64,000 nt of DNA, taken from Chloroflexia bacterium SDU3-3. Its GTDB lineage: Bacteria; Chloroflexota; Chloroflexia; Chloroflexales; Roseiflexaceae. Both the position numbers and the translations under genes were made by a program. Below are positions 1-64,000 of the stretch, piece after piece. Location of the stretch: the NCBI GenBank assembly GCA_009268125.1, contig WBOU01000001.1, positions 372,001 to 436,000 on the forward strand, given 5' to 3'. The notes under the pieces were generated by a model, which searched no databases, had not been told where the DNA came from, and saw nothing but the letters and a program-made list of their open reading frames with translations. Each line of letters begins with the position of its first letter. Within the stretch, counting starts at the first letter, position 1.

Positions 1-1
1 C

Positions 2-136
2 GACGCCGCCACCGAGTGGTGGATCGACCAGCACGGCTACGACGGCGCGGTCTTCGATCGTGGGGCCTACCCGCTGCAGCGAGGCCGCGTGGCGGTGGCC
101 TTCCGGCGCAGCCAGGTGGCCGAGGTGCGCGCATAA
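2..136 (+). CDS. C-terminal fragment of an unidentified protein
   Basis: The last 44 codons of a gene that begins before the window, ending in TAA. The visible text includes WWIDQHGYDGAVFD and ends VAFRRSQVAEVRA. A 'GYDGAVF...VAF..SQV' pattern is reminiscent of the C-terminus of phage/toxin-type ADP-ribosyltransferase folds, where 'GYDGV' is followed by 'vvfdpsqik'. That is only an analogy from a few residues. A hairpin terminator follows immediately, so the end of the gene is secure; the function is not. Confidence 0.6.
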   Translation, partial: DAATEWWIDQHGYDGAVFDRGAYPLQRGRVAVAFRRSQVAEVRA

Positions 137-172
137 AAAAGCGCGCCGCATGGGCTTCCCCATGCGGTGCGC
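135..172. terminator. Bidirectional terminator between convergent genes
   Basis: The arms ccgcatggg (146-154) and cccatgcgg (159-167) form a perfect stem around a four-base loop, extended outward by GC-rich pairs. A run of A at 136-140 becomes a U-tract on the minus strand, so it mainly serves the leftward nitroreductase gene, but it lies right at the stop of the rightward partial gene too. Confidence 0.8.
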
Positions 173-192
173 CTGCAGCCATGCCACAGCGG

Positions 193-798
193 CTAGCCGA
201 TGATCTTGGCCGGCTCGCCCCACTTGCCCTCGTACACAAAGGCCGAGATCGGCTTGCGCACGCGCGGGCCCAGCTCGCGCTCGCGCAGCACATCCACCAG
301 CGTGTCGGCGTCGCCCATCGAGCCGACGGCGATCACCACCATGGGCTTGTAGCCCTCGGGGATGCCGAACACCTCGCGGGCCTTGTCGGCGCTGAAGCCG
401 CCCATCTGGTGCGTCCACAGGCCCAGCGCGCTGGCCTGCACGCTCAGGTGGGCCACAGCCTGGCCCAGATCATAGATCGCCGCGCCGTTCTCGGCACCGT
501 TGTAGCTGCTGGTCAGGCGGGCCACCGCGAAGATCAGCAGCGGCGCGTTCTTGGCCCAGCTCACGTTGCCCTCGGCCAGGGTGCTGACCGCGCCCGCGAA
601 GGCCTCGGCATCCTCGCGCGGCACCACGATGAACTCCCAGGGCTGCTCGTTCATGGCCGAGGGCGCCCAGCGCGCCGCCTCAAGCAGGCTTTTTACCATC
701 TCGGCGGGGATCGGCTCGGGCGAGAAGGCGCGGGGGCTCCAGCGCGAGCGCAGCAGCGGGTGGATCTCGTGATCGGTGGTGGCAGACTTATCGAGCAT
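193..798 (-). CDS. Nitroreductase family protein
   Basis: A 201-residue FMN-dependent NAD(P)H oxidoreductase of the nitroreductase superfamily, a normal length. The N-terminal FMN-binding signature is visible (RSRWSPRAFSPEPIP, then LLEAARWAPSAMNEQPWEF). The middle has the family's 'DLGQAVAHLSVQASALGLWTH' type helix (DLGQAVAHL...ALGLWT), and the C-terminal third has GIPEGYKPMVVIAVG. The physiological substrate cannot be read from sequence; quinones, nitroaromatics or a dehydrogenation substrate are all possible. The gene stands alone with a recognisable promoter and a long structured leader upstream (see 893-948), suggesting regulated, possibly redox- or electrophile-responsive expression. Confidence 0.9.
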   Translation of the reverse strand: MLDKSATTDHEIHPLLRSRWSPRAFSPEPIPAEMVKSLLEAARWAPSAMNEQPWEFIVVPREDAEAFAGAVSTLAEGNVSWAKNAPLLIFAVARLTSSYNGAENGAAIYDLGQAVAHLSVQASALGLWTHQMGGFSADKAREVFGIPEGYKPMVVIAVGSMGDADTLVDVLRERELGPRVRKPISAFVYEGKWGEPAKIIG

Positions 799-892
799 GA
801 TCGTCCTCTATCTTCCTGGCTTGGTTCAAGGCGCATCCACAAGGCACACAAAAGCCTGCGGCATCAGCTGCGGCAGGCCATTCTGCACCCGG

Positions 893-948
893 CACGCGAT
901 TCGGAATCGCGTGAGGCCTATAATAGCACAAGTAAGTAACTTACGCAA
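893..948 (-). promoter_or_regulatory. Promoter with internal palindromic operator and leader hairpin
   Basis: On the minus strand there is TTGCGT (948-943), a 17-bp spacer and TATTAT (925-920). The spacer contains GTAAGTTACTTAC (932-944), a perfect 13-bp palindrome, so a bound dimer would block polymerase. Just downstream a perfect 21-bp palindrome (893-913, arms of ten, cacgcgattc) would fold in the 5' leader; a second imperfect hairpin with gcctgc/gcaggc arms lies at 854-878. The operator form resembles sites of MarR/HxlR-type redox regulators, which often control nitroreductases, but the regulator itself is not in the window. Confidence 0.7.
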
Positions 949-959
949 GTATAGCACAT

Positions 960-1588
960 CAGTTTCAGCACTGGGGCAGACATCCGCTTCGGCCCCACCC
1001 TAACCGCTAATTTCTACGCACGCGCCACCCATGCGGATCTGGCCCGGGCCCCTGTGGGCGTAGCAGCACCAGGCGTTCTACCTAGTGCGCTCAACGGCAG
1101 GGCCTATGTGTTCTCGGCAGGCTGAGGATTCTTCCCCACAAAGACGCGAAGGCTCGAAGGTTGCTCTTCCTTTTTCGTTCGAGTCTCCGTGCGTTCATGC
1201 CTCTTGTTCGCTTTATTCCTTGGGGTCTTAGAGTCTTGGTGGTGAAAGAAGCGGTGTGCTGTCGAGCAGGCATAGACCCTACCCCAGCAGATGCCTGCAT
1301 AGGCGGCGTCGTGGAGACTAGCCCTCACATGATGTCAGATTCTTGAGCATGTCTGCGTCGGGCCAACCGTCGGCAATGCTTGGAGCGCTGCTCGGCCAGA
1401 CCAACCCGTTGTGGCCTCTCAATCTCACATGCCGTGCATGGCTTGGCATGCCGGATAATGCGCTTTGCCGCTTCCCATTGACCTACCCAAAAAGATGACA
1501 CCTGCTGAGGGCGATGACCTCACATGGTGTCACTTTTTCGAGGTGTTTCCCATCAGCGATGGCGGTGGTGGTTGTGGTGTGGGTGGAT
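960..1588. other. Gene-free region with degenerate dispersed repeat
   Basis: I find no credible coding region. Around 1200-1250 the text 'ccttggggtcttagagtcttggtggtgaaa' (read in pieces) is a degenerate copy of the dispersed family seen also near 29215, 34010, 41000, 42830 and 58197. The piece near 1490 (aaaaagatgacacctgctga) resembles one near 21231, pointing to a further shared repeat. Short overlapping open frames here lack ribosome sites and codon bias. Confidence 0.5.
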
Positions 1589-1755
1589 GCCCTGCGCGGG
1601 CGGCGCCGAGGGGCTCGCCCCTCGGAACCCCACCAGGGGGCGCCGCCCCCTTCGAACCCCCAATTTGAAGCATTCCCATGCCGAATGCTGGCGGCCGGTG
1701 TTCGTGCATATGGCCAGTTCGTACGAGTACCACCTTCGCCGCATGGGTAAGGATT
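1589..1755 (+). repeat. Dispersed repeat, copy A (second copy at 40805)
   Basis: About 170 bp shared with 40805-40985. Common blocks include gccctgcgcgggcgg, tggtgttcgtgcatatggcc (approximately) and accttcgccgcatggg in the same order. The first third is a stack of hairpins such as gaggggctcgcccctc. No open frame is conserved between copies, so this is an untranslated repeat family; its mobility is unknown. Confidence 0.7.
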
Positions 1756-2124
1756 GGCTCAGCCCCTAGTTGCATGGCTTCTGTCCCCTCGGTGTCTGGG
1801 TGGTAGATTCGCTCCCTTAGGGTCTTGGGGGTAGATTGGTGCCCTTCTGGGCGAAGACAGCCACTTTACAGCGCCGCCGCAATCTGCTATAACAGCCCTA
1901 CATCCCAGCTCCATCGGCGCACCTTAATAGCTGCATACCGATTATTTTCGCACACAGGCCACATGTCCCATTGTGATGCGGCAAACTGTACGTTCCGCGC
2001 GCCCATAGAGCGCGTGGCTCACCCCAAATATGCCGCGCTTGGCTCTGTGACGCCGGATAACACTGTTTTCAATGACTGACGTTAGGAAAAATCGGCCAAT
2101 TTTGGCCATGCCGCGCAAACTGTC

Positions 2125-2153
2125 TTGCCAAGGGCGTCCCAATGCGCTAAAAT
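2125..2153 (+). promoter_or_regulatory. CRISPR leader promoter
   Basis: TTGCCA (2125-2130), 17-bp spacer, TAAAAT (2148-2153). The predicted transcription start lies around 2160, directly before the first CRISPR repeat at 2163. This fits the orientation given by the repeat's 3' end (ATTGAAAC). The leader proper would be the AT-richer stretch from about 1860 to 2160; nothing else coding is visible there. Confidence 0.7.
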
Positions 2154-2162
2154 AGGGGCGCC

Positions 2163-3378
2163 CTCGGAATCACCTAATCCTCGTGAGGGGATTGAAACAA
2201 ATCAGTGCCCTTCCTGATCCACTTCTGGGTGAGCTCGGAATCACCTAATCCTCGTGAGGGGATTGAAACCAATGTTCTCACTTGAGATGAGCAAAGAAGA
2301 CCCTCGGAATCACCTAATCCTCGTGAGGGGATTGAAACGAATAGCTGTGCCGACGCTTCGGTCAAGGTTTTCACTCGGAATCACCTAATCCTCGTGAGGG
2401 GATTGAAACCGGCAGCGACGAAAGGATAGTAAACATAACAGTTCTCCTGCCTCGGAATCACCTAATCCTCGTGAGGGGATTGAAACTTCGTAGTCGTCCC
2501 TTCCCCCGCCGTAGTAGCGGCGCTCGGAATCACCTAATCCTCGTGAGGGGATTGAAACGGCCCCCGCTGCATAGCCGTTGCCGATCTCCGTTATGGCGAC
2601 CTCGGAATCACCTAATCCTCGTGAGGGGATTGAAACGGACGAGGTTGCGCGCCTACTTGGGAAACTTTAGGAGGCTCGGAATCACCTAATCCTCGTGAGG
2701 GGATTGAAACAACAATCTAAATCACTGCTTCTAGATCAAGCTGGTGCTCTCGGAATCACCTAATCCTCGTGAGGGGATTGAAACGGTCGAGAAGCGCTCC
2801 GACCACCGCCCCAACCTGTCCTCGGAATCACCTAATCCTCGTGAGGGGATTGAAACTTCGTAGATAATCTAGTAGATGGTATAATCGCCATTGCCTCGGA
2901 ATCATCTAATCCTCGTGAGGGGATTGAAACAACCAACAGATCCACGGGTATGGGCAAATAAGGCCGCGCACTCGGAATCACCTAATCCTCGTGAGGGGAT
3001 TGAAACTTGCTGAACTCCTTGCAGACCGGACTGGCGTGCAGGCTCGGAATCACCTAATCCTCGTGAGGGGATTGAAACGGCCATGCGGTGCCAGCCGCGT
3101 GACCCGGCGAAGGCCATGCCTCGGAATCACCTAATCCTCGTGAGGGGATTGAAACAGACAGTCAAGGCGGTGCTGGTTCTCACGAATCTAGCTCGGAATC
3201 ACCTAATCCTCGTGAGGAGATTGAAACAGCTCGGCCTGGTTGACCATCGGCAACGCGATCTTAACGCTCGGAATCACCTAATCCTCGTGAGGGGATTGAA
3301 ACTAAGGCATACTACAGTGAGTCACGCGGATGGCTACGCGACCTCGGAATCACCTAATCCTCGTGAGGGGATTGAAAC
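2163..3378 (+). CRISPR. CRISPR array, 17 repeats and 16 spacers
   Basis: A 36-bp repeat begins CTCGGAATCACC and ends GGGGATTGAAAC. It starts at 2163, 2234, 2303, 2374, 2451, 2523, 2601, 2675, 2749, 2821, 2895, 2971, 3043, 3120, 3192, 3267 and 3343. Spacers are 35, 33, 35, 41, 36, 42, 38, 38, 36, 38, 40, 36, 41, 36, 39 and 40 bp. Two repeats differ by one base: the 11th (c to t) and the 15th (g to a), both in the distal half. The ATTGAAAC end gives the usual 8-nt crRNA 5' tag of many type I and type III systems, and variable spacer length also fits those. The repeat can fold AATCC...GGATT. No cas gene is in the window, so the subtype cannot be assigned. Confidence 0.97.
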
Positions 3379-3396
3379 ACCGAGTTCGGCGCATCG

Positions 3397-3551
3397 CATC
3401 GTCATCATCGGTGTGGGTACGCGATGGCCGCGATGCGGGCGGACACCAGACCCGCCCCTACGGCGTGGCGGCGCATTGCCCACATCGTCATCATCGGTGT
3501 GGGTACGCGATGGCCGCGATGCGGGCGGACACAAGACCCGCCCCTGCGGCG
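3397..3551. repeat. Tandem 86-bp duplication next to the CRISPR trailer
   Basis: Two nearly identical copies begin at 3397 and 3483 (period 86). Each has catcgtcatcatcggtgtgg, then a block ending gacccgcccct, which matches the terminal inverted repeat of the MITE-like elements at 20955 and 42620. Only 18 bp separate the last CRISPR repeat from the first copy, so the distal end of the array appears truncated by this repeat. The rest up to 3629 holds no gene. Confidence 0.8.
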
Positions 3552-3629
3552 CATCACGCACATCGGCGCGAGATGGGGACGATGCGCGCTTAAAGCCGCA
3601 CCTGCTGCGCCGGGGCGAACGCGGGGCGC

Positions 3630-3660
3630 AAAAAGGGGGGGCGGGGAAACCCCCCGCCCC
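3630..3660 (-). terminator. Rho-independent terminator of the secreted protein gene
   Basis: On the minus strand a 9-bp stem GGGGCGGGG/CCCCGCCCC with a GGTTT loop is followed by Cs and TTTTT. It sits about 30 bp after the stop codon of the gene at 3689-4264. Confidence 0.8.
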
Positions 3661-3688
3661 GCCAGGGCAGCAGGCCACAGCTCGACGG

Positions 3689-4264
3689 CTAGCGCGAGCG
3701 CGTGGGTAGGTAGGCGCTGGATGACGGGGCCTCGCTCGGCGCAGGGGTGCTCGCCGTGACCGTGACGGTGGAGGAAGTGGCCCCGCCACCGGCCCAGTTG
3801 CAGAAGTAGCCCTGCCCAGGCCGGTACGCGCAGATCTCGCCCGTGGCCGAGACGGTGAACTTCACCTGCCCGGCCCGCACCGCCGTCAGCGTCCACGAGA
3901 CCGCGCCGAAGTTGACCGAGATCGGGCCAGGCTGCGCCGGGGTCAGCAGCGGGTCGGACTGCGACTGCACCGTCCCGGTGTCGACATCGATCACATACAG
4001 CTGGTATTTTGGCAGGCCCAGGTTCGTGGTGGCGGTGACGATCAGCGTGCTGCCCACCGCCACCGTCGGGGCCGAGGATACGACCGAGACGCTCACCAGC
4101 GGCGGCGATACGGTGGGTGTGGGCGTGGTGGTGGGCGTGGGCGTGGCGGTCAGCAGCAGGCCCTGGCGCGAGGCAGCGCCAGGGTCAGCCGCCTGGGCGT
4201 AGGACGTGGAGAGCGCGAGCAGCAGCACCGCAAGCGCAGAGATACCGATCCGATGCAGTCTCAT
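3689..4264 (-). CDS. Secreted protein of unknown function
   Basis: A 191-residue exported protein starting MRLHRIGIS. The ATG at 4264 is preceded by gaggagga at good spacing, better than the upstream in-frame ATG at 4300. Residues 1-25 are a signal peptide (hydrophobic ISALAVLLLALS, then a YAQAA cleavage site). A Thr/Pro linker (TATPTPTTTPTPTVSPP) follows, then a roughly 110-residue beta-rich domain with VSVSVVSSAPTVAVGSTLIV, which looks like an Ig/fibronectin-type sandwich. Two cysteines flank the end (EICAYRPGQGYFCNW), likely a disulfide. A Ser/Pro-rich tail ends the protein. No sorting signal or anchor is visible. I do not recognise the family. Confidence 0.8.
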   Translation of the reverse strand: MRLHRIGISALAVLLLALSTSYAQAADPGAASRQGLLLTATPTPTTTPTPTVSPPLVSVSVVSSAPTVAVGSTLIVTATTNLGLPKYQLYVIDVDTGTVQSQSDPLLTPAQPGPISVNFGAVSWTLTAVRAGQVKFTVSATGEICAYRPGQGYFCNWAGGGATSSTVTVTASTPAPSEAPSSSAYLPTRSR

Positions 4265-4300
4265 CCTATCCTCCTCTGCTAAAACATAGGTATTCCTCAT

Positions 4301-4818
4301 TTAGACAGCGCCTATGATAGCAGGGTTAGGGCCGTATGTATAGATGTTTGGCGAGATAAAATGACAGTCATCGTCTATTAAGATGGTTGAAAGTGGATAT
4401 ATCGTGTGTTATTGCTTATTTTAGGACATACCTGCTACATAGCGTGCATAGCGTAGCGAAAGCGGCAGAGGCGGCACTAGGGATAATGTCGCCTCTGCCG
4501 CTTTCTGATGCGCCAGGCTCGCGATCACATCGCCGACCGCCAGCGTCAAAAGGCAGGATGCCACGGTTATGATCGCGCCTCGGAGCCTATGGCCTGCCCC
4601 GCTGGGATCACAGACGGCTAGGTGGTAGGTCGCGAGGCGAGATGTATCTTTTTGCGCGCCAGACTCGTATAGAAAAGCGATCGTGCCGTGATCGTCACGA
4701 TCGCTCTTTTTGCTGCGGTATCTTTCACAGAACGATAACCAGCAGGGGCGAAAAGACAGTCGCCTATTGCGGTGAGGTGGCGCCATACCTCTGTCGCAAT
4801 CCTAACCTTGGAGCACCC
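4301..4818. other. Gene-free region with two strong hairpins
   Basis: No coding region is supported. A perfect 15-bp stem (arms at 4459-4473 and 4490-4504, aaagcggcagaggcg) is flanked by A and T runs. A second hairpin (arms agcgatcgtg at 4676-4685 and cacgatcgct at 4696-4705) is followed by ctttttg and looks like a terminator. No gene on the plus strand lies upstream of it, so either it is bidirectional insulation or an unrecognised short transcript ends there. Confidence 0.5.
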
Positions 4819-5388
4819 ATGATCTGCCAGAAATGCCACGCCATCCTGCCGCTCGACGCGCTATTCTGCCACACCTGCGGCAGCGCAGTGCGCCCCGCCG
4901 CCATCGGCCCCACCCAGCGCCTGCCAGATCCGCCCGCCGCCACCGGCCCCACCCAGCGCCTGCCTAGCCCGCCCAGCGCCACGCCGCTGCGCGACCGCCT
5001 GCTGCCCACGCCACCGCCCGGCCAAAGCAGCATCCGCCAGGGCATCTGCCCACGCTGCCACGCCGACACGATCTATACCGACGGAGCATGGCATAACCGC
5101 CAGCCTCAGCAGATCTGGATCGCAGCAGAGACTCTAGGCAAAATCACGCACTTTATTTGCCGCTCGTGTGGGTATATGGAATCGTACATACTCGACGATG
5201 ATGCGAGGGCCGCGATAGAGCGCTACTGGCTGCGGCTTGACCCCAGCTTGCTCACCATCGCGCAGATCGAAGACCAGGTGCGCGAGCTTGTGCGTTCGGG
5301 CCTAGTCGGCACGGCGGTGAGCTATGTGCAGCGATACCTGGGGATGAGCGCCGAACGCGCTGAGGAGTATGTGCGCTCGTTTCAGTAG
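4819..5388 (+). CDS. Double zinc-ribbon protein
   Basis: 189 residues from the ATG at 4819 (ttggagc upstream); in-frame sequence before it shows no ribosome site. The first ribbon is at residues 3-19 (CQKC...CHTC), typical of 'zinc-ribbon' tails. A Pro-rich linker with a repeated GPTQRLP motif follows. A second four-cysteine cluster (CPRC near residue 77 and CRSC near 116) comes next. The C-terminal 50 residues are helical (IEDQVRELVRSGLV...AEEYVRSF), resembling short-C-terminal or UBA-like three-helix segments. No catalytic motif is seen; a binding or adaptor role is likely. Convergent with the Rid gene. Confidence 0.8.
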   Translation: MICQKCHAILPLDALFCHTCGSAVRPAAIGPTQRLPDPPAATGPTQRLPSPPSATPLRDRLLPTPPPGQSSIRQGICPRCHADTIYTDGAWHNRQPQQIWIAAETLGKITHFICRSCGYMESYILDDDARAAIERYWLRLDPSLLTIAQIEDQVRELVRSGLVGTAVSYVQRYLGMSAERAEEYVRSFQ

Positions 5389-5421
5389 CTCGGCGCTCAC
5401 AATAATTCGTTGGGCAGTGTA

Positions 5422-5793
5422 CTAACCCTGGCAGGCCACGCCATCCACCTGGATGCGGCAGAAGTCGTCGACAAACTGGCTGGTGATCGTGGTGCGTGCG
5501 GGCGGCTCGGTGGGGAAGATCTCGCTCCAGGCCTCGTGCATGCCGTCGAAATCGGCAATATCGCGCAGGATGACGGTCACTTTGAGCAGGCTGGCTAGGT
5601 CGGCATCAACCGAGCGCAGAGCCTCGGCCAGGTGGCGGAAGGTCTGGCGCGTCTGCTCTTGGATGGTGGGCAGGATGGCCCCGTCATCCCCGCACGAGCC
5701 GCCGAAATGGCCAAGGTAGATCGTGCCCTGGTGGATGACCATGGTCGCCACACCATAGCTGTCGTAGGGCGGGATGGTGATGTGCTGTGGCAT
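5422..5793 (-). CDS. RidA/YjgF-type (Rid superfamily) protein
   Basis: 123 residues from MPQHITIPPYDSYG. Family landmarks are the central LGHFGGSCGDDGAI block, QTRQTFRHLAEALRSVDADLASLLKVTVILRD and the C-terminal PPARTTITSQF, whose Arg is the carboxylate-binding residue of RidA. At the place where RidA has the catalytic Glu (EIEAIA), this protein has RIQVDGVA, so enamine/imine deaminase activity of the RidA type is doubtful. It belongs with the Rid subfamilies that lack that Glu. It acts presumably as a cytosolic trimer. Single gene; an Asn/Asp-rich context gives no pathway hint. Confidence 0.85.
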   Translation of the reverse strand: MPQHITIPPYDSYGVATMVIHQGTIYLGHFGGSCGDDGAILPTIQEQTRQTFRHLAEALRSVDADLASLLKVTVILRDIADFDGMHEAWSEIFPTEPPARTTITSQFVDDFCRIQVDGVACQG

Positions 5794-5947
5794 AGAGGTG
5801 CGCCTTTCGCAGGGGCCGCGCCGCACTGGCACGGCAAAAAGACTAACGGCGCACTATAGTACATTTGTTCGTATCCTGTCAAGTCACGCCGCGATCAGGG
5901 CGGGCCTCTGTTTTTTGGCAAAAAGGCTACGTTGCGGATCAGGCGGT

Positions 5948-6292
5948 TTACAGCGCCGCCCGCACCCGCTCCTCGGCGATGCGCAGCGCCCGCAGCCGGT
6001 TGCGCTGCAGGGTGTGCTGGGCGGTGCCGGGCGCAAACTGCTCCTGGGTCTGCGCCACCTTGGCGATCATCGCGGCCAGCGTGCGGGCGGCCTCCTGCAG
6101 CTCCTCAGGCCCACATGATGACGCAACGCCGGGATGCGCCTGTAGCAGCGCCGACGCGAGACGCAGCGCGCGCAAGTTTTGGTGCAGCATGCGGTGCTGC
6201 CATGTGCCCTCCGCCACCTTCTGCTGCGCCTTCTCGGATTTGCTGATCAGCGATGCCAACGGGCGAAGCTCTTCTTCTGTATAGACCGACAT
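5948..6292 (-). CDS. Small helical protein with an internal duplication
   Basis: 114 residues, start ATG at 6292 with ggaggaaa upstream. The two halves are clearly related: LASLISKSEKAQQKVAEG followed by WQHRMLHQNLRALRLA, and LAAMIAKVAQTQEQFAPG followed by AQHTLQRNRLRALRIA. Each half predicts a helix-turn-helix hairpin, so the fold is probably a four-helix bundle built by duplication. No signal peptide, membrane segment or metal motif is present. I do not recognise the family. Confidence 0.75.
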   Translation of the reverse strand: MSVYTEEELRPLASLISKSEKAQQKVAEGTWQHRMLHQNLRALRLASALLQAHPGVASSCGPEELQEAARTLAAMIAKVAQTQEQFAPGTAQHTLQRNRLRALRIAEERVRAAL

Positions 6293-6368
6293 GCTCGGTT
6301 TCCTCCAGCTGTATCACGTAGACCAACTATGGGCACGCAAACGATCTGGACAGCCGATGTGCGCTGCC

Positions 6369-6719
6369 CTACTCGCCTGGCTGCTCCCGCTCGACCCAGG
6401 CCTTGAGCCGCAGCAGCCGCGCATCCCACGTGGCACCCACCGCGCTCACCCAGCGCTCAAGCTCGCCCAGCGGCTCGGGGGTGAGCGTGTAGCGCTTCTC
6501 GCGCCCCGCCTGGTGCACCGCCACCAGCCCGGCGTGCTCAAGCACGGTCAGGTGCTTGAGAATGCCCTGGCGCGTGATCGGGTACTCCTGGGCCAGCTGG
6601 GTGGCGGTCTTCGGGCTATACTCCGCTAGGTTGAGCAGCAGCCTGCGGCGCATTGGGTCGGCCAGCGCCTCGAAAACGGATTGCTGGCGGTCTATGGCAT
6701 CTCTGTCTAGCATTGGCAT
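6369..6719 (-). CDS. ArsR-family transcriptional regulator
   Basis: 116 residues, a winged-helix regulator of normal length. The N-terminal FEALADPMRRRLLLNLAE and the recognition region ATQLAQEYPITRQGILKHLTVLEHAGLV are typical ArsR/SmtB wHTH text. There is no metal-binding ELCVCDL-type motif, so it is not a classical metal sensor. It belongs to the subgroup paired with SRPBCC/AHSA1 proteins. It lies 48 bp downstream of the SRPBCC gene in the same orientation and probably the same transcript. It likely represses the promoter at 7240-7289. Confidence 0.92.
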   Translation of the reverse strand: MPMLDRDAIDRQQSVFEALADPMRRRLLLNLAEYSPKTATQLAQEYPITRQGILKHLTVLEHAGLVAVHQAGREKRYTLTPEPLGELERWVSAVGATWDARLLRLKAWVEREQPGE

Positions 6720-6767
6720 CTACCCTGCCGCCGCCGCCCGCGCTCTGGCGCACCGCGCAGCCATGCG

Positions 6768-7223
6768 TCAGAAACCCTGAGGGTACGGCAGCGTGTTCCC
6801 TTCTACGTGCGCCTTCACATTTTCCAGCATCATACCAAAGCCCACGGCATGCTGCTGCGACAGATTCTCCCAGTCGGCAGGCGCGCTGTCGCCATGGGCG
6901 GTATACGTCACCGTCAGGCGCGTGCCCTGGCCCTCCGCTCGCAGCGCGTAGGCCGTCACCTGATAGGCCCCCGAGGCGTCGGGGAGGGTCTGGATGGCGA
7001 AATGCTGGGGCGGGTCGACGTGCTGGATGATCTGAGTGTACAGCTCGGCCCCGGTCTGCGGGTCGCGCGTGAACAGCTTGCCGCCAACCTCCAGCGCGGG
7101 CATCTGCCACGCGGTGCCCGGCGAAAACCACTGCTCCATCTGCACGGGGTCGGTGATGGCCTGCCACACCCGCTCGCGCGGCGCGGCGATCCAGATATCC
7201 CGTTCCACAGCATGCTGCGCCAT
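6768..7223 (-). CDS. SRPBCC (AHSA1/START-like) domain protein
   Basis: 151 residues from MAQHAVERDIWIAAP; the ATG at 7223 has gagaggag 5-8 bp upstream, unlike the longer in-frame extension. The fold signature is clear: N-terminal beta strand IWIAAPRERVWQAITDP, then QWFSPG and a C-terminal long helix (AVGFGMMLENVKAHVE). The AHSA1-like family binds hydrophobic ligands in a helix-grip cavity; the ligand here is unknown. First gene of a two-gene operon with the ArsR regulator, a very common pairing in bacteria. Confidence 0.9.
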   Translation of the reverse strand: MAQHAVERDIWIAAPRERVWQAITDPVQMEQWFSPGTAWQMPALEVGGKLFTRDPQTGAELYTQIIQHVDPPQHFAIQTLPDASGAYQVTAYALRAEGQGTRLTVTYTAHGDSAPADWENLSQQHAVGFGMMLENVKAHVEGNTLPYPQGF

Positions 7224-7239
7224 ACGCTCTCCTCTCATG

Positions 7240-7289
7240 TGCAACCAATAAGTTGCAAATACTATAGAGGCAATCGCATCCGCTGTCAA
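7240..7289 (-). promoter_or_regulatory. Promoter and palindromic operator of the SRPBCC-ArsR operon
   Basis: Minus strand: TTGACA (7289-7284), 17-bp spacer, TATAGT (7266-7261), a near-consensus promoter. An inverted repeat TGCAAC-N6-GTTGCA at 7240-7257 covers the predicted start of transcription, the position expected for an ArsR-family repressor. Autoregulation is an inference. From here to the next gene at 7532 nothing coding is visible. Confidence 0.78.
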
Positions 7290-7531
7290 TACCCTAGATA
7301 TCCGGCTGAAGGTGACATGCCCGCCAGATCTGCGCATCTAGGCTGAAGCAAGACTACCTTTCCGCTGCTATACTGCCCTCCATATCGCAAGCTGCTTCAG
7401 CAGCCTGGGGCTGGGCCAGCATCAACCCGCATCGTAGAGCGGTCAGGTACCGCAACGAGGTGAAGCATATTGACACATGCCATGCGCAAGCAGACCAACA
7501 GCTCCACACAATACCCATCTAGGAGATACCC

Positions 7532-7669
7532 ATGCGCACCATGAAACAAATCCTTCTGGCACTATGGCTTGGGCTGTCCCTGTTTGTCGGCAGCGGATGG
7601 GCATTCAGCCACAGCACTACACCAGCGCAGCTCGTGGGCGCACCTGATAATGGCGGAGGAAGTGGCTAG
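7532..7669 (+). CDS. Small exported peptide (45 residues)
   Basis: ATG at 7532 with taggaga 8 bp upstream; stop TAG at 7667-7669. The peptide begins MRTMKQILLALWLGLSLFVG, a signal peptide or single membrane helix. A mature part of about 20-25 residues includes FSHSTTPAQLVGAPDN and ends in GGGSG. It has no cysteines, so it is not an obvious bacteriocin. The strong ribosome site and correct signal-peptide architecture argue it is real, but no relative is recognised. Confidence 0.5.
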   Translation: MRTMKQILLALWLGLSLFVGSGWAFSHSTTPAQLVGAPDNGGGSG

Positions 7670-7729
7670 GCACTACCCACTCAGTTCAGAAGTAGCCAAG
7701 AAGCCCACAGCAGAGAAAAGAGAGCACTT

Positions 7730-8239
7730 ATGGATCTCGCCACAATCACCCAGGAGCTTCAGCACAGCGCCACGATGATCCGCGCGCTGGTGGTGGGCGT
7801 GTCGCCCGAGCAGGCCCGACAGCGCCCCTCCGCCGACGCGTGGTCGATGCTTGAGGTGGTCTGCCACCTCTACGATGAGGAGCGCGAGGACTTTCGCGAG
7901 CACCTCGACTTCATCCTGCACCGCCAGGGCGGGGAGTGGTACGACAACACCCCCGAGGAGTGGGTGACGCAGCGCGCCTATCACCAGCAGGACATCGCCA
8001 AGATGCTGGAGAAGTTCCTCGACGAGCGCGGGCGGTCGCTGGCGTGGCTCGCTGGGCTGCAGAGCCCCGACTGGGACAAGAGCTACACCATGCCAGACTA
8101 CAGCATCAGCGCGGGCGACATGCTGGCCTGCTGGGCCGCGCACGACAACCTGCACATCCGCCAGCTCGTCGAGATCCGGCGCGCGCTGATCGAGCAGATG
8201 GCTGCGCCATACGCTCTCTCCTATGCGGGGGAGTGGTAA
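7730..8239 (+). CDS. DinB-family protein
   Basis: 169 residues. It has the DinB/YfiT four-helix-bundle pattern: WSMLEVVCHLYDEEREDFREHL with the first metal histidine, and a distal AAHDNLHIRQLVEIRRAL carrying the second and third histidines. This family includes thiol (bacillithiol/mycothiol) dependent S-transferases and many members of unknown activity. Cytosolic. It appears to be transcribed alone, 60 bp after the small peptide gene. Confidence 0.88.
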   Translation: MDLATITQELQHSATMIRALVVGVSPEQARQRPSADAWSMLEVVCHLYDEEREDFREHLDFILHRQGGEWYDNTPEEWVTQRAYHQQDIAKMLEKFLDERGRSLAWLAGLQSPDWDKSYTMPDYSISAGDMLACWAAHDNLHIRQLVEIRRALIEQMAAPYALSYAGEW

Positions 8240-8308
8240 CGGGTATTGCGATCCATCGGTCATACCCACTTTTACCGGCGATCTTTTCAATCATGAGAGC
8301 GATCTGCC

Positions 8309-8965
8309 ATGAGATATCCAGCATTTATAGCTCAATTGCTTCATATGCTCAGAAGCATACCCCCACGAAAATTCTTGGTGGCAGTTGCGCTGTATGCCAC
8401 AGTGTACCTTGTTGATCTGGCACCCCTATATCTCTACACATCGATCTGGGGTTCATCAAGCGTATGTGTTTCCGATCCTTTCGGTCGCGACCCGCAAGAA
8501 GAGCCGCATGATTTTGAGAGCGTGCCATACATGATAGATATAAACACAATAGTGCTGCTCTTTAAGGCAAAATGCTTAGACTCTCAGACCAAACAGCAAA
8601 ACAGAGAAGATCTATCATTTTTATTTATACAAAGAAAAGCAGGTATATGGTCTCCGCTCAGAGATATGCGTACTATTAATCATTTTAGCTTCGACCAAAA
8701 TGGAATACGATATCAAATACTGGAGCCATCCGACAGCAATATTCATCAACGCTTTCTCTTAGGATCAATAACCAACGCTGGCATTTATAGCATACGATCA
8801 ACATACAGCAACGGAACAACCTTGAACGTAGAGATAAAATATACCATGTTTGCACTACATATAAACCAGGCCAATGAGCTATGCTCGCTAAGCGCATACG
8901 ATGATACAGGAACGCTTCTCACGACATTAGAGGTCGAAAAAACATCCGCCAGCTGCAATCATTAA
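8309..8965 (+). CDS. AT-rich membrane-anchored protein, probably acquired
   Basis: 218 residues, ATG at 8309 with gagag upstream. One transmembrane segment near residues 21-43 (KFLVAVALYATVYLVDLAPL), then an extracytoplasmic domain of about 170 residues with four cysteines (CVSDPF, AKCLDS, ELCSLS and the C-terminal SCNH). The codon usage is strikingly AT-rich compared with neighbours on both sides (runs such as tttttatttatacaaag), which suggests recent transfer. The stop codon overlaps an in-frame ATG of the next gene by one base. No family recognised. Confidence 0.75.
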   Translation: MRYPAFIAQLLHMLRSIPPRKFLVAVALYATVYLVDLAPLYLYTSIWGSSSVCVSDPFGRDPQEEPHDFESVPYMIDINTIVLLFKAKCLDSQTKQQNREDLSFLFIQRKAGIWSPLRDMRTINHFSFDQNGIRYQILEPSDSNIHQRFLLGSITNAGIYSIRSTYSNGTTLNVEIKYTMFALHINQANELCSLSAYDDTGTLLTTLEVEKTSASCNH

Positions 8966-8982
8966 TGAAACGAAGGTCACAT

Positions 8983-10146
8983 ATGCCCACAGGCCTTGCT
9001 GCGCTCGAACACACTGACTGGGGTCGGCTCTACCACGCCTACGGGCGGGCAACAGACACACCGGAGCACCTGCGCGCCCTGCTGGGGCAGCAGGAGGCCG
9101 CGCGCAGACATGCTATCGCTCACCTCTGGTCGGCCATCATCCACCAGGGCACGCCGTGGACCGCCACCGCCCCCACAGCGCTGGTGATCGCCGGGCTGCT
9201 GCGGGATGGCGCGATCGATCGCGGCGACCCGATCTGGGCCGATCTGCTCGCCTTCCTGGCGGCCATCGCCGAGCTGGCCCAGCAGGCGGACAGCCACCGC
9301 GAGGAGCTTGAGGGCACCGCCGCGCTCGACATCGAGATGCTGATCGACGACGAGGACGAGGCGGCGATCTTCGAGGATGAGGAGGCGGCAGAGGCGCTGT
9401 ACGCCCGCGCGCTGCTCGGCTGTATCCAGGCGGCCCCCGTGCTCATGCCGGTGCTGCTGAGCGGGCTGGAGCACCCCAGCCCACGCGCCAGGGCCAACGC
9501 CGCGATGGGCGCGGTCGATCTGGCCCGCACCGAGGCACTGCACGGCCAGGCACAGGAGCTTGAGCGGCGGCTGCTGGCGCTGGCCCGCGCCGCACCCACC
9601 AGCGACGAGCGCAGCGCCCATGTGCTGGCGCTGGGCAGCCTCGGGCACACGCCGCTGGCCTTTCTGGATGACGCATCGCCAGCGGTGCGGCTGTGCGCCG
9701 CGCTCGCCCCGAGCCTGGCGGGCCACCCCCGCGCCACCGGCGAGCTGCTGGGCGCGCTAGAGCGCCACGCGGCGGAGATCGACGGCTGGTTTACCGAGCG
9801 ACCGCCGCAGCTGCCCGCGCACCCGCGCTTCGCGGTGGTGGCGCGGCTGGTCGAGCAGGTGCGCGACTTCGCGCAGCTGGCCGAGGCGGCCATCGCGGCG
9901 GTCGAGGTGGGCACGCTGCACAGCGCCGACTTCGACTGGGGGCCGCTGCTGCGCGCCGCCTTCTCCGCTGGCGACGGCCAGATCGCCAGCGAGGCGCAGC
10001 GCCGCTACCTGGCCGCGCTGGTGCGGCGCGCCGAGCTGTGGAACCCGACGTTTGGCAACGCATCGCTGCAGTTCCGGCGGGCCGGGCTGCCCTATGACCG
10101 CGAGGCGTGCGCGCGGCTGGTCGGCGCGGCGGGCGAGCTGGGGTAG
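8983..10146 (+). CDS. HEAT-like repeat protein
   Basis: 387 residues from MPTGLAALEHTDWG. The ATG at 8983 is preceded by gaagg; the ATG at 8965 has no ribosome site. The protein is almost all helical, with repeated helix pairs: LWSAIIHQGTPWTATAPTAL, VLLSGLEHPSPRARANAAMG, VLALGSLGHTPLAFLDDASP and AVRLCAALAPSLAGHP. These are the hallmarks of an alpha solenoid. An acidic stretch (DIEMLIDDEDEAAIFEDEE) interrupts the first third. No catalytic residues are seen; a scaffold or binding role is likely. Similar proteins often accompany SMI1/KNR4 genes such as the one at 10823. Confidence 0.8.
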   Translation: MPTGLAALEHTDWGRLYHAYGRATDTPEHLRALLGQQEAARRHAIAHLWSAIIHQGTPWTATAPTALVIAGLLRDGAIDRGDPIWADLLAFLAAIAELAQQADSHREELEGTAALDIEMLIDDEDEAAIFEDEEAAEALYARALLGCIQAAPVLMPVLLSGLEHPSPRARANAAMGAVDLARTEALHGQAQELERRLLALARAAPTSDERSAHVLALGSLGHTPLAFLDDASPAVRLCAALAPSLAGHPRATGELLGALERHAAEIDGWFTERPPQLPAHPRFAVVARLVEQVRDFAQLAEAAIAAVEVGTLHSADFDWGPLLRAAFSAGDGQIASEAQRRYLAALVRRAELWNPTFGNASLQFRRAGLPYDREACARLVGAAGELG

Positions 10147-10248
10147 CATCGTTGGGGCGCATCCTATATAGCGCGGAAACCTGCAAGGTATGAGATGCGT
10201 ATCTTTTCTAGAGCAGCCTGATTGCTCAACTGATCGTTGGAGCGACCT

Positions 10249-10710
10249 ATGAGCACCGGAAAAGTATCGTTCGTCCGCAGCGGCATCATAGCGGCCATTG
10301 TGCTCTTCATGCTATTCGCCATCACCCTACTGGGCAGCAACTATTGGGTTAGGCTCACGCTGATCATACTTGGTATCGGCATCACGCTGGTTTATATTGG
10401 GCTGGCGTTCGCCGCGCTGCGCACCGCCGAGGGTGGCCGCCGCACCCTGCAGATCGTTGGGCTAGTAGCCAGCATCTTGTTCGCCATCGGCATCATCGCC
10501 AGCCAGCTGAACCTGCTGGGCCAGGCCAGCAGCAGCGCTGTGCCGTATCTGCTGTTTGCCTACTTGTTGCTCTCCACTCTGATCTTCATCATCGATGGCA
10601 TCTGGGGCAAAAATTACTGGGCTGCGTGGCGGCGCTATATCATCCCATCGATTATCGGCGTGGCGCTCTTGATCGGCGGCATCTTCGCATGGGTGTCGCT
10701 GGCAAGCTAG
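10249..10710 (+). CDS. Multi-pass membrane protein
   Basis: 153 residues from the ATG at 10249, with ttggag 7 bp upstream. Five hydrophobic segments are visible: IIAAIVLFMLFAITLLG, LTLIILGIGITLVYIGLA, IVGLVASILFAIGIIA, YLLFAYLLLSTLIFII and IIGVALLIGGIFAWVSLA. No charged catalytic motif. The function is unknown; it could be a small inner-membrane stress or cell-envelope protein. Confidence 0.82.
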   Translation: MSTGKVSFVRSGIIAAIVLFMLFAITLLGSNYWVRLTLIILGIGITLVYIGLAFAALRTAEGGRRTLQIVGLVASILFAIGIIASQLNLLGQASSSAVPYLLFAYLLLSTLIFIIDGIWGKNYWAAWRRYIIPSIIGVALLIGGIFAWVSLAS

Positions 10711-10774
10711 GGCGGGCAGCCCATGTTTCACGGGCGGCAGGCGGCTCACGGGCTGCTTGTCGCCCGCTTTTTGT
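10711..10774 (+). terminator. Terminator after the membrane protein gene
   Basis: The stop codon is followed at once by gggcg-ggcagccc. This pairs with gggctgc...cgccc further on (10751-10765 region) around a bulge, and then come gctttttg. The stem is long and imperfect. Confidence 0.6.
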
Positions 10775-10822
10775 GCTACACTCTGCGGCACATGAAAGGC
10801 ACGGTTTGGGGCATAATCCGAC

Positions 10823-11524
10823 ATGAACACCGACGAAAAGATTGTTCGCATCAAACAGGTGCTCCCCCAGCTTCAAACGCTCGATCCAGACTACCGCGTC
10901 TTTGGCTCGCAAAGACATCGCTATCTGCTGAATCCCGTTCTTCCCGAGGCCGATGCGCTGGCCTTCGAGCAGCAGCACGGCATTCGGCTGCCCGAGGGCT
11001 ACCGGCGCTTTCTGACCGAGATCGGCGACGGCGGCGCGGGGCCGTACTATGGGCTTGAGCGCTTGCAGGACAGCCTGTTTCTCGACCTGGACCGCAAGAT
11101 TGAGCAGGCATATGGCGATCCGTCCAAGCCATTTCTGCTGACCTCGCGCTGGAATATGGACTACGACGGCGATGATGACGATGCGCAGGCCTACGCGGCC
11201 TTTGAAGAGGAGTACTACCAGCCCGCGCGGGTCGATGGGCTGCTGCGGATCTGCAATTTCGGGTGCGGCGTGGCGCTGAACCTGGTGGTCAACGGCGCGG
11301 AGTACGGCAACATGTGGGTGGATGACCGCGCAAGCGACGGCGGCATCTACCCCGACCCCTACTTCGAGCAGGAGGGGCGCACGCAGTTCCTCGACTGGTA
11401 CCTGCTGTGGCTCGCCAGGGCGCTGTCCGAGGTCGATAGGCAGCCAGCGCATCGGCGCTTGCCGATCCTGCTCGCCGATGCGCTCAGGCAGATCGGCACC
11501 ATCGCACGGCGGGTTTTCCCCTAG
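10823..11524 (+). CDS. SMI1/KNR4 (SUKH) family protein
   Basis: 233 residues. The SUKH signature is clear: LPEADALAFEQQHGIRLPEGYRRFLTEIGDGG (seen in two halves), GPYYGL and later LLRICNFGCGVALNLVVNG plus GNMWVDDRASDGG. Family members act as immunity proteins against contact-dependent or polymorphic nuclease toxins in many bacteria, or as regulatory scaffolds. No toxin gene is adjacent, so the role is open. The ribosome site is weak. The HEAT-like gene upstream is a frequent companion of this family. Confidence 0.88.
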   Translation: MNTDEKIVRIKQVLPQLQTLDPDYRVFGSQRHRYLLNPVLPEADALAFEQQHGIRLPEGYRRFLTEIGDGGAGPYYGLERLQDSLFLDLDRKIEQAYGDPSKPFLLTSRWNMDYDGDDDDAQAYAAFEEEYYQPARVDGLLRICNFGCGVALNLVVNGAEYGNMWVDDRASDGGIYPDPYFEQEGRTQFLDWYLLWLARALSEVDRQPAHRRLPILLADALRQIGTIARRVFP

Positions 11525-11584
11525 CAAATGCCGCATGCCTGCGAACGCAAAAAAAATGGCAAGATCTGATGAAAAGGAGGTGTT

Positions 11585-12139
11585 ATGGCAGCGCCGATCT
11601 TTCTTCTCAGCGGGCCGCCGGGGGCGGGCAAGAGCACCGTGGCGGCGGCGCTGCTGCGGCGTTTCCCCCACGGGCTACACCTGCCGGTCGACGACCTGCG
11701 CGAGCTGGTGGTCTCTGGAATCGCCCACCCCGTGCCGCAGTGGACCGCTGAGACGACGCGCCAGTTTAGGCTGGCCCGCCAGGGTGCGGCGCATCTGGCT
11801 GCCATGTACGCCCGCGAGGGCTTCGCCGTGGCCATCGACGACATCATCATGCCCGACGAGGTGGATCGTATCTTCGCGCCCGTATTCGCGGGGCTGGGTT
11901 TCTACCGCGTGCTACTGCTGCCGAGCGTGGAGACCGCGCTCCAGCGCAACCGCGAGCGCACCAGCAAGCCGTTCGACACCAGCGTGCTGATCGGGACGAT
12001 CCGAGAGCTTCACCAGGTCTTCCGCAGTCTGGCGATCCCCGCCGACTGGGCCGTGATCGAAAGCAGCCAGCTGACGGTCGAGGGGAGCGTAGAGGCCATC
12101 CTCACCTTTGCGAATCCATCGTTGGGAAGAAAAAAGTGA
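11585..12139 (+). CDS. P-loop AAA/kinase-like ATPase
   Basis: 184 residues behind a perfect ribosome site (aaaaggaggtgtt then ATG). Walker A is at residues 8-17 (LLSGPPGAGKST). VDDLRELVVSG follows like the substrate-binding part of zeta-toxin or chloramphenicol-phosphotransferase-type kinases, FAVAIDDIIMPDEVD supplies a Walker B-like strand, and LQRNRERTSKPFD resembles the LID arginines. A small-molecule phosphotransferase is the best guess; a zeta-like toxin is less likely because no antitoxin lies beside it. Confidence 0.82.
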   Translation: MAAPIFLLSGPPGAGKSTVAAALLRRFPHGLHLPVDDLRELVVSGIAHPVPQWTAETTRQFRLARQGAAHLAAMYAREGFAVAIDDIIMPDEVDRIFAPVFAGLGFYRVLLLPSVETALQRNRERTSKPFDTSVLIGTIRELHQVFRSLAIPADWAVIESSQLTVEGSVEAILTFANPSLGRKK

Positions 12140-12158
12140 TCCGATATGTAAACCTTTA

Positions 12159-12203
12159 CAGCATCCCCCGCGCACGTCGCTGGCACCTGCGCGGGGGATG
12201 CTG
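12159..12203. terminator. Hairpin between convergent genes
   Basis: A perfect 15-bp stem (arms cagcatcccccgcgc at 12159-12173 and its complement at 12189-12203) between the kinase and the leftward beta-galactosidase. Upstream aaaaaa at 12130-12136 gives a weak U-rich stretch on the minus strand only at a distance. Confidence 0.65.
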
Positions 12204-12209
12204 CGCAGC

Positions 12210-14918
12210 CTAGCTGGCGCGCACCACCACTGCGGCGGGCCGCACGCCCTCGCCCGTGGCCTCCAGCACGATCTCGCCAGCAGCGCCGGTGGACTGCACG
12301 ATCACCTGGGCTAGGCCGTTGAAGGTGGCGCGGCACCAGGGCGCGGCGGGCGTGTCGATGCGCAGCGCCGCCGGGTGGATCTGGAGCAGGCCCTCTCGCG
12401 CGCCCCAGGCCTCGAAGCGCCGCGCGGCCTCGATACGCAGCACGTTGCCCTCGGGCAGCAGCGCGGGCAGCGACAGCGCCGCGCGCAGCTGCTCGGGCGA
12501 GGCGTCGACCAGCAGCGCCGCGCCGTTGAGCGTGACGGTCTGCTGCGGGCCAAGCGCGTTCAGCAGCAGCGTGGCGGTCTCGCCCTCGGCCAGGGCGGGC
12601 GCGTCGAAGCGCGCCTCGAAGCTCAGGCCGCCCTCGGTGATCGCGGCATCGGGGGCCTGCCACGCGCCCAGCTTCACCACGCGCACCGCATCCACAAACT
12701 GGTCCGGCTCGTGGCTCGACGGGTCGCCGTTGCCCACACCGATGATCCGGCCCGGGCCGCGCAGCGCGAAGCGCACCTGCTCGCACGCCGTCGGCACCAG
12801 CCGCCCTTCGGCGTCGCGGTGCTCCACCATCACCACGGCCACATCGCAGCCGTCGGCCAGGATGTGCGGGCGGTCGGCGCTCAGCGCGATGGCGGCGGGA
12901 GCGCCTGTGGTCTGCACCTGCTGCTCCATCACCGGCTGGCCAGCGCGGAAGCCGCGCGCCAGCAGCGCACCAGGGGCGTAGGACACCTGCCATGTTAGGT
13001 GGTCGTTGGGCGGCATCGTCTTGCGGCCCTGCGACACGCCGTTGAGGAACAGCTCGACCTCCTCGGCGTTGCTGTGCACCGTCACGTCGATAGGCTGGCC
13101 CTCGCGCCCCGCCCAGTTCCAGTGCGGGAAGATGTGCAGCACATCCTCATCGGCCCACCACGCCTTCAGGTAGTAGTAGCCATCCTTGGGGAAGCCGCAC
13201 ATGTCCAGAATGCCAAACTGAGACCCAATCGCCGGGTAGCCGTAGGGCGTCGGCTCGCCGCGATAGTCGAAGCCGGTCCAGTAGAACACGCCCGCCGCCC
13301 ACGGTCGCGCCGCGTAGTACCGCCAGCCGACCTCGGCGTTGCCGCCGGATGTGCCGTCCTCCAGCGGGGCCAGGTGCGCCCTGGCCGCATCCTCCACATA
13401 GATGCCGCGCGTGGCCTGCGTGGTGGTCTCCTCGGTGCCGATGATCACCTGCCAGGGGTAGTCGGCGTGCTGCCTATTGGTGTTGGCCTGCTTGATGTAG
13501 TTCACGCCCGCCGCCAGGATGGTGTGCGAGATGCCGCCCCAGCCGCCGCTGATCGCCGCCGTGGTGATGCGGCTGGGGTCCAGGCGGCGCGCGTAATCCT
13601 GCATGGTCTGGGCGATGCGCGCGCCCTTGATGTTGCCCTCGATCGCCCACTCCTCGTTGCCCACCGACCAGATGATCACGCTGGGGTGGTTGCGGTCGCG
13701 CAAGATCATCTGCTCTAGCTGGCGCAGGTGCCACTCGTTGCTGCCCATCAGGCGGTTCTCGTCGATCACCACCATGCCCAGGCGGTCGCAGGCATCCAGC
13801 AGCTCGGGCGTGGGCGGGTGGTGCGAGCAGCGGTAGGCGTTGCCGCCCATGGCCTTCAGCAGCCCGATGCGGTAGTCCTGCATGGCGTCGGGAAGGGCCA
13901 CGCCGATCCCAGCGTGATCCTGGTGGTTGTTGCTGCCCTTCAGCATCACGCGCTGGCCGTTCAAGAAGAAGCCGCCGTTGGGGTCGAATACGACCGTGCG
14001 GAGGCCAAACGGCGTCTCGACCACATCCACCACGCGCCCGCCCTGGCGCACCGTGGTGACGAGCGTGTGCATGGTCGGCGTCTCAATCGACCACAGCGCG
14101 GGGTTCGCCACCTCGGCCTCGGCCTGGTGCTGCCGCACCTCGCCGGGCTGGATGTGGCCGCCCAGCGGGGCCAGCGCGGCCACCTGGCCATCTGGGCCGC
14201 GCACCACCTGCTCGATGGTATAGCCCGCCGCCTCGCGACCATCGTTCACGAGGGCCGTGTCCACGGTGATGATGGCGCTGCCATCGGCAAGCGCGGTGCG
14301 CACCCACACGCCATGGCGGGCCACGTGCAGCGGCGCGATCTTCACCAGCCAGGCGTGGCGGTAGATGCCCGCGCCCTCGTAGTACCAGCCCTCCTCCATG
14401 GTCGCATCGGCGCGCACCGCGATCAGGTTTTGGCCGCCATAGTTCAGGTAGTCGGTCACATCGTAGCTGACGCCCAGGTAGCCGCTCGGCTCCTCGCCCA
14501 CCAAGAAACCGTTGACGAACACACGCCCGCTGCGGTAGATGCCGTCGAACTCGACCAGGATGCGGCGGCCCAGGTCGGACTCGGGCACGAAGAAGCTGCG
14601 GCGATACCAGCCCACGCTGTTCTCGGGGAAGCGGTGGCCGATAGCCTTAAAGCCGTGGCTGGCCGAGCCGCGCGCGTCGAAGGGCAGCGCCACCGCCCAG
14701 TCGTGCGGCAGGTCGACGGCGCGCCAGCCACGGTCGTCGAAGGCCGGGCTGGCCGGACCGTCGCCGTAGCCGGTCTTGGCCAGGTATGAGAAATAGCCGG
14801 TGCCGTGGCTAAAATCCTTGCTAAAATCGGCGGCGTGGCCGAGCGAGAAGCGCCAGCCGTCGTCGATACGGGTGCGCTCGCGGGCGGGCGTGGGCGGGGG
14901 GGTGGTAGGGTGACTCAT
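12210..14918 (-). CDS. Glycoside hydrolase family 2 beta-galactosidase-like enzyme
   Basis: 902 residues, ATG at 14918 with agagga upstream. The jelly-roll sugar-binding domain is at roughly 20-190 (RIDDGWRFSLG, VDLPHDWAV, GWYRRSFFVPESDLGRR), followed by the Ig-like domain and the TIM barrel from about 310 (KGSNNHQDHAGIGVALPD). The acid/base is E422 in WSVGNEE; the nucleophile is probably E496 in IIGTEET. C-terminal DUF4982 and further beta domains follow (HWNWAGREGQPIDVTVHSNAEEVELFLNG). No signal peptide, so it is cytosolic. It would release terminal beta-linked galactose or a related sugar. It stands alone; no transporter is adjacent on the same strand. Confidence 0.92.
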   Translation of the reverse strand: MSHPTTPPPTPARERTRIDDGWRFSLGHAADFSKDFSHGTGYFSYLAKTGYGDGPASPAFDDRGWRAVDLPHDWAVALPFDARGSASHGFKAIGHRFPENSVGWYRRSFFVPESDLGRRILVEFDGIYRSGRVFVNGFLVGEEPSGYLGVSYDVTDYLNYGGQNLIAVRADATMEEGWYYEGAGIYRHAWLVKIAPLHVARHGVWVRTALADGSAIITVDTALVNDGREAAGYTIEQVVRGPDGQVAALAPLGGHIQPGEVRQHQAEAEVANPALWSIETPTMHTLVTTVRQGGRVVDVVETPFGLRTVVFDPNGGFFLNGQRVMLKGSNNHQDHAGIGVALPDAMQDYRIGLLKAMGGNAYRCSHHPPTPELLDACDRLGMVVIDENRLMGSNEWHLRQLEQMILRDRNHPSVIIWSVGNEEWAIEGNIKGARIAQTMQDYARRLDPSRITTAAISGGWGGISHTILAAGVNYIKQANTNRQHADYPWQVIIGTEETTTQATRGIYVEDAARAHLAPLEDGTSGGNAEVGWRYYAARPWAAGVFYWTGFDYRGEPTPYGYPAIGSQFGILDMCGFPKDGYYYLKAWWADEDVLHIFPHWNWAGREGQPIDVTVHSNAEEVELFLNGVSQGRKTMPPNDHLTWQVSYAPGALLARGFRAGQPVMEQQVQTTGAPAAIALSADRPHILADGCDVAVVMVEHRDAEGRLVPTACEQVRFALRGPGRIIGVGNGDPSSHEPDQFVDAVRVVKLGAWQAPDAAITEGGLSFEARFDAPALAEGETATLLLNALGPQQTVTLNGAALLVDASPEQLRAALSLPALLPEGNVLRIEAARRFEAWGAREGLLQIHPAALRIDTPAAPWCRATFNGLAQVIVQSTGAAGEIVLEATGEGVRPAAVVVRAS

Positions 14919-15074
14919 GCGATTCCTCTAGGCATTCGGCGGGGAAGCGGCCCGTGGCGCGCTCCGCACAGCGCCGCGCCGCACAGCGGGGTGGGCGCGA
15001 CGCGCACGAGTATAGCACGTCTGGGCGGGCAGAAATACGGCGGCGGTGTACGATAGCTACGCTATACTGGTGAG

Positions 15075-15611
15075 GTGTACGCCATAGCTTCAGCAGAATG
15101 CGAGCAAATCGTGCAAATCACCTACACATCTGGCCCCGCCGAGCGGGCCGTAGCGGCGCGCTACGCCCTTGCGCCAATCATGCCGCGCGTCTTACGGATC
15201 GCGCAGGCCAGCGCCGTAGGGGCGCTGATCCTCAGCCTTCTCTTCACGCGGCTATCTGCCGGATCCTTTCGCATCGCCGATCTGCTCTTATCTCTCTGCA
15301 TGGCACTGGCCATGTTTGCAAATGTGCGCTTTCTCTACCCGATCAGCACCATCGATCGGTGCCGAAGGCAGCGGCCAAAATTTGCGCAGATCACGGCACA
15401 GTTTGACGACCGGGGTATCACCATCCTCACCGATGGCACACGGAGCACCCTCGCCTGGTCGCTGGTGCAAAATGCCGCCATCCAGCCGCCATATCTGCTC
15501 ATCCTGCTCGAGCGCAACGCAGCGATGGCCTTCCCGCTCTCGGCATTTCCTGACGACAGCGCTGCCGAGTGCCTCGCGCTCATCCGCTCGCACCGCACCA
15601 CTGCCGTATAG
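15075..15611 (+). CDS. Membrane protein with YcxB-like C-terminal domain
   Basis: Up to 178 residues. No ATG fits the N-terminus: GTG at 15075 lies just behind a TATACT box and would be nearly leaderless, and GTG at 15111 is an alternative. Two transmembrane helices (ASAVGALILSLLFTRL and LLLSLCMALAMFANVRFL) are followed by a cytosolic domain. FDDRGITILTDGTRSTLAWSLV...LLERNAAMAFPLSAFPDD matches the YcxB pattern of a beta-rich domain ending in 'fplsaF'. Function unknown in the family. Confidence 0.72.
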   Translation: MYAIASAECEQIVQITYTSGPAERAVAARYALAPIMPRVLRIAQASAVGALILSLLFTRLSAGSFRIADLLLSLCMALAMFANVRFLYPISTIDRCRRQRPKFAQITAQFDDRGITILTDGTRSTLAWSLVQNAAIQPPYLLILLERNAAMAFPLSAFPDDSAAECLALIRSHRTTAV

Positions 15612-15666
15612 AGCATAGATCGTTGGGATGCGTGCTCTATATTGGAAACATATTAGGAGTATCACC

Positions 15667-16878
15667 ATGCTCTCACAGGCATATACACCCCGGTGGGGCG
15701 CACTGGTAGCGCTAGCAGCGTGCGCCGTGCTAGCAGCATGTGCCGCACCCGCCGCCCCGCCCCAAGCCAGCGTCACAGCCACAGCCACGCCCACGCCCAC
15801 CCCCGCCCACGCCGCAGCGGGCATCCAGCAGACGCTTGACCGCTACACCCAGGCCTACAACCAGAACGACCAGCAGCTGCTCACGCAGATCATCGACCCG
15901 CAGCGGCTGCCATTCCGCCGCTTCACGCTCAGCAACTTCACCAGCTTCCAGTCCTCGTGGGAGCACGACCGCGCCAGAGCATCGCTCAAATTGCTGGGCA
16001 CCACCCCGCTGAGCGACGGACTCGTTCTCGCCCACATCCAGGCCAGCAACGGCAATCTGGCCGACTGGCCGCTGCGCCAGGTCGATGGCCAGTGGCTGCT
16101 CTCCGAGCCATCCAAGCAGCAGCTCGGCACGCCCAGCGATATGACCATCGGCCACATCACCTTCACCACCTATCCTTGGGCCGACGACATCAACCAAGAG
16201 GTCATCGACCTCATGCGGCAGGCCCAGCACGATGCGGCGGATCGGCTGGGCAAAGATACTGACACCAAGCTCAACGTTATCATCAAGCCCAGCTTCGAGC
16301 TTAGCCCCTTCGAGAATGCCGGTTATGTCGCAGTGTATAAGCCAAACTACGGGCCGCACGGCCACGATCTGATCGAGATCTTTGCGCCGCACACCTACAT
16401 GTTCGGATTCTACGGCAAATCTGGCGGCTGGCAGCGCGAGCTGCGGCAGACCTTGACCCACGAGTACGCCCACATGATCCACAAGCGCGTCTTCGGCAAT
16501 GTTGGCTACTTCACCGGCTGGATGACCGAGGGGCTGGCCACCTACGTCTCACAAGAGCCGATCGGGGCCACCATCCGCCGTGCGCTCAGCTCACACGCGA
16601 TCATCCCGCTCATCGACAAGCAGCATAGCATCGACAAATACGACCTGATGCACATGCGCGCGATCACCAGCGACCGCCCGCAGGCCTACGCCCTAGCCGC
16701 ATCGGTGGTCGCCTATATCGACGAGCGCTACCACGGGCTTGACTCGTTCTGGAAGATGGCCCGCAACTACCAAGATTCGCAGGATATCGATCAGGCCATG
16801 CGCGATGCGCTCGGCACCAGCGCCGACGACTTCGAGCGCGACTGGGAGACATGGCTGGCGAAGACCTACGCAAGCTAG
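15667..16878 (+). CDS. Lipoprotein zinc metallopeptidase (gluzincin, peptidase MA-like)
   Basis: 403 residues from the ATG at 15667 (aggag 9 bp upstream). Lipobox LAAC near residue 21-24 is followed by a short Thr/Pro linker. Residues 45-160 form a nuclear-transport-factor-like domain with QTLDRYTQAYNQNDQQLL and LRQVDGQWLLSE. The catalytic motif HEYAH is at 265-269, and the third zinc ligand is E288 in WMTEGLATY, the gluzincin arrangement. C-terminal helices (RYHGLDSFWKMARNY, DDFERDWETWL) match peptidase MA/M61-related proteins. It is anchored outside the membrane; the substrate is unknown. Confidence 0.88.
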   Translation: MLSQAYTPRWGALVALAACAVLAACAAPAAPPQASVTATATPTPTPAHAAAGIQQTLDRYTQAYNQNDQQLLTQIIDPQRLPFRRFTLSNFTSFQSSWEHDRARASLKLLGTTPLSDGLVLAHIQASNGNLADWPLRQVDGQWLLSEPSKQQLGTPSDMTIGHITFTTYPWADDINQEVIDLMRQAQHDAADRLGKDTDTKLNVIIKPSFELSPFENAGYVAVYKPNYGPHGHDLIEIFAPHTYMFGFYGKSGGWQRELRQTLTHEYAHMIHKRVFGNVGYFTGWMTEGLATYVSQEPIGATIRRALSSHAIIPLIDKQHSIDKYDLMHMRAITSDRPQAYALAASVVAYIDERYHGLDSFWKMARNYQDSQDIDQAMRDALGTSADDFERDWETWLAKTYAS

Positions 16879-16902
16879 CAGCGCTGCCACCTCCTCCCTC
16901 AC

Positions 16903-16989
16903 GCCGATAGGCGCTCCTATCCGCGCACGAGCGGCGCATCCTACCCAAGGCCGATAGCTCCTATCCGCGCACGAGCGGCGCATCCTACC
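16903..16989. repeat. Short tandem duplication
   Basis: Two copies of about 40 bp (16903-16945 and 16950-16989) share gccgatag, ctcctatccgcgcacgag and cggcgcatcctacc. They differ only by an extra gcg in the first. The block is non-coding, between the peptidase gene and the gene at 17153. Confidence 0.85.
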
Positions 16990-17152
16990 ATGGTCAGATA
17001 TGCTCATTCCAACGGGGTATATTCCTCCTCCACGACTGCAGGAGTCCGATAATCAGCCGCCGCGTCGCGTTTGGGTAAGTGTCAATGAGCAACCGCTCAG
17101 GCGAAACCGAGCAGCGACTGCTGCAATCTGAACAACGAGGAGACAGGAGACC

Positions 17153-17554
17153 ATGGACCGACGACTTTCGACCAGCGTGGTGATCGACGGGGTGGATGAC
17201 GAGACCTTCGGCTCGAACGAGTACGGCCACCTAGAGGACACCACCGAGGCCATTCTCAGCGAGACCAGCCAGCCCGCCAACGTGCTCTCCAGCGAGCTGC
17301 GCTTCGGCGGCGAGGTGCGGATCGAGCTTGACCTGATCGGCCAGCTGCGCACCAACGGCGACGTGCTGGTGCAGGGCACGGCCAAGCTGTTCGAGGGCAC
17401 CAGCGAGAACACCAACGACCTGGACGGCACCAAGAACTTCAGCGTGCTGGTCCCGGCGGGCAAGCTGGTGAACACCAAGCAAGTGGTGAAGAACACCGAC
17501 GAGGGCGGCGACTACGCCACCATCCGCATCAACTTCGCCAACTTCCCGGCCTAG
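17153..17554 (+). CDS. Acidic beta-rich protein of unknown function
   Basis: 133 residues, ATG at 17153 behind gaggagacaggaga. It is strongly acidic and predicted mostly beta: RFGGEVRIELDLIGQLR, GDVLVQGTAKLFEG, NFSVLVPAGKLV and YATIRINFANFPA. Regular alternation suggests a small sandwich or lectin-like fold. It has no signal peptide, transmembrane segment or cysteines, and a terminator follows directly, so it is a monocistronic gene. I do not recognise the family. Confidence 0.78.
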   Translation: MDRRLSTSVVIDGVDDETFGSNEYGHLEDTTEAILSETSQPANVLSSELRFGGEVRIELDLIGQLRTNGDVLVQGTAKLFEGTSENTNDLDGTKNFSVLVPAGKLVNTKQVVKNTDEGGDYATIRINFANFPA

Positions 17555-17570
17555 CCGGCAGCATACGCGA

Positions 17571-17610
17571 AGCGCCCTGGATCGCAGGCTTGCGATCCAG
17601 GGCGCTTTGT
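17571..17610. terminator. Strong bidirectional terminator
   Basis: A perfect 16-bp stem (17571-17586 with 17591-17606) with the loop ggct, then ttgt. It separates the gene ending at 17554 from the convergent binding-protein gene ending at 17635. Confidence 0.85.
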
Positions 17611-17634
17611 ATATCCAGGCAGCAGGCGAAAGGC

Positions 17635-19017
17635 CTACTTTGCCGACTTGAAGACCTCCGCCGCCTGCGACCGGATCTGGGCCGCAGCATCGGCGGGGGA
17701 CAGCTCGCCTTTCAGCACCTGCGTGGTGGTCTTGCCATACACGCCGCTGGATATCTGCGAGTGGAACGGCGGCGGCGGCGAGTCAAGCGGCGACGACACC
17801 GACTCGACCTCGGTGATATATTTGAACACCTGCTGCTGCATCGGCATCAGGCCGCCCTTGATCGCGCTGCGCACCTTGGGCACGATCGGCACACCGCGCT
17901 CGGCGGCCAGGATGACGTTGGCCTCGGGCGAATTGAGGAAGAAGTTGATAAACAGCGCCGCCTCGTCGGGGTGCTTGGTGGTGGATGGGATGGAGAAGAA
18001 CATCGACGGCTTGAGGTAGACGCCCTCGCTGCCCCCGGCCACGCGCGGCGTCTGAACCAGCGCCAGCTCGCGGCCAGCGGCGGCGGCCACTGCCTCGGCC
18101 TGGTTGCTCCACGAGAGCTTCATCGCCGCCTCGCCGGTGACGATCATCGACTCCTCCAGCTTGGTGGTGCCGCGCTCCTCATCAGCCTTCATCGAGGTCA
18201 TCGCGCCCGAGGCCTGCATATCGACCAGCATCTGAAAGAACTGCGCGGCCACCGCATCGTCGGTGTAGCCCAGGTCGCTGCCCTGCTGGTTATACATCGA
18301 CTGGCCATGCTCTTTCAGGTAGAGGTTGAAGAAATCGTAGTTGGAAAAGCGCTCGACGCCGTAGATCCCCAGCTTCTGGTGGATGGTGGTGGCCGCCTGC
18401 TCGAAGTCCTTCCATGTCCAGTCGGAGGTCGGCTCGGCCACACCCGCCGCCTTGAACTTGGCCGGGTCGTAGATCAGCGTGATCGCGTTGGTGCCCAGCG
18501 AGACGCCATACAGCTTCTCGCCCTTGCGCCCGCCCGCCAGCTGCTCATCGGCCACCTTGTCCAGCTGGATAACCCCCGACGCCACATAGGGGTTCAGCGA
18601 GAGCAGGTTACCCTGCGACACCCAGCTGTCCATGAACGCGTAGTCCTGCTGCATCACATCGGGCAGTTTGCCCTCGGTCGCCTCGGTGTTGAGCTGCGGC
18701 CAGTAGTCGCGCACCTCGGCATACTCGGGGGCAATTTTGATATGTGGGTATTCTTGCTCGAACAGCTTGATCACCGCAAGCGTGCGCTCGTTGCGGGTGG
18801 GCGAGCCCCACCATGCGACGCGCAGAGTCACTGGCTCGGCGCTGGTGGCGGCGGGGGCAGCCGTCTCGGCGGCGACGACAGCCGCAGCCGTCGCAGAAGA
18901 ATCAGCAGGGGTAGAAGCGACAGATGGCTGAGTCCCAGTAGCTGGCACGCCACACGCGGCAAGAAACGCCGAGCTGAGCAGCACAGCCGAGGCTACCCAA
19001 GACGTCATTCCCTTCAT
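17635..19017 (-). CDS. ABC sugar-binding lipoprotein (paralogue 1)
   Basis: 460 residues from the ATG at 19017 with aaggag 8 bp upstream. Signal peptide with lipobox LAAC, then an Ala/Thr linker and a CUT1-type extracellular solute-binding domain (VTLRVAWWGSPTRNERTLAVIKLFEQEYP, LPDVMQQDYAF, YGVSLGTNAITLIYDPAKFKAAGVAEPTSDWTWKDFEQAA and so on, in pieces). It binds an oligosaccharide or sugar outside the membrane for an ABC importer. No permease is adjacent. It is closely related to the next gene upstream (19375-20739) along its whole length, evidently by tandem duplication. Confidence 0.93.
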   Translation of the reverse strand: MKGMTSWVASAVLLSSAFLAACGVPATGTQPSVASTPADSSATAAAVVAAETAAPAATSAEPVTLRVAWWGSPTRNERTLAVIKLFEQEYPHIKIAPEYAEVRDYWPQLNTEATEGKLPDVMQQDYAFMDSWVSQGNLLSLNPYVASGVIQLDKVADEQLAGGRKGEKLYGVSLGTNAITLIYDPAKFKAAGVAEPTSDWTWKDFEQAATTIHQKLGIYGVERFSNYDFFNLYLKEHGQSMYNQQGSDLGYTDDAVAAQFFQMLVDMQASGAMTSMKADEERGTTKLEESMIVTGEAAMKLSWSNQAEAVAAAAGRELALVQTPRVAGGSEGVYLKPSMFFSIPSTTKHPDEAALFINFFLNSPEANVILAAERGVPIVPKVRSAIKGGLMPMQQQVFKYITEVESVSSPLDSPPPPFHSQISSGVYGKTTTQVLKGELSPADAAAQIRSQAAEVFKSAK

Positions 19018-19312
19018 CAATGGTCTCCTTAGCATAGGGGCAGAAAACGAACAATTGCCACTACATGATCCAGCCAGCGTGGCGAGCGCGGTCGATCTGC
19101 TCCTATAGCGCAGCCCACAGATGCCCACCAGGATCGACATGGATCAAAGCCTTGTTCAGAACATCTCACTCTCTCATAGTATACCCGGATAATTACCAAT
19201 TTCTGTTAACGGTCTTATCATCTTTACCCTGACAATTTTCTCACCCTGGACCAGCGATCGGCTCGCTTCATGGCCTACACTGGCCCGCCACAAGGCATAG
19301 CTCGCGCTCAGC

Positions 19313-19350
19313 AAAAAAACATCGGGCCAGCCCTGCGGAGCTAGCCCGAT
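19313..19350 (-). terminator. Terminator of the second binding-protein gene
   Basis: On the minus strand ATCGGGC-t-AGC pairs with GCT-g-GCCCGAT, followed by GTTTTTTT. It lies 25 bp after the stop at 19375, so the two binding-protein genes are probably separate transcripts. The rest of the gap to 19017 is AT-richer promoter-like DNA without a gene. Confidence 0.8.
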
Positions 19351-19374
19351 AGTGTGCCCACGGTCAGCGGTCTG

Positions 19375-20739
19375 CTATTTTTCCTGTAGGATCGCGGTGA
19401 GCTGAGCTCGCAGCTGCGCAGCCGCCTCGTCGGCAGTGATCTGGCCGCTCAGCAGCTGGTTGATCAGCGGATCATAGATCTCGGCTGAGATCTTGGCAAA
19501 GCTCGTCGGGTCGGGCGGGTTGAGCGGCGAGGCCACCGTCTCGACCTCACCAATATACCGGAAGACCTCCTGCTGCATGGGGAGCAGGTTGGGCTTGATC
19601 GCCTTACGTACTGCGGGGATAATCGGCACGCCCCGCTCGGCAGCCAGGATCGTGTTGGCCTCGGGCGAGTTGATGAAAAAATCGATAAAGAGCGCTGCCG
19701 CATCGGGGTGCTGCGTCTTCGACGATATCGAGAAGAACATCGACGGCTTGAGGAACAGGCCCTCGCTGCCCTCCGCCACGCGCGGCGTCTGCACCAGCGC
19801 CAGCTGATGCTCGGGATTTGCGGCGGAAAGCGCCACCGCCTGGTTGCTCCAGAGCATCTTCATCGCGGCCTTGTTATTCACGATCAGCGACTCCTCTAGG
19901 GCGAGGCCCCCCCGAGAGGAGTCGGTCTCCAGCGGGGCCATCGCTCCCGACGCATCCAGATCGACCAGAAGTTGGAAAAACGAGGACGCTAGTCTATCAT
20001 CGGTATAGCCAAGGCCCGTTCTCTGATCATTGTAGGGCCATTTGCCATGCTCTTTCAGGTAGATTTTGAGAACATCGAGGTTCGAGATCTGCTCGACGCC
20101 ATAGATGCCCAGCTTGTCGTGGAGCGTGGTGGCCGCCTGCTTGAAGTCGTCCCAGGTCCAGTCGGCGGTCGGCTCGGCCACGCCCGCCGCCTTGAACTGC
20201 GCCGGGTCGTAGAGCAGCGTGATCGCATTGGTACCCAGCGAGATGCCATACATCTGGTCGCCGATACGCCCACCGGCCAGCTGCTCATCCGCCACACCAT
20301 CCAGGTGGATATCTTTCTCCGAGACGTAGCGGTTGAGCGAGAGCAGCTTGCCCTTGGAAACCCACTCGCCGATCCGCGAGTAGTCCTGTTGGATCACATC
20401 GATGGTCGTCCCCTCGGCCTCCTGCTTGCCCAGCAGATCCCAGTAGTCTTTAAAATCGACGTAGACCGGAACAACTGTGACGTTCGGGTGCGCTTTCTCA
20501 AACAGATCGATGACCTGAAGCGTGCGATCATGGCGATTTTTGCTGCCCCACCACGCGACACGCAGCGTCACAGGGGCGCTGGTGCCTGCGGTGGGGGTGG
20601 GGGCGCTGGTGCTCGCGGGGGGAGGCGTTGCCGCCTGGGTGGGCTGGGGTGTCGCTGCCGCCGGGGCCATGGTACACGAGGCGAGGAGCATACAGAGCAG
20701 CGACGCAGCTGACGCGATCCATGGCCTGTTGATCTTCAT
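19375..20739 (-). CDS. ABC sugar-binding lipoprotein (paralogue 2)
   Basis: 454 residues from the ATG at 20739 (gaggagag upstream). Lipobox LLASC is followed by a Thr/Pro linker. The CUT1-type binding domain is parallel to that of the preceding paralogue: VTLRVAWWGSKNRHDRTLQ, then GISLGTNAITLLYDPAQFKA and AERGVPIIPAVRKAI. Again no permease or ATPase is adjacent. Divergence between the two is largest in the linker and in the middle, where ligand contacts lie, so they may bind different sugars or serve a shared remote importer. Confidence 0.93.
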   Translation of the reverse strand: MKINRPWIASAASLLCMLLASCTMAPAAATPQPTQAATPPPASTSAPTPTAGTSAPVTLRVAWWGSKNRHDRTLQVIDLFEKAHPNVTVVPVYVDFKDYWDLLGKQEAEGTTIDVIQQDYSRIGEWVSKGKLLSLNRYVSEKDIHLDGVADEQLAGGRIGDQMYGISLGTNAITLLYDPAQFKAAGVAEPTADWTWDDFKQAATTLHDKLGIYGVEQISNLDVLKIYLKEHGKWPYNDQRTGLGYTDDRLASSFFQLLVDLDASGAMAPLETDSSRGGLALEESLIVNNKAAMKMLWSNQAVALSAANPEHQLALVQTPRVAEGSEGLFLKPSMFFSISSKTQHPDAAALFIDFFINSPEANTILAAERGVPIIPAVRKAIKPNLLPMQQEVFRYIGEVETVASPLNPPDPTSFAKISAEIYDPLINQLLSGQITADEAAAQLRAQLTAILQEK

Positions 20740-21270
20740 CGGAGCTCTCCTCAAATAAACCATACTGCGTGGCGCAAGCGGTGGTACAAGCGATGTGGTA
20801 TCCGCCGTTAATAGAACGCTAGTGTACCGCAGGGCAATTACCTATGCTTACCTTACAGCGCTTGGCACTTGGCGCTCCCGCCTGGTCAGCTGGCGATGAT
20901 CCTGCATTGCCGACATCACCCGCAATCCGATGCACGCACTGCCGCACCATGGATGTAGGGGCGGGTCTGGTGCCCGCCCCATTGCAACCCACCGCAGGCA
21001 TCGAACGCCAACCGATGAGCACGGTACGTGGCGATGCTGATCGGCTTCGCGTTCATCGGCGTCATCGAACGCCTCGGCGATGGATACAATGAAACACGTA
21101 GAGGCGGGCACGAGACCCGCCCCTACGTCAACGATCGCATCGCACCCATGCCCACCTGCTGCCGTGGCACCCACCAGGCTGCCCCGGCACGCGGTATCGC
21201 GCCATCTGCTGCATCGGAATGGCCCGCCCGAAAAAGTAGCACCTGTTGAGGGCATCAACCCCAACCGCCC
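20740..21270. other. Gene-free region containing the MITE-like element
   Basis: No coding region is supported. The core is the 172-bp element at 20955-21126. Beyond it, the stretch near 21231 (gaaaaagtagcacctgttga) resembles sequence near 1490. Upstream of the binding-protein gene the minus strand is promoter-like, but I could not place a convincing box pair. Confidence 0.5.
20955..21126. mobile_element. MITE-like element, copy 1
   Basis: 172 bp with terminal inverted repeats of 24 bp (20955-20978 and 21103-21126; one mismatch) beginning gtaggggcgggtc. It shares its interior with the copy at 42620-42792 (gcaggcatcgaacgccaacc and gcgttcatcggcgtcatcga). It has no coding capacity, so any movement would need a transposase from elsewhere. 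Each terminus can also fold on itself (gggcggg...cccgccc). Confidence 0.75.
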
Positions 21271-22140
21271 TTATACGCGCTCGCGGAGCGCGTCGGCGAT
21301 CTGCCGCAGATCTGGGCGGTCGCGGTCGATCCGGCGGGTCGCAAGCCACAGCTCGTTGGTGGCAGGCTGGGGCGCGCGCCACAGCTCGTGGATACGGCCC
21401 TCGGCTAGGGCCTGGCGGCAGAGATAGGCGGGCAGCACGCTCAGGCCGTGGCCCAGCGCCACCGCCTCGACCAGAATGCGTAGATCGGGGATGATCACCG
21501 CCGGGCGGAAGGGCGGGCGTACCTGAAAGTGCTGCCGCCAGAAGCGACGGATGATCGGCAGGTCGGCGGCGTAGCTGAGCCAGGGCTGGACCGACATCCA
21601 GCGCTGCAGCTGCTCGACATCGCCCTCGGGCGGCACATGGCCGCTGGCCGCAATCAGGATGAACTCCTCCTCGGCAAACAGCGTGTAGTCCACCTGCATG
21701 GCTGGCACCCGCTGCGAGGAGATCACCAGATCTAGCTCGCCCTGCTCCAACAGCGGGATGAGCGCCTGCGGCATGCCGAACTGCACCGCCAGCCGCAGCG
21801 GCAGCGGCAGCAGCTTGGCCATGGCAACCTGGCCGATGTACTCGGGCGGGCCGCCCACCCGCACCAGCGGGCGCTCGTCGGCGGCGAGGCGCAGCTGCTG
21901 ACTGGTTATGTCGAGCGCATCCAGCGCAGGCGCGACCTGGGTGTAGAGCTCCTTGGCATACTCGGTGGGTAGCATCCGGCGCGGCAGGCGCTGAAATAGC
22001 GGCTGGCCCACCGCATGCTCAAGCGCGGCCAGGTGCTGGCTGACCGCAGGCTGGGTCAGGAAGCGCGCCTTGGCCGCCCGCGACACGCTGCCCGTGCGGT
22101 AGATCGCAATGAAACTCTGGTACCATGTGAGGTCGATCAT
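21271..22140 (-). CDS. LysR-family transcriptional regulator
   Basis: 289 residues, normal for the family. The N-terminal winged helix (residues 1-60) reads WYQSFIAIYRTGSVSRAAKA and FLTQPAVSQHLAALEHAVGQ, and the effector domain runs from about 90 to the end (LVRVGGPPEYIG, ELDLVISSQRVP, ALGHGLSVLPAYL). It is divergent from the DJ-1/PfpI gene with a 117-bp intergenic region that contains a T-N11-A box, so it probably activates that gene and represses itself. The co-inducer is unknown. Confidence 0.95.
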   Translation of the reverse strand: MIDLTWYQSFIAIYRTGSVSRAAKARFLTQPAVSQHLAALEHAVGQPLFQRLPRRMLPTEYAKELYTQVAPALDALDITSQQLRLAADERPLVRVGGPPEYIGQVAMAKLLPLPLRLAVQFGMPQALIPLLEQGELDLVISSQRVPAMQVDYTLFAEEEFILIAASGHVPPEGDVEQLQRWMSVQPWLSYAADLPIIRRFWRQHFQVRPPFRPAVIIPDLRILVEAVALGHGLSVLPAYLCRQALAEGRIHELWRAPQPATNELWLATRRIDRDRPDLRQIADALRERV

Positions 22141-22148
22141 AAATAATC

Positions 22149-22203
22149 TTATGGTTTGGCGATAAAATGATTATTTGAATTATAGCATCTCGCCCACTAT
22201 ACT
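22149..22203 (+). promoter_or_regulatory. LysR box and promoter of the DJ-1-like gene
   Basis: TTAT-N9-ATAA at 22149-22165 is a classic T-N11-A LysR site, flanked by ataatc (22143-22148) and gattat (22169-22174). It is followed directly by TTGAAT (22175-22180), a 17-bp spacer and TATACT (22198-22203). The box ends ten bases before the -35, the usual place for an activator site. Confidence 0.75.
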
Positions 22204-22257
22204 CAGGCTATCGAGCGGCGATAGCGCCGCATACGATCAAAAAAGAGGTAGCAGATA

Positions 22258-22926
22258 ATGGCAAAACGTATTCTGATGGTCGTCACCAGCCACGATATCA
22301 TCCCAGCAACCAACACACCGACCGGGCTCTGGTTCGAAGAGTTCGCAACGCCGTACAACATCCTGCGCGAGGCCGGGGTGGCGATCACCACCGCAAGCCC
22401 CAGGGGCGGCGTGGTGCCGATCGACCCCAACAGCCTGCCCGTGCCCGACGACGCGCAGGATGCCTACGCGGCGCTCCAGCAGACCCTGCCGCTCGCCGAG
22501 GTCAGCGCCGCTGGGTTCGACGCGATCTTTCTGCCGGGCGGTCACGGCACCATGTTCGACCTGCCCGAGAGCGGCGCGCTGCACCAGCTGCTGCGCGCCT
22601 TCGCCGAGGGCGATAAGGTGATAGCGGCAGTATGCCACGGCCCCGCAGGCCTGGTCGGCGCGACGCTCTCCGACGGCACACCGCTGGTGGCGGGCAAGAC
22701 CATCACCGCGTTCACCAACGACGAGGAGGAGGCCGCCCAGCACACCAACGATATGCCATTTTTGCTGGAGTCGCGGCTGCGCGAGCTGGGCGCGGTCTTC
22801 GTGCCCCAGCCCAACTGGAGCGACCACATCGAGCAGGATGGCAAGCTGATCACCGGCCAGAACCCGCAGTCGAGCGCCAGCATCGCCAGGGCGGTGGCAG
22901 ATGCGCTGGCCGCCGTGGCGGCGTAG
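22258..22926 (+). CDS. DJ-1/PfpI family (Hsp31-like) protein
   Basis: 222 residues with gaggtag upstream of the ATG. It carries the family's active-site elements: TGLWFEEFATPY with Glu27/28, FLPGGHGTMFDLP, and the nucleophilic elbow AVCHGPAGL with C126 followed by H127. TNDEEEAAQHTNDMPFLLE resembles Hsp31/glyoxalase III members. Likely functions are glutathione-independent glyoxalase or protein/aldehyde repair in the cytosol. Control by the divergent LysR regulator is inferred from the intergenic box. Confidence 0.92.
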   Translation: MAKRILMVVTSHDIIPATNTPTGLWFEEFATPYNILREAGVAITTASPRGGVVPIDPNSLPVPDDAQDAYAALQQTLPLAEVSAAGFDAIFLPGGHGTMFDLPESGALHQLLRAFAEGDKVIAAVCHGPAGLVGATLSDGTPLVAGKTITAFTNDEEEAAQHTNDMPFLLESRLRELGAVFVPQPNWSDHIEQDGKLITGQNPQSSASIARAVADALAAVAA

Positions 22927-22933
22927 CAGCAAC

Positions 22934-22978
22934 ATACCAATGCCCCAGGCCGCAGTGTGCGGCCTGGGGCATTGGTAT
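22934..22978. terminator. Perfect 21-bp hairpin between convergent genes
   Basis: Arms 22934-22954 and 22958-22978 pair completely around gtg. A short loop and the long GC core (ccccaggccgca) make it a strong bidirectional stop for the DJ-1-like and DAHP synthase genes. Confidence 0.85.
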
Positions 22979-23001
22979 ATCGCATAGAGAAGCGCAGGCA
23001 G

Positions 23002-24114
23002 CTAGCTGGCGCTCGCCGCACGGCGGGCCTGCACCGCGCCCGCCAGCTCGCGCAGCACCTGCACGGTGGTCTCCCAGCTCATGCAGCTGTCGGTGATGCT
23101 CTGGCCATAGACCAGCTGCTTGGGGTCATCCAGATCCTGCCGCCCCTCCACCAGAAAGCTCTCCAGCATCACGCCCACGATCCCGCGCTCGCCCTCGGCC
23201 ACCTGCGCGGCGATCTCACTGGCCACCACCGGCTGGCGGCGGAAGTCCTTGCGGCTGTTGTCGTGGCTGGCATCGATGATCACGCGCTCGGGCAGGGCGG
23301 CCTTGCGCAGCCCCGCCAGCGTGCTCTGCACGCTCTCGCGGTCGTAGTTGGGGCTGGTGCGCCCGCCGCGCAGCACCACGTGGCAGTCGGGGTTGCTGCG
23401 GGTGGTGACAATGGCCGCCAGGCCCTGCTCGGTAACGCTCAGGAAGCTGTGCGCGGCCCCGGCGGCGCGGATGGCGTCGATCGCCATCTGCACGCTGCCG
23501 CCCGTGCCGTTCTTGAAGCCCACCGGCATCGACAGACCCGACGCGAGGTTGCGGTGCACCTGGCTCTCGGTGGTGCGCGCCCCGATGGCCGCCCAGCTGA
23601 CGGCATCGGCGAAGAACTGCGGCGAGATCGGGTCGACAAACTCGCAGCTGACCGGCAGGCCAAGCTCGACAATATCGATCAGCAGGCGGCGGCCCATGCG
23701 CAGGCCGTCATTCACCGCAAAGCTGCCATCCAGGTAGGGGTCGCTGATCAGGCCGCGCCAGCCGACGGTGGTGCGCGGCTTCTCGAAGTAGACCCGCATC
23801 ACCAGCAGCAGGTCGCGCTCGAACTCGGGCAGCGCAGCGGCCAGCCGCCGCGCGTACTCCAGCGCCGCCGTGGTGTCGTGCACCGAGCACGGGCCGACCA
23901 CCACGATCAGCCGGTCGTCGCGCCGATCGAGGATGTTCACCATCTCCTCGCGATGCCCGCTCACGGTTCGCGAGGCCGCTGGCTTCAGCGGCAGCTCTTC
24001 CATCAGGATGGCTGGCGGCAGCAGGGGCCGGTAGCCCACAATGCGCAGGTCGCGGGTGCGCGGCGTCGCGTCCGCATCCGATGCGTGGCGCGGTTCGCCA
24101 CTGGTATTGGTCAT
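23002..24114 (-). CDS. 3-deoxy-7-phosphoheptulonate (DAHP) synthase, class I
   Basis: 370 residues, AroF/AroG type. It condenses phosphoenolpyruvate and erythrose 4-phosphate, the first step of the shikimate pathway. Diagnostic blocks are IVVVGPCSVHDTTAALEYA, MRVYFEKPRTTVGWRGLISD, SWAAIGARTTESQVHR, MPVGFKNGTGGSVQMAIDAI and VIIDASHDNS. The N-terminal extension (TSGEPRHASDADATPRTRD) precedes RIVGYRPLLPP, the segment involved in feedback control in the E. coli enzymes. The gene is isolated from other aromatic genes. Confidence 0.96.
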   Translation of the reverse strand: MTNTSGEPRHASDADATPRTRDLRIVGYRPLLPPAILMEELPLKPAASRTVSGHREEMVNILDRRDDRLIVVVGPCSVHDTTAALEYARRLAAALPEFERDLLLVMRVYFEKPRTTVGWRGLISDPYLDGSFAVNDGLRMGRRLLIDIVELGLPVSCEFVDPISPQFFADAVSWAAIGARTTESQVHRNLASGLSMPVGFKNGTGGSVQMAIDAIRAAGAAHSFLSVTEQGLAAIVTTRSNPDCHVVLRGGRTSPNYDRESVQSTLAGLRKAALPERVIIDASHDNSRKDFRRQPVVASEIAAQVAEGERGIVGVMLESFLVEGRQDLDDPKQLVYGQSITDSCMSWETTVQVLRELAGAVQARRAASAS

Positions 24115-24208
24115 GTCCGTGTGCTCCGCTTCTGTTCAGTATCGTCACATCTCCGCAGCACTGCAGGATACCATACTGTGGGCCTGCAGCCTGCAGCGAT
24201 CAAAAACG

Positions 24209-24571
24209 CTAGGCCGCAGGCTCGTCGATCGGCTCCCAGCTGTCCAGATCGTCGCCGTGCCACTGGTGGCGCAGCTGGTGCCAGCTGGCCATATCGCGCT
24301 CCTGCGGGCTAAAGCGGCTGATCAGGTACTCGATGAAGGCCTCGCGCCCGGGGTCGCCCGCCAGGATGAGCGCATACTCGCCCTGGGGGTCTACCAGCAC
24401 ATATTCCTGACCCCCATCAGCAGCGGCCCGCGATTCGATCGTAAAAAAGACGCCAAACGAGCGCGGGTTCTGAACCAGCAGATAGGCGTCATAGATCGAT
24501 CGGTAGCTGAACTCGCGCTCCTCGTCAAGCACATAATCCACCCAGTCCTCGTAGCTGTAAAATTCTTTCAT
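24209..24571 (-). CDS. Uncharacterised acidic protein
   Basis: 120 residues starting MKEFYSYEDWVDYVLDEE; ATG at 24571 with ggagga upstream. The open frame continues much further upstream, but without a ribosome site and antisense to the next gene, so it was not used. It has an alternating alpha/beta pattern (SYRSIYDAYLLVQN, GVFFTIESR, EYVLVDPQGEYALILAG, REAFIEYLISRF), ending with a Trp/His-rich tail (MASWHQLRHQWHGDDLDSW). It is rich in aromatic and acidic residues. No family recognised; the composition fits an immunity-like or regulatory protein. Confidence 0.78.
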   Translation of the reverse strand: MKEFYSYEDWVDYVLDEEREFSYRSIYDAYLLVQNPRSFGVFFTIESRAAADGGQEYVLVDPQGEYALILAGDPGREAFIEYLISRFSPQERDMASWHQLRHQWHGDDLDSWEPIDEPAA

Positions 24572-24748
24572 GGCGCATTCCTCCTGCATAGCGGGGCACC
24601 AGTGCGATGCAGGGAAGTATACACCTTTACCGCGCTTGCCTTGCGCCGCGCCCGCAGCGTGGAACAAAAGCGGCAGGCAGCCGTCATACAGGCAGGCGGA
24701 CGCTGCCGATAGGCAGCTGTCGATAGGCTCTACGAAGGGAGAAAGACG

Positions 24749-25249
24749 ATGGTAGCAGCGATGCAGAATCACCGGCGGCATGTCCGCTTTTGGCTGGCGG
24801 GGGCGGTAGCGCTGCTCGTCGCGGGTGGGCTGCTGTGGGCGTGGGGGGCGGCGGCCAGCACGCCGCTGCGCAAAAACCAGCAGCTGTGGGCCGACCGTCG
24901 GCCAGCCGCGTATCAGTATGTGCTGCAGATCTCGTGCTTCTGCCCCACCCAGATCACCAGCCCGGTGCGTGTGACCGTGCGCGAAGGCATGCAGCCCGAG
25001 CTGCGCTACACCGACAGCGACGAACCGGTGGAGGCCAGCTTCTTCGCGCAGGCGGTGCCGATCGAGGGCATGTTCGCGATCATCCAGACCGCGCAGGACA
25101 ATCGCGCCGCGCGGCTGGATGTGCGCTACGACCCAGCGTATGGCTACCCCAGCCAGGTGGCGATAGATGGCGGATTCGAGATCGCCGATGATGAGATCAG
25201 CTACACCATCAGCCAGTTCTCGCCGCTGGCCGGGGAGGCCAAGCCATGA
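24749..25249 (+). CDS. DUF6174-like membrane-anchored protein
   Basis: 166 residues, ATG at 24749 (gaagggaga upstream). One transmembrane segment at about 14-36 (FWLAGAVALLVAGGLLWAW), then an extracytoplasmic domain with RPAAYQYVLQISCFCPTQIT, VRVTVREG, VEASFF, and the closing YDPAYGYPSQVAIDG and IADDEISYTISQF. This order (Tyr-rich strand, CFC motif, 'YDp.yGyP..i.id....aDdEi.y.v..f') matches the DUF6174 family of unknown function. A short gene overlaps its stop by ATGA. Confidence 0.85.
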   Translation: MVAAMQNHRRHVRFWLAGAVALLVAGGLLWAWGAAASTPLRKNQQLWADRRPAAYQYVLQISCFCPTQITSPVRVTVREGMQPELRYTDSDEPVEASFFAQAVPIEGMFAIIQTAQDNRAARLDVRYDPAYGYPSQVAIDGGFEIADDEISYTISQFSPLAGEAKP

Positions 25250-25383
25250 TCGCAGCCGAACAGCTGGACGCCCTGCTGCCTGCGCGTGGGCGGCCCTCGA
25301 CCCTGCACAGCGCGTGCTACTGGGCCGCGCCCATGGAGCAGGCGGCGCGCTCATGCTCCAGGGCGCTGGTGCGGGCGGGCTAG
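25246..25383 (+). CDS. Possible translationally coupled small protein
   Basis: 45 codons; the ATG overlaps the TGA of the preceding gene (ATGA), the usual sign of translational coupling. The text begins MIAAEQLDALLPARGRP and continues with two isolated cysteines. Codon use is Ala/Arg-rich and not distinctive. It may be a real small product or chance; no relative recognised. Confidence 0.3.
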   Translation: MIAAEQLDALLPARGRPSTLHSACYWAAPMEQAARSCSRALVRAG

Positions 25384-25400
25384 GCCGGGCAACGGGCAAA

Positions 25401-26165
25401 TCACAGCTGCGAGCCGCCGGTCGCATCCAGCAGCTGCCCCGTGACCCATCGGCCATCGGGCGAGGCCACAAAGCCCACCACGTCGGCCACATCCTCGGGC
25501 TGGCCCACCCGCCCGAATGCCGAGTAGGCCGCCGCCTGGGCGTGGGCCTCGGGCACGCGCATCCACTCCGCATTCATGTCGGTCTCGATGATGCCTGGCA
25601 GCACCGCATTGACTGTGATCCCGCGCCCGCCGAGCTGCTTGGCCAGCATCAGCGTGAATGTGTTCAGCGCACCTTTGGTCATGCTGTAGGCCGCCGTCTC
25701 GGGGTAGGCGATCCGCGTCACACCCGAGGAGATGGCGATGATCCGCCCGCCATCGCGCAGCTGCGGCAGCAGCCGCTGGGTCAAGAAAAACACCGAGCGC
25801 ACATTCACCGCGAACACCTGATCGAACACATCCTCGCTCGTCTGCTCGATCGAGACGCGCGGCGAGATCCCGGCGTTATGCACTAGAATATCAAGCGATG
25901 TGCTGCCGGTGCGCTCGCGCAGGGCTGGGGCCAGCGCATCGCAGAGCGCCGCCGCCCCGCCTGGCTGGCCCAGATCGGCCCCAACCGCAAACGCCTGGCC
26001 GCCCGCCGCCGCGATCGTGGCCAGCGTGGCCTCGGCGGCCTCGCGGCGAGCGCCGTAGTGCACCGCCACCAGCGCCCCATCGCGGGCCAGCCGCAGCGCA
26101 ATGGCCCGCCCGATCCCACGGCTCGCGCCGGTGACCAGCGCAACCTTCCCCGAGAGTGTGCCCAT
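25401..26165 (-). CDS. Short-chain dehydrogenase/reductase
   Basis: 254 residues, a classical SDR. Nucleotide-binding motif TGASRGIG is at 13-20, the [11 protein letters not shown] strand and NAG motif follow, then the catalytic Ser in AISSGVTR and YSMTK (Tyr and Lys). [13 protein letters not shown] suggests NADP(H) preference through its Arg residues. The C-terminal [12 protein letters not shown] is typical of 3-oxoacyl-ACP reductase-like members. The substrate is unknown. It is divergent from an XRE-type regulator at 26297, which may control it. Confidence 0.93.
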
Positions 26166-26296
26166 ATCTCTACCCCAGATCTCCTGAGCGGCGGCAGCGA
26201 TCGCTCAGGCCTTGTGGAAAACTGCCGCAGACCCACTATAATAGGCACAGCACCGCGCAGCCAGGGAGCGCTGCTCCTAGGCTTATCGAAAGAACT

Positions 26297-27175
26297 ATGA
26301 CATCAAACCCCAACGTTGATATACGGCGGCGCACGATGCTGGGCGACTTCCTGCGCACGCGCCGCGCCAGGCTGCGGCCCGAGCAGATCGGCGTGCCCAC
26401 CTCAGGCGGGCGGCGGCGCACGCCGGGGCTGCGCCGCGAGGAGGTGGCCGAGCAGGCCGGGGTAAGCGTCGAGTGGTACACCTGGATCGAGCAGGGCCGC
26501 GATATCCATGTCTCCAGCAGCGTGCTGCAGAATATCGCGCGGGCACTGCGGCTCAGCGCCGACGAGCAGCTCTACCTAGCCATCCTCACCACCCCCGCCG
26601 CCCTCCTCCCCGATCCCTTTCCCGCGGGCGGCACGCTGGAAAGCTACCAGCAGATGATCGAGGCGCTGCCCTACAGCCCGGCCTATATCACCAACCGCAT
26701 GATGGATGTGGTGGCCTGGAACCGCGCCGCAGATCTGGTGTTTGGCCAGCTAGACGCCGTGCCCGCAGGCGAGCGCAACTTCCTGCAGCTGCTCTTCCTC
26801 GACCACGACTTCCGCCAGCGATTCGACGACTGGGATAGCGTCGCGCAGGGCACCGTGGCCGGGTTCCGCATCACCGCTGGCCGCCAGCTGGACAGCCCCA
26901 AGACCGCCCAGCTGATCGCTACGCTCAGCCAGCGCAGCCAAGCGTTTCGACAGCTGTGGAGCCAGCACGATGTGCAGAACAGCTGCGCGCCACAGCGCAC
27001 CATGCTGCACCCGCTGGCCGGGGCGCTCCGCTTCACCGTGCTCAGCTTCCAGATCGGCGGCGACCCCGATCTGCGCTGCTGTGTCCACACGCCCGCCGAC
27101 CCGCCCACCGCAGCCGCGCTCAGCGCGCTGCTGCCAGCCCCAGCCAAGCCGCCGCTGCTAGGAGCCAGACCGTGA
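26297..27175 (+). CDS. XRE-family regulator with MmyB-like ligand domain
   Basis: 292 residues from MTSNPNVDIRRR. The N-terminal helix-turn-helix (about 14-80) reads LGDFLRTRRARLRPEQIGVP, GLRREEVAEQAGVSVEWYTW and IEQGRDIHVSSSVLQNIARA. The C-terminal domain has SPAYITNRMMDVVAWNRAAD, GERNFLQLLFLD and FRQLWSQHDV, the MmyB-like (PAS-related, fatty-acid binding) domain found in actinobacterial and Chloroflexota regulators. A TATAAT box is at 26237-26242. The next gene overlaps its stop by GTGA, so the two are cotranslated. Confidence 0.93.
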   Translation: MTSNPNVDIRRRTMLGDFLRTRRARLRPEQIGVPTSGGRRRTPGLRREEVAEQAGVSVEWYTWIEQGRDIHVSSSVLQNIARALRLSADEQLYLAILTTPAALLPDPFPAGGTLESYQQMIEALPYSPAYITNRMMDVVAWNRAADLVFGQLDAVPAGERNFLQLLFLDHDFRQRFDDWDSVAQGTVAGFRITAGRQLDSPKTAQLIATLSQRSQAFRQLWSQHDVQNSCAPQRTMLHPLAGALRFTVLSFQIGGDPDLRCCVHTPADPPTAAALSALLPAPAKPPLLGARP

Positions 27176-27396
27176 CCAATACCACCCACTGGTGCAAAAT
27201 GATGCGCACGCAGCTCGCGCAGATCTGCGAGCAGCACCCCGACCCCTTCGACTGCCCCGATATGCTGGTGTACTATAGCCCGCAGAGCAACACCTACGGC
27301 CTGATCATCCACGACGGCGGCAGATCGAGCATCCACATAGACTACTGCCCATGGTGCGGGGCAGCCCTGGGCAAGCAAAAACGCACGACCGCCTAA
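27172..27396 (+). CDS. Small cysteine-rich protein, DUF6980-like
   Basis: 74 residues starting with GTG at 27172, overlapping the regulator's TGA (GTGA). The pattern HWCKMM, ICEQHPDPFDCPDMLVYY, YGLIIHDGG and HIDYCPWCGAALG matches the DUF6980 type. Five cysteines (8, 19, 28 and the CPWC pair) suggest a metal site. Absolute coupling to the regulator suggests it works with it, perhaps as a sensor partner, but that is inference. A hairpin terminator follows. Confidence 0.8.
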   Translation: MTNTTHWCKMMRTQLAQICEQHPDPFDCPDMLVYYSPQSNTYGLIIHDGGRSSIHIDYCPWCGAALGKQKRTTA

Positions 27397-27397
27397 C

Positions 27398-27434
27398 AAA
27401 AAGCGAGGGCGGTGGGTATAGCCCACCGCCCTCG
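27398..27434. terminator. Terminator between the DUF6980-like gene and the subtilase
   Basis: Arms cgagggcggtggg (27404-27416) and cccaccgccctcg (27422-27434) pair perfectly. The A run before them gives CTTTTTG on the minus strand, so it mainly serves the leftward protease gene. Confidence 0.85.
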
Positions 27435-27449
27435 ACAGCCCGCCCCGCG

Positions 27450-28610
27450 CTAGAGCCCGACCATGTTCAGCAGCAGATTTGGCGTGCCGATGCGGTTGCT
27501 CTTGATCACATTTGGCACCGCGTGGCTATCTAGCCAGGCGCAGATCGTGGCCGCCCCCACATCGCCGTAGGTGGCCTTGTACAGCGCCGCCACGCCGGTG
27601 ACATGCGCCGCCGACATCGACGTGCCGCTAAGGGTCTTGGCTGTATCGCCTGGCCATGTGGATTTGATCGCTACGCCAGGGGCATAGGCATCCACACACG
27701 AGCCATAGTTCGAAATGAGCGATCGGACATCCTTCTTATCTACCGCCGCCACGGTATATGCGGCAGGGGCGCTAGCGGGCGAGACATTGCATGCATTCCG
27801 CGTCTCGTTGCCCGCCGCCACCACCACAAACACGCCCGAAGCCACCAGATCAGCCACCGCCGCGTTGATCGCCGCCGAGTAGTCGCCGCCGATCGAGATA
27901 TTGGCCACCGCCATCGGCAGGTGATTATTCGCCACCCAGGTGATGCCATCCACTAGCTCGGCCACGGTGGCGGTGCCATCGCAATCCAGCACGCGCACCG
28001 CATGAAGGTTGGCCTGCTTGGCTACCCCATAGGTCGCGCTGCCGATCGTGCCTGCCACATGGGTGCCGTGGCCGTGGCAGTCTAGCCCGTCGCCGCCCAA
28101 CACATCGTAGGCCACCGAGGCGCGCCCGCCAAACTCGGGCAGGGAGACATCAATCCCCGAGTCGAGAATGTAGACATTCACCCCCGCGCCGGTGCTCTCG
28201 TAGCTATAGGTGTATGAGAGCGGCAGGCTGCGCTGGTCGATCCGGTCAATACCCCACGCCGACTCCGAGCCAACCACCTCCAGGCCCTGCATGCGCAGCC
28301 GCCGATCCTGCTCGATCGCCGCCACATCGGGCGCGCGGCGCAGCCCTTCGAGCTGGGCCGCGCTGAGGTCGGCCACAAAGCCCGCGTGGCTACGCGCGAA
28401 CACGCGGCGGGCCTGCAGGCCACGCGCCTGGATGAGCGGCTGTGCGTGCCGACCTGGCTTCATGGTGATAATATAGCGCCCCGGCACGCCATCGGCAGCC
28501 GATGCAGATTGGATGGGGAGAGGGGAGGGGGCCGCCTGCACCGCCAAGGCGAAAGGAAGCTGCAGCGCGACCGCAAATAGCACGAGGTAGAGCTTTGTGG
28601 TGTGTTTCAT
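27450..28610 (-). CDS. Secreted subtilisin-like serine protease (S8, proteinase K type)
   Basis: 386 residues from [17 protein letters not shown] at 28610 with ggagg upstream. Signal peptide 1-26, an I9-type propeptide at about 40-110 ([43 protein letters not shown]) and the mature domain. Catalytic triad: D150 (VYILDSGID), H181 ([12 protein letters not shown]) and S331 ([13 protein letters not shown]). The domain ends normally after [13 protein letters not shown] with no C-terminal anchoring module. It is an exported broad-spectrum endopeptidase, self-processed. Its leader contains a 13-bp hairpin (28690-28736). Confidence 0.96.
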
Positions 28611-29401
28611 GGGATGGCCTCCGCTATATACAAAACCGATGGTTTCACGGCGTATGGGTGTGTTTCGGGTTTGCCGGGCCAACCATGAAGAAGACATCCG
28701 CCTTGGTTCACATCGTGCATCAGGGCGGATGTCTTCAGTACATGATTGTTCTATTGTCGCGGGTAAATCTACGTGTCGTTAAGCATCTACTTTGATTATA
28801 GAACTCTATTCAGCGCTATGTCAATGGCAGCACCATCATCCACAAAAATACTCGTTTACCCTTTTGCAATCGAAAATAGTCACAGAACTGTATAGAAAAG
28901 ATTGCATTTTTGGAAATATTTTTGATTACAAAAATTTTAGCATCGAAAATAATACTAATATCAAATATTTTGATATTAGTATATTATTTAATGCAAATCA
29001 AATTATTTAGCAGTAAATCAATTTTAAAAACACTATAATATAGTAATTCAAATCTATCAACCTCCGAGGATAAACAGGGCCTATACGTTCTCCAGGAGCC
29101 ATAAGCTAGCGCGAACGGGCAAGGCTGCAAGCACTGCCGACGTTCGCCCCCGCGCACTATGCCCCTATGTGAGGCCTTTGCCTGCTCCACTTCATGCTTC
29201 GGGGCTTCGTTGTGCCTTGGTCTCTTGGATCTTGGTGGTAAAACGTTCTGCCGAACGAGAACACATATCCGCACGCCAAGCATTGCGGCTATCAAGCCAT
29301 TTTGCGCCTATCTTGTACGCCTTTTGCCATACATACGCGCTATACTCGGCATGTCGGCAGAATCTTGGCGGCTGACGCACCTATGAAGAAGCGACACCCC
29401 C
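28611..29401. other. Gene-free region: leader hairpin, AT-rich island, dispersed repeat
   Basis: A hairpin with arms gaagacatccgcc (28690-28702) and ggcggatgtcttc (28724-28736) is followed from about 28780 to 29040 by DNA far more AT-rich than anything nearby. Inside is a perfect 14-bp inverted repeat with a 3-base loop (28952-28982, atactaatatcaaa). A 72-codon TTG-started frame spans it, but has no ribosome site. From 29080 a dispersed repeat begins (gggcctatacgttctcc), matched in inverted form near 33970, and near 29215 the cttggtctcttggatcttgg variant of the common family appears. Confidence 0.6.
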
Positions 29402-32400
29402 ATGCAAAAATCATCGCTACCAGCAAATGAAGCCGAGCGCCTCGCAGCGCTGTATAACTACGACATCCTCGACACCGACCCCGAAGCCGATTTCAACAGC
29501 CTGGTGCAGCTTGCCGCCAGCATCTGCGGCACCCCGATGGCGCTCATCACCTTTATCGAGAGCGACCGCCAGTGGTTCAAGGCCCAGATCGGTATAGAGA
29601 CCAACCAGACCTCACGCGAGGTCTCCTTCTGCGCCCACGCCATCCACCAGCCAACAGAAATTTTCGAGGTGCCAAACGCCCTTGAGGACCAGCGATTCTA
29701 CGACAACCCTCTGGTCACCGCCGATCCCAACATCCGCTTCTACGCAGGGATGCCGATCGTCGATCCCGAGCAGCACGCGCTCGGCACGCTGTGTGTGCTC
29801 GACCATACGCCGCGCACGCTCACCCCGTTCCAGCGTGATGCGCTACGCACCTTGGGCCGCCAAGTCATGTTGCTGCTTGAGCAGCGGCTCAAGATCCGGG
29901 CGCTCGAAGAAGCCATAGACGAACGGCAGCAGATCGAGGCCGCGCTGCACAGCAGCCAGCTACGCTACCGCGCCACCATCGGCGCAATGACCGAGGGCGT
30001 GGTGCTCCAAGGCCCCAACGGCGTGGTCTACTCGTGCAACCGCAGCGCCGAAGACATCCTCGGCATCAGCGCCCAGCAGATCGAGCGGCCAGACACTATA
30101 GAGGCAGGCTGGAAGATCTGCTACGAGGATGGGCGCGACTGCCCCATAGATGAGCACCCGGCGCTGGTCGGGTTCCGCACCGGAAAGCCTCAGCGCGATA
30201 TCACCCTGGCCATCCACAAGCCCGATGGGCAAGTGACATGGATCCTGCTCAATGTGCAGCCGCTCTTCGAGCAGGGTGAGCAATCGCCCTACGCCGTTGT
30301 CTCATCATTCTCCGACATCACCGCGCGCAAGCAGGCCGAGCAGGTGCTGCTCGACAGCGAGCGCCAGTACCGCCAGCTGTTCGAGGGCAACCAGGCCCTC
30401 CAGATGCTCATCGACCCAGCAACTGCCCGGATCATCGATGTCAACCCAGCCGCCTGCAAATTCTATGGCTACCCCCACAGCACCCTCACCTCGATGTATG
30501 TCTATGACCTCAACCTGCTCTCCCCAGAGCAGGTGCTGGCAGCGACCAAGCAAGCAGAACAGACCACCCACAGCGTCTTCCATTTTCAGCACCGCATCGC
30601 CGATGGCAGCATCCGCGATGTCGAAGTCTACAGCAGCCCGATCGATATCGATGGGCATGTGCTGCTCCACACGATCATCCACGACATCACCGAGCGCCGC
30701 GCTGCCGAGTGCGCGCTGCAAGATGCCAAAGAGGCCGCCGAGGCCGCCGTGCGCGCCCGATCAACCTTCCTGGCCAATATGAGCCACGAGATCCGCACCC
30801 CCATGAATGGCGTGATCGGCATGACCAGCCTGCTGCTGGATAGCAACCTCTCATCCGAGCAGCGCGACTATGCCGAAACCATCCGCCGCAGCGGCGAGTC
30901 GCTGCTCACCATTATTAATGATATTCTCGACTTCTCGAAGATCGAAGCTGGGAAACTTGAGCTAGAGATGCTGGATTTCGACATGCGGATCTTGATCGAA
31001 GATGTGCTGGATCTGCTGGCCGAACATGCCGAGCGCAAGGGCCTGCTGCTCACCTGCATCGTCGAACACAGTGTGCCGCAGCGGCTGCGCGGCGACCCTG
31101 GGCGTATTCGTCAGATCCTAACGAACTTGGTGAGTAACGCGATCAAGTTCACCCACCAGGGCGAGGTGATCGTGCAGGCTCGGCTAGAAAGCCAGAACAG
31201 CGAGCAGAGCACGATCGAAATAGCCGTGCAAGACACCGGCATCGGGATCAGCGCACAGGGCCAGGCCCAGCTGTTCCAGCCCTTCTCGCAGGCCGATAGC
31301 TCTACCACTCGACTCTATGGCGGCACCGGCCTCGGCCTCTCGATCTGCCGCCAGCTAGTGCTGCTGATGGGCGGCGACATCCGCCTCGACAGCACGCCAC
31401 AGATGGGCTCAACATTTACCTTCACCCTGCAGCTGCCGCAGCCGCTGCACCCCGCCCCAGCCAAGCAGCAGGCCGAGGATCTGCGCGGCCGCCGCGTGCT
31501 GATCGTCGACGATCATCTGACCAGCTGTATGCTGCTCACCCAGCTGACCGAGAGCTGGGGCATGCATGCCACCGCCATCGATCAGCCGCTAGAGGCCATC
31601 CAGATGCTCCGCAAGGCGGCCATGGGCAAGAAACCCTACGATGTGGCCATCCTCGACATCGCCATGCCGGTGCTGGATGGCCTAAGCCTCGCGCGCCAGA
31701 TCAAGGCCGATGTGCTGCTGCAGGCTACCCCGCTGCTTATGGTCACGGCCTTCTCGCAGCGCGGCGATGGCCGCGCCGCACGGCTGGCCGGCGCATCGGC
31801 CTACCTCAGCAAGCCCCTACGCCAGGAGCAGCTGTTCGCCGCGCTCGCCGCGCTCTTCTCCAGCGGCGAGCAGCCCCACAGCGCGCCCCAGATCGTCACC
31901 AAACACACGATCAGCGAGCAGGCCAGCATCAAGCACGGGCGGATCTTGGTGGTGGATGACAACGCGGTAAATCAGAAGGTGGCCGTGCACCTGCTTGAGC
32001 GGCTGGGCTATAAAGCCGATGTCGCAGCCAACGGGATCGAGGCGCTCGACGCCCTAGCGAGAATACAGTATACGCTGGTGCTGATGGACTGCCACATGCC
32101 CGAGATGGATGGATTCGCCGCAACATCCGCCATCCGCCAGCGCGAGGGGCATGCGCGCCACACGCCGATCATCGCGCTCACCGCCAGCGCCCTGCAAGGC
32201 GAGCGCGAGCGCTGCCTCTCCTCGGGGATGGACGACTATATCTCGAAACCGGTCACCCGCGATGCGCTGGCCAGCGCGCTGACCCGCTGGATCGCTCAAC
32301 AGGAGCCGTCCGCCACCGCCAGCCCAAAGGATAGCGCTGCGCTGATCGACATGAGCCTGATCGATGATCTTGTCAACGACAGCGGGTCAAAAAGCTACGA

Positions 32401-32695
32401 TCTGCTCAGCGAGCTGCTGCAGATCTTCGAGCGCGATACGCCGTCGCATCTGGATCGACTATTTCAGGCGATCCGCACCAACGAGGCCGCCGACGTGAGC
32501 GCCCAGGCGCATACCATCAAGGGCAGCGCGGCCAACCTGGGGCTAGCAGCGCTGGCCAAATACTGCGGTCAGATCGAGCAGCTGGCAGCTGCTGGGGTGA
32601 TCAGCGACCCAGGCACAAGCGAGCCGACGCTCACCACGCTCTATCAGCAGTCGATGCAAGCCATGCACACAATCCTGGCGCAATCGAACACCTAG
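29402..32695 (+). CDS. Hybrid sensor histidine kinase (GAF-PAS-PAS-HK-REC-REC-Hpt)
   Basis: 1097 residues. A GAF domain is at about 25-160 ([37 protein letters not shown]). Two PAS domains lie at roughly 185-310 and 320-440. HisKA carries the phosphoacceptor H462 in [16 protein letters not shown]. The HATPase follows with [20 protein letters not shown] and [17 protein letters not shown]1 ([12 protein letters not shown]) has phospho-acceptor D752; REC2 ([13 protein letters not shown]) has D896. The C-terminal Hpt domain has H1037 in [12 protein letters not shown]. There is no transmembrane segment, so it is cytosolic and senses an internal signal. No separate response regulator lies beside it, so the output partner is elsewhere. 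Confidence 0.96.
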
Positions 32696-33904
32696 CTAGT
32701 AGAGGAACTCTTCGATATGGTAGAGCGCAACCTTGGGCGGCGGGCCAGGCCACGAGCGTACGGCCGACCGAATCGTGGCGAGCTGGGCATCCAGCTGCGC
32801 GGGCGACAGCGCCTCGCTGCCGAGCGCCCGCATGTCCTGCTCGTAAGGGCTGCCCGGCGGCGGGATCAGCGGCGAAACGTATACGATATCGCCCACGCCA
32901 AGCTGCATCTCGCCGAGCCGCATCAGGGTGTTTGCGCAGTGCTGGTCGGCCAGGCGCGCCCCACCCGCGCCCGCCAGCACGATCACGCCCACCTCAAGGC
33001 CAGCCCGCTTCATCGTATGCACGGCCTCCACGCACGCGGCGGGCGATCCAGGCTTGCGCAGCAGCGCGAACACCTCGTCATCCCCCGTCTCCATGCCAAT
33101 ATAGACGCGGCGCAGCCCCAGCTCGCGGAGCTGGCGGTAGTCATCCTCGGTCTTGCGCGTGGCCCCAAAGATGTCTAGAAATGAATAGATGCCCTGCGCC
33201 CCGCTGGCCACACCGGGCAGCTCGTCGTGGATGACCCGGATCTGCTCAAGCAGGCGCGGCTGCGGCACGATCAGCGCGTTGGCATCGCCCAGAAACACCG
33301 ATCCGCGCATGCTGATGCCCTGGCCCAAGAAAGCCAGCACATCGCGCACGTGCTGGCGAAAGGCGACAGGCGCTTTGATCCGGAACGGGCGATCGAGGTA
33401 GAAGGTGCAGAAGCTGCAGCGGTTCCAGCTGCAGCCCTCGGCAGATTGGAAGACCACCGAGCGGTACTGATCGGGCGGGAGGATGCTGACCGGCTTGTAG
33501 ATGGCCGCGAACTGCTGGCGCTCGCGCTCGCGGCGGTCGGCATCCCAAGCCAGGATGGTGTCGAGCCAGGCGGCGAGGTCGGCGCGGCCTGCCGTGGGCA
33601 GGGCGGGGGCGATGCTGCGCAGGTGGTCGATCAGGCGGGCCTCGACCTGCTCGGACTCGGCGGTAGCCAGGCGGCGGCGCAGCTTGGGGGCATTGGGCCG
33701 CACCTGCTTGAGCACCATGTCGCCGTTGAGCGCGCGGCAGTAGGTGGCCCCATCCATCACGGCGCTCACCAGGCGGCCCGCGCGGTCGAAGGCGGCGGTG
33801 GTGGTGAGGTTTTCCGAGATGGTGAGCATGTTATGCTTGGCAGCTATGTAGAGCGCCGAATTAGCGTGCTGGGTGCTGGCGATATGGGGGGTGAGCTCGA
33901 TCAT
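32696..33904 (-). CDS. Radical SAM protein
   Basis: 402 residues, ATG at 33904 with aaagg upstream. The iron-sulfur motif is GCSWNRCSFCTFY: C158-x4-C163-x2-C166, one residue longer than the usual CX3CX2C. The barrel text includes FLGDANALIVPQPRLLEQI, LRRVYIGMETGDDEVFALL and LEVGVIVLAGAGG, which match the SAM-binding GGE-like and beta-strand positions of HemN/MiaB-like enzymes. There is no B12-binding domain; a short N-terminal domain precedes the barrel. The reaction is unknown. The stop codon is directly adjacent to that of the convergent kinase. Confidence 0.9.
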   Translation of the reverse strand: MIELTPHIASTQHANSALYIAAKHNMLTISENLTTTAAFDRAGRLVSAVMDGATYCRALNGDMVLKQVRPNAPKLRRRLATAESEQVEARLIDHLRSIAPALPTAGRADLAAWLDTILAWDADRRERERQQFAAIYKPVSILPPDQYRSVVFQSAEGCSWNRCSFCTFYLDRPFRIKAPVAFRQHVRDVLAFLGQGISMRGSVFLGDANALIVPQPRLLEQIRVIHDELPGVASGAQGIYSFLDIFGATRKTEDDYRQLRELGLRRVYIGMETGDDEVFALLRKPGSPAACVEAVHTMKRAGLEVGVIVLAGAGGARLADQHCANTLMRLGEMQLGVGDIVYVSPLIPPPGSPYEQDMRALGSEALSPAQLDAQLATIRSAVRSWPGPPPKVALYHIEEFLY

Positions 33905-33954
33905 TGGGTTGGCCTTTGCGTGAAATGCTGGTCGCTGCGATTATACCAGGGTTC

Positions 33955-34110
33955 GTTGGGGATTGGCGACAGGGCCTATACCTTCTCAACATGCCAGCGA
34001 TATTCACCACCAAGACGCCAAGACACCAAGGAACAAAAAGAAACGGATACCACAACGGCGCGAAGACACAGAGGGGAAAAGCAAGCGAACTCGTAATGGG
34101 CATACCGCGC
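33955..34110 (-). repeat. Dispersed repeat (inverted copy)
   Basis: Reads gggcctataccttctc and then ccaccaagacgccaagacac on the plus strand. The second block is the reverse complement of the cttggtgtcttggtgg family. The first block appears in the same relative order at 29080. Non-coding; from here to 34205 nothing else is visible. Confidence 0.6.
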
Positions 34111-34205
34111 TGGAACAAACATCGACACTGTTTTCAGCGTTGCTGATCGGCCCCAGCGCGACGGCTGCGTAGAACGCATCCACCATGGACTGAGGGCAGA
34201 TGCTA

Positions 34206-34247
34206 TTGACAGGGTATAGGCTTCGTGCTATTATTGAACCGTTTCAA
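34206..34247 (+). promoter_or_regulatory. Sugar operon promoter with first operator
   Basis: TTGACA (34206-34211), 17-bp spacer, TATTAT (34229-34234): near-consensus. The operator TTGAACCGTTTCAA (34234-34247) starts at the last base of the -10 and covers the transcription start. It has the form of LacI/GalR-family sites (TTGAA-N4-TTCAA with a central CG). The untranslated leader is about 270 bases long. Confidence 0.88.
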
Positions 34248-34418
34248 AGATAGTGTTCACACAACCAGCTAAACAACGCAGCGATGCGCGTGATGAGATC
34301 TGTTTTGCCCAGGTAGTGTTTATCGTACACATTATTCGGCAAAACCTGACAAGATCACATACATATCCTGCGTTTCCAACCCAGGAAGGGATGGGCATTC
34401 CTTTTTTTACCCTGATTT

Positions 34419-34432
34419 TTGAAACGGTTCAA
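34419..34432 (+). promoter_or_regulatory. Second operator, reverse complement of the first
   Basis: TTGAAACGGTTCAA is the exact reverse complement of the operator at 34234-34247, centred 185 bp downstream and about 80 bp before the first gene's start. Two identical sites in mirror orientation suit repression by looping. From 34433 to the gene start only the ribosome site gaggag is notable. Confidence 0.85.
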
Positions 34433-34513
34433 ACAACCAGAGGAGGTCAGCTCAACCAGCCAACAACGCCCGCAACCACAATGACGTAAGCTAATCTCAT
34501 AGAGGAGTCTGCC

Positions 34514-36067
34514 ATGTCCATAACCAATATCCGCTGGGGCTCGCTGATCCCGTGCGCACTCGTGGCCGCCGTGCTCAGCTCGTGCAGCGGAGCCACCGCA
34601 CCCGCCGCCACCGAGGCACCCGCCGCTGGCAACGCCACCGAGGCACCTGTGTCCGCCACCCAGGCTCCCGCCGCAGCCGACGCCACCACAGCCGCACCCG
34701 CAGCCGACGCCGCCACCGCACCCGCAGCGGCAGGCGTACTGCCGTCCATCATCAAGATGCCCGAGCAGATCGCCGGGGGCCGCCCCGTGACCATCTCGGT
34801 GGTGGGCAAGCCCGCCGAGTCGCAGCCCGAGTCGCTGGCCAGCTGGACCGCCCAGGTCGAGCGCTTCGAGAAGCGCTACCCCAACGTCACGATCAACGGC
34901 ACCGACTACGCCTACAGCCCCGACACCTTCGCCACCCTCGTGGCCGGCAAGCAGGTGCCCACGCTCTTCGAAGTCTACCTCTCCGACCCGTCGAAGATCA
35001 TCGACCAGGGCATCGCCGCCGACCTGACCAGCGTGTTCGACGCCAACAAGCTGCAGGATGTGTTCAACCCCAACATCCTCTCGATCACCTCGAAGGATGG
35101 CAAGGTGTACGGCATCCCGCGCTTCGCCTACGCCATGGGCCTTGGCTACAACCTCCAGATGCTCAAAGACGCCGGGTTCAGCGCGCCGCCCAAGACATGG
35201 GAGGAGCTGGCGACCATGGCGCAGAAGCTGACCAAGCGCGATGAGGGCGTCGCCGGGTTCTCGTTCATCACCGACGGCAGCGGCGCGTCGGGCTGGCAGT
35301 TCACCACGCTGGCCTACACCTGGGGCGCGAAGCAGGGCAGCATCGTGAAGCAGAACGCCGACGGCAGCTACACCGCCGGGTTCGCCGAGGGCGCGCCGGT
35401 GGATGCCATGCAGTATGTGAAGGATCTGCGCTGGAAGTACGACGTGCTGCCGCGCGAGAACCTGAACTGGAACCGCAACGGCGAGGCGCTGGCCACGGGC
35501 CGCGCGGCCATGGTGGTGATCGCGGGCGACCAGTACACCTGGATCCGCACCACCTTCCCCGATGTAGACATGAGCCAGTTCGGCTATGCGCCGCTGCCCG
35601 CAGGCCCGGATGGCAAGAGCGTCTCACTGGTGGGCGGCAACATCGCCATGGTCAGCGCCAGCGCCAGCGACGACGAGAAGGAGGCCGCCGCCTACTTCCG
35701 CCTGTGGACACAGTTCGACCCCAGCGAGATCCAGATCGGCTACGACAACAGTAAGAAAGACCCGACCGTGGTAGTGGGCCAGCCGGTGCTGCCGCTCTAC
35801 GTGGGCGACTACCAGAAGGCCGCGCAGGCGCTCCAGGCCCAGTACGCCAACCTGCCGGTGGCCAACTACGCCCCGTTCATCGACGCCGTGACGGCGGAGC
35901 AGGTGAGCCTTGAGCCGGAGCCTGCGACCGCCGGGCAGGAGTACTACGCCGCGATCGGCACCGTGGTCAGCAGCATCCTCACCGATCAGTCGGTGGAGCC
36001 TGCCGCCGCGATGAAGGGCGCGTCGGACACGTTCCAGGCCAACGTGCTCAATCTGCTGAAGAAGTAG
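34514..36067 (+). CDS. ABC sugar-binding lipoprotein of the operon
   Basis: 517 residues, ATG at 34514 with gaggag upstream. Signal peptide with lipobox LSSC at about 20-23, a long Ala/Pro/Thr linker to about residue 75, then a CUT1-type binding domain (RPVTISVVGKPAESQ, VAGKQVPTLFEVYLSDPSK, GIPRFAYAMGLGYNLQML, VVIAGDQYTWIRTTFP). It captures an oligosaccharide, by context a glucoside or maltodextrin-like molecule, for the permease pair at 38619-40421. First gene of the operon; a strong hairpin after its stop probably keeps its message in excess. Confidence 0.95.
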   Translation: MSITNIRWGSLIPCALVAAVLSSCSGATAPAATEAPAAGNATEAPVSATQAPAAADATTAAPAADAATAPAAAGVLPSIIKMPEQIAGGRPVTISVVGKPAESQPESLASWTAQVERFEKRYPNVTINGTDYAYSPDTFATLVAGKQVPTLFEVYLSDPSKIIDQGIAADLTSVFDANKLQDVFNPNILSITSKDGKVYGIPRFAYAMGLGYNLQMLKDAGFSAPPKTWEELATMAQKLTKRDEGVAGFSFITDGSGASGWQFTTLAYTWGAKQGSIVKQNADGSYTAGFAEGAPVDAMQYVKDLRWKYDVLPRENLNWNRNGEALATGRAAMVVIAGDQYTWIRTTFPDVDMSQFGYAPLPAGPDGKSVSLVGGNIAMVSASASDDEKEAAAYFRLWTQFDPSEIQIGYDNSKKDPTVVVGQPVLPLYVGDYQKAAQALQAQYANLPVANYAPFIDAVTAEQVSLEPEPATAGQEYYAAIGTVVSSILTDQSVEPAAAMKGASDTFQANVLNLLKK

Positions 36068-36085
36068 CGATCGCGCCGTATATCA

Positions 36086-36124
36086 CATCTTCTGCGGGAA
36101 GCGACATGCTTCCCGCAGAAGATG
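36086..36124 (+). promoter_or_regulatory. Intercistronic hairpin after the binding-protein gene
   Basis: Arms 36086-36102 and 36108-36124 pair perfectly over 17 bp (catcttctgcgggaagc) around gacat. No U-tract follows directly, so it is more likely a 3' mRNA stabiliser or partial terminator than a full stop. That is a known way to give high binding-protein and lower downstream expression. Confidence 0.75.
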
Positions 36125-36209
36125 CGATCTTCTGAAAAAAAGCACATCCTCTGCGCATGTGTCAAAAGAAGAAGAAAAGCTCCCTTTTGTCCTTTGGAGA
36201 AAATACCCT

Positions 36210-38561
36210 ATGAGCGGTTCATTCAAACAACTTGGCGCGGTGCAGTCGCACCGCCTCGAAGGCAGCACGCTGAGCCTGGCATTTGGCGGGCCGGTGCTTG
36301 CGATCACCACGCTGACCGACCAGATCATGCGAGTGAGGCTGGCCCCCACAGGCAGCTTCGCGCCGCGCCGCTCGTGGGCGGTGGCCGCCCCCGACGAGGA
36401 GTTCCCCGGCGCAGCCGCCCAGGTGGCGCACGAGGGCGGGGTGATCACGCTGCGCACGGCGGCGCTGGCGGCCCATGTGGATACGGCCACGGGTGCGCTG
36501 CGCTTCACCACGGCGGATGGCCGCGCGTTCTGCGCCGACGAGGTCGGGGCCGAGTGGCAGGACGGCGGCGGCCAGGTGCGCTGCGCCAAGCAGATCGCGG
36601 CGGGCGAGCACTTCTACGGCTTCGGCGAGCGCACCGGCCAACTGGACAAGCGCGGCCAGCTGCTGAGCAACTGGACCACCGACCAGTACCGCTACGGCCC
36701 CTGCACCGACCCGCTGTATATCGCCATCCCCACCTTCATGGCGCTGCGGCCTGGCCTGGCCTACGGCGTATTCTTCAACAACACCTGGCGCAGCAGCTTC
36801 GACGTGGGCGCGGCCCGCGCGGGCGCGCTGCAGATCTGGGCCGAGGGCGGCGAGCTAGACTATTATGTCGTGTATGGCCCGCGCCCCGAGGCGGTATCGC
36901 AGGGCCTCGCGCAGATCTTGGGCACCATGCCGCTGCCGCCACGCTGGGCGCTGGGCTACCACCAGAGCCGCTGGAGCTACGGCAGCGACGCCGAGACCCG
37001 CCAGCTGGCCGAGCAGTTCCGCAGCCGCCAGATCCCGCTGGACGCCATCCACCTCGACATCGACTATATGCGCGGCTACCGCGACTTCACCTGGAACGAC
37101 GAGGCCTTCCCCGACCCCGCCGCCCTGGTGGCCGACCTGCGGCGCGCGGGCGTGCGCGTGGTGCCGATCATCGACGCGGGCGTGAAGGCCGACCCCGAGT
37201 ACGGCGTGTTTATCGACGGCAGCGAGCGCGACATGTTTCTGCGCCGCGCCGACGGCGAGGTGTTTCACGGCTACGTGTGGCCCGACGACTCGGTGTTCGC
37301 CGACTTCCTGCGGCCCGAGGTGCGCGCGTGGTGGGGCCAGCAGCAGCGCCCGCTGGCCGAGCTGGGCATCGGCGGCATCTGGAACGACATGAACGAGCCG
37401 ACCGTGTTCGACCTGCCCTTCAGCCAGGGCGGCGGGCTGCCCCACACCATCGACCTGGATGCGCCCCAGGGGCCTGCGGGCGAGCAGACCACCCACGCCG
37501 AGGTGCACAACCTCTACGGCTCGAACATGGCCCAGGCATCCTACCAGGGCATGCGGATGGTGAGCGACGAGCGGCCCTTCGTGCTCACGCGCTCGGGCTT
37601 CGCGGGGGTGCAGCGCTGGAGCGCCTGCTGGATGGGCGACAACTGCTCGCGCTGGGAGCATATGGAGATGACCATGCCCCAGCTGATGAACATGGGGCTC
37701 TCGGGCGTGCCGTTCGTGGGCACCGATATCGGCGGCTTCTACGATAACGCCACCGGCGAGCTGTTCGCGCGCTGGATGCAGCTGGGCGCGCTGGTGCCGT
37801 TCGCGCGCGGGCACTCGACGGCGGGCACCGCACGCCACGAGCCGTGGGCCTTCGGGCCGGAGGTGGAGGCGATCTGCCGCGAGTACCTGGCCCTGCGCTA
37901 CCGGCTGATGCCCTACCTCTACAGCCTGTTCTGGGAGGCATCGCAGCGCGGCACACCGGTGATGCGCCCGCTGCTCTACCACTTCCCCGACGACACCGCC
38001 ACCTACGGCATCCACGACCAGTTCATGCTCGGCCCATGGCTGCTGGCCGCGCCGGTCTACCACGCCGACCAGCGCTGCCGCCACGTCTACCTGCCCGAGG
38101 GCACCTGGCACGACTGGTGGACCGGCGAGGTGACAAGCGGCCCGGCACACATCCTGGCCCAGGCCCCGCTGGAGCGCATGCCGCTGTATGTGCGCGGCGG
38201 CGCGATCGTGGCCAGCGGCCCGGCCAGCCTGCACGCGCATGAAGGCCCGCTGGCCGCGCTGACCCTAGACATCTACCCCGGCGATGGCGAGTGGACCCAC
38301 TACGATGATGACGGCATCAGCTTCGCCTACGAGCGCGGCGAGTGCAGCACCACCCGCTACCGCGTGGGCCGCACCCCACAGGGCCTGCGCTTCGAGGCCC
38401 AGCCCCGCCAGGGCAGCTACCGCGTGCCGCCTCGCCCGCTGACCCTGCGCTTCCACGGCGCGGCGGCCCAGGGCGGCGGCTACGACGCGGCGACCCAGGT
38501 GCTGACGGTGGAGCGGCGCGACGACGGCCAGCCCTTCCAGCTCGACATCGCCCTTGCCTAG
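36210..38561 (+). CDS. Glycoside hydrolase family 31 alpha-glucosidase-like enzyme
   Basis: 783 residues from MSGSFKQLGAVQSHR; the ATG at 36210 follows tttggag, while the upstream GTG at 36159 has no better site. N-terminal beta-sandwich, then the barrel from about 250 (WALGYHQSRWSYGSDAE, LDAIHLDIDYMRGYRDFTW). Nucleophile D393 in WNDMNEPTVF; acid/base D506 in GTDIGGF; further HSTAGTARHEPWAFG and LLAAPVYH. The C-terminal beta domains are complete. No signal peptide, so it is cytosolic and hydrolyses the imported alpha-glucoside or alpha-xyloside. Confidence 0.95.
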   Translation: MSGSFKQLGAVQSHRLEGSTLSLAFGGPVLAITTLTDQIMRVRLAPTGSFAPRRSWAVAAPDEEFPGAAAQVAHEGGVITLRTAALAAHVDTATGALRFTTADGRAFCADEVGAEWQDGGGQVRCAKQIAAGEHFYGFGERTGQLDKRGQLLSNWTTDQYRYGPCTDPLYIAIPTFMALRPGLAYGVFFNNTWRSSFDVGAARAGALQIWAEGGELDYYVVYGPRPEAVSQGLAQILGTMPLPPRWALGYHQSRWSYGSDAETRQLAEQFRSRQIPLDAIHLDIDYMRGYRDFTWNDEAFPDPAALVADLRRAGVRVVPIIDAGVKADPEYGVFIDGSERDMFLRRADGEVFHGYVWPDDSVFADFLRPEVRAWWGQQQRPLAELGIGGIWNDMNEPTVFDLPFSQGGGLPHTIDLDAPQGPAGEQTTHAEVHNLYGSNMAQASYQGMRMVSDERPFVLTRSGFAGVQRWSACWMGDNCSRWEHMEMTMPQLMNMGLSGVPFVGTDIGGFYDNATGELFARWMQLGALVPFARGHSTAGTARHEPWAFGPEVEAICREYLALRYRLMPYLYSLFWEASQRGTPVMRPLLYHFPDDTATYGIHDQFMLGPWLLAAPVYHADQRCRHVYLPEGTWHDWWTGEVTSGPAHILAQAPLERMPLYVRGGAIVASGPASLHAHEGPLAALTLDIYPGDGEWTHYDDDGISFAYERGECSTTRYRVGRTPQGLRFEAQPRQGSYRVPPRPLTLRFHGAAAQGGGYDAATQVLTVERRDDGQPFQLDIALA

Positions 38562-38618
38562 CAGCTCTACCGCCGCGCCCAGGTGTGCTGGTCGCGGCGG
38601 CTCAAGAAAGCTAAAGAA

Positions 38619-39533
38619 ATGCGATCTTCGACGATCCCCTCAGCCAAAGCCCCGGCCATCAAGCGCCGCCGCATCCGCTGGCGCGAGCAGATCCCGGCGT
38701 GGCTGTTCTTGCTGCCCGCCCTGGTGGTGTTCGCCTACTTTGTCTGGTACCCCATGCTGGTGGCGATCGGCTACAGCTTCCAGCACGTGAGCCTGGTGGG
38801 CGAGTCGACCTGGGTTGGCCTCTCGAACTACCAGCGCATGCTCGCCGACCCGCTGTTCGTAACGGCCTGGCAGAACATTTTCAACTACACCCTGCTCAGC
38901 CTGGTGTTCGGCTTCTTCGTGCCGGTGCTGCTGGCGCTGATGATCAACGAGATGCGCCGCGCCACGCCGTTCTTCCAGCTGGTCTACTACCTGCCCACGC
39001 TCATCCCCGTCACCATCGCGCTGCTGGTCTGGCGGCAGATCTACGCCCCCGAGGGCGGCCTGCTCAACAGCCTGCTGCAGATGGTGTCGCTACCGCCGCA
39101 GCTGTGGCTGCAGAACCCCGCGCTGGCCAAGTTCGCGATCGTGATCATCATGACATGGGCTGGGGCGGGCGGCACCGTGCTGATCTACCTGGCCGCGCTG
39201 CAGGACATCCCCATGGAGCTGTACGAGGCCGCCGAGCTAGATGGCTTCGGCCCCTGGCAGCGCGTGCGCTACATCGCCATCCCCAACCTAGCATCCAAGA
39301 TGCAGGTGCTGCTGGTGCTGCAGATCATCGCCGTGGTGCAGGTGTTCGCCGAGCCAATGCTGCTGACCGAGGGCGGCCCGGCCAACAGCACGCTGACGCC
39401 AGTGCTGGCCAGCTACCGCATCGCCTTCCTGCAGAACGACTTTGGGCTGGCCTCGGCCTGGAGCATCACGCTGCTGGTGGTGCTCTCGATCTTCTCGATC
39501 ATCCACGTGTGGGCTTCCAACCGCAACAGCTAG
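38619..39533 (+). CDS. ABC sugar permease, MalF-like
   Basis: 304 residues from the ATG at 38619; an in-frame GTG at 38583 lies within a ccgccgcg/cgcggcgg hairpin and was not chosen. Six transmembrane segments are predicted (first: AWLFLLPALVVFAYFVWYP). The cytoplasmic EAA loop reads YEAAELDGFGPWQRVRYIAIP. Partner of the next permease and the binding protein in a CUT1 importer; the ATPase is not in the window and is probably a shared MsiK-like protein. Confidence 0.94.
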   Translation: MRSSTIPSAKAPAIKRRRIRWREQIPAWLFLLPALVVFAYFVWYPMLVAIGYSFQHVSLVGESTWVGLSNYQRMLADPLFVTAWQNIFNYTLLSLVFGFFVPVLLALMINEMRRATPFFQLVYYLPTLIPVTIALLVWRQIYAPEGGLLNSLLQMVSLPPQLWLQNPALAKFAIVIIMTWAGAGGTVLIYLAALQDIPMELYEAAELDGFGPWQRVRYIAIPNLASKMQVLLVLQIIAVVQVFAEPMLLTEGGPANSTLTPVLASYRIAFLQNDFGLASAWSITLLVVLSIFSIIHVWASNRNS

Positions 39534-39542
39534 GAGTTTGCC

Positions 39543-40421
39543 ATGAGCACAGTACAACGCGGTATCCTCTCGCACACCGAGGCGCGCTCGCTGGGCGGTC
39601 GGCTGACCTACTGGCTGATCTTCGCCTTTCTGCTGGCCCTGAGCCTGGCCTTCGTGTTCCCGTTCTTCTACGCGCTCACCGCCGGGCTGAAGAACAGCGC
39701 CGAGATCTACCGCCCCGGCCTGAACCTGCTGCCCAAGGTGGCGCAGTGGAAGAACTACGCCGACGCCTGGCAGCGCTTCAACATGCTGGGCATGTTCCGC
39801 AACAGCTTCGCGGTGGCGCTGGGCGGCGTGGCGGGACAGCTGCTGATCTCGTCGCTGGCGGCCTATAGCCTGGCGCGGCTGAAGCCGGTGGGCGGCAAGC
39901 TGATGCTGCTGATCTTCCTGATGAGCCTGGCCATCCCCGGCATCGCCTACATCATCCCGCTCTACATCACGCTGGTGCGGCTGCCCATCCTGAACATCAG
40001 CCTGCTGAACAACTACTGGGGCCTGTGGCTGCCCTACTCGGTCAGCGCCTTCGCCATCCTGATGCTCAAGAACTTCTTCGAGCAGATCCCACAGGATATC
40101 TACGATGCGGCGGCGGTGGATGGAGCCTCGCCGCTGCGGATCTTCTTCACGATCACGCTGCCGCTCTCGCGCTCGATCCTGCTGATCCTGGCGATGCTGA
40201 GCTTCGTGGGCCTGTGGAAGGATTTCATGCTGCCGCTGCTGGTGCTGCGCGAGGCCAGCCTGCAGCCGATCACGGTGCGGCTCTACACGCTGGTGCAGAA
40301 CTTCCCGCAGAACCTGCAGCTGGCGGCGGCGTTTATGGCGATGGTGCCGCCGCTGATCGTGGCGTTCTTGATGCAGCGCTATATGAAGGGCGGCATGCTG
40401 CTGGGCAGCGTGAAGGGCTAG
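39543..40421 (+). CDS. ABC sugar permease, MalG-like
   Basis: 292 residues, ATG at 39543 with taggag upstream and 9 bp after the previous stop. Six membrane segments (first: YWLIFAFLLALSLAFVFPFF). The EAA loop is IYDAAAVDGASPLRIFFTI. It ends with FLMQRYMKGGMLLGSVKG, the conserved MalG-type C-terminus that contacts the ATPase. Last recognisable gene of the operon; the tandem repeat region begins 22 bp after its stop. Confidence 0.95.
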   Translation: MSTVQRGILSHTEARSLGGRLTYWLIFAFLLALSLAFVFPFFYALTAGLKNSAEIYRPGLNLLPKVAQWKNYADAWQRFNMLGMFRNSFAVALGGVAGQLLISSLAAYSLARLKPVGGKLMLLIFLMSLAIPGIAYIIPLYITLVRLPILNISLLNNYWGLWLPYSVSAFAILMLKNFFEQIPQDIYDAAAVDGASPLRIFFTITLPLSRSILLILAMLSFVGLWKDFMLPLLVLREASLQPITVRLYTLVQNFPQNLQLAAAFMAMVPPLIVAFLMQRYMKGGMLLGSVKG

Positions 40422-40434
40422 CGGCGCTGGTTTG

Positions 40435-40842
40435 ATGATCAAGCTCGTTGGATTGGCAATAGAACTCGTCTGCACGACGATGAATCTTGTCGGATTGGCA
40501 ACATATCTCGTTGGATTGGCAATAGAACTCGTTGGCGCGACGGTGAATCTTGTCGGATTGGCAACATATCTCGTTGGATTGGCAATAGAACTCGTTGGCG
40601 CGACGGTGAATCTTGTCGGATTGGCAACATATCTCGTTGGATTAGCAATCAATCTCGTTCGCGCGACAACTGATCTCGTCGGATTGTCGACAAAACTTGT
40701 TGGATTGGCAATACATCTCGTTTGCTCGGCGGTGAATCTTGTTTGCTCGGCGTTCAAACATGGTGCCAATTCTGCGATAGCGGGTTCTTGTTGTTGTTTG
40801 GTGTGTGCCCTGCGCGGGCGGCGGCTAGGGGCCTGCCCCTAG
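40435..40842 (+). CDS. Possible protein encoded by 21-bp heptad repeat
   Basis: An open frame of 135 codons from the ATG at 40435, only 13 bp behind the permease stop, no clear ribosome site. Codons 4-108 are fifteen seven-residue units, mostly LVGLAIE, LVGATVN and LVGLATY, giving hydrophobic residues at heptad positions a and d. The tail then runs into a dispersed repeat (CCCLVCALRGRRLGACP), which looks untranslated. The absence of stops follows automatically from a 21-bp unit without a stop, so coding is unproven. Minus-strand frames are open as well. Confidence 0.25.
   Translation: MIKLVGLAIELVCTTMNLVGLATYLVGLAIELVGATVNLVGLATYLVGLAIELVGATVNLVGLATYLVGLAINLVRATTDLVGLSTKLVGLAIHLVCSAVNLVCSAFKHGANSAIAGSCCCLVCALRGRRLGACP
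40444..40758 (+). repeat. Tandem array of fifteen 21-bp units
   Basis: Exactly 315 bp, every unit 21 bp with no indel. Units begin CTCGTT, CTCGTC, CTTGTC or CTTGTT. They alternate in a three-unit cycle of 63 bp, and units 4-6 (40507-40569) and 7-9 (40570-40632) are identical over all 63 bp. Divergence increases toward both ends, a pattern of recent internal expansion by unequal exchange. In the plus-strand reading frame of the array substitutions are often conservative. Confidence 0.95.
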
Positions 40843-40985
40843 CAACCCCGCGAGGGGGCGATGCCCCCTTCGATCCCCCAATTTTGGGCGTTCCCGTGCC
40901 GAAAACTGGCGGCTGGTGTTCGTGCATATGGCCATCAAAACACGAGCAGCACCTTCGCCGCATGGGCCGGGTGGGTAAGGTTCGC
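40805..40985 (+). repeat. Dispersed repeat, copy B (first copy at 1589)
   Basis: Shares gccctgcgcgggcggc, ggtgttcgtgcatatggcca and accttcgccgcatggg with the copy at 1589-1755, in the same order and orientation. The hairpin-forming front part (aggggcctgcccct) is preserved as structure although the sequence differs, which suggests that folding matters. Confidence 0.75.
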
Positions 40986-41009
40986 TCCGTCGCTCTTTTC
41001 CATGACATT

Positions 41010-41110
41010 TCGTTCCCTTGGTGCCTTGGTGTCTTGGTGGTAAACGGTTCTCGTTCCCTTCGCGTCTTCGCTTCTTCGTGGTGAAAAACCTTCGTGGTAA
41101 ATCGTTCTCT
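41010..41110 (+). repeat. Dispersed cttggtgtcttggtggtaaa family copy
   Basis: Reads ccttggtgccttggtgtctt, tggtggtaaacggttctcg and cttcgcgtcttcgcttcttc in close succession, ending gtggtaaatcg. Related copies lie near 1205, 29215, 34010 (inverted), 42830 and 58197 (inverted). Non-coding. From 41111 to 41232 only the regulator's leader remains. Confidence 0.75.
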
Positions 41111-41232
41111 CGCCTCGGCCCTGGTTATTTGACAAGCGGGCAGGGCATCGGTACTATCTCAGCAGAAAGTCGCAGCGCTCTGTAGCCACACCAGCCACGG
41201 GCACGGCGCGCGGCAGCGAGCATATTCGCCAT

Positions 41233-42381
41233 ATGACAAACCTAAAACAGATCGCCGATCTTGCCAATGTCTCTATCCTGACGGCGTACCAGGCGCTGCG
41301 CGAGTATGGCGAAGTAGCCGCCGACGTGCGGCAGCGCGTGCGCCACGCCGCCGACGAGTCGGGCTACACGCTCAACGTCACCATCCGCGATGTGGCCGCG
41401 CTGGCCGGGGTGTCGGTGGGCACGGTGTCGCATGTGCTGAACGACAGCCCGCTGACCAAGCCCGAGACGCGCCAGCGCGTGCTGCAGGCGATCAGCGACC
41501 TGGAGTACCGCCGCAACAGCATCGCGCGCGGCCTGAAGTCGAACCAGAGCCGCCTGATCGGCTACGCCTGGCACAGCGCCGAAGACCCCATCCGCCGCAA
41601 CACTCTGCTCGACCGCTTCCTCTACGACATCGCGCAGGCCGCCGAGTCGTGGGGCTACCACATCCTCACCTTCGCCCAGCCCGACCCCACCAGCATCCGC
41701 AGCTACGAGGAGCTGATCCAGATGACGCGGGTGGATGGCTTCGTGCTCTCGGACATCGCCTACAACGATGCGCGCATCGCCTACCTGCGCAAGACCGGGG
41801 TGCCGTTCGTGGCCTTCGGCCAGTCGCGCCCCGACTGGCAGATCCCCTCGGTGGATGTGGATGGCCAGCTGGGCATGCGCATGGCGGTGGAGCACCTGCT
41901 GGCGCGCGGGCACGAGCGGGTGGCGCTGCTGAGCTGGCCCGAGGGCGTGCGGATCGGCGACAGCCGCGCCCAGGGCTACATGGACGCCATGCGCAGCGCT
42001 GGCATCGAGCCGCCGCCGCAGTGGGTGGGGCACACCCGCAACGCGGTGGACCACGCGCTATTCGCCACCCAGCAGCTGCTGGCGGCCACACCGCGCCCCA
42101 CCGCCATCGCCTGCGCCAACGACGTGATGGCCTTCGGCGTGATGCGCTACCTAGAGCAGGCCGGCCTGCGCGTGGGCGTCGATGTGGCCGTGACCGGCTA
42201 CGACGACACGCCGGTGGCCGAGCTGCTGCAGCTCACGTCGGTGCGGCAGCCCACCGATGTGGTGGCGGTGCGCGTGATCGAGATGCTGATCGGCGAGATC
42301 CAGGAGACGCCGGTGGCGCGGCGCAATGTGCTGCTGGAGCCAAGCCTGGTGGTGCGGGCCAGCAGCCGCAGCCAGCGCTAG
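41233..42381 (+). CDS. LacI-family repressor with two N-terminal HTH domains
   Basis: 382 residues, about one HTH domain (46 residues) longer than usual. Residues 3-48 are a LacI-type HTH (LKQIADLANVSILTAYQALR, then VRQRVRHAADESGYTLN). Residues 49-105 repeat it in more canonical form (VTIRDVAALAGVSVGTVSHV, then TRQRVLQAISDLEYRRNSIA) with the hinge helix ARGLKSNQ. The periplasmic-binding-protein-like effector domain follows (IGYAWHSAED, VDGFVLSDIAYND, ALLSWPEGVRIGDSRAQGYMDA, AIACANDVMAFGVMRYL, VAVTGYDDTPVAEL). By position it most likely controls the operon at 34514-40421 through the two mirror operators. Confidence 0.95.
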   Translation: MTNLKQIADLANVSILTAYQALREYGEVAADVRQRVRHAADESGYTLNVTIRDVAALAGVSVGTVSHVLNDSPLTKPETRQRVLQAISDLEYRRNSIARGLKSNQSRLIGYAWHSAEDPIRRNTLLDRFLYDIAQAAESWGYHILTFAQPDPTSIRSYEELIQMTRVDGFVLSDIAYNDARIAYLRKTGVPFVAFGQSRPDWQIPSVDVDGQLGMRMAVEHLLARGHERVALLSWPEGVRIGDSRAQGYMDAMRSAGIEPPPQWVGHTRNAVDHALFATQQLLAATPRPTAIACANDVMAFGVMRYLEQAGLRVGVDVAVTGYDDTPVAELLQLTSVRQPTDVVAVRVIEMLIGEIQETPVARRNVLLEPSLVVRASSRSQR

Positions 42382-42383
42382 GG

Positions 42384-42415
42384 GGTCGGCGCGCTGGTAT
42401 GCGCCAGGGCCGACC
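42384..42415 (+). terminator. Hairpin after the repressor gene
   Basis: GGTCGGC (42384-42390) and GCCGACC (42409-42415) enclose an inner CTGG/CCAG stem. No U-tract follows, so it is either a factor-dependent terminator or a message-end stabiliser. Confidence 0.5.
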
Positions 42416-42619
42416 GGGCAACGCTCCAAGCATTTGCCGACGGGCGGCGCGGGTGCGCTACGAGGGATGGTGGCTCGATGAGCTGGGTGGATGCCCTGCT
42501 AGTGTCCCTTTTCACGGGCGTTCCTCTACTTTCTTTGGTGCCCATGCGCGGGCGGCACCGATGCTCTCACATTGCGGTCATCGCCTCCGATCCGATGACT
42601 GCAATGATCCGCAACGGGT

Positions 42620-42792
42620 GTAGGGGCGGGTCTGGTGCCCGCCCCATCGCAGGCCGCCGCAGGCATCGAACGCCAACCGATGAGAACAGCGCGTGGCGAT
42701 GCAGATCTGCTTCGCGTTCATCGGCGTCATCGAATGCCCCTGCGATGGATACGATGAAACACGGCGTGGGCGGGCACCAGACCCGCCCCTAC
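42620..42792. mobile_element. MITE-like element, copy 2
   Basis: 173 bp with perfect 24-bp terminal inverted repeats (42620-42643 and 42769-42792) starting gtaggggcgggtctggtg. The interior matches copy 1 at 20955 (gcaggcatcgaacgccaacc, gcttcgcgttcatcggcgtc). Non-coding. The surrounding stretch 42416-42930 has no gene; near 42484 a fragment of the copy A/B repeat (gggtggatgccctgc) is visible. Confidence 0.8.
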
Positions 42793-42824
42793 GTCACTGA
42801 ACGCGTCGCGTGCATGAGCAACAC

Positions 42825-42910
42825 CTTTTGCCCCCTTGGTGTCTTGGAGTCTTGGTGGTAAAACCATTTTCCCCTTCGCGCCTTCGTGTCCTCGTGGTAA
42901 ACGGTTCTCT
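42825..42910 (+). repeat. Dispersed cttggtgtcttggtggtaaa family copy
   Basis: Reads ccccttggtgtcttggagtc, ttggtggtaaaacc and ccttcgcgccttcgtgtcct in sequence. It lies directly behind MITE copy 2, the same order of repeat types seen at 58197-58290 in inverted form. Confidence 0.75.
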
Positions 42911-42930
42911 ACCCGACCGGCCTGCGCGAG

Positions 42931-44307
42931 CTACGGCTGCTTCAGCAGCGTGGCGATCTTCGGCTCCATCTCCCTCACGGCCTCAGCGGCGGTGATCTTG
43001 CCCTCCCAGAGCTTGCCCAGCGACTCGCCCTCGATCTGCGACACCGGCTCATAGAGCGCGGTGATCGGCTGGTACATCGAGATGCGCACGGTATCGGTGG
43101 TGGGCAGGAAGGCATCCTTGTGCAGCGTGGGGCGCTCCTTGGGCCGCAGGAAGTCGTCGGTCTGCTGCAGGGCGCTCAGCGATGGCAGCATCTGCTGCAG
43201 CGAGACCAGCATGCGCACGCCGTGGCCCTCTGGCCCGGCCAAGAACTTCACGAACTCCCAGGCCTCATCGGGGTGGGCGGTGTGGGCGTTGATCACGAAG
43301 GCGCTGCCATCCACCCGCACCACGCGGGCCTTGCCGTGGGGGAAGGCGGCCAGATCCCACGAGAACGCGGCGTTGCGCAGGTACTGGGGCAGCTGGCGGT
43401 GGGCCAGCATGGTCATCGCCGCCTTGCCATCCAGGAAGAGGTCGCTCGACTCGCCGCGCTCGGCGGAGGTGGGCATCACGTGGTGCTTGGCGGTCAGGTC
43501 GGCCAGCCACTGCAGCGCATCCACCGAATCCTGCTCGCCCAGCAGGAACTGTGTGGGCGCGCGCTCGTCGTCAAACACACCGTGGCCAGTCTTGCTCCAC
43601 AGGTACACCGGCCAGTAGTTGGTGAACTGATCGACGCCATACTGATCGACAGCGCCATCCCCATCTTTGTCCAGCGTGAGCTTCTGGGCGGCAGCCAGAA
43701 AATCATCCCAGGTCCAGTCGTCGGTGGGGTAGGGCAGGCCAGCCGCGTCGAACATGTCGCGGTTGTAGGCGATCACCACTGGCACGAGGTCGACGGGCAG
43801 TCCGTACTGCTTCTGGTCGAACTGGTACATCTCGAAGGCCTTCTGATCATAGGCGGCAGTGTCGATGCGATCGCGGGCGAGATAGGGGTTGAGGTCGAGC
43901 AGATAGCCGCTCTTGCCCATCTTGTCGACCTGGTAGACCTGGGGGTAGAAGATATCGGGGCCAGTGCCATCCGAGAGCGTCGACTGCAGCTGGGTCCAGT
44001 ACTCGGAGGACACCGAGACATTCTCAAACTTGATCTTGATAGTAGGGTGGGTGCGCTCGAACTCCTCGATCACCGGCTTGGCGATCGTATCGACCCGCAC
44101 CTTATCCCAGCGCATGTACCAGCGCAGGGTCACGGTATCGCTGCTGGGGGTGGGGGTAGCGGTGGGGGTGGCGGTGGGCGCGGGGGTCGGGGCGGGGGCG
44201 GTGGGCGCGGGCGCGGCGCGGCCCGCCTGCGTGCCGCAGCCCGCCAGCAGCACAGCGCTAAGCGCTAGCGCCACAGCGGTGGTGCGGCGAACTGGTGGCC
44301 AGATCAT
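42931..44307 (-). CDS. ABC sugar-binding lipoprotein
   Basis: 458 residues from MIWPPVRRTTAVAL; ATG at 44307 with aaggagc upstream. Lipobox LLAGC, then a linker almost entirely of Ala, Pro and Thr (APAPTPAPTATPT), and a CUT1-type binding domain: VTLRWYMRWDKVRVDTIAKP, DGTGPDIFYPQVYQVDKMGK, DLVPVVIAYNRDMFDAAGLP and TDDWTWDDFLAAAQKL. No permease lies beside it. It precedes the exopolysaccharide operon in the same direction but is read from its own promoter region, which has a palindrome (44324-44338). Confidence 0.93.
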   Translation of the reverse strand: MIWPPVRRTTAVALALSAVLLAGCGTQAGRAAPAPTAPAPTPAPTATPTATPTPSSDTVTLRWYMRWDKVRVDTIAKPVIEEFERTHPTIKIKFENVSVSSEYWTQLQSTLSDGTGPDIFYPQVYQVDKMGKSGYLLDLNPYLARDRIDTAAYDQKAFEMYQFDQKQYGLPVDLVPVVIAYNRDMFDAAGLPYPTDDWTWDDFLAAAQKLTLDKDGDGAVDQYGVDQFTNYWPVYLWSKTGHGVFDDERAPTQFLLGEQDSVDALQWLADLTAKHHVMPTSAERGESSDLFLDGKAAMTMLAHRQLPQYLRNAAFSWDLAAFPHGKARVVRVDGSAFVINAHTAHPDEAWEFVKFLAGPEGHGVRMLVSLQQMLPSLSALQQTDDFLRPKERPTLHKDAFLPTTDTVRISMYQPITALYEPVSQIEGESLGKLWEGKITAAEAVREMEPKIATLLKQP

Positions 44308-44323
44308 CCTGGATGCTCCTTGA

Positions 44324-44338
44324 TGCAAACTATTTGCA
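44324..44338 (-). promoter_or_regulatory. Palindrome upstream of the binding-protein gene
   Basis: TGCAAA-CTA-TTTGCA, perfect arms, located 17-31 bp before the start codon. A half site (gctgcaaacaag) lies near 44453. Likely operator; the cognate regulator is unknown and the sequence differs from the operators at 34 kb. Confidence 0.55.
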
Positions 44339-44503
44339 GGTGGAATGATACCGGCCCAATATGAGCAATCTATGACCAAGGGTATGCGTTGGATGACATC
44401 ATATATATTCGGGGATAGCAGGTAGCGGTCTTGCCGTTTTTGCCCAAAGGTGACGCTGCAAACAAGAATGATACCCTAACATTTATTTTCACCCAGTAGC
44501 AAT

Positions 44504-44532
44504 AAAAAAGCCCAGGAGAAACGCTCCTGGGC
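44504..44532 (-). terminator. Terminator of the exopolysaccharide operon
   Basis: On the minus strand GCCCAGGAG-cgttt-CTCCTGGGC is followed by TTTTTTA. It lies 22 bp after the stop of the GH26-like gene, the last gene of the leftward operon. Confidence 0.9.
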
Positions 44533-44553
44533 AGGCAAATAAAAAAAGCCCCA

Positions 44554-45702
44554 CTACTGCATCAGATCGTTATAGAGTTGCTGCAGCATCGATGGCAGAT
44601 CCTCGTAGGGAGGGATCGGCCCGACGTTCAGATTGGCAAAATCGTTCTTGGTGTAGTAGGTAGAGGCGATGCCCTTGGCGAAGGCCGCCTGCGCGCTGGA
44701 TGAGGTCTCGATCGTCCAGTCCATCCCGCCGGTGTCCCAGTTAAACCAGACGATCGCCTTGACCTTGGGGAAGTTCTGCGGCAGCTGCACCGCCAGCGCA
44801 TCCGTGATCCACTGCGCCTTCGAGCCGCCGTGCTCGCTGCTGGCAAACTCGCCGATCATGATCGGCTTGCTGGGCGCGATCTCAAGCAGGCGGTCGTAGG
44901 TGGGCTTGAGCGTCTCGGCGAAGCTGCGCCAGCTGCTGGTGCGGTTGGGGTTGGTGCCCCAGTTGTAGGCGTCGACGCACGTCCAATCCACATAGGCGTC
45001 GCCGGGGTAGAGCCGCTGCAGGCCGGTGCTGTCGTCGTAGAGCGCGACTGGGCACCACACCCAGGTCACATTGGTCGCGCCCACATCGCGGAAGATGTTG
45101 TGCACGTGCTGCCAGGCCTTCACAAACTCGCCCGCCTCGTTGCCGTTGCGGCGCTCGCTCCACGGGTACCACTTGCCGTTCATCTCCCAGTTAAAGCGCA
45201 GGAAGAACGGGTGGCCCCAGGCCTTGGCGTCGGTGGCCCACTGGCGGATGAAGGCATCGTGCTTGCCGGTGATGATGGTGTCCAGCGAGAAGTCGGGCTG
45301 CTTGTACTGCGGCTGGATCGAGTAGTCCCACGAGCCCCAGTCCACCAGCGGGATGGAGCCACGGGCGCGCACCGCATTGTACTGCGCCAGCTGGTCGGTG
45401 AAGGGCTGGTAGTCGCAGGTCGAGTGGCAGAACCACCAGGGCTGGCCCCAGTGGATGATCGAGGCCTTCTTCTTGGTGTGCTGCTCGAACATGCTGACGG
45501 TGGCCATATCCCAGGGCGCGTCGGTCATGCTGTAGGTGCTGCCCTTGATCAGCGCACCCCAGTAGATCGCGTCGGAGCGCGTGGTGTCGCCCGAGATCGG
45601 GCGCGCCAGCAGGGCGACGGCCAGGATGACGATGAAGAGGCAGAGGATTGAGAGAGCAGCTTGCCAGCCGAAACGGCGGCGGGGCAGTGATGGTTGTTGC
45701 AT
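44554..45702 (-). CDS. Membrane-anchored GH26-like (beta-mannanase type) glycoside hydrolase
   Basis: 382 residues. An N-terminal signal anchor at 12-34 (WQAALSILCLFIVILAVALL) is followed by a TIM barrel. Acid/base Glu is in FFLRFNWEMNGKWYPW and the nucleophile Glu is in KPIMIGEFASSEHGG, the GH26 arrangement. Other family text includes HWGQPWWF and VTWVWCPVALYDDSTGLQR. It faces outside. As the last gene of an exopolysaccharide operon it probably trims or releases the polymer made by its neighbours rather than acting in nutrition; the linkage it cuts (mannan, mixed beta-glucan or other) is unknown. Confidence 0.9.
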   Translation of the reverse strand: MQQPSLPRRRFGWQAALSILCLFIVILAVALLARPISGDTTRSDAIYWGALIKGSTYSMTDAPWDMATVSMFEQHTKKKASIIHWGQPWWFCHSTCDYQPFTDQLAQYNAVRARGSIPLVDWGSWDYSIQPQYKQPDFSLDTIITGKHDAFIRQWATDAKAWGHPFFLRFNWEMNGKWYPWSERRNGNEAGEFVKAWQHVHNIFRDVGATNVTWVWCPVALYDDSTGLQRLYPGDAYVDWTCVDAYNWGTNPNRTSSWRSFAETLKPTYDRLLEIAPSKPIMIGEFASSEHGGSKAQWITDALAVQLPQNFPKVKAIVWFNWDTGGMDWTIETSSSAQAAFAKGIASTYYTKNDFANLNVGPIPPYEDLPSMLQQLYNDLMQ

Positions 45703-45858
45703 GGCTGTTGGAGCAGCGGTGGCATCTGCCCACCACTGCGGCTAAATGATGGACGGATATGCGTACGGGGGAATGTTAGCATTTTGTTATCCTGTGTCAC
45801 CGGCGCATATATCGATCTTTTTGAATCGAAATGGTTGCATCTGCCCGCCGCCCCTGCG

Positions 45859-47181
45859 TTACTCGGCGCTGGTCGGCACGGCGGGCATGGCATCGCGCCG
45901 CAGCAGCTGCCGCACGATCTGGCCGAGCGCCAGGCGGTAGAGCGCCGGGAACATGGCCGCCGCCTGCAGCGCCATGGCCAGCAGCCAGCCCCAGCTGAGG
46001 CCGCTGAGGCCGCCCATGGCCGCGCCCGCCGCCGCCATGCCCAGCTCCAGCAGGCCGCCAATGGTCAGCCAGAGCGCGGCGCTCAGCACAAATCCGTGGA
46101 TGCGGGCCAGCGACACGTAGTGGTAGCGGATGATGATCGGGAAGACCGCCAGGGCCAGGATCTGCAGGCAGGCGCGGGCCTCCTCGGCGTAGGAGTGGCC
46201 GAAGATCCGTAGCATCCAGTCCGCCGCCACCAGCGTGACTAGGTTCGCCCCCAGGCCCGCCGCCAGCGACATGGCGAAGGTCGAGCGCAGCCGCTGGATG
46301 AGCGCCTCGCGCTGGGCCATGCCCACGGCGTGCAGCACGGTGGTGAGCGAGATCGGCACCATGTAGATAAAATTGGCGATCATCAGCGCCACATAGAAGT
46401 GGGCGTTGGTGGCGGCGGAGAGCATGGCGGTGACGATCAGCGGCAGCAGCAGGCGCGGCCCCTGCAGCGTGATGTTCAGCGCGTGGTGGCTGAGCGCGGC
46501 GCGGCCCAGGCGGCGCAGCAGGCCCCAGCGCGGGCGGAAGGCGTCGCCGGTGCTGATGATACGGCGACTGAACCAGAGCAGGAAAAGAAACGACAGCAGG
46601 CTGGCCAGCGTCCACGAGGTATAGATGCCCATGCCGGTGCGCAGGCTCACGAACATGGCTGCGGCGTAGAGAATCACCAGCTTTGCGACGGCGAAGAAGG
46701 CGTTGCGCCACAGCTGCAGGTGGCCGCGCAGCAGCCCGATGGTGGCCTGATCGAGCACGGTGTTCATGGCCGTCAGGCTCACGCCCGCCGCGAACTGCAG
46801 GCTATGGCTGGGTGTGGCCAGGTCGCCCAGATCGGGCGCGACCAGCGGAGCGACGACCGAGAAACCCAGGCCCAGCGCGAAGCTGGCCGCGCCCGCCACG
46901 CACAGCGCGGTACAGATCAGCGAGGGGGCCTCTTCTGCCGACTGCGGCAGCTCGCTGATCAGCAGGGTGCTCAGGCCCATCACGCCCAGGCTGCCGAACA
47001 GCTGCATGGCCGAGACCGAGGCCGAGGCCACGCCCACCGCGTGCTGCGAGAAGAAGCGCGCCGCCAGCCACCAGTACGCGAACCCCAGCGCCGAGGCGAT
47101 CAGCGTCGAGCTAATCAGCGAGCTGGCGTTGGTGAGAATGATGCGGTTGGCGCTAACTAATCGAGAGATGATCGCTTTCAA
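45859..47181 (-). CDS. Polysaccharide flippase (Wzx/MATE-like)
   Basis: 440 residues. The start is probably TTG at 47181 (LKAIISRLVSANRII) with agagga 8 bp upstream; it overlaps the preceding gene by 29 bp. Twelve or more transmembrane segments are predicted, beginning SSLISSTLIASALGFAYWWL and containing VGVASASVSAMQLFGSLGVMG, the polysaccharide-biosynthesis flippase pattern. It would move lipid-linked repeat units across the membrane. Only the operon context suggests the substrate. Confidence 0.9.
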   Translation of the reverse strand: MKAIISRLVSANRIILTNASSLISSTLIASALGFAYWWLAARFFSQHAVGVASASVSAMQLFGSLGVMGLSTLLISELPQSAEEAPSLICTALCVAGAASFALGLGFSVVAPLVAPDLGDLATPSHSLQFAAGVSLTAMNTVLDQATIGLLRGHLQLWRNAFFAVAKLVILYAAAMFVSLRTGMGIYTSWTLASLLSFLFLLWFSRRIISTGDAFRPRWGLLRRLGRAALSHHALNITLQGPRLLLPLIVTAMLSAATNAHFYVALMIANFIYMVPISLTTVLHAVGMAQREALIQRLRSTFAMSLAAGLGANLVTLVAADWMLRIFGHSYAEEARACLQILALAVFPIIIRYHYVSLARIHGFVLSAALWLTIGGLLELGMAAAGAAMGGLSGLSWGWLLAMALQAAAMFPALYRLALGQIVRQLLRRDAMPAVPTSAE

Positions 47182-48439
47182 AGGCGTTTCCTCTGCTCTG
47201 GGCAATAAGCTGGCGGTAGAGCTGCTCGAACTGCGGCACCACCAGCTCGGCGGTGAACAGGCGGGCGCGCACGCGGCTGGCCTCGCCTAGGCGCTCGCGC
47301 AGGGCCGGGTCGTCGATCAGGCGCTGCATGGCCTGGGCCAGCGCGCCCGCGTCGCCAGCGGGCACCAGCAGGCCGGTCTCGCCATCCACGATCATGTCGG
47401 TCTGGCCGCCGGGCGTGGTGCCCACCACGGCCTTGCCCTGGCTCATGGCCTCGTGGATGACGCTGCCAAACGGCTCGGGCCACACCGAGGGCGCGACGCC
47501 GAACAGCGAGCGGCCCCAGGCCGCCATCACAGCGGGGTGCGGGAAGTCGTACAGCACGCGCACATTGGGCGGGAAGCTACGCGGCGTGTCCGAGGCCATG
47601 CGCCCGATCAGCACCAGCGGCGGGGCGTCGCGCAGGGCCGCGTAGGCCTCCAGCAGCGGCCCCAGGCCCTTCACCAGCCGCAGCGCGCCCACAAACAGGA
47701 TAAATGGCTCGTCGGGCAGCTGCTCAAGGTAGGGCCGCAGCTCGGCCTCGCTGGCCGAGTCGGCGTCGTTGCGAAAGCTGGGGATGACCGCGTCGGGCAG
47801 CTGGGGCGGTACCTGGTCGTCGTACAGGTCGCGGCGGATATTCTGCTGCATGTAGTGGCTCACGCTGTGCAGCCCGGCGGTCTTCCCGCGCAGCAGGCCC
47901 CGGCCCGACCACACACCGACCGTCGCCACCACGCCCTTAGCCGGGCCAAAGTAGCTGGCCGCGCAGCTCAGGCACTTGGCGGGCGCAGGCCCCGAGCATA
48001 GCTCCTTGCCGTGGTGCATCATGGTGCGCAGCGCGCAGGTGTAGCCATACTCCCGCACCGATAGCAGCATAGGGGTGCGCCTGCCCACCAGCGCTGCCGC
48101 GCAGGAGTAGGCGATCCAGCCGTAGACGTGCACCACATCGGGGCGGAAACGGTCGATCAGGCGGCGCAGCTGCCACACCGTCGCTGGGTCGGGCGCGGGC
48201 GGGTGGTGGCGGCGCTTGGCCCCCTTGGCCGGGGCCAGCAGCGCGCTAACGCCGCGCAGGCGGTGGATGGCCACGCCGTCAGCCTCCTCGTAGGGCGCGA
48301 GGCCCTCCTGCCAGGGCGTGGCCACGCACACCTCGTGCCCGCGCTGGCGCAGCATCTGGCCCAGCACCTGCATCTGGCGCTCGACCCCGCCGATCAGCGG
48401 CGGGTAGACGTCGCTCACGATCATCACGCGCATGCTCAT
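47153..48439 (-). CDS. Glycosyltransferase family 4
   Basis: 428 residues from MSMRVMIVSDVYPPLIGG; ATG at 48439 with gaggaag upstream. GT-B fold: N-terminal acceptor half with GGVERQMQVLGQMLRQRGHEV, and C-terminal donor half (about 235-400) with FILFVGALRLVKGLGPLLEAY, FGSVIHEAMSQGKAVVGTTPGG and ETGLLVPAGDAGALAQAM, including the EX7E-type motif region. A Cys-rich segment (LCSGPAPAKCLSCAASYFG) in the middle is unusual and may be a small zinc insertion. Role: adding a sugar to the exopolysaccharide unit. Confidence 0.93.
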   Translation of the reverse strand: MSMRVMIVSDVYPPLIGGVERQMQVLGQMLRQRGHEVCVATPWQEGLAPYEEADGVAIHRLRGVSALLAPAKGAKRRHHPPAPDPATVWQLRRLIDRFRPDVVHVYGWIAYSCAAALVGRRTPMLLSVREYGYTCALRTMMHHGKELCSGPAPAKCLSCAASYFGPAKGVVATVGVWSGRGLLRGKTAGLHSVSHYMQQNIRRDLYDDQVPPQLPDAVIPSFRNDADSASEAELRPYLEQLPDEPFILFVGALRLVKGLGPLLEAYAALRDAPPLVLIGRMASDTPRSFPPNVRVLYDFPHPAVMAAWGRSLFGVAPSVWPEPFGSVIHEAMSQGKAVVGTTPGGQTDMIVDGETGLLVPAGDAGALAQAMQRLIDDPALRERLGEASRVRARLFTAELVVPQFEQLYRQLIAQSRGNAFESDHLSIS

Positions 48440-48447
48440 GCTCTTCC

Positions 48448-49224
48448 TCACTTTGGCTTGATCGGCCACCAGATGCCCTCGCGGTAGGCCACGGCGGGCG
48501 CGTCGGCGCGGTACAGGGTTGCCCGCACCGGCTCGGCCCCGCGCACCTCGGCCAGCGGCAGCTCGGCCTGCCAGGTCTGCCCCGGCTGGAGCGCGATGTC
48601 ATCCCACTGCTGGAGAAGCGCGCCGCCCTGGGTAATCTGAAGCCGGTAGCGCGTGGGCGCAAACTCGCTGCTGCGCACGCCCAGCGCTAGGCCATCGCCG
48701 CCGCCCGCCTCGGGCGTCACCCACAGCGCGGTGTAGCCCTGGAAGCCCGCCGAGGGCGGCGGCGTGCGGCTCACCCACAGCGCCGCGCAGGCCACCCCGG
48801 CGGCGGCCAGCAGCCACGGCCACTGCCCCATGCCCAGCGTGTGGCGCGGCCCGCTCGGCCCGCCAGCCAGCGGCGCGGGCGCGGCCCGCCAGCGCCACAG
48901 CGCCACAGCGCAGCCCAGCAGCGTCACCCCGGCCAGCCAGGCCAGCCACAGCTCCTGCCGCAGCGAGGCCAGCCCGTTCAGCACCAGCCCGCCGCACACC
49001 GTCGACGCCAGGCTCATGCCCACGCCGATCACGGCCTGCTCATCCTTGCGCAGCGCGCCGGGCGCAAACAGCGCCAGGCTCAGCGCGTAGCCCGGCAGGG
49101 CCAGGGCCAGCGCCAGGGCCGCCGCCGCGCGCGCCAGCGGCACATCCGCCAGCAGCGCCAGCAGGGCCAGGCCCAGCGCGCCCAGCGTGGCCAGCGCGGC
49201 GTTATCTTGGCGCTTCAGGAACAT
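48448..49224 (-). CDS. DUF1616-type membrane protein
   Basis: 258 residues with four N-terminal and one central transmembrane helices (LATLGALGLALLALLA, AAALALALALPGYALSLALF, WLAWLAGVTLLGCAVALW, WPWLLAAAGVACAALWV). GYALSLALFAPGALRKDEQA corresponds to the 'lPGYalvaalfP....ld..eR' signature of DUF1616. The C-terminal extracytoplasmic beta domain follows (FQGYTALWVTPEA, YRLQITQGGALLQQW). The ATG lies inside the end of the previous gene (23-bp overlap). Function unknown; frequent in archaeal and Chloroflexota exopolysaccharide clusters. Confidence 0.82.
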   Translation of the reverse strand: MFLKRQDNAALATLGALGLALLALLADVPLARAAAALALALALPGYALSLALFAPGALRKDEQAVIGVGMSLASTVCGGLVLNGLASLRQELWLAWLAGVTLLGCAVALWRWRAAPAPLAGGPSGPRHTLGMGQWPWLLAAAGVACAALWVSRTPPPSAGFQGYTALWVTPEAGGGDGLALGVRSSEFAPTRYRLQITQGGALLQQWDDIALQPGQTWQAELPLAEVRGAEPVRATLYRADAPAVAYREGIWWPIKPK

Positions 49225-51097
49225 GCTCGTACACTCCCACGTCGTAGATCACCACCGTACCGCTGTCGTATAGCCGATCCACGAACTCCTCATAGGCAAA
49301 CTTGGTAAACACGGCGTCGCTCAGGTACAGCGGCGTCAGGCTCTGCACGCCCGCCCGCTCGTAGTACAGCCCGGCCACGTGGTCCCAGCTCACCTCGCGC
49401 CGATCCATCACCACAAAGCGCACATCGCTCTTGCGGATGATTGAGCGCTCGGTGCGGCCCACGTTGTCGGATGTCAGCATGGCCTTGATACCGTTCTTGG
49501 TGCGGGTCAGCGGCGTCTGCTCGCCGTAGGACAGCATGTACTTGGCGTTGGCCGGGTCCACCGCCACGCGGTTGTCCGCGCCGAAGCTGCCGCGCAGCCA
49601 CTCGGCGGCCAGCAGGCCCTGCGGCTCTACCATCTGCTCACCCACCGCGTAGGGCTGGGCCATGCGCACGCGCGGCGCCCAGCCCGCGATCACCCCGCCG
49701 AAGAACACCACGCCCACATAGGCCGCGCAGGCCGCCCGGATGGGCCAGCGCCAGCGCCGCACCAGCGTCAGCTGGGCCAGCGCCAGCGCCACGATCATCG
49801 ACACGCCGATGAACATGAAGGTCGAGGCCCGGTTCGAGGTCTCCCAGCCCGCCGCCGTCAGGCGCAGGCCCAGCACCGGGAAGTAGCCCAGCGCCGCCAG
49901 CGCCAGCAGCCAGGCGTAGGCGTGGTCGCGGTACTCGCGCCAGAAGCGCACCAGCCCGAAGGGCAGCGCCAGCACGATCACCGCCACCGAGCCGAGGCCG
50001 GTCACCCGCTCCCACAGCGGCGCGACCGTGCTGGTGGATGTCGACTGGAACAGCTGCCGCCCGCCGCGCTGCCCCGTGGCGAACTCGAAGCCCGAGCGGA
50101 TCGCGCCGCCCAGCACCGGCGAGAGGTAGCCCACCGTCACCGGCGAGACCGTGAGCAGCCAGGCCACCCCTAGCCCGGTGGCGTACACCGCCAGATCCAG
50201 CGGCCCGGCCCGCCGCCGCCCCGAGAGCGCAAACACCGCCACGCAGGCCGCCCACAGGAACACTAGCAGCGCCGCCGTGGTCATATGGTGCGTCACCACC
50301 ACCAGCAGGATGACCATAGCCGCCGCCACCGTCAGGCCGCCGCGCACGCCCGCGTCGTACTCGCGCTCGCGCCGCGCCACCAGGAACAGCACCAGGCAGC
50401 CCATGGGCAGCGCCAGCGACTCGTAGGCGTACTGCGCGCTCCAGAACACGAAGTTCGAGTTGCCGATGTAGATCAGGCTGGCGATCCCCGCGATCCGCGC
50501 CGACCCGCTCACCCGCTCGTGCAGCAGGAACAGCGCGGCCAGCGCCACCGCGCGCGCCACCCCGATCAGCGCGAGGCCCGCCTGGAAGATCGACAGCCCG
50601 CCCAGCTGCACCAGCGCCGCCGCCAGGATGGGCAGCCCTGGGTAGCGCGCCGTGGCCTCCACGCCGGGGTTCGGCGCGAACAGATGGCCTGAGGCCAGCG
50701 CCTCCTCCACATTGCGGTAGTGGGTCAGCTCGTCGGGGAAGGTGAAGGCCAGCGGGTTGTGCATCACCTTCACCGCGTAGATCGCCAGGCCCATGGTCAC
50801 CACCAGGCCCAGCCGCTCGCGCCGCGAGGCCCCCGCGCTCATCAGCCGCAGCGCGGTGGGCAGCACGATCAGCAGCAGCCCGCCCCAGAAGCCCAGCTCG
50901 GCCCAGGCCGCCCCGGCCCGCGCCTGCGCAAAGGCGTAGCCGATCAGCAGCATGCCGCAGGCCATGGCCAGCGTCAGCGGCGGCAGCCAGCCCCACTCCC
51001 AGTGCTGCGGCACACGCGGCGCAGGCCGCAGCTCCACCTCAGGGCGGTAGGCCTCCGCCGCGCGCTCACCGCGCCGCTTGTCAGCCAGCGCGGCCAT
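49202..51097 (-). CDS. Multi-pass membrane glycosyltransferase-like protein
   Basis: 631 residues, gaggg upstream of the ATG at 51097. About eleven to thirteen transmembrane helices. The first periplasmic loop, FTFPDELTHYRNVEEALASG, with an Asp-Glu pair, resembles the catalytic loop of GT-C (GT39/83-type) enzymes. A soluble C-terminal domain of about 130 residues follows (ADNRVAVDPANAKYMLSYGE, RFVVMDRREVSW, VFTKFAYEEFVDRLYDSGTV). It would use a polyprenyl-phosphate sugar and act on the outer face. An O-antigen-polymerase-like role is an alternative. Confidence 0.82.
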   Translation of the reverse strand: MAALADKRRGERAAEAYRPEVELRPAPRVPQHWEWGWLPPLTLAMACGMLLIGYAFAQARAGAAWAELGFWGGLLLIVLPTALRLMSAGASRRERLGLVVTMGLAIYAVKVMHNPLAFTFPDELTHYRNVEEALASGHLFAPNPGVEATARYPGLPILAAALVQLGGLSIFQAGLALIGVARAVALAALFLLHERVSGSARIAGIASLIYIGNSNFVFWSAQYAYESLALPMGCLVLFLVARREREYDAGVRGGLTVAAAMVILLVVVTHHMTTAALLVFLWAACVAVFALSGRRRAGPLDLAVYATGLGVAWLLTVSPVTVGYLSPVLGGAIRSGFEFATGQRGGRQLFQSTSTSTVAPLWERVTGLGSVAVIVLALPFGLVRFWREYRDHAYAWLLALAALGYFPVLGLRLTAAGWETSNRASTFMFIGVSMIVALALAQLTLVRRWRWPIRAACAAYVGVVFFGGVIAGWAPRVRMAQPYAVGEQMVEPQGLLAAEWLRGSFGADNRVAVDPANAKYMLSYGEQTPLTRTKNGIKAMLTSDNVGRTERSIIRKSDVRFVVMDRREVSWDHVAGLYYERAGVQSLTPLYLSDAVFTKFAYEEFVDRLYDSGTVVIYDVGVYEHVPEAPR

Positions 51098-51181
51098 TCA
51101 CCCGTCCCTCACGCTTGCCCGCAGGCTGGCTCGCTTCATCCCCATCCTCCTTACTACGTTACGACCGCGCAGTGTAAAAAA

Positions 51182-52339
51182 TCAGACCGTCGCCAGCCGC
51201 CCGGCTGTGACCGCGCGATAGAGAGCCATCACCTCATCCGTGCACGAGTCCCAGGTATTCAGCTTGGGCGCGGGCGGGTCGAGCGGTGCCGCGAGCTGGG
51301 CCAACATGGCCTCGGCCAGGGCCGCCGTGCTGCTGCCGCGCGGTATGGCGCGCGCCATCCCATCCTCGGCGATCTCGTTCAGCCCTGGCGAATCGGCCAC
51401 CAGCACCGAGCGGCGCAGCGCCACCGCCTCCAGGATGGCCATGGGGTGGGTCTCGTAGTCGCTCATCGAGACCACCAGGTGGGCGCGGGCCAGCTGGCGG
51501 GCCATCTCGGCGCGGTCGGATGCAGGCACGGCCCGCACATCCACGCGGTCGGCGATGCCAAGCTGGGCGGCCAGATCCTTCAGCTTCTGCGCATCCGGCC
51601 CTGCGCCCGCCACCCACAGAAAGGCATCGGGGCGCTGCGCCAGCACCTGCGGAAAGGCCCGGATCACACGATGGTGGCCCTTGTAGCGCTCCAGCCGCCC
51701 GATCGACACCACCAGGGTGCGGTCGGTGGGCGGCGCGGGCGGCGTGCCGATATCGGGCAGATCGCCGCCGTTGGGGATGTAGATAAACTTCTCGGGCGGG
51801 ATGCCCAGCAGCTTGCCGAAGAAGGTCTGCTCGAAGCGGGCTGTGGCGATCAGGCGGTCGGCCCGCCGCAGCAGCGGCCCCAGCAGCCGCCAGTGCAGCC
51901 CGCGCAGCACCTGGCGCAGCCGCGACGAGTGGCCGCCGCCGTGCAGCGTTACCACATATGGGATTCCAGCGCGGTAGGCCGCGTACATGGCCATCGGCGC
52001 GACCAGCGTGTGGTACGACTGCACGTGCACCACGCTCCAGCCCCCCCTGGCGATGATCCCGTACATGGCAGGCGCAAAGTAGTAGTCGCGCCCGCGCGGC
52101 ATGGCGGGCACCCGCGCCACCGACACGCCATCCAGCACCTCGGATGCAGGCAGGTCGCCGTTGGGGTTGGATGTGAGCACCGTCACATCCAGGCCGCGCT
52201 CGGTCATACGCCGCGCGATCTGGTAGGTGTGGTTCTGCACGCCGCCCGAGAAGGGGAAGTAGCGCGGGCTGACGATCAGCACCTTGCCGCGCGCGGCGGG
52301 GGCGGGGGCCAGCCCCGCCAGCGATGCCGTCATGCTCAT
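51182..52339 (-). CDS. Glycosyltransferase family 4
   Basis: 385 residues from MSMTASLAGLAPAPA; ggaggtgg upstream of the ATG at 52339, which overlaps the previous gene's stop (ATGA). GT-B fold: VLIVSPRYFPFSGGVQNHTY at the start, HVQSYHTLVAPMAMYAAY, then TLVVSIGRLERYKGHHRVIR and LVVSMSDYETHPMAILEAVA, the donor-site EX7E region. Typical retaining transferase of exopolysaccharide clusters, cytosolic face. Confidence 0.94.
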   Translation of the reverse strand: MSMTASLAGLAPAPAARGKVLIVSPRYFPFSGGVQNHTYQIARRMTERGLDVTVLTSNPNGDLPASEVLDGVSVARVPAMPRGRDYYFAPAMYGIIARGGWSVVHVQSYHTLVAPMAMYAAYRAGIPYVVTLHGGGHSSRLRQVLRGLHWRLLGPLLRRADRLIATARFEQTFFGKLLGIPPEKFIYIPNGGDLPDIGTPPAPPTDRTLVVSIGRLERYKGHHRVIRAFPQVLAQRPDAFLWVAGAGPDAQKLKDLAAQLGIADRVDVRAVPASDRAEMARQLARAHLVVSMSDYETHPMAILEAVALRRSVLVADSPGLNEIAEDGMARAIPRGSSTAALAEAMLAQLAAPLDPPAPKLNTWDSCTDEVMALYRAVTAGRLATV

Positions 52340-53307
52340 GCCGCCACCTCCCCAGTGAGCGAGCCGCTGTAGGTGGGCAGGCGCTGGCGCACGCTGCCCA
52401 CCACATAGCCCCACACCGTGGCGCTGAACCCCGCCACGATCGCCCAGGCCCGCCGCGCCCCGGCGCGGTCAAGGCCGGTGGCCGCCTCGGCCAGGCCGCG
52501 CAGCACGCCGGTGGGCAGCGTGCGCAGCGTATAGGCCCGCTCGGAAGAGAGGCCCGCCTTGCTGCCCACGCGGCGGGTCAGCAGCGACTTCGACAGGCCC
52601 TCGTTGTAGCAGCGGGTGATGAAGTAGCCCCAGGTGGTGCGCTGCTGGCTGACATTGTGCAGCACGCGGGCCTTCGGCTCGTGCAGCAGCACGTGGTCGG
52701 GGAAGGCCTGGCCCACGCGGATGCAGAAGTCGGGGTCGGACCCGCCAAACGGTCGCGAGCCAACGTGGCCGATGCCGCTGTAGAGCAGCACTTTCTCGAA
52801 CACCTCGCGCCGGAACGACATGTTCGCGCCGATCAGGTTGCGCACCGGCGTGGCCACCTCGGGCAGGCCGCGGTAGGTGCAGCCCACCACCCAGTCGAAC
52901 TCGACCGGAAACCACGCAGGGCGCTTATCTGGCCACTTGGCCGTCAGCGCGCCGCCCACGCCGATCACCTTGGGGTCGGCGTAGGCCGCCCAGATCTGCT
53001 CAAGCCAGTCGGGCAGCGCCTCGGCATCGTCATCTAGGAACAGGATGATCTCGCCCTCGGCCACCGCCACGCCCGCGTTCTTGGCCCCCGAGGAGCCGCG
53101 CGGCTGGCTGTTGGCCACCGCCCGCACGTCGGGGAAGCGCTCCTGGATACGCTCCAGCAGCGCGGGGTTGTGGTCCACCACGATAATCAGCTCGCGGGGG
53201 CGCTTGGTCTGGCGCTGCACCGACGCAACAGCGGCGGCCAGGTAGTCCCAGCGCTTATCGGTGTAGGCGCAGATGATCACCGAGATATCGAGCATATCTT
53301 CTTGCAT
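52336..53307 (-). CDS. Glycosyltransferase family 2
   Basis: 323 residues from MQEDMLDISVIICAYTDKRW; ggagatt upstream of the ATG at 53307. GT-A fold: ISVIICAYT at the start, ELIIVVDHNP, IILFLDDDAEALPDWLEQI with the DXD motif, and a later NLIGANMSFRREVFEKV with GGSDPDFCIRVGQ (the ED-like acceptor motif). A C-terminal hydrophobic helix (AIVAGFSATVWGYVVGSV) may anchor it to the membrane. Stop codon overlaps the next gene (ATGA), so translation is coupled. Confidence 0.94.
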   Translation of the reverse strand: MQEDMLDISVIICAYTDKRWDYLAAAVASVQRQTKRPRELIIVVDHNPALLERIQERFPDVRAVANSQPRGSSGAKNAGVAVAEGEIILFLDDDAEALPDWLEQIWAAYADPKVIGVGGALTAKWPDKRPAWFPVEFDWVVGCTYRGLPEVATPVRNLIGANMSFRREVFEKVLLYSGIGHVGSRPFGGSDPDFCIRVGQAFPDHVLLHEPKARVLHNVSQQRTTWGYFITRCYNEGLSKSLLTRRVGSKAGLSSERAYTLRTLPTGVLRGLAEAATGLDRAGARRAWAIVAGFSATVWGYVVGSVRQRLPTYSGSLTGEVAA

Positions 53308-53385
53308 GGTCTGAATCTCCAAACAGGGGCGCTGGTGTGGCCGCCGTTGTGTGGCAGCCACACCCAGCGCGGCAGGCGGCGCAGG

Positions 53386-54291
53386 CTACTCGCCAACCGA
53401 GCGCTCGTGCAGGATCTCCACTTCTTGCCGTGGGAGGATGGCGATCGTCGAGGTGGCCTGAGAGACATGGGCCAGCGCGCTGCGCACCGGGGCCTGGTTG
53501 CGCACCGCCGCCACCCACTCGCCCAGGATGGCCTTGAGGATGACCCAGCCCGCCGAGAAGGTGCTGAGCTTGGCCTGCCCGGCGATCCGCTCGTGCTCGA
53601 AGCTGGGCACCTCCACGATATGCAGGCCGTGGCGGGCCACGCGGATGCCGCTCACGATCTCGTTGGCCCAGCCGTCGATCTCCAGAGCCAGGCACTGGGC
53701 GTTCTTGCGCCAGAAGGCGTTGTAGCCGTAGGTGATGTCGGTGTAGCGCGTGCCGAAGCACAGGTTGGTGAGGGTGGTCAGCGCCCAGTTGCCCAGCTGG
53801 CGCAGGCCGGGCATGTCGTTAGTGCCGGCGCCCTGCAGGAAGCGCGAGCCTTTGGCGAAATCGGCCCCCACCAGCAGCGCCGCCACGAACGAGGGGATCT
53901 CGGCGGGGTCGGTGGAGCCATCGGCATCCAGCAGCACCACGATCTCGCCGGTGGCGGCGGCGATGCCCGAGCGCAGCGCAGCGCCCTTGCCGCGCCCATG
54001 CTGGCCCATCACACGGATGTCGGGCATGATCGAGCGGGCCACATCCACGGTGCCATCGGTGGAGTTGCCATCCACCAGCAGCACCTCGTGGACCCAGGCG
54101 GGGATGCGCGGCAGCACATGGGCTAGGTTCTCGGCCTCGTTCAGGGCTGGAATGACCACACTGACCGTCGGAAAATGGGAGGGCGGGAAGGCCGCAGGGG
54201 CGATCGAGGCAAGCGCACCGTGCTCTTTGGCGAACACGCTGCCTGAAGGGCGCAGGCCAGTATCAAACGATTCACGCATCGCTGTTGTCAT
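53386..54291 (-). CDS. Glycosyltransferase family 2, dolichyl-phosphate mannose synthase-like
   Basis: 301 residues from MTTAMRESFDTGLRP, with ggagg 6 bp upstream of the ATG at 54291. VSVVIPALNEAENLAHVLPR, VLLVDGNSTDGTVDVAR, GRGKGAALRSGIAAATGEIV and VLLDADGSTDPAEI give the GT2/DPM1 order with its DAD motif. There is no C-terminal transmembrane pair. First gene of the operon; it probably charges a polyprenyl-phosphate carrier with the sugar used by the membrane protein at 49202. Confidence 0.94.
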   Translation of the reverse strand: MTTAMRESFDTGLRPSGSVFAKEHGALASIAPAAFPPSHFPTVSVVIPALNEAENLAHVLPRIPAWVHEVLLVDGNSTDGTVDVARSIMPDIRVMGQHGRGKGAALRSGIAAATGEIVVLLDADGSTDPAEIPSFVAALLVGADFAKGSRFLQGAGTNDMPGLRQLGNWALTTLTNLCFGTRYTDITYGYNAFWRKNAQCLALEIDGWANEIVSGIRVARHGLHIVEVPSFEHERIAGQAKLSTFSAGWVILKAILGEWVAAVRNQAPVRSALAHVSQATSTIAILPRQEVEILHERSVGE

Positions 54292-55389
54292 GGGATCCTC
54301 CAATTTTCTCGTTGCTAGCAGCTTTTCGATCTGGCCGTGCCAGCGCACCCGCACGATGCGTCGCCCCTCACCCGCCGCACACGGGGGTGGGGCAAAAAGG
54401 CAGGGCCAGGATTGCGAATACCGATGACGACGTCACAAAATAGGCGTGATCCTCCATGTATTCTTGGGCAAAAGGCGCTATAATGAGGCAGCCGTGGAAC
54501 TTCCAAACGCTCGTTGCTAGCAGCGCCGAACGCTTGATCCTCGGTTGGGCGGGGCGTACCGCACATACGCCCCGCCCGCGCCTCACGCTCTGCCGAGCGG
54601 CCTACACAGCTTCTGCATCCATCAGCTAATCACCTGGCGATCAGCAACACCGGGATGGCACAGCAAGACCTTGGCATTTCTGCAGGTGGAAGAGCAGCTG
54701 ATCAACTGGGATCAGCAGGGGGAGATGAGACCAAGTGTTTCTTCCCACGCCCGATCTCCTCGCCAAGGCACAGTCCAGCGCAGCGCGCTGCCATAGCGGC
54801 ATGATCGCATCTGCAAAACAAGAGCGCATGATCATCATTGATGGGGCTCGCTCTGGCAATGCAGGATCTATGCCATGAGTGCTGTGCCGAATCGGGAGGA
54901 GGAGGAGTGGCGAACGGGTCATCCGGCATCTACAGGGTGAGCGCTCCCCGGGAGGTCAAGGCTTCACCCGCTGGATTGTATCGACCCGCCTCGTTGCGTG
55001 GCCATGGCTCGGTCGGGAACACAGTGTTGCGACTTCGTTGTGGCCCTGTGGCAGGGTTCACCGCCGAGATATGGTTCTCGATTGCTACTATACCACAACC
55101 TTTCCGCAACCATGAGTGACAATTTGTTCACTCATGGCAGCGTGGCGTTCCCCCTCTATTTTGCCCAGCGCCAGGCTCATCAGCGGCGATCCGCCTAGCA
55201 CCGGGCTGTGATGCGCGGCGGCGCGGCGCATCACAGCCAGCAGCACCCACGCCATCAGAGTGCCCCATGCAGGCAACGCCCAAACGCATCAGCATGTAGA
55301 ACCTAACAAAAACCCAGCAAGAAGAAACCCAACCGCACCCAGCCACGCCAAGCACATAACGGTTTTGTCATCTTGCTGACGCGGTAGGC
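54292..55389. other. Long gene-poor stretch with perfect hairpins
   Basis: About 1.1 kb with no supported gene. Near 54292-54560 lies the exopolysaccharide operon's upstream region, including a TATAAT on the plus strand (54480 area) and cgttgctagcagc twice, 200 bp apart. Further on are a perfect 10-bp hairpin (55110-55137, ccatgagtga) and a perfect 12-bp hairpin (55205-55237, gctgtgatgcgc). Open frames of 70-90 codons lack ribosome sites. Confidence 0.5.
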
Positions 55390-55719
55390 TCACACCGGCA
55401 GCGCCTCCGCATCGCGGGCGGCAACCGGCTCGAACAGCAGCACCTCCACCTCATCCGCCGCCACCGTGCGATGCTCGACGCCGCGCGGCACCACCAGCAG
55501 CTCGCCTGGCCCCAGCTGCACCGCGCCGTCGCGAAACTCCACCACCAGCCGCCCGCGCCACACCAGAAACAGCTCATCCTCGTGCTCGTGGCGATGCCAC
55601 ACAAACGCGCCCTGCAGCTTCACCAGCTTGATCTGCTGGCCATTGAGCGCAGCCACCACCTGCGGGCACCACTGCTGGCTAAACGTCGCAAACTGCTCCA
55701 TAAGTCTGATCGGTTGCAT
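55390..55719 (-). CDS. Cupin-domain protein
   Basis: 109 residues from MQPIRLMEQFATFSQQW; ggaggag upstream of the ATG at 55719. The single cupin barrel has motif 1 HRHEHEDELFLVWRGRLVVEF (His, His, Glu; given in reading order) and motif 2 PRGVEHRTVAADEVEVLLFE with the last His. It binds a metal and acts on, or senses, a small molecule. The length is that of a monocupin without an extra domain. Monocistronic by context. Confidence 0.92.
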   Translation of the reverse strand: MQPIRLMEQFATFSQQWCPQVVAALNGQQIKLVKLQGAFVWHRHEHEDELFLVWRGRLVVEFRDGAVQLGPGELLVVPRGVEHRTVAADEVEVLLFEPVAARDAEALPV

Positions 55720-55798
55720 AGATCGCTCCTCCACAACGACGCCATTGACGAGACGAAGGAAACCCGGCCCAGTATCGCACAGATCGCAGCAGGCACGC

Positions 55799-55830
55799 AA
55801 AAAGGCGCGCGGGAAAATCTCCCACGCGCC
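55799..55830 (-). terminator. Terminator of the BFN-like gene
   Basis: On the minus strand GGCGCGTGGGA pairs with TCCCGCGCGCC (one G-U pair) and TTTTT follows. It is 25 bp after the stop at 55856. Confidence 0.85.
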
Positions 55831-55855
55831 CAGGGTAGGCTAATCGCAGCAGGCG

Positions 55856-56317
55856 CTAGAGCGAGCTGAGGAAGGCGTCGATGCCCGAGGGCAGCACCAC
55901 CTCGTCGGCGCGCTCGTGGGCGGTGGGCTTCAGCAGGCTGCCCAGCGACAGATCGCCAAAGATCGGCAGGCGATGCGCCACCGCCAGCGCGAAGGCGTCG
56001 CCGCACGTCATCGGCACCGAGATCTGCTCCAGCGCCGTCTCCACCACCACCGAGGCCTCGATCATGTTGCCCTCGGTGCACTGCAGGAACACATGGGCCA
56101 GGTGGCCATCCAGCCGCTCCACCATCTGGCCCAGCACCACGCCCATGCGCGAGCGCACCGTGGGCACCCCCGCCAGCTCGCTGGCCAGCGGCTGGGCATC
56201 CAGCGCACCCAGCCGCACCCGCAGCGTGTGGGTGAGGGGGATGCGGTTCAGCACCAGCACCGCGAAGCCATACTGGCTGGGCTCTAGGCCAGCGAGAGAA
56301 AACTGCATGTTGCTCAC
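55856..56317 (-). CDS. Bifunctional nuclease (BFN/DUF151)-like protein
   Basis: 153 residues. GTG at 56317 (MSNMQFSLAGLEPSQYG) lies 7 bp after aaggag; the ATG at 56308 is too far from it. The middle and end follow the DUF151 plan: MGVVLGQMVERLDGHLAHVF, then MIEASVVVETA and CGDAFALAVAHRLPIFGD, which parallels 'vDaRPSDAIALAlR...PIyv'. The Arg-Pro-Ser of the family is replaced by Thr-Cys-Gly, so nuclease activity is uncertain. Probably soluble. It is divergent from the DUF1540-like gene. Confidence 0.6.
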   Translation of the reverse strand: MSNMQFSLAGLEPSQYGFAVLVLNRIPLTHTLRVRLGALDAQPLASELAGVPTVRSRMGVVLGQMVERLDGHLAHVFLQCTEGNMIEASVVVETALEQISVPMTCGDAFALAVAHRLPIFGDLSLGSLLKPTAHERADEVVLPSGIDAFLSSL

Positions 56318-56410
56318 AGAAAAACTCCTTGGGATGTTTTTGGTCTCTATCTTGCTCTTCACGTCTGCAGTGTGAACGATAGCTAACGCCACTGTGCAGA
56401 GGAGGCCACT

Positions 56411-56665
56411 ATGGACACAGCCAGCCCGACCGACAACACCTTCGGCCAGAGCGTCGTTGAATCCTGCGGCGTCACGATCTGCAGCTTCAACCATGTCGGC
56501 CACTGCCACGCCGGCGCGGTGCAGATCGCGCTCTACGAGGGCATGCCGCACTGCGCCACCTTCACCCCCGCCGACGGCGCGATCGCCTTCGACGGCGGCC
56601 AGGCCGCAGCCGCGCTCGATGCCCCGCGCCGCGCAGGCACCGACGACCAGGCGCTGGGCAGCTAG
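56411..56665 (+). CDS. Small cysteine protein, DUF1540-like
   Basis: 84 residues, ATG at 56411 behind gaggaggcc. VVESCGVTICSFNHVGHCHA and MPHCATFTP follow the DUF1540 pattern of four spaced cysteines (C19, C24, C32, C48) thought to hold a metal. The C-terminal third is low-complexity Ala/Asp/Gly and probably disordered. Strong terminator directly after; monocistronic. Confidence 0.7.
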   Translation: MDTASPTDNTFGQSVVESCGVTICSFNHVGHCHAGAVQIALYEGMPHCATFTPADGAIAFDGGQAAAALDAPRRAGTDDQALGS

Positions 56666-56683
56666 GCCGCCCCGCCCCGCACG

Positions 56684-56713
56684 AAAGGGTAGCGTTGCGG
56701 CGCTACCCTTTTT
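56684..56713 (+). terminator. Terminator of the DUF1540-like gene
   Basis: Stem aaagggtagcg (56684-56694) with cgctacccttt (56701-56711), loop ttgcgg, then TTTTT. Classic rho-independent form. Confidence 0.92.
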
Positions 56714-56826
56714 CTGTTGCTATCATCACACGAACTGTGCCGTACGATACGCCAACCATGGGTTTTTGTCAAGAATCGGTTGAGAAGCACACCCAGCCCC
56801 CGCTATCTACACAAATCCCCGATTTA

Positions 56827-56855
56827 TTGCACCTGCTGGACAGGGCATCTATAAT
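56827..56855 (+). promoter_or_regulatory. Promoter of the GTPase pair
   Basis: TTGCAC (56827-56832), 17-bp spacer, TATAAT (56850-56855), about 60 bp before the first GTPase start. The perfect -10 indicates a substantial constitutive promoter. Confidence 0.8.
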
Positions 56856-56917
56856 CGCCACAACCACGCACATTCCGCATGAGAGCGTACCCAGCGCAGG
56901 CGGCGAGGAGACACGCG

Positions 56918-57511
56918 ATGCCAGCCATCGACCACGACAGGCGGGAGATCCGCTACACCATCACCTACTATGGCCCTTGCGCAGGAGGAAAATCATCATC
57001 CATGCAGTATGTCCGTCGCCACCTGGGCAACGCATACGCCGAAGATATCTACGCTATCGCCACTGAAACAGAGCACACGATCTTTCTGCATTGCCAAGCG
57101 CCACACATCCCACCAGCTACAGCCTACACACAATCGTTCACTCTCACCGCAACGCCGGGGGCCGTGCTCTACCGCCACAACCGCACCCGCACCCTCGAAC
57201 AGGCCGACGGCGTGGTGTTTGTGGCCGACTCGCAGCGGCTCTGGTATAGGATGATGGACAACGTGAAGCACATGCGAGAGCTAGAGCAAGCTCTTCAGGG
57301 GAAGGGCCGATCCATCCGCACTATCCCCTTCATTCTCCAATATAACAAGCGCGATCTCCCAAACATTTTCTCTATTGACCGCATGAACCACTACCTCAAC
57401 CCGCTGCACCTGCCCGTCTTCGAGACCGACCTCAAGCAGCGCAGCAGCGACATTATGAATGCGTTCGATGCGATAACGCGTATGGTCGTGGCGCAGCAGC
57501 GCAAAGGGTGA
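56918..57511 (+). CDS. MglA-like small GTPase, copy 1
   Basis: 197 residues from MPAIDHDRREIRYTI; ggaggagac lies 9-15 bp upstream of the ATG at 56918. P-loop YYGPCAGGKSSS matches the MglA YYGPGLGGKT type. The switch region reads LTATPGAVLY in place of 'tvPGQ', ADGVVFVADSQ is the following strand, and the base-recognition motif is QYNKRDLPN (NKxD intact). This bacterial Ras-like group controls polarity and gliding together with an MglB-type GAP, none of which is in the window. Four base pairs separate it from its paralogue. Confidence 0.9.
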   Translation: MPAIDHDRREIRYTITYYGPCAGGKSSSMQYVRRHLGNAYAEDIYAIATETEHTIFLHCQAPHIPPATAYTQSFTLTATPGAVLYRHNRTRTLEQADGVVFVADSQRLWYRMMDNVKHMRELEQALQGKGRSIRTIPFILQYNKRDLPNIFSIDRMNHYLNPLHLPVFETDLKQRSSDIMNAFDAITRMVVAQQRKG

Positions 57512-57514
57512 TAT

Positions 57515-58120
57515 ATGGCCACTATCGACACCGAAAACAAGATCATTCACCACAAGATCGCCTACTATGGCATTGGAATGGCGGGGAAAACATCATGTTT
57601 TGAGCATATTCATGCGACACTTGGCCCGGATCATGCCCAAGATCTCTGGTCCATCGGGGAGCGGGTTCTATTCTTTCAGTGCCAAATACCTGATATGACA
57701 CCCTTCCAAGGCTGCACGCGCCACTTTCACCTCTATACCGCACCTGGCTCTTTACTCTACCCCCAAACGCGTATTGATACGCTCAAAGATGCGGATGGGG
57801 TTATCTTTGTAGCCTCTTCTGAATGGGAGAGCAGCGGCTTCCACATGCGCCACAACATAGAGCTTATGCATGAGCTAGAAGGTGCGCTCCGCCAGCAGGG
57901 CCGATCCATCCGCACTATCCCATTCATTTTGCAATACCACAAGCGCGATCTCACTAACATTTTTTCTATTGACCGCATGAACCACTACCTCAACCCGCTG
58001 CGCCTGCCCGTCTTCGAGACCGACCTCAAGCAGCGTAGCGGCGGCATTATGGACGCGTTCGATGCGATAACGCGTATGGTCGTGGCGCAGCATGAGAAAA
58101 CCTTTGGGGCTAATCGATAG
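57515..58120 (+). CDS. MglA-like small GTPase, copy 2
   Basis: 201 residues, aaagggtga upstream of the ATG at 57515. P-loop YYGIGMAGKTSC, LYTAPGSLLY, ADGVIFVASSE and QYHKRDLTN. The Asn of NKxD is replaced by His, so nucleotide specificity or binding may differ from copy 1. The C-terminal third is nearly identical to copy 1 in DNA (for example tctattgaccgcatgaacca and onwards), while the N-terminal half has diverged strongly. This points to duplication with later gene conversion of the 3' part. Confidence 0.9.
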   Translation: MATIDTENKIIHHKIAYYGIGMAGKTSCFEHIHATLGPDHAQDLWSIGERVLFFQCQIPDMTPFQGCTRHFHLYTAPGSLLYPQTRIDTLKDADGVIFVASSEWESSGFHMRHNIELMHELEGALRQQGRSIRTIPFILQYHKRDLTNIFSIDRMNHYLNPLRLPVFETDLKQRSGGIMDAFDAITRMVVAQHEKTFGANR

Positions 58121-58196
58121 GCGAAACCGCACGATCAGAGCGACCTCAACCCGGTCCAGGTGCCAGGCCACAAGACCAACGTCATGCACCGAGAAT

Positions 58197-58290
58197 TCTT
58201 TACCGCCAAGGCTCCAAGGGAACAAAAGGCAATCGAAGGGGGCATGCGTGCGATGCGATCATTGACGTAGGGGCGGGTCTCGTGCCCGCC
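58197..58290 (-). repeat. Dispersed repeats: inverted family copy plus solo MITE terminus
   Basis: First, ttctttaccgccaaggctcc aagggaac is a degenerate inverted copy of the cttggtgtcttggtgg family. Then gtaggggcgggtctcgtgcc (58267 onward to 58290) is a solitary terminus of the MITE-like element. The end of this block abuts the broken third GTPase copy. Confidence 0.7.
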
Positions 58291-58300
58291 TATACCCAGG

Positions 58301-58381
58301 CGCAGCGGCGGCATTATGAACGCGTTCGATATGGTCACGCGTATAATTGGAGAGCATGTGGGAGAACCGCCAACATTCTAG
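58301..58381 (+). pseudogene. Remnant of a third MglA-like GTPase gene
   Basis: In frame it encodes RSGGIMNAFDMVTRIIGEHV and then GEPPTF before TAG. This corresponds to RSGGIMDAFDAITRMVVAQH near the end of copy 2. Everything upstream is missing and replaced by the dispersed repeats. It has no start codon with a ribosome site, so it is a fossil. The VanZ gene follows 15 bp later and may be read from what was the third gene's transcript. Confidence 0.8.
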
Positions 58382-58396
58382 AAGAAAGCCCACCAA

Positions 58397-59053
58397 ATGG
58401 ACATTATCATCGGCAACTCGGCCATCAGCCTATGGCCGTTCGCGCTCGCCCTGCTGCCGGTGGCGCTGGCCGTGCAGCGCCGCCGTGGGCGCGGCTGGGC
58501 AGCATTGGCCGCGCTCACGCTATTCTGGCTCTACATGATGGTGATGCTGGACAAGGTGCTGTTCCCGTGGCCGCTGAGCAACCGGCTGGCGCACGGCCTC
58601 GATCCGCTGATGGACTGGGGCGACAGGGCAAATCTCAACCTCATCCCCTTCTACATCAACCCCCGCGCCTACCGCAGCCAGATGCTCGAAGACGCCGTGC
58701 TGAACGTGCTGATGACCATGCCGTTTGGCTTTGGGCTGCCGCTGGTGGCCCGCGTGCGGCCTGGGCGCATGTGGTGGGCCGCGCTGGGGCTGGGGCTGGG
58801 GCTGGAGGGGTCGCAGCTGCTGCTCTCGCTGGTGGCGGGCGTGCTCTACCGCGTGGTGGATGTCAACGACGTGATGTGCAACATGTTCGGCGCGCTGCTG
58901 GGCTACACCGCGCTGCGGATCGTCGCCACACTCTACGCTGCGGTGGCAAATCTCGCGCCGAACACGTACCCCACCAGCTACCTCGTAGCGATTGCCTCGG
59001 CCCACCGCATCGCGAAAAGCGAGCCAGCGGAGTCGGCGCACGATTCTTGCTGA
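58397..59053 (+). CDS. VanZ-like membrane protein
   Basis: 218 residues. The VanZ pattern is present: NLNLIPFYINPRAYRSQMLE, DAVLNVLMTMPFGFGLPLV, LGLEGSQLLLSLVAGVLYRV and DVNDVMCNMFGALLGYTALR, with four or five membrane helices. VanZ relatives confer low-level teicoplanin resistance in enterococci; most environmental members have unknown envelope roles. A hydrophilic tail of 40 residues ends the protein. Confidence 0.9.
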   Translation: MDIIIGNSAISLWPFALALLPVALAVQRRRGRGWAALAALTLFWLYMMVMLDKVLFPWPLSNRLAHGLDPLMDWGDRANLNLIPFYINPRAYRSQMLEDAVLNVLMTMPFGFGLPLVARVRPGRMWWAALGLGLGLEGSQLLLSLVAGVLYRVVDVNDVMCNMFGALLGYTALRIVATLYAAVANLAPNTYPTSYLVAIASAHRIAKSEPAESAHDSC

Positions 59054-59130
59054 AGATCGGTCAGAAGGTGCTCCAGACACCCGCAGAAATATGGTAGTAT
59101 GGTAGGCAGGAAAGAGAAGGACGAGGACTC

Positions 59131-59553
59131 ATGAGCTTCACCAACCCGCCCGACGCCGCCATCGCCGACCTGCTCAAGCAGGCGCGGGTGATCGCGGTGG
59201 TCGGCCTGAGCGATAACCCTGGCAAGGCCAGCTACGGCGTGGCCGAGTACATGCAGCGGCGCGGCTACACCATCGTGCCGATCACACCCAAGCCGGGCAG
59301 CATCCTGGGCGAGCAGACCTACCCCGACCTGGCGTCGGTGCCCTTCCCGATCGACATCGTCGACATCTTCCGCAAGCCCGAGGCCGTGCTGCCGCATGTG
59401 GAAGAGGCGATCGCCGTGGGGGCGAAGGCCGTATGGCTACAGCTGGGCATCCGCAACGACGAGGCCTCGCAGCAGGCGGCAGACGCGGGCCTGGTGGCCG
59501 TGCAGGACCGCTGCATCAAGATCGAGCACTACCGCTTCGGGGGGCCTTCCTAG
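59131..59553 (+). CDS. CoA-binding domain protein
   Basis: 140 residues, aaggacgagg upstream of the ATG. The Rossmann-like fold opens with RVIAVVGLSDNPGKASYGVA and continues with MQRRGYTIVPITPKPG, ILGEQTYPDL, DIVDIFRKPEAV and AKAVWLQLGIRND, the YccU/CoA-binding family pattern. It ends IKIEHYRFGG, standard length. Presumed cytosolic; the biochemical role in the family is unresolved. Confidence 0.94.
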   Translation: MSFTNPPDAAIADLLKQARVIAVVGLSDNPGKASYGVAEYMQRRGYTIVPITPKPGSILGEQTYPDLASVPFPIDIVDIFRKPEAVLPHVEEAIAVGAKAVWLQLGIRNDEASQQAADAGLVAVQDRCIKIEHYRFGGPS

Positions 59554-59656
59554 CGACCGTCCTCCGCACGTTTTCGCCCAGCCAGGCGTGCCAGCGGGCA
59601 TCGGCCTGGTCTTTTTCTGGCCGAGGGGCCACAACCAACACCCATCTAGGAGAGAT

Positions 59657-59956
59657 ATGCAGCTCACGCAGAAGCAGCGCCAGTACCTGCGCAAGACCGC
59701 CCACAACCTCAAGCCTATCGTGCAGATTGGCAAGAACGGCATCACCGATCAGACCATCGCGGCCATCGATCAGGTGCTGATCACCCACGAGCTGATCAAG
59801 GTGAAGTTTAACGATGTTCAGGACGAGAAGCAGGAGCTTTCCGAGAGCCTTGCCGACCGCACCGGCAGCGCGCTGGTGTATGTGATCGGCAACACCGTGA
59901 TCCTCTACCGCGAAAGTCCCGACCCCGACCTACGCTCGATCATCCTGCCGATCTAG
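59657..59956 (+). CDS. yhbY: YhbY family RNA-binding protein (CRM domain)
   Basis: 99 residues, taggaga upstream of the ATG at 59657. The CRS1-YhbY domain fills the protein: LTQKQRQYLRKTAHNLKPIV, QIGKNGITDQTIAAIDQVL with the GxxG loop (GKNG), HELIKVKFND, and the closing VIGNTVILYRESPDP. Family members associate with the pre-50S ribosomal subunit. It is 103 bp after the CoA-binding gene and in the same direction. Confidence 0.96.
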   Translation: MQLTQKQRQYLRKTAHNLKPIVQIGKNGITDQTIAAIDQVLITHELIKVKFNDVQDEKQELSESLADRTGSALVYVIGNTVILYRESPDPDLRSIILPI

Positions 59957-59970
59957 CCCACCCCAGTAAG

Positions 59971-60001
59971 CAAAAGCGGCTGCGGGGCAAACCCCGCAGC
60001 C
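59971..60001. terminator. Terminator between yhbY and the phosphoesterase gene
   Basis: Arms ggctgcgggg (59978-59987) and ccccgcagcc (59992-60001), loop caaa. On the minus strand GCTTTTGCTT follows, so it mainly stops the leftward gene. Confidence 0.85.
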
Positions 60002-60007
60002 ACCGCC

Positions 60008-60475
60008 CTAGCGCCCCACATCCAGCTCCACCACATCCACATCCAGATCCACCCCATCCACCCGCAGCAGCGCCACCGTCACCGGCAGGCTGAAGCGGCG
60101 GTGGCCTGCCGCGCCAGGGTTGATGCCCAGCGCCGCGCCGTAGGGCCGCACCAGGGCGCGGTGGGTGTGCCCGCTGATCACCGCGTGGTAGCCCGCGTCG
60201 GGGGTGGGCGGCGGCAGCTCGGCTAGGTTGTGGATGATCAGCAGGCGCGCCTGGTCCACCGCCAGCTCGGCAGTGCGCGGCAGCGTGCGGCCCCACGGGC
60301 TGGTGTCGGTGTTGCCGCGCACCGCCGTAACCGGGGCCAGCTCGGCTAGGGCCGCGATGATCTCCGGCCCACCCACGTCGCCCGCGTGGATGATCTGCTC
60401 CACCCCCGCCAGCGCGGCCAGGGCCTCGGGGCGCAGCAGGCCGTGGGTGTCCGAGATAATGCCGATCAGGTGCAT
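60008..60475 (-). CDS. Metallophosphoesterase (YfcE/MJ0936 type)
   Basis: 155 residues from MHLIGIISDTHGLLRPEALA; ggaggagc directly upstream of the ATG at 60475. Metal ligands in order: DTH (residues 9-11), GDVGG, RGNTDT, HN (in LLIIHNLAEL) and SGHTHRA. The length and the missing insertions match the YfcE-like phosphodiesterases, active on artificial diesters and in some cases 2',3'-cyclic nucleotides. The native substrate is unknown. Confidence 0.94.
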   Translation of the reverse strand: MHLIGIISDTHGLLRPEALAALAGVEQIIHAGDVGGPEIIAALAELAPVTAVRGNTDTSPWGRTLPRTAELAVDQARLLIIHNLAELPPPTPDAGYHAVISGHTHRALVRPYGAALGINPGAAGHRRFSLPVTVALLRVDGVDLDVDVVELDVGR

Positions 60476-60488
60476 TGCTCCTCCGCAC

Positions 60489-60520
60489 ACAAACGGGGCT
60501 GGCGCATAGACCAGCCCCGT
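60489..60520 (-). terminator. Terminator of the aldo/keto reductase gene
   Basis: AAACGGGGCTGG (60489-60500) and CCAGCCCCGTTT (60509-60520) pair perfectly over 12 bp; on the minus strand the stem ends in TTTGTGTG. It separates the reductase from the phosphoesterase gene downstream. Confidence 0.75.
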
Positions 60521-60544
60521 TTGGCTTGCTAAGAAAGAAGACGG

Positions 60545-61507
60545 CTACTGCTTGTTGGCCAGCGCCGCGTCGATCTGGCCCATCACCTCATCGGTGAGCT
60601 GGGGCAGCAGATCGAGCGCCTTCATGTTCTGGTGCACCTGCTCCACGCGGCTAGCCCCCGTGATCACGGTGGACACGTGGGGGTTCTTGAGGCACCAGGC
60701 CAGCGCCAGCTGGGCCAGCGGCACGCCCAGGCCATCGGCGATCGGCTGCAGGCGGCGCACCGTGGCGATGTTCTCGGCGGTGATCACGCCCTGCTGGAGC
60801 CACTCGTAGCCCTTGAGGGCGGCGCGGCTGTCCTGCGGGATGCCATCGTTGTACTTGCCGGTGAGCAGGCCAGATGCCAGCGGGCTCCAGATCGTGGTGC
60901 CGTAGCCCAGCTTCTCGTACAGCGGCGCGTACTCCACCTCCACGCGCTCGCGGAACAGCATGTTGTACTGCGGCTGCTCCATCGAGGGCGGCGTGAGGTA
61001 GTTCTCGCGGGCGATCCGGTCGGCCTCAAGGATCTGCTCGGCGCTCCACTCGGAGGTTCCCCAGTAGAAGGCCTTGCCCTGCTTGACCACGATGTCCATG
61101 GCGCGCACCGTCTCCTCGATCGGGGTTTCGGGGTCGGGGCGGTGGCAGAACACCAGATCCACGTAGTCGAACTGGAAGCGCTTCAGCGCCTTGTTGACGC
61201 CCTCGATGATGTGCTTGTGCGAGAGGCCGCGCTGGTTGGGGCCGTCGCCGCCGAAGAAGATCTTGGTGGAGACCACCAGATCCTCGCGCGCCCAGCCCTG
61301 CTTCTTGATGGTGTTGCCCATCACGATCTCGGCCTGGCCAGCGGCGTAACCCTCGGCGTTGTCGAAGAAGTTCACCCCGGCCTCGTAGGCCGCCACCATG
61401 CAATCGTCCGCCGCATCCTGGCCCACCTGGCCGCCGTATGTCACCCACGCGCCCAGCGAGAGCGCGCTCACCTTCAGGCCCGCCTTCCCTAACCGTCGGT
61501 ACTCCAT
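60545..61507 (-). CDS. Aldo/keto reductase (Kv-beta-like)
   Basis: 320 residues from [20 protein letters not shown]; aaggga upstream of the ATG at 61507. Catalytic Asp and Tyr are in [14 protein letters not shown], Lys in LVVSTKIFF, His in [10 protein letters not shown]. The C-terminal cofactor loop and [20 protein letters not shown] match the potassium-channel beta subunit group of the AKR6/AKR14 type, NADPH-dependent. [21 protein letters not shown] is the typical later barrel segment. Substrate unknown; a general aldehyde reductase is likely. Confidence 0.95.
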
Positions 61508-61531
61508 GACCAATCCCTTCAACTCAGAAGA

Positions 61532-62419
61532 TCATCGGATCGACCAACTACTCTGTGTGGTATCGACCGAGCCAGCCGAGAACGGAACCGCGCGCACAAC
61601 CACGCGCTGCTTGAACTTCTCTTTTCCGGTCGGCGGCCAGCATGTTACCAAAGTTACTTCTTCTTTGCCAGTAGGCGCGATCAGCTTGGCGTTCTCGGCG
61701 TGCTGCTCGGCAGACACGCCCTCCTCATCCACGATCAGGCGCTGCTGGATGAGGTAGCGGAACTGCTGGTCGCCGCTGAACACCAGCACCTCCTCGCCGG
61801 GGTGTACATAGTAGAGATCGCGGAACACGTGGCCGAAGCCGCCCACGTGGCCGGCCATCACGATATTGTCGCCCTCGCCGGGGTTGGCCGAGCCCTGGTG
61901 GTGGCCCACGGCGTACTTGGCCACCTGCCATGTGGCCACCTGCTCGTCGCCCACCTGGGCCATGTCCCAGCCCACATCCACCACTTTGGCGTCGATATCG
62001 ACGCTGGGGATGATCAGGCGGGTCACGGTCGAGCGCTTGGCGGCCTGGTCGCTCGGCACCGGCTGGCCGTTATTCAGCATGGGGGCCACGAAGGGAGCAG
62101 GCTCCTCCTCTGCTGGGCTGCCCTCGCTCTCCTCAACCACCACCGGCGCGGGCACATCGGAGTCGCCACGGGCGGCGTAGCGGCCATAGGCATCGGTGGC
62201 GTAGAGCCCGCCGACGTAGAGCAGCACCACCACGCCCACCAGCATCAGGATATTTCCCAGCGTCCAGAGCAGGCGGAAGCGCGAGGTAAGGGGGCGCGGG
62301 GCCGAGCGCTGCGGGGCTGGTATGCGCGGGGTCGATGTGCGCGGGGTCGGCTTGCGGGTGGCGCGGCCTCGCGGGGTGTGGGCCACCCCAGCCGCGCGCC
62401 CACGTTGGGTACGGGTCAT
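61532..62419 (-). CDS. Class E/D-like sortase
   Basis: 295 residues. A basic Pro/Arg-rich cytoplasmic tail is followed by one transmembrane segment (about 50-72, LGNILMLVGVVVLLYVGGLY), an acidic linker, then the sortase barrel from about 125. Catalytic H191 (AGHVGG), C260 (TLVTCWPP) and R272 (QRVVVRAV) are all present. RLIIPSVDIDAKVVDVGWDM is the first strand. It would attach or cross-link surface proteins on the outer face. It is divergent from the beta-helix protein at 62601, a candidate client. Confidence 0.92.
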   Translation of the reverse strand: MTRTQRGRAAGVAHTPRGRATRKPTPRTSTPRIPAPQRSAPRPLTSRFRLLWTLGNILMLVGVVVLLYVGGLYATDAYGRYAARGDSDVPAPVVVEESEGSPAEEEPAPFVAPMLNNGQPVPSDQAAKRSTVTRLIIPSVDIDAKVVDVGWDMAQVGDEQVATWQVAKYAVGHHQGSANPGEGDNIVMAGHVGGFGHVFRDLYYVHPGEEVLVFSGDQQFRYLIQQRLIVDEEGVSAEQHAENAKLIAPTGKEEVTLVTCWPPTGKEKFKQRVVVRAVPFSAGSVDTTQSSWSIR

Positions 62420-62600
62420 TGCGCCTCCACGATGATGCTGGCACCGATGCCCGACAATTATCCGGGCACTGAAATAGTCAGGGGTAGTATACCACTCAGG
62501 GCGCTATCATTGCACGCATTTCATGGCTATGGTAAGATGAATGCCGGTCCGCGGTGGACAGCCGCGTAAATGCTCTCCCTGAAGCAATAAGGAGCGACGT

Positions 62601-64000
62601 GTGGGATCGAATGAGCAGCCGGATGGAGCCTCCGAACGTGCACTCACCCTTCGTCTAACCCCAGAAAATGTCATCCTGGCTGCTGCGGTACTGTTTCTAC
62701 TTGCTGCGGTCATCCTAGCCATTTTCTTCTCGCTCGAATCGCCAAATGCCACCGGGCCAACTGGTACGCCGATCGCGATCAACCCAACGGCGCAGGGCAC
62801 ATCTAGCGCCATCGGCACCGCGCCCACCAGCGCGGCCTACCCTGGGCCGGGCAGCCTGTTCCCGACCGTGTCGGGCCAGCCCTACCCTGGCCCCGGCGAG
62901 CCGGGCGGCCCCACCGCAGTCGGCATCCCGGGCGAGACCACGCTGCCGGGCGGCTTCGCCACGCCCACGCCGATCGTTGGGTCGCTGCCGACCTTCGACC
63001 CCAGCCGCCCCACCGACACAGGCAACGGGGGCAGCAACCCGTACCCTGGCCCTGGCGGGCAGCAGCCCACACCGGTGATCGTCACCCCCGCTCCTGTCTA
63101 CACGCCTATCCCGCAGCCGACGCCCGACACGAGCTTCCCGACGCCCGATATCAGCTTCCCAACGCCCGATACCAGCATCCCGCCCACACCACCGCCGCCC
63201 AGGCCCACGGCCACCGCCGTGCCGCCCACCGCGGTGCCGATCGACGTGGTGCGCGGCTCGATGCACTGGACCGCCAACCAAAGCCCGATCACGCTGCCGC
63301 GCGACCTGCAGGTGGCGGCAGGCTCCACCCTGGTGATCGAGCCGGGCGTCGAGGTGCGCGTGGCCCCAGGGGCGGCGATCTATGTGGATGGCAAGCTCTA
63401 CGCCGCAGGCACCGAGGGCAACCCCGTGCGCTTCACCAGCGCGGGCGCGGGCCGCTGGGATGCGATCTACGGCAATTCCAACAGCGACATCGGGCTGGAG
63501 TACGCCAATGTGAGCCGGGGCGGCAACGGCGGCACGCTGATCGCCAGCAAGGGCGGCAACCTGAGCATCATGAACTCGCGGATCAGCGACAACGGTGGGC
63601 ATATCAGCGCCATCGATAGCCGCGTCGACATCCGCAACAGCGAGATCAGCGGCAACGACATGCCCTACGGCGGCGCGATCAACGCCAGCTACGGCATCGG
63701 CGGCGGCATCACGCTGCAGGGCAATCGCATCGGCGGCAACCGCCTGGCCCCAGGCGCTCCGCCGGTGGAGATCCGCAACGAGAACCCCTACACCACGCTG
63801 AACATGAACGTGCAGGGCAACCTGCTGGTCGGCGAGCAGGGGCCAGACATGGTGGTGTACACCGACGGCGGGCTGCTGGGCAGCCTGAGCTGCAACGCCA
63901 TGCTGAATGGCACCGACGGCCTGATGGTCAAGTCGTCGATGGTGCAGGTCGCGCCGCAGATCCAGCTCGATATCTCGAACAACGCTATCGAGGACCAGAC
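62601..64000 (+). CDS. Surface beta-helix protein (partial, runs off the window)
   Basis: At least 466 codons from the GTG at 62601 (aaggagcga 8 bp upstream), open to the end of the window. One transmembrane segment at about 24-44 (ILAAAVLFLLAAVILAIFF), then a 180-residue Pro/Thr/Gly linker containing YPGPG three times and TPDTSFP-like repeats. A right-handed parallel beta-helix starts at about 215: VVRGSMHWTANQSPITLPRD, GSTLVIEPGVEVRVAPGAAI, and coils with NSRISDNGG and NSEISGNDM. Carbohydrate binding or lyase-like folding is possible; catalytic residues cannot be placed. Confidence 0.85.
   Translation, partial: MGSNEQPDGASERALTLRLTPENVILAAAVLFLLAAVILAIFFSLESPNATGPTGTPIAINPTAQGTSSAIGTAPTSAAYPGPGSLFPTVSGQPYPGPGEPGGPTAVGIPGETTLPGGFATPTPIVGSLPTFDPSRPTDTGNGGSNPYPGPGGQQPTPVIVTPAPVYTPIPQPTPDTSFPTPDISFPTPDTSIPPTPPPPRPTATAVPPTAVPIDVVRGSMHWTANQSPITLPRDLQVAAGSTLVIEPGVEVRVAPGAAIYVDGKLYAAGTEGNPVRFTSAGAGRWDAIYGNSNSDIGLEYANVSRGGNGGTLIASKGGNLSIMNSRISDNGGHISAIDSRVDIRNSEISGNDMPYGGAINASYGIGGGITLQGNRIGGNRLAPGAPPVEIRNENPYTTLNMNVQGNLLVGEQGPDMVVYTDGGLLGSLSCNAMLNGTDGLMVKSSMVQVAPQIQLDISNNAIEDQ

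What the first reader, a model, noticed from the sequence alone, without database searches (positions are those of the whole stretch)
40444..40758. Fifteen 21-bp units encoding perfect heptads after the permease genes
The array is 315 bp without a single indel, with a 63-bp super-period and two identical 63-bp blocks. The unit length is a multiple of three and the plus frame reads LVGLAIE, LVGATVN, LVGLATY: hydrophobic heptads that could form a coiled coil or membrane-active peptide. The minus strand reads IANPTRY, VANPTRF, TVAPTSS, a proline heptad. Both are uninterrupted. It begins 22 bp after the last gene of a sugar operon and ends next to a dispersed repeat. It may be an expressed repeat peptide, a protein-binding array near the operon, or a phase-variable minisatellite.
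Basis: partly seen in the sequence, partly recalled or inferred. Interest (0 to 1): 0.65.

Follow-up and report, generated by a model that had tools for sequence, protein, structure and literature searches.

The report
Orphan array of a PQLLE-gene repeat system
The 15-unit, 21-base repeat is not a gene; it is one of roughly 90 repeat arrays with the same 21-base spacing scattered through this bacterium's genome, several of whose repeat families each sit directly in front of a different copy of an unstudied helical protein gene, which suggests an unrecognised system of proteins with private repeat arrays.

Summary
The array is real: 40444-40758, fifteen 21-bp units, no indel, 63-bp super-period. 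The heptad-peptide reading is not supported: no frame shows an excess of synonymous changes, and related arrays in the same genome carry TGA stops in the heptad frame. The array is one of many. In 1.66 Mb sampled of this 6.76-Mb Chloroflexota genome I found 22 non-coding arrays with period 21 (or 42/63), about 90 genome-wide if typical, in many unrelated unit families. The key is a gene family. The genome has 11 full-length members of NCBIfam NF052641 ('PQLLE', function unknown), and 10 of the 11 have a 21-bp array upstream; in six it ends 8-37 bp before the start codon. Each gene's array has its own unit, and every such unit recurs in at least one gene-less array elsewhere. The window array belongs to the family of the PQLLE gene on contig 5 (core CTCGTTGGAT). 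PQLLE occurs in 3 of 158 genomes of the class and is predicted to be an all-helical tandem duplication of a 105-aa module. Best mechanism: each PQLLE protein binds its own direct-repeat array, as ParR binds parC, with orphan arrays as extra sites. The linkage is shown; the binding is inferred. Copying without function remains a serious rival.

The parts
40444..40758 (+). Array of fifteen 21-bp units, core CTYGTYGGAT, written on the strand that matches the CTCGTTGGAT form of the contig-5 PQLLE family
   Evidence: family assignment
40507..40632 (+). Two identical 63-bp blocks (units 4-6 and 7-9)
   Evidence: sequence; 63-bp period
40435..40842 (+). Open frame over the array (ATG 40435), judged not to be a gene; its end runs into the dispersed repeat
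39543..40421 (+). Sugar ABC-transporter permease (BPD_transp_1), ends 22 bp before the array
40805..40990 (.). Copy of an abundant dispersed intergenic repeat; approximate limits
   Evidence: sequence; similar copies beside arrays; dispersed repeats abundant
41233..42381 (+). LacI-family regulator, next gene after the array; promoter-like site at 41129-41157

Best explanation
The feature is a non-coding orphan array of a PQLLE/21-bp-array system. SHOWN: PQLLE genes have 21-bp direct-repeat arrays upstream; each gene has its own unit sequence; arrays with the same unit, without a gene, lie in intergenic DNA elsewhere; the window array is a diverged member of the contig-5 PQLLE gene's family. 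INFERRED: each PQLLE protein (two tandem copies of a 105-aa helical module) binds the repeats of its own array side by side on one face of the helix (21 bp = two turns), forming a nucleoprotein array that controls its own gene and occupies the orphan arrays as extra sites, for example for chromosome organisation. This would work like ParR on parC, but with an unrelated protein.
For: 10 of 11 full-length PQLLE genes have an array upstream against 1.2% of other genes within 400 bp (binomial 8e-19; the paralogues are not fully independent). Every gene-linked unit recurs in at least one orphan array: P1 1, P2 2, P3 1 or more, P4 3, P5 1, P6 1, P7 1, P8 5, P9 3, P10 10. Arrays of one family start and stop at the same phase in unrelated flanks, with the core at both ends. 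Indels are depleted: 5 events against 577 substitutions from consensus, versus 0.08-0.12 gaps per mismatch in dispersed repeats of the same genome. No RNA-fold, dyad or half-unit signal in the units and no Rfam match, so a directional DNA repeat fits. In one genome of a second genus, a PQLLE gene carries 9.5 units of 21 bp. Window array fits the contig-5 family: p about 0.001 for each of its three members, all other families 0.03 or worse.
Against: No binding data. The predicted fold (pLDDT 94) has no recognised DNA-binding motif and no informative fold match. Protein pI ranges from 4.8 to 10.2. Similar proteins do not have similar units (Mantel r about 0; P1 and P2 are 62% identical with unlike units). 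Orphan arrays lie in intergenic DNA of every orientation with no consistent target. One full-length PQLLE gene has no array. Several array families have no PQLLE gene. In the second genus the array lies inside the reading frame.
Confidence: 0.42

Rival explanations
1. Non-functional minisatellites: 21-bp arrays expand and are copied between intergenic sites by recombination or slippage, and PQLLE loci are merely where each family began or was retained. The constant period is inherited or due to the expansion mechanism.
For: Orphan positions look random with respect to gene orientation; units do not track protein similarity; many families lack a gene; two loci hold near-identical 6.4-copy P10-type arrays.
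Against: Arrays stay upstream of 10 of 11 PQLLE genes although the proteins are 21-62% identical; indels are depleted, though the repeat finder favours indel-free arrays; ends fall at fixed phases.
Confidence: 0.28
2. RNA-level system like type III toxin-antitoxin: the array is transcribed as repeat RNA that binds the PQLLE protein, and orphan arrays are extra or decoy RNAs.
For: Repeat array directly upstream of the gene, as in type III TA systems (PMC6315513); in six loci the array ends 8-37 bp before the start codon.
Against: Units show no more RNA folding than shuffled units and no Rfam match; PQLLE is all-helical with almost no invariant residues, unlike an endoribonuclease; for P1 a promoter-like sequence lies downstream of the array (read by eye).
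Confidence: 0.08
3. Coding heptads: the arrays encode heptad-repeat peptides, for example as the N-terminus of PQLLE proteins.
For: In G010 the 9.5-unit array lies in frame inside the PQLLE reading frame; in P2, P3 and P8 the frame through the array is open.
Against: P4 has stops in the array and an RBS-ATG after it, and P1's frame opens only after the array; the heptad frame is closed in related arrays; no synonymous excess in the window array.
Confidence: 0.06
4. Selfish or mobile arrays: the arrays are small elements inserted as discrete units, mobilised by a PQLLE-dependent or other machinery.
For: Sharp, phase-fixed ends in unrelated flanks; intergenic scatter.
Against: No obvious target-site duplication at the array edges printed; PQLLE has no enzyme-like conservation; copy number varies within families.
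Confidence: 0.12

Closest known systems
PQLLE family, NCBIfam NF052641
   Same: The genes beside the arrays score above this family's cut-off.
   Different: It is a name for proteins of unknown function; no PMC paper in the library mentions it, and I found no description of the arrays.
ParMRC partition systems (ParR/parC)
   Same: Direct repeats at the gene, private to each paralogous family; ParR homologues bind only cognate parC, and repeats of 10-20 bp are reported (PMC9426499).
   Different: ParR is typically ribbon-helix-helix and paired with the ParM actin; PQLLE is an all-helical duplicated module, no ParM-like gene was identified beside the arrays, and the system is dispersed over the genome with many orphan arrays.
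Type III toxin-antitoxin systems (ToxIN)
   Same: Tandem repeats directly upstream of the protein gene (PMC6315513).
   Different: No structured-RNA signal, no endoribonuclease-like protein, 6-16 units of 21 instead of a few of about 36.
Plasmid iterons with Rep proteins (from memory)
   Same: Direct repeats of about two helical turns next to the gene of the binding protein.
   Different: Dispersed arrays across the genome; no Rep homology found.

Membership tests
PQLLE-linked 21-bp array system (as defined here) | Non-coding tandem array with unit period 21 bp | tested here: met
PQLLE-linked 21-bp array system (as defined here) | Unit belongs to the family of a PQLLE-gene-linked array | tested here: met
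   Contig-5 family, p about 0.001, best of 24 units tested; moderate strength
PQLLE-linked 21-bp array system (as defined here) | Adjacent PQLLE gene | tested here: not met
   Neighbours are a permease and a LacI regulator; hence 'orphan'
PQLLE family NF052641 (for the array-linked genes) | Score above the curated cut-off of 80 bits | tested here: met
   all 11 full-length own genes, the contig-5 gene by summed segments
ParMRC partition system | Ribbon-helix-helix ParR protein | tested here: not met
   All-helical model with two 56-residue helices; no Pfam ParR match
ParMRC partition system | Protein binds the direct repeats | not testable with these tools
   needs binding assay
Type III toxin-antitoxin | Structured repeat RNA antitoxin | tested here: not met
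Type III toxin-antitoxin | Endoribonuclease toxin | tested here: inconclusive
   No Pfam or significant PADLOC/PHROG match; helical fold, few invariant residues
Expressed heptad-repeat protein | Excess of synonymous change between units | tested here: not met

The most novel reading that the evidence does not exclude
A new class of array-binding proteins: ten or more PQLLE paralogues in one cell, each recognising a private 21-bp address repeated 6-16 times at its own gene and at up to ten other loci, so that one genome carries many orthogonal protein-array pairs that organise or mark the chromosome.
Probability: 0.3. Interest if true: 0.88.

Novelty: categorically new. Interest (0 to 1): 0.7.

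Why it matters
If PQLLE proteins bind their arrays, one bacterium holds ten or more orthogonal protein-DNA address pairs. That would be a new kind of chromosome organisation or self-regulation, a natural experiment in the evolution of binding specificity, and a source of orthogonal array tags. It also gives a first functional lead for a protein family that has only a name, and shows that intergenic minisatellites can belong to a gene-linked system.

Tried and rejected
Coding heptads: rejected on stops in related arrays and lack of synonymous excess. RNA hairpins, dyad symmetry and 10-bp half-units: no signal over shuffled units (the minus-strand fold column used shuffles of the plus-strand unit, so only the mean is used). 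Rfam: none. Window array in plasmids: none. PQLLE P6 in phages and plasmids: none. Profile scan of viral contigs could not be run. Fold search: only generic long-helix matches; the best-ranked rows are within the range expected for helical bundles, so no relative is claimed and none excluded. Another gene family beside the gene-less array families: none found. Orphans of the G010 array in G010/G013: none, but those genomes are only 71% and 83% complete. Operator of the neighbouring operon: not favoured, because orphan arrays show no preferred gene orientation.

Full report
OBSERVATION. The array stands at 40444-40758: fifteen 21-bp units, 315 bp, no indel, with a 63-bp super-period and two identical 63-bp blocks. 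It starts 22 bp after the stop codon of an ABC-transporter permease that follows a GH31 glycosidase and a second permease, and lies about 470 bp before a LacI-family gene. Its exact sequence occurs once in the 6.76-Mb, 51-contig genome. I take the genome to be a Chloroflexota: relatives have sizes that match Roseiflexus RS-1, Chloroflexus aurantiacus and Herpetosiphon (from memory), which suggests the Roseiflexaceae; I did not prove this.

NOT A PEPTIDE. In the heptad frame 7 of 21 distinct changes are synonymous against 6.2 expected, and no frame shows a significant excess. The related arrays on contigs 5, 15 and 21 carry TGA stops in that frame. The open frame has no Pfam match and ends inside the dispersed repeat. 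Open frames are expected by chance when a 21-bp unit is repeated.

A GENOME-WIDE CLASS. I tiled 1.656 Mb of the genome. Among arrays of at least four copies and score 120, 22 of 29 have period 21, 42 or 63; nearly all other periods lie inside genes. Counting from 3.5 copies there are 22 non-coding 21-bp-type arrays, about 90 per genome if the sample is typical. Units fall into many families with no detectable common ancestor, while within families mostly 15-20 of 21 positions agree against 8-12 for most shuffled pairs. Samples of 200 kb each of three relatives without the gene family held 0, 0 and 1 such array where about 2.7 each would be expected at this genome's density.

THE GENE FAMILY. 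Comparing the genes next to arrays showed one protein family with four members in the sample, all four directly downstream of an array. It is NCBIfam NF052641, 'PQLLE family protein', function unknown. The whole genome has 11 full-length members and several fragments. Ten of the 11 have a 21-bp array of 6.4-16.5 units upstream. In six (P3, P4, P6, P8, P9, P10) the array ends 8-37 bp before the start codon, mostly with a visible ribosome-binding site between; in the others the distance is roughly 70-320 bp. Of 1,314 sampled genes 18 have an array within 400 bp upstream, two of these being PQLLE genes; at the remaining rate of 1.2%, ten of 11 has probability 8e-19. The paralogues may share ancestry, so this is not a count of independent events, but the proteins are 21-62% identical and the arrays have mostly unrelated units. 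A gene fragment on contig 11 also has 3.4 units directly before it.

PRIVATE ARRAYS WITH ORPHANS. A composite of all gene-linked units, searched against the genome, found gene-less arrays for every one: P1 one, P2 two, P3 one or more, P4 three, P5 one, P6 one, P7 one, P8 five, P9 three, P10 ten. Arrays of one family begin and end at the same phase, with the core at both ends, in unrelated flanks. Orphans lie between genes of every orientation and beside unrelated housekeeping genes. The window array matches the contig-5 family (gene-linked unit and its contig-15 and -21 orphans) with p about 0.001 each; other families do not match. A three-unit relic at contig 2:432452 is its closest sibling by eye. 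So the window array is a diverged orphan of that family.

CONSTRAINT. Across 48 arrays I counted 577 substitutions from consensus and five indel events; dispersed repeats in the same intergenic DNA show 0.08-0.12 gaps per mismatch. Indels are thus depleted about five- to ten-fold. The repeat finder favours indel-free arrays, so this is supporting, not decisive. Since frames are not conserved, helical spacing is the more likely reason. Units show no excess of RNA folding, dyads or half-units.

THE PROTEIN. A 13-sequence alignment gave a confident model (pLDDT 94, pTM 0.80): two copies of a short helical hairpin plus a 56-residue helix. The halves align over 105 residues (E 5e-20). No fold match is informative, and Pfam, PHROGs and PADLOC give nothing significant. 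pI ranges from 4.8 to 10.2. Only 3 of 158 genomes of the class carry the family, and none over the cut-off in an evenly drawn 400-genome phylum sample besides the home genome. In one genome of the second genus (G010) a PQLLE gene has 9.5 units of 21 bp inside its N-terminal reading frame and another has a degenerate 21-bp repeat there; G013's has only longer-period repeats upstream.

MECHANISM. The geometry (direct repeats at the gene, private to each paralogue) is that of ParR/parC, where each ParR binds only its own repeats (PMC9426499). I propose that PQLLE proteins bind their own arrays, regulate their genes and occupy orphan arrays. Binding, regulation and any role in chromosome organisation are inference. 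The lack of correlation between protein and unit similarity, the acidic paralogues and the random orphan positions count against it. Membership of ParMRC fails (no ribbon-helix-helix protein); membership of type III toxin-antitoxin fails on RNA structure.

VERDICT. The array is a doorway to a gene-linked repeat system that I could not find described in the papers held here; subscription journals and preprints were not searched.

Noticed in passing
window 41233-42381 (+): LacI-family regulator that carries two tandem LacI helix-turn-helix domains: Pfam LacI matches two stretches, the best being residues 50-95. Unusual.
   Followed up: partly
window about 40805-40990 and intergenic regions genome-wide: Very abundant dispersed intergenic repeats, some palindromic (CCTGCGCGGGCGGC...CTAGGGGC) and some of the ACCAAGGCACCAAGA type, often within a few hundred bp of the arrays (1,738 matching pairs among 485 intergenic regions).
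   Followed up: partly
L092:12910, L137:12547, L138:7928, L014:1479, L089:2840, L100:13696 and relatives: 21-bp array families for which no PQLLE gene was found; they may belong to lost genes or to another protein family.
   Followed up: partly
L213:1262-1460: In genome G010 of a second genus the 21-bp array lies in frame inside the N-terminal reading frame of the PQLLE gene.
   Followed up: partly
L167:17041-17291: A 12-copy polypyrimidine 21-bp array (CTCCTATCTTCTCTCTCCTAT) in G045, a relative without PQLLE genes.
   Followed up: no
L233:1463-1658: A nine-unit P10-type orphan array lies 246 bp upstream of a gene that reads like Cas1 (recognised by eye).
   Followed up: no
L211: The only full-length PQLLE gene without an array upstream (contig 23:241-864).
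   Followed up: partly

What the first reader, a model, noticed from the sequence alone, without database searches (positions are those of the whole stretch)
56918..58120. Tandem GTPases with near-identical 3' thirds and diverged fronts; copy 2 lacks Asn in NKxD
About 190 bp at the 3' ends are almost identical (57300-57495 and 57900-58090), whereas the P-loop and switch halves differ greatly. This mosaic suggests gene conversion keeping a common C-terminal surface with separate nucleotide sites. Copy 1 has QYNKRD, copy 2 QYHKRD. A heterodimer or an active/pseudo-GTPase pair is possible.
Basis: partly seen in the sequence, partly recalled or inferred. Interest (0 to 1): 0.5.

Follow-up and report, generated by a model that had tools for sequence, protein, structure and literature searches.

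The report
Paired MglA paralogues missing catalytic glutamine
Two neighbouring genes for MglA-like switch proteins recently copied the same tail but have different, worn-out nucleotide sites, and both, not just one, look unable to split GTP in the usual way.

Summary
Two adjacent MglA-family genes (56918-57511, 57515-58120; 3-nt gap) share 180 of 196 nt at their 3' ends, while the fronts are about 55% identical, with a sharp break at 57302. Silent divergence drops from dS 1.59 to 0.20, so the tail was copied recently. A degraded third tail lies downstream. The active/pseudo reading does not hold: both copies lost the catalytic Gln (PGQ to PGA, PGS); copy 1 also lost the Arg finger and Thr78; copy 2 lost Thr54, three switch-I residues and the NKxD Asn. 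They depart at 26 and 23 of 62 positions near-invariant in 40 homologues, whose own worst is 7. Both keep the P-loop and model confidently as MglA folds. No Roadblock match lies on their contig. Over 134 MglA-like sequences, an MglB homologue adjoins 113 of 125 with Gln and 0 of 9 without. Best reading: a GAP-uncoupled, probably non-hydrolysing MglA pair, so far seen in one genome; decay is the main rival. Heterodimerisation is untested. In passing: another Gln-less MglA here follows an RHS-repeat gene, where an immunity gene would sit.

The parts
56918..57511 (+). Copy 1, MglA-family small GTPase paralogue, 197 aa
   Evidence: ORF (the longer listed start at 56879 is not needed by the MglA alignment); PDB sequence match to MglA E 3.9e-28; AF2 pLDDT 88.5; nearest PDB chain MglA-GDP Z 29.9, rmsd 1.4, 191 aligned
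57515..58120 (+). Copy 2, MglA-family small GTPase paralogue, 201 aa, starts 3 nt after the copy 1 stop
   Evidence: ORF; 55-57% identical to copy 1; PDB sequence match to MglA E 2.4e-28; AF2 pLDDT 87.0; nearest PDB chains MglA-GDP Z 29.5
57303..57498 (+). Homogenised tract in copy 1 (beta5 with NKRD, alpha4, beta6, alpha5)
   Evidence: break at 57302; repeat D1; secondary structure
57897..58092 (+). Homogenised tract in copy 2
   Evidence: same spacing of 594 nt
56972..56995 (+). P-loop of copy 1, GPCAGGKS (intact consensus)
57149..57163 (+). G3 of copy 1, ATPGA in place of TVPGQ (Thr78 and Gln82 lost)
57344..57355 (+). G4 of copy 1, NKRD (intact)
57737..57751 (+). G3 of copy 2, TAPGS in place of TVPGQ (Gln lost)
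57938..57949 (+). G4 of copy 2, HKRD (Asn to His)
58126..58191 (+). Probable 5' piece of a degraded third tail (36 of 49 and 35 of 49 nt like copies 1 and 2)
   Evidence: 0 of 2000 first-order random sequences reach its score (22 against at most 20)
58192..58299 (+). Stretch between the two pieces of the third tail, with two repeated motifs; read as an insertion
   Evidence: TTTACCGCCAAGGCTCCAAGG at 58199-58219 (2 more in the window at 3 mismatches); GTAGGGGCGGGTCTNGTGCCCGCC at 58267-58290, 95 matches genome-wide at up to 2 mismatches
58300..58381 (+). 3' piece of the degraded third tail, RSGGIMNAFDMVTRIIGEHVGEPPTF-stop
   Evidence: first 45 nt: 39 of 45 like copy 2, 38 of 45 like copy 1

Best explanation
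A tandem pair of orphan (not beside mglB) MglA-family paralogues that have left the GTPase cycle. Shown: both are MglA homologues with an MglA fold model and a P-loop; both lack the Gln that MglB positions for hydrolysis; silent sites show that the 3' third was copied between them recently, while the fronts had long diverged. Inferred: an mglA copy freed from its GAP MglB lost its hydrolytic residues, duplicated, and works (copy 1 binding GTP but hardly hydrolysing it, copy 2 binding nucleotide weakly or not at all) as a static MglA-like binding protein that competes with or modulates the partners of the canonical mglA of contig C16. The nearly abutting ORFs suggest co-translation. Which partner is bound is not known.
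For: MglA homology and models. Lost residues: 26 and 23 of 62 near-invariant positions, 16 positions changed in both, against 0-7 among the 40 homologues, each scored against the rest. Gln loss goes with absence of MglB: 0 of 9 against 113 of 125 coupled, Fisher 1e-8, or 2e-5 if the nine are counted as five lineages. No Roadblock match on contig C1; canonical MglB-MglA pair on C16. Break and dS contrast. Literature: Q82L of M. xanthus MglA cannot hydrolyse GTP (PMC6876712, passages); N141A gives no detectable MglA and abolishes fruiting by normal MglA in merodiploids, T78A complements poorly (PMC3000849, passages).
Against: No biochemistry. Only one genome holds the pair among those searched, so constraint cannot be measured between species; within the copied tract dN/dS is about 0.4 and not significantly below 1. 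Part of the nine Gln-less sequences were fetched by me because they scored low as MglA, and short flanks or contig ends may hide an MglB gene in some of the 12 uncoupled Gln-bearing and 9 Gln-less loci. Q82A and Q82R of M. xanthus MglA gave no detectable protein (PMC3000849, passages), so Gln loss can mean instability rather than a locked state. Other residues could substitute for Gln.
Confidence: 0.5

Rival explanations
1. The pair is a decaying array of redundant mglA duplicates (birth and death): relaxed constraint lets catalytic residues go, copying between tails is incidental, and the third tail is the next stage.
For: A third degraded tail downstream; many near-invariant residues lost; dN/dS in the tract not significantly below neutral; single-genome distribution.
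Against: Both frames are open over about 200 codons, P-loops intact, models confident; front dN 0.53 against a near-saturated dS 1.59 points to past constraint.
Confidence: 0.28
2. One reading: copy 1 an active GTPase and copy 2 a pseudo-GTPase that form a heterodimer through the shared C-terminal third.
For: 3-nt spacing; shared alpha4-beta6-alpha5 third; NKRD kept in copy 1 only.
Against: Copy 1 lacks Gln82, Arg53 and Thr78; MglA is described as a monomer that binds an MglB dimer (PMC4316618, passages); recent copying explains the shared third without selection.
Confidence: 0.1
3. The pair are orphan decoy or immunity proteins against GTPase-targeting toxins, as another Gln-less MglA of this genome may be.
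For: The MglA-like gene on contig C39 starts 25 bp after an RHS-repeat ORF whose tail shares C, H and D columns with two other tails of this genome; those two are also followed by a small gene, one with a clear P-loop.
Against: None of 8 neighbour ORFs of the pair scanned is toxin-like; the pair is no closer to the C39 protein (29% and 27%) than to canonical MglA (about 34-40%); the toxin and immunity labels are inferred from position, and no toxin family was matched.
Confidence: 0.07

Closest known systems
MglA, Group 1 of the prokaryotic MglA family (Myxococcus xanthus, Thermus thermophilus)
   Same: Fold, length, N-terminal strand, P-loop, GVVFVADSQ and LQYNKRD region; best PDB matches by sequence and by fold.
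   Different: TVPGQ motif broken in both; Arg finger lost in copy 1; NKxD Asn lost in copy 2; no mglB nearby.
SofG of M. xanthus (orphan MglA homologue)
   Same: Orphan, MglA-like, its hydrolysis not aided by MglB (PMC4316618, passages).
   Different: SofG keeps the Arg that is important for its GTPase activity, and is 239 aa (same passages). Its sequence was not compared here.
DO-GTPases (paired conflict-system GTPases, PMC7159879, passages)
   Same: Two adjacent paralogous GTPase genes.
   Different: No Glu in the G3 region of either copy; none of 8 neighbour ORFs scanned has a GTPase-associated match; Pfam DO-GTPase2 score of copy 1 is below cut-off and copy 2 has none.
G046:C284 orphan MglA (L072, same order)
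   Same: Best match outside the own genome (42% to copy 1, 43% to copy 2), no MglB homologue found on its 9.5 kb contig, Gln replaced by Cys.
   Different: Single copy; Arg finger and NKRD intact.

Membership tests
MglA family (Group 1) | Sequence and fold of MglA | tested here: met
MglA family (Group 1) | P-loop GxxxxGK[ST] | tested here: met
   GPCAGGKS and GIGMAGKT
MglA family (Group 1) | Intrinsic Arg finger beside the G2 Thr (PMC4316618, section read) | tested here: not met
   copy 1 EHT: Arg lost; copy 2 ERV keeps Arg but loses Thr54
MglA family (Group 1) | G3 motif TVPGQ with catalytic Gln (PMC4316618, section read) | tested here: not met
   ATPGA and TAPGS
MglA family (Group 1) | G4 [NT]KxD | tested here: inconclusive
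   copy 1 NKRD met; copy 2 HKRD not met
MglA family (Group 1) | mglB within four genes (usual, not universal: 390 of 449 family members, PMC4316618, section read) | tested here: not met
   no Robl_LC7 match at E 0.001 on contig C1
MglA family (Group 1) | GTP binding and hydrolysis | not testable with these tools
   needs protein
DO-GTPase | Conserved Glu in the Walker B motif (PMC7159879, passages) | tested here: not met
   no Glu in the G3 stretch of either copy
DO-GTPase | GAP1 gene downstream (PMC7159879, passages) | tested here: inconclusive
   8 neighbour ORFs scanned with Pfam: cupin, BFN, DUF1540, VanZ, CoA-binding, YhbY, metallophosphoesterase and one without match; whether Pfam models GAP1 was not checked

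The most novel reading that the evidence does not exclude
Gln-less, GAP-free MglA-fold proteins recur in this order as decoys: in this genome one would be the immunity protein of an RHS toxin whose tail has a C-H-D pattern (papain-like by my recall of such patterns, not by any match), and the window pair an orphan array of the same kind, kept by tail copying, that shields the true MglA from a GTPase-modifying toxin.
Probability: 0.06. Interest if true: 0.75.

Novelty: new variant of a known kind. Interest (0 to 1): 0.38.

Why it matters
It gives a natural test of what MglA can do without hydrolysis or a GAP, and suggests that loss of the catalytic Gln goes with loss of MglB coupling in orphan MglA paralogues, which can be tested over more genomes at once. 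In the held library a search for MglA with pseudoGTPase listed one paper, on GTP loading of Ras, and MglA with Herpetosiphon two, on gliding and on predation; neither search shows such proteins described, though subscription journals are mostly not held.

Tried and rejected
Named families: Pfam and NCBIfam give only sub-threshold matches for copy 1 and none for copy 2. Orthologues of the pair: a genome-contig scan with the two copies matched 65 stretches, none a relative (the own genome may be left out there); a wider scan found 549 relatives, of which the best 80 were kept, at 32-39% identity. Operon partners: none evident among 8 neighbour ORFs. Promoter and terminator scans: one each, as in shuffles. 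Trees: the full-length tree of 60 rows joins the two (99/87), but the quick tree of the N-terminal part of 52 rows gives no starred set that holds them, so their sisterhood rests partly on the copied tail; shared departures in the fronts support it but could be convergent. Herpetosiphon-like Gln-less genes L080 and L082 are not beside RHS genes, which counts against a general immunity reading; the neighbours of L081, L083 and L084 were not inspected. The small genes after the C13 and C1-end RHS tails gave no significant match to the MglA profile, to PDB or above a Pfam cut-off. The RHS tails matched no toxin family in Pfam or NCBIfam and no PDB chain. Type IV pilus context: two T2SSE ATPases above cut-off, type not resolved. 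A joint model of both copies was given up because the homologues aligned to the first half only.

Full report
Setting. The window is positions 372001-436000 of contig C1 of a 6.76 Mb, 51-contig genome. Its family f1 also holds contigs whose lengths and hits equal those of Roseiflexus and Kouleothrix records, so it is probably a Roseiflexaceae member (inference). No genome of the same genus is among the 60 relatives.

Observation. Two ORFs, 56918-57511 and 57515-58120, lie 3 nt apart on the plus strand. 57300-57495 and 57894-58089 agree at 180 of 196 positions, the 42 nt before at 26 of 42; outside the array the best match of the tract in the window is 81 of 196. A max-chi2 scan places a sharp break at 57302, far beyond 2000 permutations. 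Before it dS is about 1.59 and dN 0.53; after it dS 0.20 and dN 0.085. Since silent sites are alike too, the tail was copied recently. Conversion, unequal crossing-over and partial re-duplication cannot be told apart. Because the His of copy 2 lies inside the copied tract, it most simply arose by one base change after the copying (inference).

Third tail. Directly after copy 2, 58126-58191 and 58300-58381 resemble the same 3' region (0 of 2000 random sequences reach the weaker piece, though 22 against 20 is a narrow margin), parted by 108 nt that hold two repeated motifs. It is either a dead third gene or the displaced older tail of copy 2 (inference).

Identity. By sequence, MglA chains are the only strong PDB matches of either copy (E 3.9e-28 and 2.4e-28; the next for copy 1 is Rab7a at 0.057). 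Models of both are confident (pLDDT 88.5 and 87.0) and lie closest to GDP-bound MglA (Z 29.9 and 29.5), well above the Rab and Ras rows (about 19). The alignments given to the modelling hold MglA homologues, so some likeness is built in. The copied tract is beta5-alpha4-beta6-alpha5.

Catalytic residues. Against 40 homologues chosen from 80 loci, 62 columns are at least 90% conserved; copy 1 departs at 26, copy 2 at 23, 16 columns are changed in both, and no homologue departs at more than 7 of 57-59 when scored against the rest. In copy 1: R53H, T78A, Q82A. In copy 2: T54V, Q82S, Asn of NKxD to His, three switch-I residues missing. In M. xanthus MglA, Q82L cannot hydrolyse GTP (PMC6876712, passages); Q82A, Q82R and N141A strains show no detectable protein, and T78A complements poorly (PMC3000849, passages). 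So copy 2's His is not the only lesion, and copy 1 is not a normal GTPase either.

Context. Neighbours are cupin, BFN, DUF1540, VanZ, CoA-binding, YhbY and metallophosphoesterase genes. The genome has five Roadblock matches, none on contig C1; contig C16 bears a canonical MglB-MglA pair with TVPGQ. Among 134 distinct MglA-like sequences from the loci in hand (L003-L033, L042-L091, L096-L184; rows with over 70 gaps dropped), 113 of 125 with Gln have an MglB homologue within 4.5 kb in the held DNA, and 0 of 9 without Gln do (Fisher 1e-8, or 2e-5 for five lineages). The nine are the pair, C39, G046:C284 and five genes of family f3, which also holds a Herpetosiphonaceae record. Part of this set was fetched because it scored low, many loci have only 1.5 kb flanks, and relatedness is not corrected for.

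Distribution. Nothing scoring near the pair occurs in the other 157 genomes of the class (best other 145 bits, against 208 between the copies) or in 399 others drawn from the phylum, which overlap with these (threshold 1e-30).

Mechanism. Shown: homology, fold model, residue losses, recent copying, no mglB. Inferred: weak or absent hydrolysis, static binding, co-translation from the 3-nt gap. The main rival is decay, since dN/dS in the copied tract is not significantly below 1.

Side finding. The C39 MglA-like gene (Gln to Ser; GC3 0.24, against 0.75 for the C16 mglA) begins 25 bp after an ORF with RHS repeats and an RHS-associated core. Three tails of this family in the genome share C, H and D columns. 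The C13 one also follows an RHS core; the C1-end one is cut by the contig end and its core match is below cut-off. The gene behind the C13 tail has a P-loop; that behind the C1-end tail matches nothing. A related tail in G006, read in two frames, is also followed by a P-loop ORF start. Only the C39 gene is clearly MglA. No other of 400 phylum genomes matched the tail profile at 0.001, and one other of 158 class genomes matched the C39 tail. I have seen only passages of the polymorphic-toxin survey PMC3482391 (12 of 28 places shown), where GTPases appear as toxin targets.

Noticed in passing
L071 (G000:C39) 3-4457 and 4483-5040: RHS-repeat ORF followed after 25 bp by an AT-rich Gln-less MglA-like gene, the usual place of an immunity gene.
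   Followed up: partly
L190 8077-8571 and 8685-10013; L189 8297-8866 and 8901-9875; L186 591-1347: Related tails with a C-H-D pattern, each followed by a small gene; those in L190 and L186 carry a GAPxVGKT P-loop, that in L189 does not; homology to MglA not significant where tested (L190, L189).
   Followed up: partly
window 58267-58290, 20955-21126, 42620-42792 and others: Dispersed repeat GTAGGGGCGGGTCTNGTGCCCGCC, 95 matches genome-wide at up to 2 mismatches, 0 for the reversed control, in places as inverted pairs about 150 bp apart.
   Followed up: partly
L080 3049-3690, L081, L084; L082, L083: Other Gln-less MglA-like orphans in family f3 genomes (QGVA, EGVA, AGAA and HGAI in place of PGQV); L080 is followed by an overlapping DUF7677 gene.
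   Followed up: partly
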